Part shown: positions 1 to 18,183 of the stretch, in pieces
How the letters are laid out: each line of letters begins with the position of its first letter
Position numbering within the stretch: the first letter of the stretch is position 1
Assembly: GCA_030628225.1 (NCBI GenBank)
Contig: DAOVRJ010000014.1
Span: forward strand, 1 to 18,183
Reading direction: 5' to 3'
Origin: Candidatus Zixiibacteriota bacterium
Lineage (GTDB): Bacteria > SM23-81
DNA: 18,183 nt
Made by a program: the position numbers and the translations under genes
Notes under the pieces: generated by a model
The model's database searches: none
What the model was told of the DNA's origin: nothing
The model's input: the letters and a program-made list of their open reading frames with translations, nothing else

Positions 1-102
1 AGTGTCTTTTAGGGGGAGGGGTCCCCCTGACCCCTTAAAGCCCGGGCGGAAGAAGGGCTGGGAGGAGGGCATCCTGGGGAGGAAGGTACGGGGGGTGGAT
101 AG

Positions 103-191
103 AAACTGACGGGGGAAGATTTGGGCTGCGGCGAGGTGTCGGATCACAGATGCGTGACAGGGGGCCCCAAGATCTCCCCCCCGGTCAGTTT
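103..191. repeat. Foldback element with about 23-bp imperfect inverted ends
   Basis: The left end begins AAACTGACGGGGGAAGAT and the right end, read on the minus strand, begins AAACTGACCGGGGGGGAGAT. The match continues into TTGGG on both sides (about 103-125 against 165-191). The first eight bases are identical and the rest differ by short insertions in the G run. About 40 bases separate the arms. It may be a transcribed hairpin or a small non-autonomous element. No flanking duplication was recognised. Confidence 0.5.
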
Positions 192-440
192 TTAGATGCG
201 ATGAATAGGAGAGGCAAGTTGTGTGCCAGACAAACCGGAATTCATTGAAACGGTATAACCCGCAGATTTCCTGACAGTTGTCTCGATTCGAATTCCGCGG
301 GCCGGGCGCCGGATCAGCTCTGCAGCTGATACAACGGTGCGCTCATCGGCGAAGAAAGCGCTTAATCTGCAGATGCTGAAGATCTTGGGCCGCGCTCGAA
401 AACATCATCCAAATGGGTACATTGTACTCATTTTCGCACA

Positions 441-478
441 AAAGAACCTCCCCGGCGATAACTTGTGGAGAGGTCTTT
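441..478 (-). terminator. Possible intrinsic terminator of the minus-strand PLP enzyme gene
   Basis: Read on the minus strand, AAAGACCTCTCC pairs with GGGGAGGTTCTTT through a loop of about 14 bases with one bulge. It is followed by a short T run (CTTTTG). It lies 40 bases beyond the stop codon at 519. The stem is imperfect and the T tract short, so this is a moderate call. Confidence 0.4.
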
Positions 479-518
479 GAAAAAAGCTCTGTGAAACAGC
501 CCGACTTTCGGCCGGTCA

Positions 519-1526
519 TCACGCCTTCCCGGGGAAAAAGCCGGCCCTTTTCTGCGGGGTGAACAGCCCGTAGATCCCGCCGGTGTGCAGAAAGAGAATT
601 TTCTCCCCTTTCCGGAAACGGCCCTGACGAATCTGATCGGCCAGGCCGAAGATGGCCTTGCCCGTGTATACGGGATCCAGAAATATTCCCTCCTCCCTGG
701 CCACGGTGCGGATGAGCTCCAGCTCCTCCGGACGGCTCAGGGCGTATCCCCGGCCAACATACCCGTCCACAAGGATGATCTCATCGGGCGCGATCCGGAC
801 GGACAAATCATATCTCTCGATGGTCTCGGCCACCAGCCGGCCGATGAGCCCCTGGAAGTGCTCCGCCGTCTGGCAGACGTTGAATCCCACCACTCGAGCC
901 CCCAGATCGCTCAGCTTCCCTCCCAGCAGCAGACCGGCCTGGGTCCCCCCCGAGCCCACGGCACAGACGATGACGTCCACCTGCAGATTCATCTCCTCTA
1001 ATTGGTCCCGGATCTCACCGCTGGCCCGGATATAGCCCCACACTCCGATGGGATTGGATCCGCCCTCGGGGATGATATACGGGCGACGACCCTGATCGCG
1101 GAGCTCCCCGGCCACCTGCTCCATGATCTGCTCGATCCGCAGGGCATATTGCTCCTCGCTAACCAGCCGGATATCGGCTCCCACCAGCCTGTCCAGGAAG
1201 ATGTTACCGTCGTATGGAACCTCTCTTTCCCCTCGCAAGACCAGAACCGATCTCATCCCGTTCTGGACAGCGGCTATGGCCGTGGCCCGGGCGTGGTTGG
1301 ACTGGATGCCCCCGCAGGTGATCAGGGTGTCGGCGTTCCCCTCTAGAGCGTCGGCCAGCAGATATTCCAGCTTGCGCACCTTGTTGCCGGACAGGCCGCT
1401 GCCGGTCAGGTCATCCCGCTTGACATATATCTCGGGACCGTCCAGCAGAGCAGTCAGTTTGTCCAGTTTGTGGATGGGAGTGGGCAGATGGGCCAGGGAG
1501 ATCCATTTGGGTTCGTTGTGTAACAT
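519..1526 (-). CDS. PLP-dependent D-cysteine desulfhydrase / ACC deaminase family protein
   Basis: A fold-type II pyridoxal-phosphate enzyme of 335 residues, close to the family's usual length. Members break down D-cysteine to pyruvate, sulfide and ammonia, or act as ACC deaminases or related D-amino acid lyases in the cytoplasm. Visible motifs are VKRDDLTG, then SGNKVRKLE with the likely Schiff-base Lys49, [10 protein letters not shown], the phosphate-binding [10 protein letters not shown], and [10 protein letters not shown] near the C-terminus. I start it at the ATG at 1526, which has AAAAAGG upstream. The open frame runs 70 codons further, but that stretch translates the 7-bp intergenic repeats and is not protein-like. 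Substrate choice between D-cysteine and ACC cannot be settled here. The gene stands alone on its strand, about 740 bases beyond the end of the QueG-like gene. Confidence 0.9.
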
Positions 1527-1600
1527 GGTCGAAACCTTTTTGTTAATGGTAGAAGCCGTGCATGTGGACTGTGAAAGAAATCGAAGCTCGATATGAAACC

Positions 1601-1726
1601 GGATTCTAGATTCTGGATACTGGATTCTGGAGAAAAAAAGAATATCCGCTGGGGGTTGTCGTTTTCCAGGATCAAGGATCGGTTCTATCTTTTCATCCAG
1701 CATCCAGAATCTAGGATCCAGGATCG
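1601..1726. repeat. Inverted pair of 7-bp (GATTCTG / CATCCAG) repeat blocks
   Basis: The left block (1601-1631) is four tandem 7-mers of GATTCTG type. The right block (1694-1726) is the same family in the opposite sense, CATCCAG CATCCAG AATCTAG GATCCAG. Positions 1601-1625 and 1695-1719 form 25-base arms with only two mismatches, about 69 bases apart, so either strand could make a long hairpin. A shorter related block sits at 1666-1682. It lies directly upstream of the PLP enzyme gene, so a transcript from further upstream would carry it in its leader. Confidence 0.8.
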
Positions 1727-2226
1727 GTTTTTTCAAGTTTCAACACCGACAAACGAGTTTCGAGTTTCGGGGTGTACAACCGAAACTCCACGGGGCATCG
1801 CTTACCTGCGGCAACAGACCTCAACTTAAAGCTATTCCCAAATCGTTCCGCAGAGGGGGTAGCGGAAGACGGCGAGGGGCGCGTGCCGGCCGCGGCGGAT
1901 GAGCAAGGACGGCATCGGCGGCTCAGCCGCCGATAGCGCCCCGGTGCCCGCCATTCTGAAAATGCGCATTGAAAAAGGCAAAATGAAAACTGAAAAATGC
2001 AAAATGAGAGTCAACCCTCCAGATCATATGTAAGCACATAGTCAGTACGAGATCAATTTGAAATTTGCACTCTGCATTTTTCATTTTGCATTAGGGGCCA
2101 CATCAGATGGTATACAGGTATCCTTTTCAACTGAGTCGCGCACTATTCCTGAGAGTTCCCGGTGGAAGTATTATACAGTGGCCCCAAGGCACGCTGGCTG
2201 AAGCTAGGGGGATACTTCCCCCTCCC
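1727..2226. other. Intergenic region with palindromes, no gene seen
   Basis: About 500 bases between the minus-strand genes. It contains a near-perfect palindrome at 1762-1788 (GAGTTTCGG ... CCGAAACTC around a TGTACA centre). A second at 1914-1934 has ten-base arms, ATCGGCGGCT and AGCCGCCGAT, around one base. The AT-rich inverted pair at 1977-2092 and an 8-base inverted pair GGAAGTAT/ATACTTCC at 2164-2171 and 2212-2219 are also here. Short open frames look random. Confidence 0.6.
1977..2092. repeat. AT-rich inverted repeat pair (GCAAAATGA type)
   Basis: The left copy (about 1977-2010) contains GCAAAATGAAAA at 1978-1989 and TGCAAAATGA at 1998-2007. The right copy (about 2059-2092) contains the reverse complements, TTTTCATTTTGC at 2078-2089 and TCATTTTGCA at 2081-2090. 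Both are built of short A-rich words around TGC. They face each other across roughly 50 bases of more ordinary sequence. Confidence 0.65.
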
Positions 2227-2271
2227 AACTCTCTCAACTCGCTAAACTCTCTCAACTTGCCTAACTATCTA
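2227..2271. repeat. 9-bp tandem repeat AACTCTCTN, five units
   Basis: Five consecutive 9-mers start at 2227, 2236, 2245, 2254 and 2263: AACTCTCTC, AACTCGCTA, AACTCTCTC, AACTTGCCT, AACTATCTA. The last unit supplies the stop codon (2265-2267) of the minus-strand QueG-like gene, so the array touches the coding region. Confidence 0.85.
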
Positions 2272-2945
2272 TCTCTCCCTTTACACGCCTTCACGCACAG
2301 CCCACAGATGTAATATCCGATGTTCTCCTTCTTTGCGAAATGGCGCACCTGCTCGAAGCAGGCCTGATGATCGAATTCCTCCTGCTTTTCATGAATGGCC
2401 CCGGCGGGACAGACGGTCAGGCAATCGCGGCAGCTTGCGCAGTCCTCCTGGAGGGGTTCGTCCACCTTCAGGGGCAGGTCGGTAAGCACCGTCACCAGGC
2501 GAATCCTGGCCCCGTAGCGAGGAGTGACCAGCAGGTTATTGCGGCCCAGCCAGCCCAATCCGGCCAGGACGGCCACCTTTTTGTGGGAAACGTGACTGCT
2601 CTGTCTGCGCCAGTCAATGATCTGGGAGGCGGCGATGGGCATGGCGCGGCAGCCCCATTGCTCGATCAGGTTGGCGACCCGGAAGGCCACGGTGTCCAAC
2701 AGCTCGTTGGCCTCCCGGTAGTGGTGCTTGTACAGCAGGGTGGGGCGATCCACAAGGCTGTCCAGAACGGCGTCGGAGAGGCGGATAGCCACACAGACAC
2801 CCCGGCTCAGGCTGGCTATGCTTCCTTTGGGCTCGATGGAAAATGTGTCCTGGATGGATGTGATGTCGGCCACACCGAAGAGAGAGACGCCCTGGACCAG
2901 GGCGAAGGCCTTCAGCTTCTGATAATTTTCCTGTTCCGCTGGCAT
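2265..2945 (-). CDS. QueG-like double 4Fe-4S cluster protein (short form)
   Basis: A 226-residue iron-sulfur protein related to epoxyqueuosine reductase QueG (COG1600). The signature AGLGWLGRNNLLVTPRYG (residues 128-145) is typical of this family. It is followed by eight cysteines fitting two 4Fe-4S clusters: C169, C172, C175 and C179, then C196, then C214, C217 and C221. True QueG is over 300 residues and has a longer cobalamin-binding N-terminus and HEAT-like tail. This short form therefore may not make queuosine and may serve redox or B12-related chemistry. I start at the ATG at 2945, with GAGGA six bases upstream. A longer frame to 3044 has no such site. Its stop lies inside the 9-bp repeat array, so the C-terminus may have been trimmed or replaced. 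Confidence 0.85.
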   Translation of the reverse strand: MPAEQENYQKLKAFALVQGVSLFGVADITSIQDTFSIEPKGSIASLSRGVCVAIRLSDAVLDSLVDRPTLLYKHHYREANELLDTVAFRVANLIEQWGCRAMPIAASQIIDWRRQSSHVSHKKVAVLAGLGWLGRNNLLVTPRYGARIRLVTVLTDLPLKVDEPLQEDCASCRDCLTVCPAGAIHEKQEEFDHQACFEQVRHFAKKENIGYYICGLCVKACKGRDR

Positions 2946-3037
2946 GTCGTTCCTCGGGTGATGGTCATCTTTCTGGTGAGCAGAATGCCGACCCCTATGG
3001 CCGACCAAGCTCCATCCGCACCCACAAATTCTGGCCA

Positions 3038-3152
3038 CCAGCATCTAGCATCAAGCATCCAGGATCTGTCTTTTTCTTTTTCCAGCATCCAGAATCCAGC
3101 ATCCAGGATCGGCCTTTATTTTCTTTTACCAGTATCGAACATCTGGCATCCG
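3038..3152. repeat. 7-bp CATCCAG repeat blocks with GATCGG ends and pyrimidine spacers
   Basis: Block one (3042-3068) reads CATCTAG CATCAAG CATCCAG then GATCTG. A T/C-rich spacer follows. Block two (3086-3112) reads CATCCAG AATCCAG CATCCAG then GATCGG, again followed by a T-rich tract. A degenerate third block (about 3129-3152) contains CCAGTATCG and CATCTGG. The same block-GATCGG-pyrimidine plan is seen at 1666-1735. Confidence 0.8.
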
Positions 3153-3203
3153 AACTCTCTAAACTCTCTTAACTCTCTTAACTCTCTCAACTCTCCAAAC
3201 TAT
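3153..3203. repeat. 9-bp tandem repeat AACTCTCTN, five units plus part
   Basis: Units begin at 3153, 3162, 3171, 3180 and 3189 and differ mainly at the ninth base (A, T, T, C, then CCA). A partial unit follows at 3198. The array abuts the 7-bp repeat blocks on its left. On its right is another CCAGTATCGG plus pyrimidine tract (3207-3226). Confidence 0.85.
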
Positions 3204-3309
3204 AATCCAGTATCGGTTTTTCTTTTCAACTCCTCTCTTCCCCTTCCACAGTAGCCCATAATTGCGGTCTTGTCAAGGAGATTTTGCCCCGGCGCCCACG
3301 AAAAAGTCC

Positions 3310-3338
3310 TTGACCTATTTTTACCGGCATTGTATATT
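3310..3338 (+). promoter_or_regulatory. Sigma70-type promoter for the DUF3307-to-MutL gene run
   Basis: TTGACC at 3310-3315 and TATATT at 3333-3338 are separated by exactly 17 bases. Each hexamer matches five of six consensus bases. It lies about 55 bases upstream of the start at 3394, between the repeats and the first gene of the plus-strand run. Confidence 0.7.
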
Positions 3339-3393
3339 TCATTCTGTGCCGTGAGCTCAAACTTCGTTGTGATCCCGGCCGGGAGATACGCAT

Positions 3394-4101
3394 ATGGTTC
3401 TCTTCTGGAGGCTGTTGCTCGCCCATGTCATCGCCGACTTCCCCCTCCAGACGGACGCCGTCTTCGCCATCAAGAAGGAAAGAAGATGGGGCGTTCTCCT
3501 TCACGGCACGATCTTCGGGCTGGTGGCCATCCTGCTGGCCCAGCCATTTCTGAAAAGTGGAACAGCATGGGCCGGCCTGATCATTCTATGGCTGCTGCAC
3601 ATCACCATCGACAAGGCAAAGCTGATTTTCGTCGGCGGCAGACGCGCAGATCATCTTGCTTACTTCCTCCTCGATCAGGCATTACACATCGGCACGATAA
3701 GCCTGGTCAGTCTCTATTTGAACCGGGTTCTCCCGGTAACAGCCGTTGTTGCAGATTCCATAGCCGACCTCTATCTGATCAAGCTGGGCATCGCATATAT
3801 CGTTTCCGTATGGGCAAGCCCATTGATCTGCTATTATGTCCAGGCGGCCCTCTCCCCACGAAAGATAGAATTTAAGGCCTGGCAGCCTGTTCTGTGGCGA
3901 ATGCTGGGATATGTGGAGAGGGGAATGCTCACGGCTATTATGACCCTGGGCGGTAAGCTTTTTTTTCTGACGCCGGTCGCTTTTTTACCACGAATCACTT
4001 TGTCAGTATTCGCCAACGAGAAACCTTTCTCCCTGTGGGAGTTGGTGTTAGGCTCGGCCATTGCCATCGCGGCCGGAGCCTGGGCACGGACCCTGGGGTG
4101 A
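3394..4101 (+). CDS. DUF3307 family integral membrane protein
   Basis: A 235-residue membrane protein of the DUF3307 family, whose biochemical role is unknown. The N-terminus has the family's LLLAHVIADFPLQTD motif (residues 7-21). LLHITIDKAK (about 67-76) and FLLDQALHI follow. The His and Asp residues in these membrane-edge motifs look like a possible metal or ion site, though that is inference. Several hydrophobic segments span the chain up to the C-terminus. The ATG at 3394 is preceded by GGGAG at good distance and by the promoter at 3310-3338. It is the first gene of the run, 45 bases before the nuclease-family gene. Confidence 0.85.
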   Translation: MVLFWRLLLAHVIADFPLQTDAVFAIKKERRWGVLLHGTIFGLVAILLAQPFLKSGTAWAGLIILWLLHITIDKAKLIFVGGRRADHLAYFLLDQALHIGTISLVSLYLNRVLPVTAVVADSIADLYLIKLGIAYIVSVWASPLICYYVQAALSPRKIEFKAWQPVLWRMLGYVERGMLTAIMTLGGKLFFLTPVAFLPRITLSVFANEKPFSLWELVLGSAIAIAAGAWARTLG

Positions 4102-4146
4102 GAGAAACGGGTCGCCGCCAGCGACCAGAGAGAGTGTGAAACCATC

Positions 4147-4638
4147 ATGCAGCAGATGTACGTGAGCGCTTTGGCCATCGACACGGGGACAAACACCCCG
4201 GTGGTGATTCTGAAAGAGACCGAAGGCAAAGAGACGCGTATCTTGCCCATCTGGATCGGGCACGCGGAGGCGACGGCCATCGCTATAAAACTGGCCGATC
4301 TGACCATCAAGCGTCCCCAGACCCATGACCTGATGAAGTTGATCGTCGACGGGCTAGATGGCAAGGTCAGCAAGGTGGTCATCAACGACATGAAGGATCA
4401 GACCTTTTACGCCCAGATCTATGTGGAGCGGAAGAAGTCTCTGCTGACCATCGACGCACGCCCCAGCGACTCCATCGCCCTTGCTCTCCGCTGTGATGCG
4501 CCCATATATGTGGTCAACCATGTCTTGGAAGCCGACAAGAAAAAAGCGGGGCTCAGCGATACGGACAGGGCCCAAAACCTGCGCGAGCGCCTGAAGAAGA
4601 TAAACCCTGAGGATTTCGGGAGATTTCCATTACTTTAA
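4147..4638 (+). CDS. Bifunctional nuclease family (DUF151) protein
   Basis: A soluble 163-residue protein of the bifunctional nuclease domain family (PF02577), at its usual full length. Plant members have been reported to have DNase and RNase activity, but the role in bacteria is unsettled. Diagnostic stretches are PVVILKETEGKETRILPIWI near the N-terminus, HDLM in the middle, and TIDARPSDSIALALR (about residues 99-113), which is the most conserved part of the family. The start ATG at 4147 suits the family N-terminus, though the upstream ribosome site (AGAGAG) is weak. It sits 45 bases after the DUF3307 gene and 100 bases before the TPR fusion gene, consistent with one transcript. Confidence 0.9.
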   Translation: MQQMYVSALAIDTGTNTPVVILKETEGKETRILPIWIGHAEATAIAIKLADLTIKRPQTHDLMKLIVDGLDGKVSKVVINDMKDQTFYAQIYVERKKSLLTIDARPSDSIALALRCDAPIYVVNHVLEADKKKAGLSDTDRAQNLRERLKKINPEDFGRFPLL

Positions 4639-4738
4639 CGGCGTAACCGTGTTGCGATTTTAGCCAGGCACAATGGCAACCACATGAGGGTAGATCATCG
4701 AGGTGCTGTCCATTGTCTGATGCGGGGAGGGACAGGGC

Positions 4739-6604
4739 ATGTTCACCTCGATTTTTTATTGGCGGGTTATGAGCAAAACTCCCTTTCGTTTTGTGCACCT
4801 GAGCTGTTTTGGGCCACTCGTCGCGCTGCTGGCCATCTGTCTTCTGGGGCCTCCGTTGGTGGGGCAGGAGCTGGGCGAAGCAGAGGATTCCGAAAGGCTG
4901 TTTCAGGAGGCCGTCGAGAGCTATCGTGAGGCCGACTATTATCGTGCCCTCATCGGCTTTCGGGGATTATTGCGGGATTCTCCCCAGCACAGACGGACCA
5001 CCGCGGCGCTGCTCATGCAGGCCAAGTGTTACTACTGGCTGCAAAATTACGACCAGGCCATCGAGAATCTGCAAAGCCTGCTTGAGAAATTTGAGCACAG
5101 CACCTATCTGGATAACGTCCATTATCTTCTGGGCAACTGTTATTACCGCCTGGGCCACTCCTGGCAGGCGGCCGATCAATTCCGGCAGGTCATCGAGAAC
5201 AGCGACCTTCCCACCCTAACAGATCTGGCCAGGGATTGCCTTCGAGTCCTGATCGTCGCCGAGCTGTCTGGGCGCCAACTGGACAAGCTTTATGACGGCC
5301 TGCCAGACGACCCTTTAAGCCCCTGGATTTTGCTGGAAATCGCCCGACGGGAGCTATCTGCAGATCATCGGGAAGAGGCGGCAGCGGCAGCAATGCAAGT
5401 TCTCAGCCTGTTCCCCGGGGGCGAACCCGCCGCCGAGGCGGAGAAGATCAGAAAATCCGCCGTTGAAAAACCTCCTCAGACCATAACCATCGGAATCATC
5501 TGCCCCCGGTCCGGTTCCTATGCCCGCTACGGAGAGAATCTCCACCACGGGGTTCAGCAAGCCGTTGAGGAACACAACACTTTCTCGGACATAAAGATCC
5601 AACTGAAGGTCAGAGACTCCCAAGCCGCGGCGGTAAGGGCTGTGCAGGCTGTCAGAGAGCTTATCGATGATGAAAGCACCCTGGCTGTCATCGGCCCCCT
5701 GTTGAGCACCGCAGCCGTGGGGGCGGGAACCGTATGCGACTGTCGTGGGGTGCCGCTGATCAGCCCTACCGCTTCTGAAGGGGAGATCGCGGCCATCGGC
5801 AGGTTCGTGTTTCAACGCAGCGTGGCCGCGCGGACGCTGGGCAAAAAGATGGCCGCCTATGCGGTGGATGAGCTGGGCCTCCGGCACTTCGCCACGCTGG
5901 CTCCCGGTGATGAATACGGAAATGCCGCCGTAGAGGGGTTTTCCGATGAGGCCACAAAGCGCGGAGCTGAGATGTTGATGGTAACACGGTACCCTCCCGG
6001 GGCCGCCGATTTCAAGGATCAGCTGACCCAGATCCGCCGTCGCAAGCAGGCTTACGATGACAGCCTGAAAAACTTGGGGCTGCTGCCCATGGACACAAAT
6101 CCCACCGAGCCCGATACCATTCCCCCTGAGGAGAGAAGAGTTTTCATCGACGGTATCTTCATCCCGGCCTACCCCGAGGAAGCCGGTATGATCGCCCCCC
6201 AAATCGCTTTTTACCGTCTGCAAACTCAGATTCTGGGCACCAGCGCATGGGGCAACCGGGAAGCCCTGCGCATCGGGGGACAGTATCTGGAGGGGGTTGT
6301 CTTCGCCACCGACTTCTCCGAGGAGCTCTTCTCCGAAGAAAATGACCGGTTTGCCGCCGATTACCGTGTCCGGTATGGCAAAAGACCGGGCATGGTGGCT
6401 ACTTTTAGCTATGAGTGCGCCAAGCTAATTCTTCAGGGGATAGAAAATGGAGTCCGTGGGCGAGAGGGAATGTGCCAGTTCCTTTCGCGCGCAGAGGGCT
6501 TCACCAGCCTCACCGGCCGTATCTCGTTCAACAACAACGATGGCGCCAACGATGAGGCCATGATCCTGACCGTGCAGAACGATCAGGTCATCAAGCTTAA
6601 ATAG
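4739..6604 (+). CDS. TPR plus periplasmic ligand-binding fusion, LpoA/LivK-like
   Basis: A 621-residue exported protein. After a hydrophobic export signal (about residues 18-42) come tetratricopeptide-like helices (about 45-235) with phrases such as ALLMQAKCYYWLQNYDQAIE and YLLGNCYYRLGHSWQAADQF. From about residue 247 (TITIGIICPRSGSYARYGEN) to the end runs a type I periplasmic-binding domain like those binding branched-chain amino acids. This order is the plan of LpoA, the outer-membrane activator of a peptidoglycan synthase. No lipobox cysteine is clear, so it may be soluble or anchored by its signal. No ABC permease genes are adjacent, which argues against simple transport. The ATG at 4739 has GGGAGGG upstream; an internal ATG at 4769 would give a more standard signal peptide. 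Confidence 0.85.
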   Translation: MFTSIFYWRVMSKTPFRFVHLSCFGPLVALLAICLLGPPLVGQELGEAEDSERLFQEAVESYREADYYRALIGFRGLLRDSPQHRRTTAALLMQAKCYYWLQNYDQAIENLQSLLEKFEHSTYLDNVHYLLGNCYYRLGHSWQAADQFRQVIENSDLPTLTDLARDCLRVLIVAELSGRQLDKLYDGLPDDPLSPWILLEIARRELSADHREEAAAAAMQVLSLFPGGEPAAEAEKIRKSAVEKPPQTITIGIICPRSGSYARYGENLHHGVQQAVEEHNTFSDIKIQLKVRDSQAAAVRAVQAVRELIDDESTLAVIGPLLSTAAVGAGTVCDCRGVPLISPTASEGEIAAIGRFVFQRSVAARTLGKKMAAYAVDELGLRHFATLAPGDEYGNAAVEGFSDEATKRGAEMLMVTRYPPGAADFKDQLTQIRRRKQAYDDSLKNLGLLPMDTNPTEPDTIPPEERRVFIDGIFIPAYPEEAGMIAPQIAFYRLQTQILGTSAWGNREALRIGGQYLEGVVFATDFSEELFSEENDRFAADYRVRYGKRPGMVATFSYECAKLILQGIENGVRGREGMCQFLSRAEGFTSLTGRISFNNNDGANDEAMILTVQNDQVIKLK

Positions 6605-6630
6605 CCCTGGAGCGCCAGCGGAGAAAAAAG

Positions 6631-7146
6631 GTGAACATCCGCACCCGGCATGATCGAGGGACAACGGCCCCTCCCCCACAGATCTCATCTGCGCAAGACG
6701 ATGGCGGAACAGGGCAGGACGCCGCGCAGAGCACCACAGGCGGGCAATCCCTGAGCTGGACCGTCTGGCCCATGGGGGAGAATCCCCTGCGTTCTGTTGC
6801 CGTCATTCTATTCCTGATGATCGTCGTGTGGGCCATCTCCACGTGCTTCGGCAAGGTGTGGATCTTCGTGTCAGCGATCTTTCTCGTGGGAACTCTGACC
6901 GGCTTCTTCTTTCCCACCACCTACCGGTTGGACCCTGAAACGGTCTCGGCCCATGGACTGCTGTCTAAAAAGAAGCGGACCTGGTCCGGGCTGAAGAAGT
7001 ATTACGTGGGCAAAAAAGGGGTACATCTGAGCCCATACGCCAGGCCATCGAAATTAGAGAGCTTCCGCGTCATCTACCTCCCCTTTAGCGGGAACCAAAA
7101 AGAGATCATGGACTTCATCGGGGAGAAAATGAACCGTGGGCGTTGA
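6631..7146 (+). CDS. Small two-helix membrane protein, unknown family
   Basis: A 171-residue protein with a polar, low-complexity N-terminus (about 1-40) and two closely spaced membrane helices (about 54-72 and 76-94). A basic soluble tail follows, running through YRLDPETVSAHGLLSKKKRT to the end. A short membrane hairpin followed by a small beta-rich tail resembles bacterial PH-like membrane proteins, but I do not recognise the family with certainty. The start is the GTG at 6631, with GGAG seven bases before it. It begins 26 bases after the TPR fusion gene and overlaps the next gene by 11 bases, so translation of the two is probably coupled. Confidence 0.75.
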   Translation: MNIRTRHDRGTTAPPPQISSAQDDGGTGQDAAQSTTGGQSLSWTVWPMGENPLRSVAVILFLMIVVWAISTCFGKVWIFVSAIFLVGTLTGFFFPTTYRLDPETVSAHGLLSKKKRTWSGLKKYYVGKKGVHLSPYARPSKLESFRVIYLPFSGNQKEIMDFIGEKMNRGR

Positions 7147-7465
7147 GCTGACCGAACGACAGGAGGAACTGTTAGAGAAGCTGGCCCACCGGGTGGTTGC
7201 CCTGCGGGTCTCGGCCATGGCCATCTTTCTGCTGGAGTCGACCAAGCCGCTGAGCTTTTTAGGCAGCCAGGTGCTGGTATTCTTCAATCCCATCATCCAG
7301 TCCGTTTTCAACTTTAAAGATTACGAGACGGTCACGGAGATGATCGAGAATCGCGACAACATCGAATATCTTATCCAGAAAATCGAGCGGCTGCAGGAGG
7401 ATCAAATCCTGAAAGAAAAAGAGATGAAACGAGAGAAAAAGGAGCGAAAAAGGGGGCGTAGATGA
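7136..7465 (+). CDS. Small conserved-looking protein with charged coiled-coil tail
   Basis: A 109-residue protein of unrecognised family. It opens with a helical segment (LTERQEELLEKLAHRVVALR), then a hydrophobic stretch with ESTKPLSFLGSQVLVFFNP (about 34-52) that could bind a membrane surface. After NIEYLIQKIERLQED it ends in a very basic and acidic KEKEMKREKKERKRGRR tail. It starts at the GTG at 7136 inside the end of the upstream gene. Its stop overlaps the ATG of the MutL-type gene in an ATGA arrangement. This tight packing suggests it works with the MutL-type ATPase and the two-helix protein, perhaps as a membrane adaptor; that role is inference. Confidence 0.75.
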   Translation: MGVELTERQEELLEKLAHRVVALRVSAMAIFLLESTKPLSFLGSQVLVFFNPIIQSVFNFKDYETVTEMIENRDNIEYLIQKIERLQEDQILKEKEMKREKKERKRGRR

Positions 7466-9267
7466 CCGAGGATCTCAAGAACATCAAATCGGTGCTGGCC
7501 ACCGATTGTGGCAGTACCACCACCAAGGCTATCCTCATCGAGAAACGGGACGATGAGTATCGGCTCATCGTTCGGGGTGAAGCCCCCACCACTGTGGAGG
7601 CCCCCGTGGAGGATGTGACCAGAGGGGCACTGAATGCTATCCGGGAGGTGGAAGAGCTGTCCGGCCGGACCCTGCTGGACGGGGAGAAGATCATCACCCC
7701 CCAGGAGGGTGATCGGGGCAGCGACCTATTTCTGTCCACCAGCAGCGCCGGCGGCGGCCTGCAGATGATGGTCACCGGTGTGGTCAAGAGCATGACCGCC
7801 GAGAGTGCCGAAAGGGCGGCCCTGGGTGCCGGGGCCATCGTCATGGACGTTCTGGCCTCCAACGACGGCCGTCTACCCCACCAGAGGATTGAGCGCATCC
7901 GGCACCTGCGTCCGGACATGATCCTCCTTTCCGGCGGCATCGACGGGGGAACCATCTCCCATGTGGTGGAACTGGCCGAGCTCATCGAGGCGGCCAATCC
8001 CCAACCGCGCCTGGGTATTGGCTACCAACTGCCCGTCATCTATGCCGGGAACAAGGAGGCCGCTCAGAACATCGAGAAGATCCTTCAGGATAAAACCTCC
8101 CTGGACGTGGTGGATAACCTGCGTCCGGTCCTGGAGCGGGAGAACCTGGGGCCGGCGAGAGAGAAAATCCACGACCTGTTCATGGAGCACGTCATGGCTC
8201 AGGCCCCCGGCTACAACAAGCTGATGTCCTGGACCGATGTGCCCATCATGCCCACCCCGGGCGCCGTGGGCAGCATCATTCAGACCATCGCCGCGGTGGA
8301 GAAAATCCAGGTGGTGGGTGTGGACATCGGCGGTGCCACCACGGATATCTTCTCCGTTTTTCAAAACAAGTTCAACCGCACGGTCAGCGCCAACTTAGGG
8401 ATGAGCTACAGCGTTTCCAACGTGCTGGCCGAGGCCGGCATGGATAATGTCATGCGTTGGGTGCCCTTTGAGATGGGAGAGGCCGACCTGCGCGACAGGA
8501 TCGGCAACAAGATGATCCGGCCCACCACCGTTCCCCAGACCCTGGAGGAGCTCATGATAGAGCAAGCCATCGCCCGGGAGGCGCTGCGCCTGGCTTTTAT
8601 TCAGCACAAGTCCTTTGCCGTTGGGCTCAAGGGGGTTCAGCAGGATCGCAATATCTCGGACACCTTCGACCAGACGGCCTCGGGCCAGACCCTGGTGAAT
8701 ATGATGACCCTGGACATGCTGGTGGGCAGCGGCGGGGTACTTTCCCACGCGCCACGCCGGCAGCAGGCTGCCTTCATGCTCATCGACTCCTTTCTGCCGG
8801 AGGGAATCACTCAATTAGCGGTGGACAGCATCTTCATGATGCCCCAGTTGGGCGTGTTGTCAACGGTTCACAAACAGGCGGCCACGGAAGTGTTCACCAA
8901 TGACTGTCTCATTCGACTGGGAACCTGCATCGCCCCGGTGGGAGCGGGAAAGTCAAACAAGCCCTGCATGAAGATCTCCATCAAGGTGCCCGGCGGAGAA
9001 TCTGTGGAGCGCGAGGTTATGCCCGGGGACCTATTCGTGATCCCCGCCCCTCACGGGGAACCCATCCCTATCTGGGTCGAACCGGCTCGGGGTTTTGACA
9101 TGGGCGCCGGCAAAGGGAAAAAAGTGGAAACCCAAGTACACGGTGGCGTGGTAGGTATCGTTGTGGACGCCAGGGGGCGCCGGCCCTTTGAGCTTCCCGT
9201 CGACCGAGCGGAGAGGGTCAAAAAGCTCCGCGAGTGGAACAAGATAATGGATGCATACCCGGAATAG
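7462..9267 (+). CDS. MutL/GlmL-family ASKHA ATPase (glutamate mutase L-like)
   Basis: A 601-residue protein of the MutL family (PF13941) named after clostridial glutamate mutase L, thought to be a chaperone or reactivator for B12-dependent mutases. ATDCGSTTTKAILIE at residues 13-27 is the first phosphate loop of an actin/Hsp70-type ATPase. VVGVDIGGATTD at 284-295 is a second such loop, and LLSGGIDGGT (155-164) lies between. The C-terminal 110 residues form a glycine-rich extension ending GVVGIVVDARGRRPFELP. It is clearly longer than GlmL-type members of about 460 residues, as I recall them. No mutase subunit gene lies nearby, so the client is unknown. Its ATG overlaps the preceding stop. Confidence 0.88.
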   Translation: MTEDLKNIKSVLATDCGSTTTKAILIEKRDDEYRLIVRGEAPTTVEAPVEDVTRGALNAIREVEELSGRTLLDGEKIITPQEGDRGSDLFLSTSSAGGGLQMMVTGVVKSMTAESAERAALGAGAIVMDVLASNDGRLPHQRIERIRHLRPDMILLSGGIDGGTISHVVELAELIEAANPQPRLGIGYQLPVIYAGNKEAAQNIEKILQDKTSLDVVDNLRPVLERENLGPAREKIHDLFMEHVMAQAPGYNKLMSWTDVPIMPTPGAVGSIIQTIAAVEKIQVVGVDIGGATTDIFSVFQNKFNRTVSANLGMSYSVSNVLAEAGMDNVMRWVPFEMGEADLRDRIGNKMIRPTTVPQTLEELMIEQAIAREALRLAFIQHKSFAVGLKGVQQDRNISDTFDQTASGQTLVNMMTLDMLVGSGGVLSHAPRRQQAAFMLIDSFLPEGITQLAVDSIFMMPQLGVLSTVHKQAATEVFTNDCLIRLGTCIAPVGAGKSNKPCMKISIKVPGGESVEREVMPGDLFVIPAPHGEPIPIWVEPARGFDMGAGKGKKVETQVHGGVVGIVVDARGRRPFELPVDRAERVKKLREWNKIMDAYPE

Positions 9268-9269
9268 TT

Positions 9270-9440
9270 GAGAGTTCAGAGAGTTTGGAGAGTTTGGAGA
9301 GTTTAAAGTCCTGAGAGGTCTGAGAGTTTGGAGAAGTATGAGAGTTTAGAGAGATTGTTATCTATGATTTTCGTTAGTTCTTAACACGCTCAACTCGCCT
9401 AACTCTCTAAACTCATTAAACTCCCTCAACTCTCTAAACT
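9270..9440. repeat. Large foldback of 9-bp repeats (GAGAGTTNN against AACTCTCNN)
   Basis: Directly after the MutL-type stop, 9-mers of GAGAGTTNN type run from 9270 to 9305 (four units). After seven other bases, five more run from 9313 to 9357 (several degenerate). About 25 bases later the complementary AACTCTCNN form runs from 9383 to 9440 (six units plus part). The arms could pair into a long imperfect hairpin. It separates the MutL-type gene from the 376-aa gene and could attenuate, pause or stabilise the transcript. A factor-independent terminator is not obvious, though TTTTTTA follows at 9440-9446. Confidence 0.85.
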
Positions 9441-9497
9441 TTTTTATAGATTCTTATGAAGACCATAACTTAAAAGAATAGCGAAAGGAGGCCGTCT

Positions 9498-10628
9498 GTG
9501 GCCCATGCTTATACGCCAGGATTAAGGGTCGCCGAGAGAACTTTGCTTCGCAAGGAACGCCGGCTGCCCCTTCCGGGAACGGTGATGGTTAAAGAGGGTG
9601 ACCAGGTCAACGCGGATCAGGTGGTGGCCAAAACCGATCTGCCTGGCAACGTACAGCCCATCAACGTGGCCAACCTCCTGAGCATTGAGCCCGTGGATAT
9701 CAAGGAGTTCATGCTCAAGGAAGAGGGCGATGCTATCGAGAAAGACGAGCCCCTGGCCCGCAGCGCCGGTTTCTTCGGCATGTTCAAGAACACCTACAAA
9801 TCCTCGGTTTCGGGAACGGTGGAGAGCATCTCGGATGTAACCGGTCAGGTGCTTATCCGCGAGGCACCTATCCCCGTAGAGGTGCAAGCTTACATCGATG
9901 GGGTGGTGACCGAGGTTTTCTCCAATGAGGGAGTTGCCGTGGAGACGACGGCCTCCTTCATCCAGGGAATCTTCGGGCTGGGCGGCGAGGCCTACGGCGA
10001 GCTGGCCATGGCCTGCTCCGGCCCCGATGAGATTCTCACCGAAGCCGGGATCGACGAGGGATGCCGGGGGAAAGTGCTGGTGGGAGGCTCTTTAATAGAG
10101 CTGACCGCATTACGCAAGGCCGTTAAGTTGGGTGCAAAAGGGGTGGTTGTGGGCGGATTCAACAACCAGGACGTCAAGGAAATCCTGGGGTACGATTTGG
10201 GCGTGGCCATCACCGGCGCCGAGGACATGGGCACCACGCTGATGATCACCGAGGGCTTCGGCAAGATCGGCATGGCCGAGAGAACATTCCAGTTGTTGAA
10301 GAACCTGGAGGGCAAGAGGGCCTCCATAAACGGCGCCACCCAGATCCGGGCGGGCGTCATTCGTCCGGAGGTGGTTATTCCTCTGCAGAAGGCAGTCGAT
10401 AAGAAAGAGGTGCAGGAGAAGCGCGCCGCCAGCGAAGGTTTGGTCATCGGCAGCCAGGTTCGACTTATCCGCCAGCCCTATTTCGGCATGATGGCCGAGG
10501 TGACCGGCCTTCCCGCTCCGCTGCAGGAGCTGCCCACCGAGGGCAAGGTGCGAGTGTTGGAGGTGAAGCTGGAGAGCGGCGATAAAGTCATCATGCCCCG
10601 GGCCAACGTGGAGCTCATCGAGAGGTAG
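9498..10628 (+). CDS. MutL-adjacent protein with barrel-sandwich and KOW-like segments
   Basis: A 376-residue soluble protein. Residues about 20-150 read like two barrel-sandwich hybrid halves (LPLPGTVMVKEGDQVNADQV and KSSVSGTVESISDVTGQVL), similar to lipoyl or RnfC-type folds. No biotin or lipoyl lysine motif is seen. A middle alpha/beta part (about 165-300) includes GKVLVGGSLIELTALRKAV and GAKGVVVGGF. The tail (about 316-376) resembles a NusG-type KOW segment: GSQVRLIRQPYFGMMAEVTG. It starts at the GTG at 9498, with AAAGGAGG optimally placed. From memory, similar proteins occur beside MutL-type genes in other bacteria, which would suggest a joint role; no function is known to me. An intrinsic terminator follows the gene. 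Confidence 0.8.
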   Translation: MAHAYTPGLRVAERTLLRKERRLPLPGTVMVKEGDQVNADQVVAKTDLPGNVQPINVANLLSIEPVDIKEFMLKEEGDAIEKDEPLARSAGFFGMFKNTYKSSVSGTVESISDVTGQVLIREAPIPVEVQAYIDGVVTEVFSNEGVAVETTASFIQGIFGLGGEAYGELAMACSGPDEILTEAGIDEGCRGKVLVGGSLIELTALRKAVKLGAKGVVVGGFNNQDVKEILGYDLGVAITGAEDMGTTLMITEGFGKIGMAERTFQLLKNLEGKRASINGATQIRAGVIRPEVVIPLQKAVDKKEVQEKRAASEGLVIGSQVRLIRQPYFGMMAEVTGLPAPLQELPTEGKVRVLEVKLESGDKVIMPRANVELIER

Positions 10629-10691
10629 GGGATGCGGGCGAATGGCGAGCTCTCTGAGAATTGGTGGGCGTTTCTGAGACAGTTGACAGAT

Positions 10692-10723
10692 AAGGCGGTC
10701 CGCGAGAGGGCCGCCTTTTTGTT
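10692..10723 (+). terminator. Strong intrinsic terminator
   Basis: AAGGCGGTC (10692-10700) pairs with GGCCGCCTT (10709-10717) across the loop CGCGAGAG, with one G-T pair. The stem runs straight into TTTTTGTTT. It lies 64 bases after the 376-aa gene and only 18 bases before the next ATG, so it marks the end of the MutL-type gene run. Confidence 0.9.
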
Positions 10724-10740
10724 TGGGGGGGAGGACAATC

Positions 10741-11253
10741 ATGGTTTTATTAATTTTAGTGATTCTGGGAGTTGCGGCCTTCTCCTTTTATAAGGGTTAT
10801 ATTCTGGTGGGTTTTGTCTGTCTTTTGGGGTTTTCGCGGAAATATGGTTGGCCAGCACTCATTTTTACTTCCGTCTATCTTTTTTACAAAGGAGACTTCA
10901 TTGTAGGGGCACTACCAATTGCCTTGATTATTTGGAATATTTATGGTTTGGTGCTCATGAGTAGAAAAGGAAAGGATACAGGTTGGACCGCTTTGGTTCA
11001 TGAATCATATAAATATTGTAGAAAAGGCGATTATTGGAAATCAATTGAGTTAGCCGAAAAAGCTTTAGAACTCAATCCGAGAGCTTCAGAAGCTTGGCGT
11101 TTGATCGGTAATGCCTATGAATTCTTAGGTGATGAAAGGGAAGAAAGTGGCAACTCAGATGAAGCCGTGAATTTTCACAAGAAAGCCACGGAGGCTTGGA
11201 ATAAGGCTAAGGAAATTAATCCGGAAATTATGATTCCGGGTTATCATGAATAA
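10741..11253 (+). CDS. Membrane protein with C-terminal TPR
   Basis: A 170-residue protein. The first 72 residues or so are hydrophobic and hold about three membrane segments, two of them followed by YKG. From about residue 87 (LVHESYKYCRKGDYWKSIEL) a TPR-like helical repeat unit faces the cytoplasm or periplasm, ending with WNKAKEINPEIMIPGYHE. I start it at the ATG at 10741, with GGGGAGGA upstream, rather than at an upstream TTG inside the terminator tail. Codon use is strikingly A/T-rich (many AAA, GAA, TTA and ATT codons) compared with the G/C-rich genes on both sides. This fits recent acquisition together with the next gene. Confidence 0.8.
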   Translation: MVLLILVILGVAAFSFYKGYILVGFVCLLGFSRKYGWPALIFTSVYLFYKGDFIVGALPIALIIWNIYGLVLMSRKGKDTGWTALVHESYKYCRKGDYWKSIELAEKALELNPRASEAWRLIGNAYEFLGDEREESGNSDEAVNFHKKATEAWNKAKEINPEIMIPGYHE

Positions 11254-11346
11254 CAAAATCGACATAACATAACTTACCAACTATTGGGGACATTCCAAGG
11301 AAAATGTTTCCCTAGCCTCAGAATTGCGGAAGAAGGAGAGTTTTAG

Positions 11347-12264
11347 ATGAAAACTGAAAAAACAGTACGATTTTACAAACCAATTCCTTTGCCTTCGGAC
11401 AGGGATGCAGTCGAGTACCGATTTCCCTTTGCTGTCATAGATTCTTCTCTCATAGGAAAACCAGAAGAGGAGAGCGAAACAAGTCACCATTCTATTAAAG
11501 TGACTATCACCGGAACACTCGCCGCTTGTTGGGGATTTGGTCGTACGGAGAGTGATCCAGTTCTTGAAAAAGTTCTATTCGAATACGGTAAACGGCACAT
11601 TGTTGAAAAATTACACGACGGTATCTTAAGTGATAAAGAAGAACTTTTACTTGCAACTGGGAATCAGCCAAATGAATGTCCGTTCGACCCTTCTAGAATT
11701 TCAGAACCAAGTGGAACAAGTATCAAGGTTCCAATTCACACAAAGGGCCTAATGCAGTACCCGGAACAGAATCAACGTGCCGAAATACTAATTGAGCGCA
11801 GAGATTACATTAATGCAATATTTAAGGAAAGACACGGCTCCAAGCTGTTGCTAATAAACGAAGAAAGACCACTATTACACTTCTTTCGAGAAGCTAATTC
11901 TGAGGATGAATTTACCTCTCGAGTCATTGCTCTGGCAAACATTGTGGGGAATCTTAACATTGACATTTTAAGAAAAATAACGGGTATCAGTGATACACAA
12001 GTGAAATCAATTTCTTTATTAGACGCCTATTTGAAACCTATCGGTGGAAACTACGAAACCATAATTTCAATCTTTAGAAATTTAAACAGAATTCGACAAG
12101 GATATCCCGTTCACCAAGATAATGCTGAAGTAGTAAGAGCTTACAAATTCTTTGAAATAGATTATCCAATAGAGCACTATAATAACGTTTGGACGGAATT
12201 ATTGGAGAGGTGCTTATCAGCTTTAAAAAGTCTTCTTGAAATTGTAAAAAAAGAAACCAGATAA
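11347..12264 (+). CDS. Unknown A/T-rich accessory protein, possible HEPN-like tail
   Basis: A 305-residue soluble protein of no family I recognise. It starts at the ATG at 11347 behind GAAGGAGAG. The N-terminal 160 residues are mixed, with SIKVTITGTLAACWGFG near residue 50. From about residue 180 it is all-helical. The tail NLNRIRQGYPVHQDN (245-259) carries R250-x5-H256, then VWTELLERCLSALKSLLEIV (281-300). This order resembles the end of HEPN domains, where an Rx4-6H motif forms an RNase site, but it could be chance. Its base composition is A/T-rich like the gene before it, with 93 bases between them. The pair may be cargo of a small island. Confidence 0.65.
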   Translation: MKTEKTVRFYKPIPLPSDRDAVEYRFPFAVIDSSLIGKPEEESETSHHSIKVTITGTLAACWGFGRTESDPVLEKVLFEYGKRHIVEKLHDGILSDKEELLLATGNQPNECPFDPSRISEPSGTSIKVPIHTKGLMQYPEQNQRAEILIERRDYINAIFKERHGSKLLLINEERPLLHFFREANSEDEFTSRVIALANIVGNLNIDILRKITGISDTQVKSISLLDAYLKPIGGNYETIISIFRNLNRIRQGYPVHQDNAEVVRAYKFFEIDYPIEHYNNVWTELLERCLSALKSLLEIVKKETR

Positions 12265-12467
12265 AAGCTGACATCCAATTAAGGCCCCCCCAAAATGCTC
12301 ACCACCACCCTCAACCTCAGCGCTTTGCACGGATATGTGTATGGCCGCCGGACAAACCAGTATATCAAGCCGATCGCTAAATTATCCTCGACCAAATGTC
12401 TTCAGCACTGCGCAAAAACGCAAAATGCTGCCAGACGGTCATCTCTAAAAAAGGGAGAGGACAAATC

Positions 12468-13160
12468 ATGAGCTCATTCGCCAAAAACCTTCTGTTGTTG
12501 GCATTGGCCGCATCCTTTGTAGCCCTGGGCTGCGGTCAGCAGGCATCGTGGGAAGAGCTGATGAATCAATCTGATGTGCTCTATCAACAGGGACAATATC
12601 CGGAAGCGATCAAAATTCTCCAAAAAGCAGTAAAAGTTGCCGAAAAGACCTTTGGACCAGACCATCCCAATGTGGCCACCTCTCTGAATAACCTGGCCAC
12701 CCTCTATTCGGCCCAGGGCCAATACGCGCAGGCCACGACCCTCTGCAAACAGGCGCTGGCAATCAGCGAACTGGCCCTGGGAGAAGATCATCCGGCCCTG
12801 GCCAGAGACCTGAACAATCTGGCGGCGACATACAGAGCCCAGGGTTTATACGAAGAAGCCGAGCCGCTCTACAAACAATCCCTGACACTATGCGAAAAAG
12901 CATACGGCCATGACGATCCCAATGTGATAACCCCGCTGATCAATCTGGCAGAATTTTACGCATCCCGGAATAAATATGAACAGGCTGAGCCCCTCTACCT
13001 GTGGGCATTGACAATATATGAACAAAACCTCGAGCCGGACCATCCCGATATGGTCATTGTGCTGGAGAACATAGCGGAGTTTTACCGGAAAATGGAAAAA
13101 GAAAGCGAGGCGATAAAAATGAATGAACGCGCGCAGGCAATTCGCAGCAAAAACCAGTGA
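12468..13160 (+). CDS. TPR lipoprotein, kinesin-light-chain-type repeats
   Basis: A 230-residue exported protein. The signal peptide ends FVALGCGQQ with Cys22 as the probable lipidated residue; the lipobox VALGC is slightly off the ideal consensus. From about residue 40 to the end run four or five 42-residue TPR units of the kinesin-light-chain type, with recurring phrases such as DHPNVATSLNNLATLYSAQG and YEEAEPLYKQSL. Such repeats bind peptides or proteins, and the partner here is unknown. The ATG at 12468 has GGGAGAGG upstream. A longer frame from 12396 would add a non-signal stretch. Composition returns to the G/C-richer norm. It runs into the racemase gene with an eight-base gap. Confidence 0.85.
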   Translation: MSSFAKNLLLLALAASFVALGCGQQASWEELMNQSDVLYQQGQYPEAIKILQKAVKVAEKTFGPDHPNVATSLNNLATLYSAQGQYAQATTLCKQALAISELALGEDHPALARDLNNLAATYRAQGLYEEAEPLYKQSLTLCEKAYGHDDPNVITPLINLAEFYASRNKYEQAEPLYLWALTIYEQNLEPDHPDMVIVLENIAEFYRKMEKESEAIKMNERAQAIRSKNQ

Positions 13161-13168
13161 GGAGAAAG

Positions 13169-13870
13169 ATGGCCCAACACATCGGCATCGTGGCCTGCAG
13201 CGCTGAGGGCGCTGCTCTCTGCTATCGCACCATTTGTCTGGAGGGGTCCGATCTGTTAGGGAAACACTCCCACCCCCAGGTCACCATGCACACCCATTCC
13301 CTCGGCGAATACATGGCCTGCATCGAGACGGGCAACTGGGGCGGCGTGGCCAAGCTGATGTTGTCCTCGGCGGATAAGATCGCCAGGGCCGGCGCGGACT
13401 TTCTCATCTGTCCCGACAACACTATCCACCAGGCCTTCGACCTGGTGGTGGAGCAATCACCCCTGCCCTGGCTGCACATCGCCGAGGAGGTCGCCATGGA
13501 GGCGAAACGACGAGGCTATCACCGTCTGGGTATCCTGGGCACGCGCTATCTGATGGAAGGTCCCGTTTATCCCGAAAAGCTCGCGGACATGTACCTGGCC
13601 TATTCCATCCCCGGGCCGGAGGATCGGGGACGCATCAGTGAGATCATTTTCGATGAATTAGTCACTGGCCTTTTCAGGGATGAATCCCGTGCTTTTTTCA
13701 ATCAAGTTATCGAACGACTGAAAAACAACGGCTGCGATGCAGTGATTCTTGGCTGCACGGAAATCCCTCTTTTGGTCAGGGAAGAAAATTCGCCCTTGCC
13801 CATATTGGATTCCACACGACTGCTGGCCAAAGCGGCCTTGAGGAAAGCCACAAGCGCGACACCCTCGTGA
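13169..13870 (+). CDS. Aspartate/glutamate racemase family protein
   Basis: A 233-residue member of the Asp/Glu racemase family (YgeA/RacX-like), which inverts amino acids using two cysteines. GILGTRYLMEG (121-131) and ILGCTEIPLL (193-202), with second catalytic Cys196, are clear. The first site reads CPDNTIH: Cys81 lies two residues before Asn84-Thr85 with Pro-Asp between. In YgeA-type enzymes the order is C-T-N-T and in MurI C-N-T. Catalysis may therefore be altered, or a subfamily variant. I start at the ATG at 13169 rather than at the GTG overlapping the previous stop, because GAGGAG fits it and MAQHIGIVACSAEGA is the family N-terminus. The next frame begins in its last codons. Confidence 0.85.
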   Translation: MAQHIGIVACSAEGAALCYRTICLEGSDLLGKHSHPQVTMHTHSLGEYMACIETGNWGGVAKLMLSSADKIARAGADFLICPDNTIHQAFDLVVEQSPLPWLHIAEEVAMEAKRRGYHRLGILGTRYLMEGPVYPEKLADMYLAYSIPGPEDRGRISEIIFDELVTGLFRDESRAFFNQVIERLKNNGCDAVILGCTEIPLLVREENSPLPILDSTRLLAKAALRKATSATPS

Positions 13871-13902
13871 GAAAACGTGATTTTTTACAGTTAGGAATCC
13901 CT

Positions 13903-14979
13903 ATGCAAAGATGTCAGCGCTGTATCATGCCCGGCATTCCGAGATTGATCACGCTCGATGAGGATGGCATCTGTCATCAGTGTCGGAACTACCGGCCCAT
14001 TCGCATGAAGGGAGAAAAGGAACTCATAACACTGCTGGATTCACACAGAAAAAGAAAGAGCGAATATGATTGCATCGTCACTGTCAGCGGGGGCAGAGAC
14101 AGCGCGTTTACTCTACTGAAGCTGGTGAAAGACTATAAGCTGAAAGTCCTGGCCGTGAATTACGAAAATCCCTTCGCCGATGACCAGGCCAAAGCCAACA
14201 TTAAAAACATGATCAAGAAATTGAGTGTAGATCTTGTCCAATTCAAATTTGGGAATAACATTCACGAAAAAATCTTGAAAAACAACATAATAGCCTGGTT
14301 TCACAAACCATCCCCGGCCATGGTCCCTGTCATCTGCGTCGGGTGCAAAATCATCTGGCCACGAATCATGAAGATCGCCAAGGAACATAACATACGCTGT
14401 ATTGTCAATGGCGGAAATCCCTATGAATACACGTCTTTCAAAAAAGAGCTTCTGGGAGTGAACCAAAATGCAGGTTTGGTATCGGCATACTTTTTCAACA
14501 TCTTTCGTTTAGCGAGAGAGGCTCTCCATAATCTCTCATATCTGAAACCGAAATACCTGCCGTTCACCATCAAGGGTTTTCTCTTCGCCAACCAATACGC
14601 CATCGGCTCACGCCTTTTGGGCTTCAAACTGGACAAAATAGATCTGTTCCACTACATCACCTGGAACGAAGATGAAGTCCTCACCAGGATACAGAACGAA
14701 TTGGACTGGCAGCCCCCCGCTGATCTCGTTTCTACCTGGAGATTTGACTGTCGCCTGTCGCTTCTCAAGGATTTCATGTATTTGACGTGCCTGGGAGTCA
14801 CCGAGAAAGACGACTTTTACTCCAAGCTGGTCAGAGAGTCCAAGATGTCCCGGAGAGAAGCTCTGCAGAGAATAGAAAAGGAAAACGAGTTGCACGTGGA
14901 TGTCATCGAGGATATATTCCATCAATTGGGAATAGAAGATATCGATGTCTCTCGGTGGTACGAGAAAAACGTCCACTGA
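13903..14979 (+). CDS. PP-loop N-acetyl-sugar amidotransferase-like protein (PseA/WbpG-like)
   Basis: A 358-residue ATP-pyrophosphatase of the type that, with a HisH/HisF-like ammonia source, turns an acetamido sugar into an acetamidino sugar for O-antigen or flagellar glycans. The N-terminus MQRCQRCIMPGIPR and later GICHQCRNY give a four-cysteine zinc-type knuckle (C4, C7, C24, C27). VSGGRDS (61-67) is the PP-loop that binds ATP. ICVGCK near residue 135 adds another CxxC pair. The family start is the ATG at 13903, behind TTAGGA. A GTG at 13867 overlapping the racemase stop would add 12 residues. No HisH/HisF partners are in view, so the substrate and nitrogen donor are not certain. It precedes a methyltransferase and glycosyltransferase, consistent with surface-sugar work. 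Confidence 0.8.
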   Translation: MQRCQRCIMPGIPRLITLDEDGICHQCRNYRPIRMKGEKELITLLDSHRKRKSEYDCIVTVSGGRDSAFTLLKLVKDYKLKVLAVNYENPFADDQAKANIKNMIKKLSVDLVQFKFGNNIHEKILKNNIIAWFHKPSPAMVPVICVGCKIIWPRIMKIAKEHNIRCIVNGGNPYEYTSFKKELLGVNQNAGLVSAYFFNIFRLAREALHNLSYLKPKYLPFTIKGFLFANQYAIGSRLLGFKLDKIDLFHYITWNEDEVLTRIQNELDWQPPADLVSTWRFDCRLSLLKDFMYLTCLGVTEKDDFYSKLVRESKMSRREALQRIEKENELHVDVIEDIFHQLGIEDIDVSRWYEKNVH

Positions 14980-15117
14980 ACTTCGAAGAGGAAAACACAT
15001 GCCTGCGCAAACACCATCCCTGCCCGCCTTTTAGACTTCCATCCCGTTACTGCGCAGCGCTCGGAGACCCGGCCGATCATGCGGCTCTTTATCGAAAAGC
15101 AGTGAGAGCATGTGCAG

Positions 15118-15765
15118 ATGAATTACGACAGGACATACAGCAAAACAGAGAACTACTTTGGAACACAGCCGGAGACACTCCTCAGAAACTTCTATCATCG
15201 GCTGGACAGGTCCAAGAGAGTCCTGGATCTGGGCGTTGGCCAGGGACGTCACGCTCTGTTTTTGGCCAGAGAGGGCTTTGCTGTGGACGCCATCGACCCT
15301 TCAGAAGTGGCCATCGAATCGGTGTCTGCTCTAACAGACCGGGAGAATCTGCCCATTCGCACTTTCCAATGCGGTTTTGAGAACTTTGTCCCCCAAACCG
15401 ACTTTTACGGGAGCATTCTTATATTCGGTCTGATCCAGATCCTGCCCGGGGAGTCCATTGACCTGCTTCTGGAAAAGGCCAAGTCGTGGACCAGGGCAGG
15501 CAGCATCGTATTGGTCAGAGCATTCAGCACCGCGGATCCGTCATTTGCGCGCACTCGAGACTCCCGGGAATGGAAATCCCGCGGCAAGAATTCCTTCACC
15601 GATGGACAGGGCCGCTTCAGGACCTATATGGAGCCGGGACAACTCCCGGCTTTGTTTGGCGACTATAAAGTGATCTACCACCGGGAAGGCCTGAGTCCCT
15701 GGCACCGGCATGCGGATCGTCCGCCCGAACGGCATGCCGAGGTGGAGGGCGTTTTTCAGAGGTAA
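15118..15765 (+). CDS. SAM-dependent methyltransferase, TehB-like
   Basis: A 215-residue class I methyltransferase. The SAM-binding motif I is VLDLGVGQGRHALFLA (35-50), followed by the acidic strand-2 region VDAIDPS (about 56-62). The pattern is close to TehB and its small-molecule methyltransferase relatives, but the C-terminal half differs and ends with a His-rich SPWHRHADRPPERHAEVEG. I choose the ATG at 15118. A GTG six bases earlier is possible, and GTGAGAG sits a little upstream of both. It starts 138 bases after the amidotransferase gene and is followed by the MntP gene after three bases. The substrate is unknown; tellurite, thiols or a sugar are all possible. Confidence 0.82.
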   Translation: MNYDRTYSKTENYFGTQPETLLRNFYHRLDRSKRVLDLGVGQGRHALFLAREGFAVDAIDPSEVAIESVSALTDRENLPIRTFQCGFENFVPQTDFYGSILIFGLIQILPGESIDLLLEKAKSWTRAGSIVLVRAFSTADPSFARTRDSREWKSRGKNSFTDGQGRFRTYMEPGQLPALFGDYKVIYHREGLSPWHRHADRPPERHAEVEGVFQR

Positions 15766-15768
15766 GAT

Positions 15769-16326
15769 ATGAATATCGTGACCATCGTTTTCGTGGCCTT
15801 CGGCCTGGCCATGGACGCTTTTGCCGTCTCCATCGCCAGTGGCGTGGCCATCAAAAACCTGAGAATCAATCACGCTTTCAGGATTGCCCTGTTTTTTGGA
15901 TTGTTTCAGGCTGTTATGCCTGTGATCGGGTGGCTGGCCGGAATTGGTCTGAAAGATTTTATCTGCGGCGTTGACCACTGGATCGCCTTTGGGCTGCTGA
16001 GCATGATCGGCTGCAAGATGATCTATGAATCCACGAAGCTGGAGACAGAGAGAAAAAAAATCAACCCCTTGAACGTCAGCGTGTTGTTGATGCTATCCAT
16101 CGCCACCAGCATCGACGCCCTGGCCGTGGGGGTCAGCTTCGCCTTTATCCAGATGGCCATCATCACCCCCATAATCGTCATTGGCATCGTCACCTTTCTG
16201 CTGTCCTATCTTGGCACGTTCGTCGGCAATAAATTTGGGCATTTCTTCGAAAGGAAGATCGAGCTGGCCGGCGGCCTCATCTTGATCGGCATGGGGACGA
16301 AAATTCTCATCGAACACCTCACTTAA
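15769..16326 (+). CDS. mntP: Manganese efflux pump MntP
   Basis: A 185-residue inner-membrane exporter of Mn(II), normal length for MntP (DUF204). It has six predicted hydrophobic helices in two three-helix halves. The conserved acidic motifs are GLAMDAFAVSIASG with Asp16 in helix 1 and SIATSIDALAVGVSF with Asp116 in helix 4. Both aspartates are needed for export in studied members. A charged cytoplasmic loop (ESTKLETERKKINP) joins the halves. The ATG at 15769 follows the methyltransferase stop by three bases, with GAGGTAAG across that junction. It is therefore translationally linked, and no yybP-ykoY manganese riboswitch can fit directly before it. Confidence 0.93.
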   Translation: MNIVTIVFVAFGLAMDAFAVSIASGVAIKNLRINHAFRIALFFGLFQAVMPVIGWLAGIGLKDFICGVDHWIAFGLLSMIGCKMIYESTKLETERKKINPLNVSVLLMLSIATSIDALAVGVSFAFIQMAIITPIIVIGIVTFLLSYLGTFVGNKFGHFFERKIELAGGLILIGMGTKILIEHLT

Positions 16327-16427
16327 CAGACCGGGCCAGGACTGGACGAGAGAGTGGCCGGGAAGGTCACCAGCGTGCAAGTAAAAGCTTTCAAATAGCT
16401 TCTTCAGGAGGGGGAGGTCTCATATCA

Positions 16428-16835
16428 ATGAGCCGATTGCGAATATCGTCGCCGGGCAGTATCGTCATCCTTCTGCTGGTCGTTGTTCTGGCCATCATCT
16501 GCATATATTCCGCCATCCAGCTGCATCTTGGCAAACAGGTGGGCGTCTATCCGACAGCTGAGGAGAGCCTGTACGCTCTCGTCGCCAGGGACTATCGCGG
16601 CGTGAAGAGAGTGGAGATCGCCCGTATGGACCGGAAGGTCTTCGACCACCTGCGGTTCGTCAAGGCATATGTCTATGCGGAGAGCCGCTCCGACGGCAGC
16701 GAACTTTCCGGCCGGGGTTACGACGAGTATGGTCGCTTCTTCGTGAGCGTGAAGGACGGGTGGACGTTCGTTCCAAAGGACAGATTTCCGAAGGTCATCG
16801 CCTTGAGCCAGTGGTTGTTCAGGCACCTGGGTTGA
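16428..16835 (+). CDS. Small single-pass anchored protein, unknown
   Basis: A 135-residue protein with one N-terminal hydrophobic helix (about residues 10-30, GSIVILLLVVVLAIICIYS). After it comes a small soluble domain outside the membrane, with no cysteine pair or catalytic motif that I recognise. The tail DEYGRFFVSVKDGWTFVPKD (about 98-117) reads like beta strands. The start ATG at 16428 has a strong GGAGGGGGAGG upstream. It lies 101 bases after MntP and 138 bases before the glycosyltransferase gene. Family unknown to me; it may be an envelope protein transcribed with its neighbours. Confidence 0.75.
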   Translation: MSRLRISSPGSIVILLLVVVLAIICIYSAIQLHLGKQVGVYPTAEESLYALVARDYRGVKRVEIARMDRKVFDHLRFVKAYVYAESRSDGSELSGRGYDEYGRFFVSVKDGWTFVPKDRFPKVIALSQWLFRHLG

Positions 16836-16898
16836 AAGACCTTGTCCGTACGGTAAAACCATAAGCGAACCTGCGGTCGCTAATGCCTTCATGTTTTA

Positions 16899-16917
16899 CG
16901 CATCGTGGTACGATGCA
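16899..16917. other. Short hairpin before the glycosyltransferase gene
   Basis: GCATCGT (16900-16906) and ACGATGC (16910-16916) are perfect inverted arms around GGT. No T tract follows, so it is not a standard terminator. It could be a leader hairpin or a binding palindrome. Confidence 0.4.
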
Positions 16918-16973
16918 TCAGCGGGGGGCTTCGGACTGGATGGACCATTACACCTTTTTGAGGAGAGCGATTT

Positions 16974-18183
16974 GTGATCTGCCTGATGCACGGCTACTTG
17001 CTGGAGGGCTCGGGGAGCAACCTGTGGACCCGGTCCATGGTGAAGAATATCTGTCGGATAGGCGAAACCGTCCATCTGCTCTGTCAGGAGAATCATCCGG
17101 AACGATACGATTTCATCTCCGAGGCATACGCTTACCGGCCTGGTGGCAAAAGGGAAACCCTGCTGAAGCGGGAAACTCCCTATAGGGGCAGATGTATTCT
17201 GCATAAACCGCTATTGAGCGATACCTTTCCTGTTTACATCTGGGATAAGTACGAGGAATTTGGAAACGTCGTTCCCATGATAGAATTGAGCAGTGATGAT
17301 ATCGAGAATTACCTGACCCGAAATTTGAATGTCCTTTTAGAGATAGCGAAAAAGCATCACTTCAGGTGCCTGCTGGCCAACCACGCCGTTTTGATGTCTG
17401 TGGTGGCCAAAAGAGCCCATGATGTGCTGAAAATCCCCTATTCTGTTCTGCCCCATGGAAGCGCCATCGTGTATGCCGTGGAGAAAGACAAAAGATTACA
17501 CGATCTGGCCGGGGAGGCTTTTACAGATGCCGAAAACATCTTCACCATCGGCGACGACATGAAAAAAAGGGTTCTGGGCCTGTTTCCGGATATCCCGCGT
17601 CTTGAAAAAAAGCTCATCGCCCTGCGCTTGGGCGTGGACACGAAAGCTTTCCGACCGATCCCGGCGAAAGAGAAACCCGTCAGCATCGAGCGCCTGATCC
17701 GGCAACTTGAAGATACGCCCCACAAGTGTGCTGCCGCGCGCCGGAAAGCATCGCCCGTGAAAATGCCTGCCTCGATAAAGAAGCAAGAGCTGGTCGCAAT
17801 CATTAAAGATCGGGGGAATTACGACCAGCAGGTCCCCGACGCCAATGTCGCCGAAAAGTTGCGGTCAGTCGACTGGAGCAACGACAAGGTGATCATCTTC
17901 GTCGGTCGGCTGATGTCAAACAAGGGCATTCAGGCCATCATCGCGGCGCTGCCCTGTATTCTATGGCGACACCCGAACGTCAAGTTGATCATCGTCGGGC
18001 ACGGCCCACTACGCGCCATTTTGGAAATCCTTATCGGAGCCATAGAAGCGGGAAACAGGGGTCTCTTTAAAAAGATCATCGACTGGGGCGGGGATCTGGA
18101 AGGTCTGCAATCCAAACCCTTTTCGGCGACAAAACACTTCATCCAAAAATTGATCCAAGATGACAAACTTGAATCCTATTGGC
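16974..18183 (+). CDS. GT4-type glycosyltransferase, cut by the window end
   Basis: The frame runs from the GTG at 16974 to the last base without a stop, giving at least 403 residues. GAGGAG lies eight bases upstream, and an in-frame TGA at 16959 rules out a longer start. The N-terminus MICLMHGYLLEGSGSNLWTR is the acceptor side of a GT-B enzyme. FVGRLMSNKGIQ followed by RHPNVKLIIVGHGPL (about 309-345) is the donor-sugar side of GT family 4. An unusual stretch of about 55 residues (roughly 230-285), rich in Lys, Arg and Pro, lies between the two halves. Members transfer sugar from a nucleotide donor to glycans or lipids. The family C-terminal E-x7-E motif would lie in the missing part. Confidence 0.88.
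   Translation, partial: MICLMHGYLLEGSGSNLWTRSMVKNICRIGETVHLLCQENHPERYDFISEAYAYRPGGKRETLLKRETPYRGRCILHKPLLSDTFPVYIWDKYEEFGNVVPMIELSSDDIENYLTRNLNVLLEIAKKHHFRCLLANHAVLMSVVAKRAHDVLKIPYSVLPHGSAIVYAVEKDKRLHDLAGEAFTDAENIFTIGDDMKKRVLGLFPDIPRLEKKLIALRLGVDTKAFRPIPAKEKPVSIERLIRQLEDTPHKCAAARRKASPVKMPASIKKQELVAIIKDRGNYDQQVPDANVAEKLRSVDWSNDKVIIFVGRLMSNKGIQAIIAALPCILWRHPNVKLIIVGHGPLRAILEILIGAIEAGNRGLFKKIIDWGGDLEGLQSKPFSATKHFIQKLIQDDKLESYW

Follow-up and report, generated by a model that had tools for sequence, protein, structure and literature searches.

Proteins of the MutL/GlmL type bind ATP and are usually explained as helpers of vitamin-B12 enzymes, which raises the question of what such a protein does where no B12-dependent mutase is encoded beside it. 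The question is posed by an 18,183-nucleotide stretch of DNA (the window) from a Candidatus Zixiibacteriota bacterium (GenBank assembly GCA_030628225.1, contig DAOVRJ010000014.1), in which we found no mutase or B12-binding gene, as the initial annotation had noted. All seven of the open reading frames that it named are found in the window:

3394..4101, forward strand: DUF3307 membrane protein (PF11750, 6e-17); local neighbour, not part of the core
4147..4638, forward strand: bifunctional-nuclease-domain (BFN) protein (PF02577, 3e-39); local neighbour, not part of the core
4739..6604, forward strand: TPR plus Peripla_BP_6 envelope protein of LppC/LpoA-like architecture (PF13458, 1e-45; PF04348 LppC, 2e-9); not part of the core
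6631..7146, forward strand: m171, membrane protein with two predicted transmembrane (TM) helices (two in 14 of 15 family members) and a C-terminal domain
7136..7465, forward strand: s109, small protein with a basic C-terminal tail and no strong TM prediction
7462..9267, forward strand: MutL600, MutL-type ASKHA ATPase-like protein of 601 residues (PF13941, E 5e-127, residues 11-482)
9498..10628, forward strand: K376, adaptor-like protein with a predicted barrel-sandwich-hybrid barrel, swivelling beta/beta/alpha domain and KOW domain (AF2 model and fold comparison)
10692..10717, forward strand: intrinsic-terminator-like hairpin 3′ of K376 (10 pairs, 7 of them GC, with a T-rich tail)

The coordinates bear out overlaps of 11 bases between m171 and s109 and of 4 bases between s109 and MutL600, and the two helices proposed for m171, the basic tail of s109 and a closing terminator-like hairpin were likewise recovered. 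Pfam assigns no family to m171 or s109. The promoter said to open the run did not hold up, as the window holds 18 such sites, the candidate at 3310-3338 among them, compared to 11.0 +/- 3.1 in shuffles, a chance density for which we do not count it as evidence. Though all of the genes are in place, a gap of 230 bases, which contains an array of 9-bp repeats, lies between MutL600 and K376, and the run therefore need not correspond to one tight operon. The TPR/ligand-binding fusion, which had been read as part of the unit and was an attractive receptor candidate with an architecture presumably resembling that of the penicillin-binding-protein activator LpoA, was dropped, since it and the BFN and DUF3307 proteins turn up only in close relatives (9, 9 and 4 loci, respectively).

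The repeats themselves form two families. The 9-bp unit AACTCTCTN occurs in intergenic tandem arrays at 2227-2284, 3153-3201 and 9269-9440, the last being the partly inverted array between MutL600 and K376; the pattern AACTCTCTNAACTCNCTNAACT is matched exactly at 39 sites spread over many contigs of the same genome, compared to none for a reversed-pattern control. Units resembling ATCCAGCATCCAGAATC, in direct and inverted copies, make up the second intergenic family (1601-1732 and 3025-3117).

By its profile match (425 bits against a cut-off of 27) and its ATP-binding motifs, MutL600 is a member of the PF13941 MutL superfamily of ASKHA proteins, and the only one encoded in its genome. It nevertheless falls below all three curated GlmL cut-offs (NF040745, 232 against 475 bits; NF040744, 222 against 600; TIGR01319, 165 against 204). 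Searches turned up relatives at 80 loci from at least 14 named lineages, 66-88% identical over about 600 residues; the records name Zixibacteria, Marinimicrobia, Eisenbacteria, Poribacteria, Planctomycetota, Gemmatimonadetes and Latescibacterota, as well as WOR-3, TA06, Fermentibacteria, Armatimonadetes, Wallbacteria, Deltaproteobacteria and Bacillota. The phosphate-1, phosphate-2 and adenosine motifs are almost invariant across the 81 sequences, and it is from these motifs that MutL600 is taken as a putative ATPase. The subfamily shares an extension of about 120 residues past the Pfam MutL domain, which is less conserved (45% identity compared to 75%). A search of solved structures by sequence gave no match to MutL600. 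Identity of about 70% over at least 14 bacterial lineages normally marks a protein with a core function in the cell; none of the partners of MutL600 has a known function.

The small neighbours are conserved well beyond close relatives. Profile searches of the 81 loci place K376 beside MutL600 in 67, s109 in 59 and m171 in 24, so that all three neighbours singled out by the initial annotation recur, though m171 is less widely detected than the others. The order m171-s109-MutL600 is kept in all four genomes of the window's phylum that were examined, K376 and s109 recur in 11-12 named groups, and the s109 homologue lies upstream of MutL600 or downstream of K376, depending on the locus. Clustering of the neighbours revealed four more families in fixed order after K376, namely c3 (a DUF6754 protein), c4, c5 and c7. 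At about 30 loci this quartet comes after K376, with two or three tandem copies at three of them; of 20 further loci, nearly all keep its order, and its adjacency to MutL600 recurs in seven named groups. With all neighbour clusters as a control, each of the eight families spans 6-14 named groups, compared to four for the best of the others (gcvPB), three for five clusters and at most two for the rest. At three loci the quartet is accompanied by m171 and s109, with MutL600 and K376 elsewhere; the three sub-blocks can thus shuffle, yet stay in one genome. Around quartets located away from MutL600 we found no further conserved partner.

Several other associations are restricted to particular lineages. 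The block from m171 to the quartet directly follows gcvPB-like glycine-cleavage genes in three loci, and the association is also seen in five others; these come from Eisenbacteria, Fermentibacteria, TA06 and WOR-3 records, and in several a lipoate-ligase-like gene comes after the block. In Marinimicrobia a CdsA-like gene lies directly 5′ of MutL600 in most loci, often preceded by a lipid-kinase-like gene. One locus from a Bacillota record carries two tandem MutL-K376 pairs (645/457 and 614/373 residues), the first of them divergent. A 70-residue family with a weak ribbon-helix-helix match (E 0.015) is found just 5′ of m171 in seven loci and is absent from the window.

Of the four quartet proteins, c3 matches DUF6754 (PF20539) with 375-424 bits (cut-off 27; E 1e-112 to 1e-117). 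Its predicted layout begins with a signal-anchor and a variable outer part of about 100 to 650 residues with weak Ig/Fn3-like character; a TM helix then leads into the cytosolic DUF6754 domain, which is followed by a last TM helix. Both c4 and c7 are predicted to be polytopic, and c5 to have an N-terminal TM helix, an extracytoplasmic domain of about 220 residues and a C-terminal TM helix, with an invariant D-R-R in the short cytosolic start just ahead of the first helix. The DUF6754 model is Rossmann-like, but matches many unrelated enzymes at a background Z of about 8 with no specific relative, and we dropped the fold as a functional lead. Searching solved structures by sequence with c3, c5 and K376 gave only weak, chance-level matches.

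The partnership also holds at the level of whole genomes. In the window's genome the quartet is found outside the window, as c3-c4-c5-c7 on another contig of 3,417 bases. In a genome from a sister genus (G003) it lies on the MutL600 contig about 10 kb past K376, and in another genome (G001) three quartets follow K376. In a further genome, G002, we found m171, s109 and MutL600 but neither K376 nor DUF6754 (90% complete, 220-contig assembly). Where the MutL600 locus has no quartet, DUF6754 was found elsewhere in 22 of 25 genomes and K376 in 26 of 27. Among 294 Planctomycetota genomes, DUF6754 is present in 97, MutL600 in 94 and K376 in 92; 91 have all three, 196 have none, and K376 is found in 92 of the 94 genomes with MutL600. 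Fisher values of 1e-67 to 1e-75 overstate the association as the genomes are related, though the overlap itself is almost complete. Four Planctomycetota have DUF6754 without MutL600, and a few genomes besides G002 have MutL600 with no detected K376 or DUF6754; these mismatches are likely due to gaps in the metagenome-assembled genomes. Copy numbers differ: K376 is usually single, DUF6754 reaches five to six copies in four genomes, and one MutL600/K376 pair accompanies one to six quartets.

The model of K376 (mean pLDDT 88) has the barrel and KOW domains that had been proposed, with an additional swivelling domain between them. It is predicted to be soluble, with an N-terminal barrel, the swivelling beta/beta/alpha domain at 153-296 and the KOW domain at 312-376. 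By fold comparison the middle domain resembles the swivelling domain of rifampin phosphotransferase (Z 9.6), a fold also seen in enzyme subunits such as the AcnX small subunit, and the KOW domain resembles those of NusG/Spt5 (Z about 8). Pfam gives no family above cut-off other than a marginal Biotin_lipoyl score. Profile comparisons with hhalign found no homology among K376, c3, c4, c5, c7, s109 and m171.

Taken together, we think it probable that m171, s109, MutL600, K376 and the quartet form a conserved envelope system of about eight genes, with MutL600 as its cytosolic ATP-binding component. The genes are linked, the quartet keeps its order, co-occurrence is near-strict and a single pair goes with one to six quartets. 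Co-occurrence marks a shared process rather than contact; direct interaction, ATPase activity and a substrate are inferred. The suggestion of the initial annotation, a membrane-linked ATPase assembly with a client other than the textbook one, fits this picture, the linked partner being the DUF6754/c4/c5/c7 quartet outside the window, and the ATPase and the assembly being read from motifs and linkage. As to how such a system might work, the three-domain architecture of K376 suggests that it could bridge MutL600 to the membrane, while m171 and s109 may recruit MutL600 there. ATP binding or hydrolysis by MutL600 would then drive the quartet's assembly or its conformational cycling, with docking likely either at the DRR motif that c5 carries in its cytosolic start or at the cytosolic DUF6754 domain of c3. 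The quartet would do the work in the membrane, the variable outer part of c3 would set what each copy handles, and a soluble ATPase with its adaptor would assemble or energise interchangeable modules in the envelope.

It is highly improbable that MutL600 is instead an orphan GlmL-type chaperone or reactivase for an adenosylcobalamin mutase encoded elsewhere, with neighbours that are incidental. It does share PF13941 with GlmL, and the B12-binding proteins of the window's genome (found via PF02310, whose matches are expected to include the B12-binding domains of ornithine/lysine aminomutases) comprise two corrinoid proteins, two radical-SAM-like proteins and one methylmalonyl-CoA mutase subunit, the last a separate B12-binding subunit encoded with its mutase on a contig unrelated to that of MutL600. 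However, MutL600 fails the curated GlmL cut-offs and its neighbours are kept across phyla. GlmE (PF06368) scores above cut-off in just one of the 294 Planctomycetota, a genome without MutL600, and hence in none of the 94 with it; in G002, which has MutL600, all B12-binding proteins found look to be of the radical-SAM type, with no mutase subunit among them. The rarity of GlmE and the B12-binding inventories of these two genomes mean that the textbook client is not the explanation, and no tie to a mutase emerged to contradict the earlier suggestion; we thus reject a role as a GlmL-type mutase helper. Annotating such proteins by their resemblance to the GlmL family would imply glutamate-mutase metabolism for many genomes in which no glutamate mutase is detected.

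A different possibility is that MutL600 and K376 make up a soluble metabolic enzyme, acetokinase- or hydantoinase-like, whose substrate or product the quartet transports. MutL600 has weak similarity to hydantoinase A, the middle domain of K376 has the fold of the AcnX and rifampin phosphotransferase domains, and the block is flanked in some lineages by glycine-cleavage genes on one side and a lipoate-ligase-like gene on the other. But no catalytic family was matched, the consensus of the swivelling domain has no conserved histidine, the membrane-type accessory genes m171 and s109 would be unexpected, and the metabolic neighbours vary by lineage, which leaves this reading unlikely. Considerably less plausible still is a membrane redox or ion-translocating complex akin to Rnf/Nqr, with K376 as the RnfC/NqrA-like subunit. 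The barrel of K376 matches those of NqrA and RnfC with Z of 7.5-7.6 (7.6 for the RnfC N-terminal domain, over 64 residues at 2.6 A), and K376 weakly matches PF13375 RnfC_N (23.0 bits, below the cut-off of 25.6), though the likeness appears limited to a common barrel at background Z, the eight families have no cysteine cluster, and Pfam finds no other Rnf/Nqr subunit among them. The quartet might also be a sensor or surface-adhesion complex that shares only a physiological context with MutL600, which would not be involved in its function. The variable outer part of c3 ahead of a constant cytosolic domain, the multiplication of quartets while K376 stays single, and the separation of the two units in many genomes all speak for this; against it, no member has a signalling output domain, the polytopic c4 and c7 are more channel- or carrier-like, MutL600 and the quartet are adjacent in seven named groups, and in Planctomycetota the absence of one accompanies that of the other. 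We consider this, too, rather unlikely, and continue to prefer an envelope system with MutL600 as its ATP-binding component.

PADLOC models matched none of nine proteins at E 0.01, and anti-phage defence was rejected. Curated libraries name no MutL600/DUF6754 system, and the open-access papers searched, the scope of our search as distinct from subscription papers and preprints, have no mention of PF20539, DUF6754 or PF13941 and, where they treat GlmL chaperones, nothing on the MutL600 subfamily. We found no known kind of system that contains these parts, though an earlier description in subscription papers or preprints is possible. More tentatively, and with rather less confidence than in the system itself, this could be an ATP-driven envelope machine of an undescribed kind, in which one MutL-type ASKHA ATPase and one adaptor serve several interchangeable four-protein modules with differing outer domains, and MutL-type proteins could make up a wider class of membrane-machine ATPases, with the B12-mutase helpers as just one branch. 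With this set of partners (MutL600, K376, s109, m171 and c3-c7), a misleading annotation gives way to a multi-protein system that can be tested.

Among known proteins, GlmL/MutL, the methylaspartate mutase accessory (NF040745, TIGR01319), shares PF13941 and the ASKHA motifs with MutL600, which differs in its C-terminal extension and in having the membrane quartet and K376 as partners rather than a mutase. Similarly, the GlmL-related ornithine degradation protein Or-4 (NF040744) has the same fold family, but MutL600 scores far below its cut-off and ornithine aminomutase genes were not seen nearby. The NusG/Spt5 KOW, the NqrA/RnfC barrel and the RraA/AcnX swivelling domain each resemble one domain of K376, and among the chains listed none matches all three together. 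In type IV pili, PilM is a cytosolic protein of the ASKHA fold that pairs with PilN, an inner-membrane protein with a short conserved cytosolic start; MutL600 and c5 may resemble this pair by analogy only, as the families and gene sets differ. Finally, c3 falls within DUF6754 (PF20539), a family to which Pfam gives no function and which gains a context here through its fixed partners c4, c5, c7, K376, s109, m171 and MutL600.
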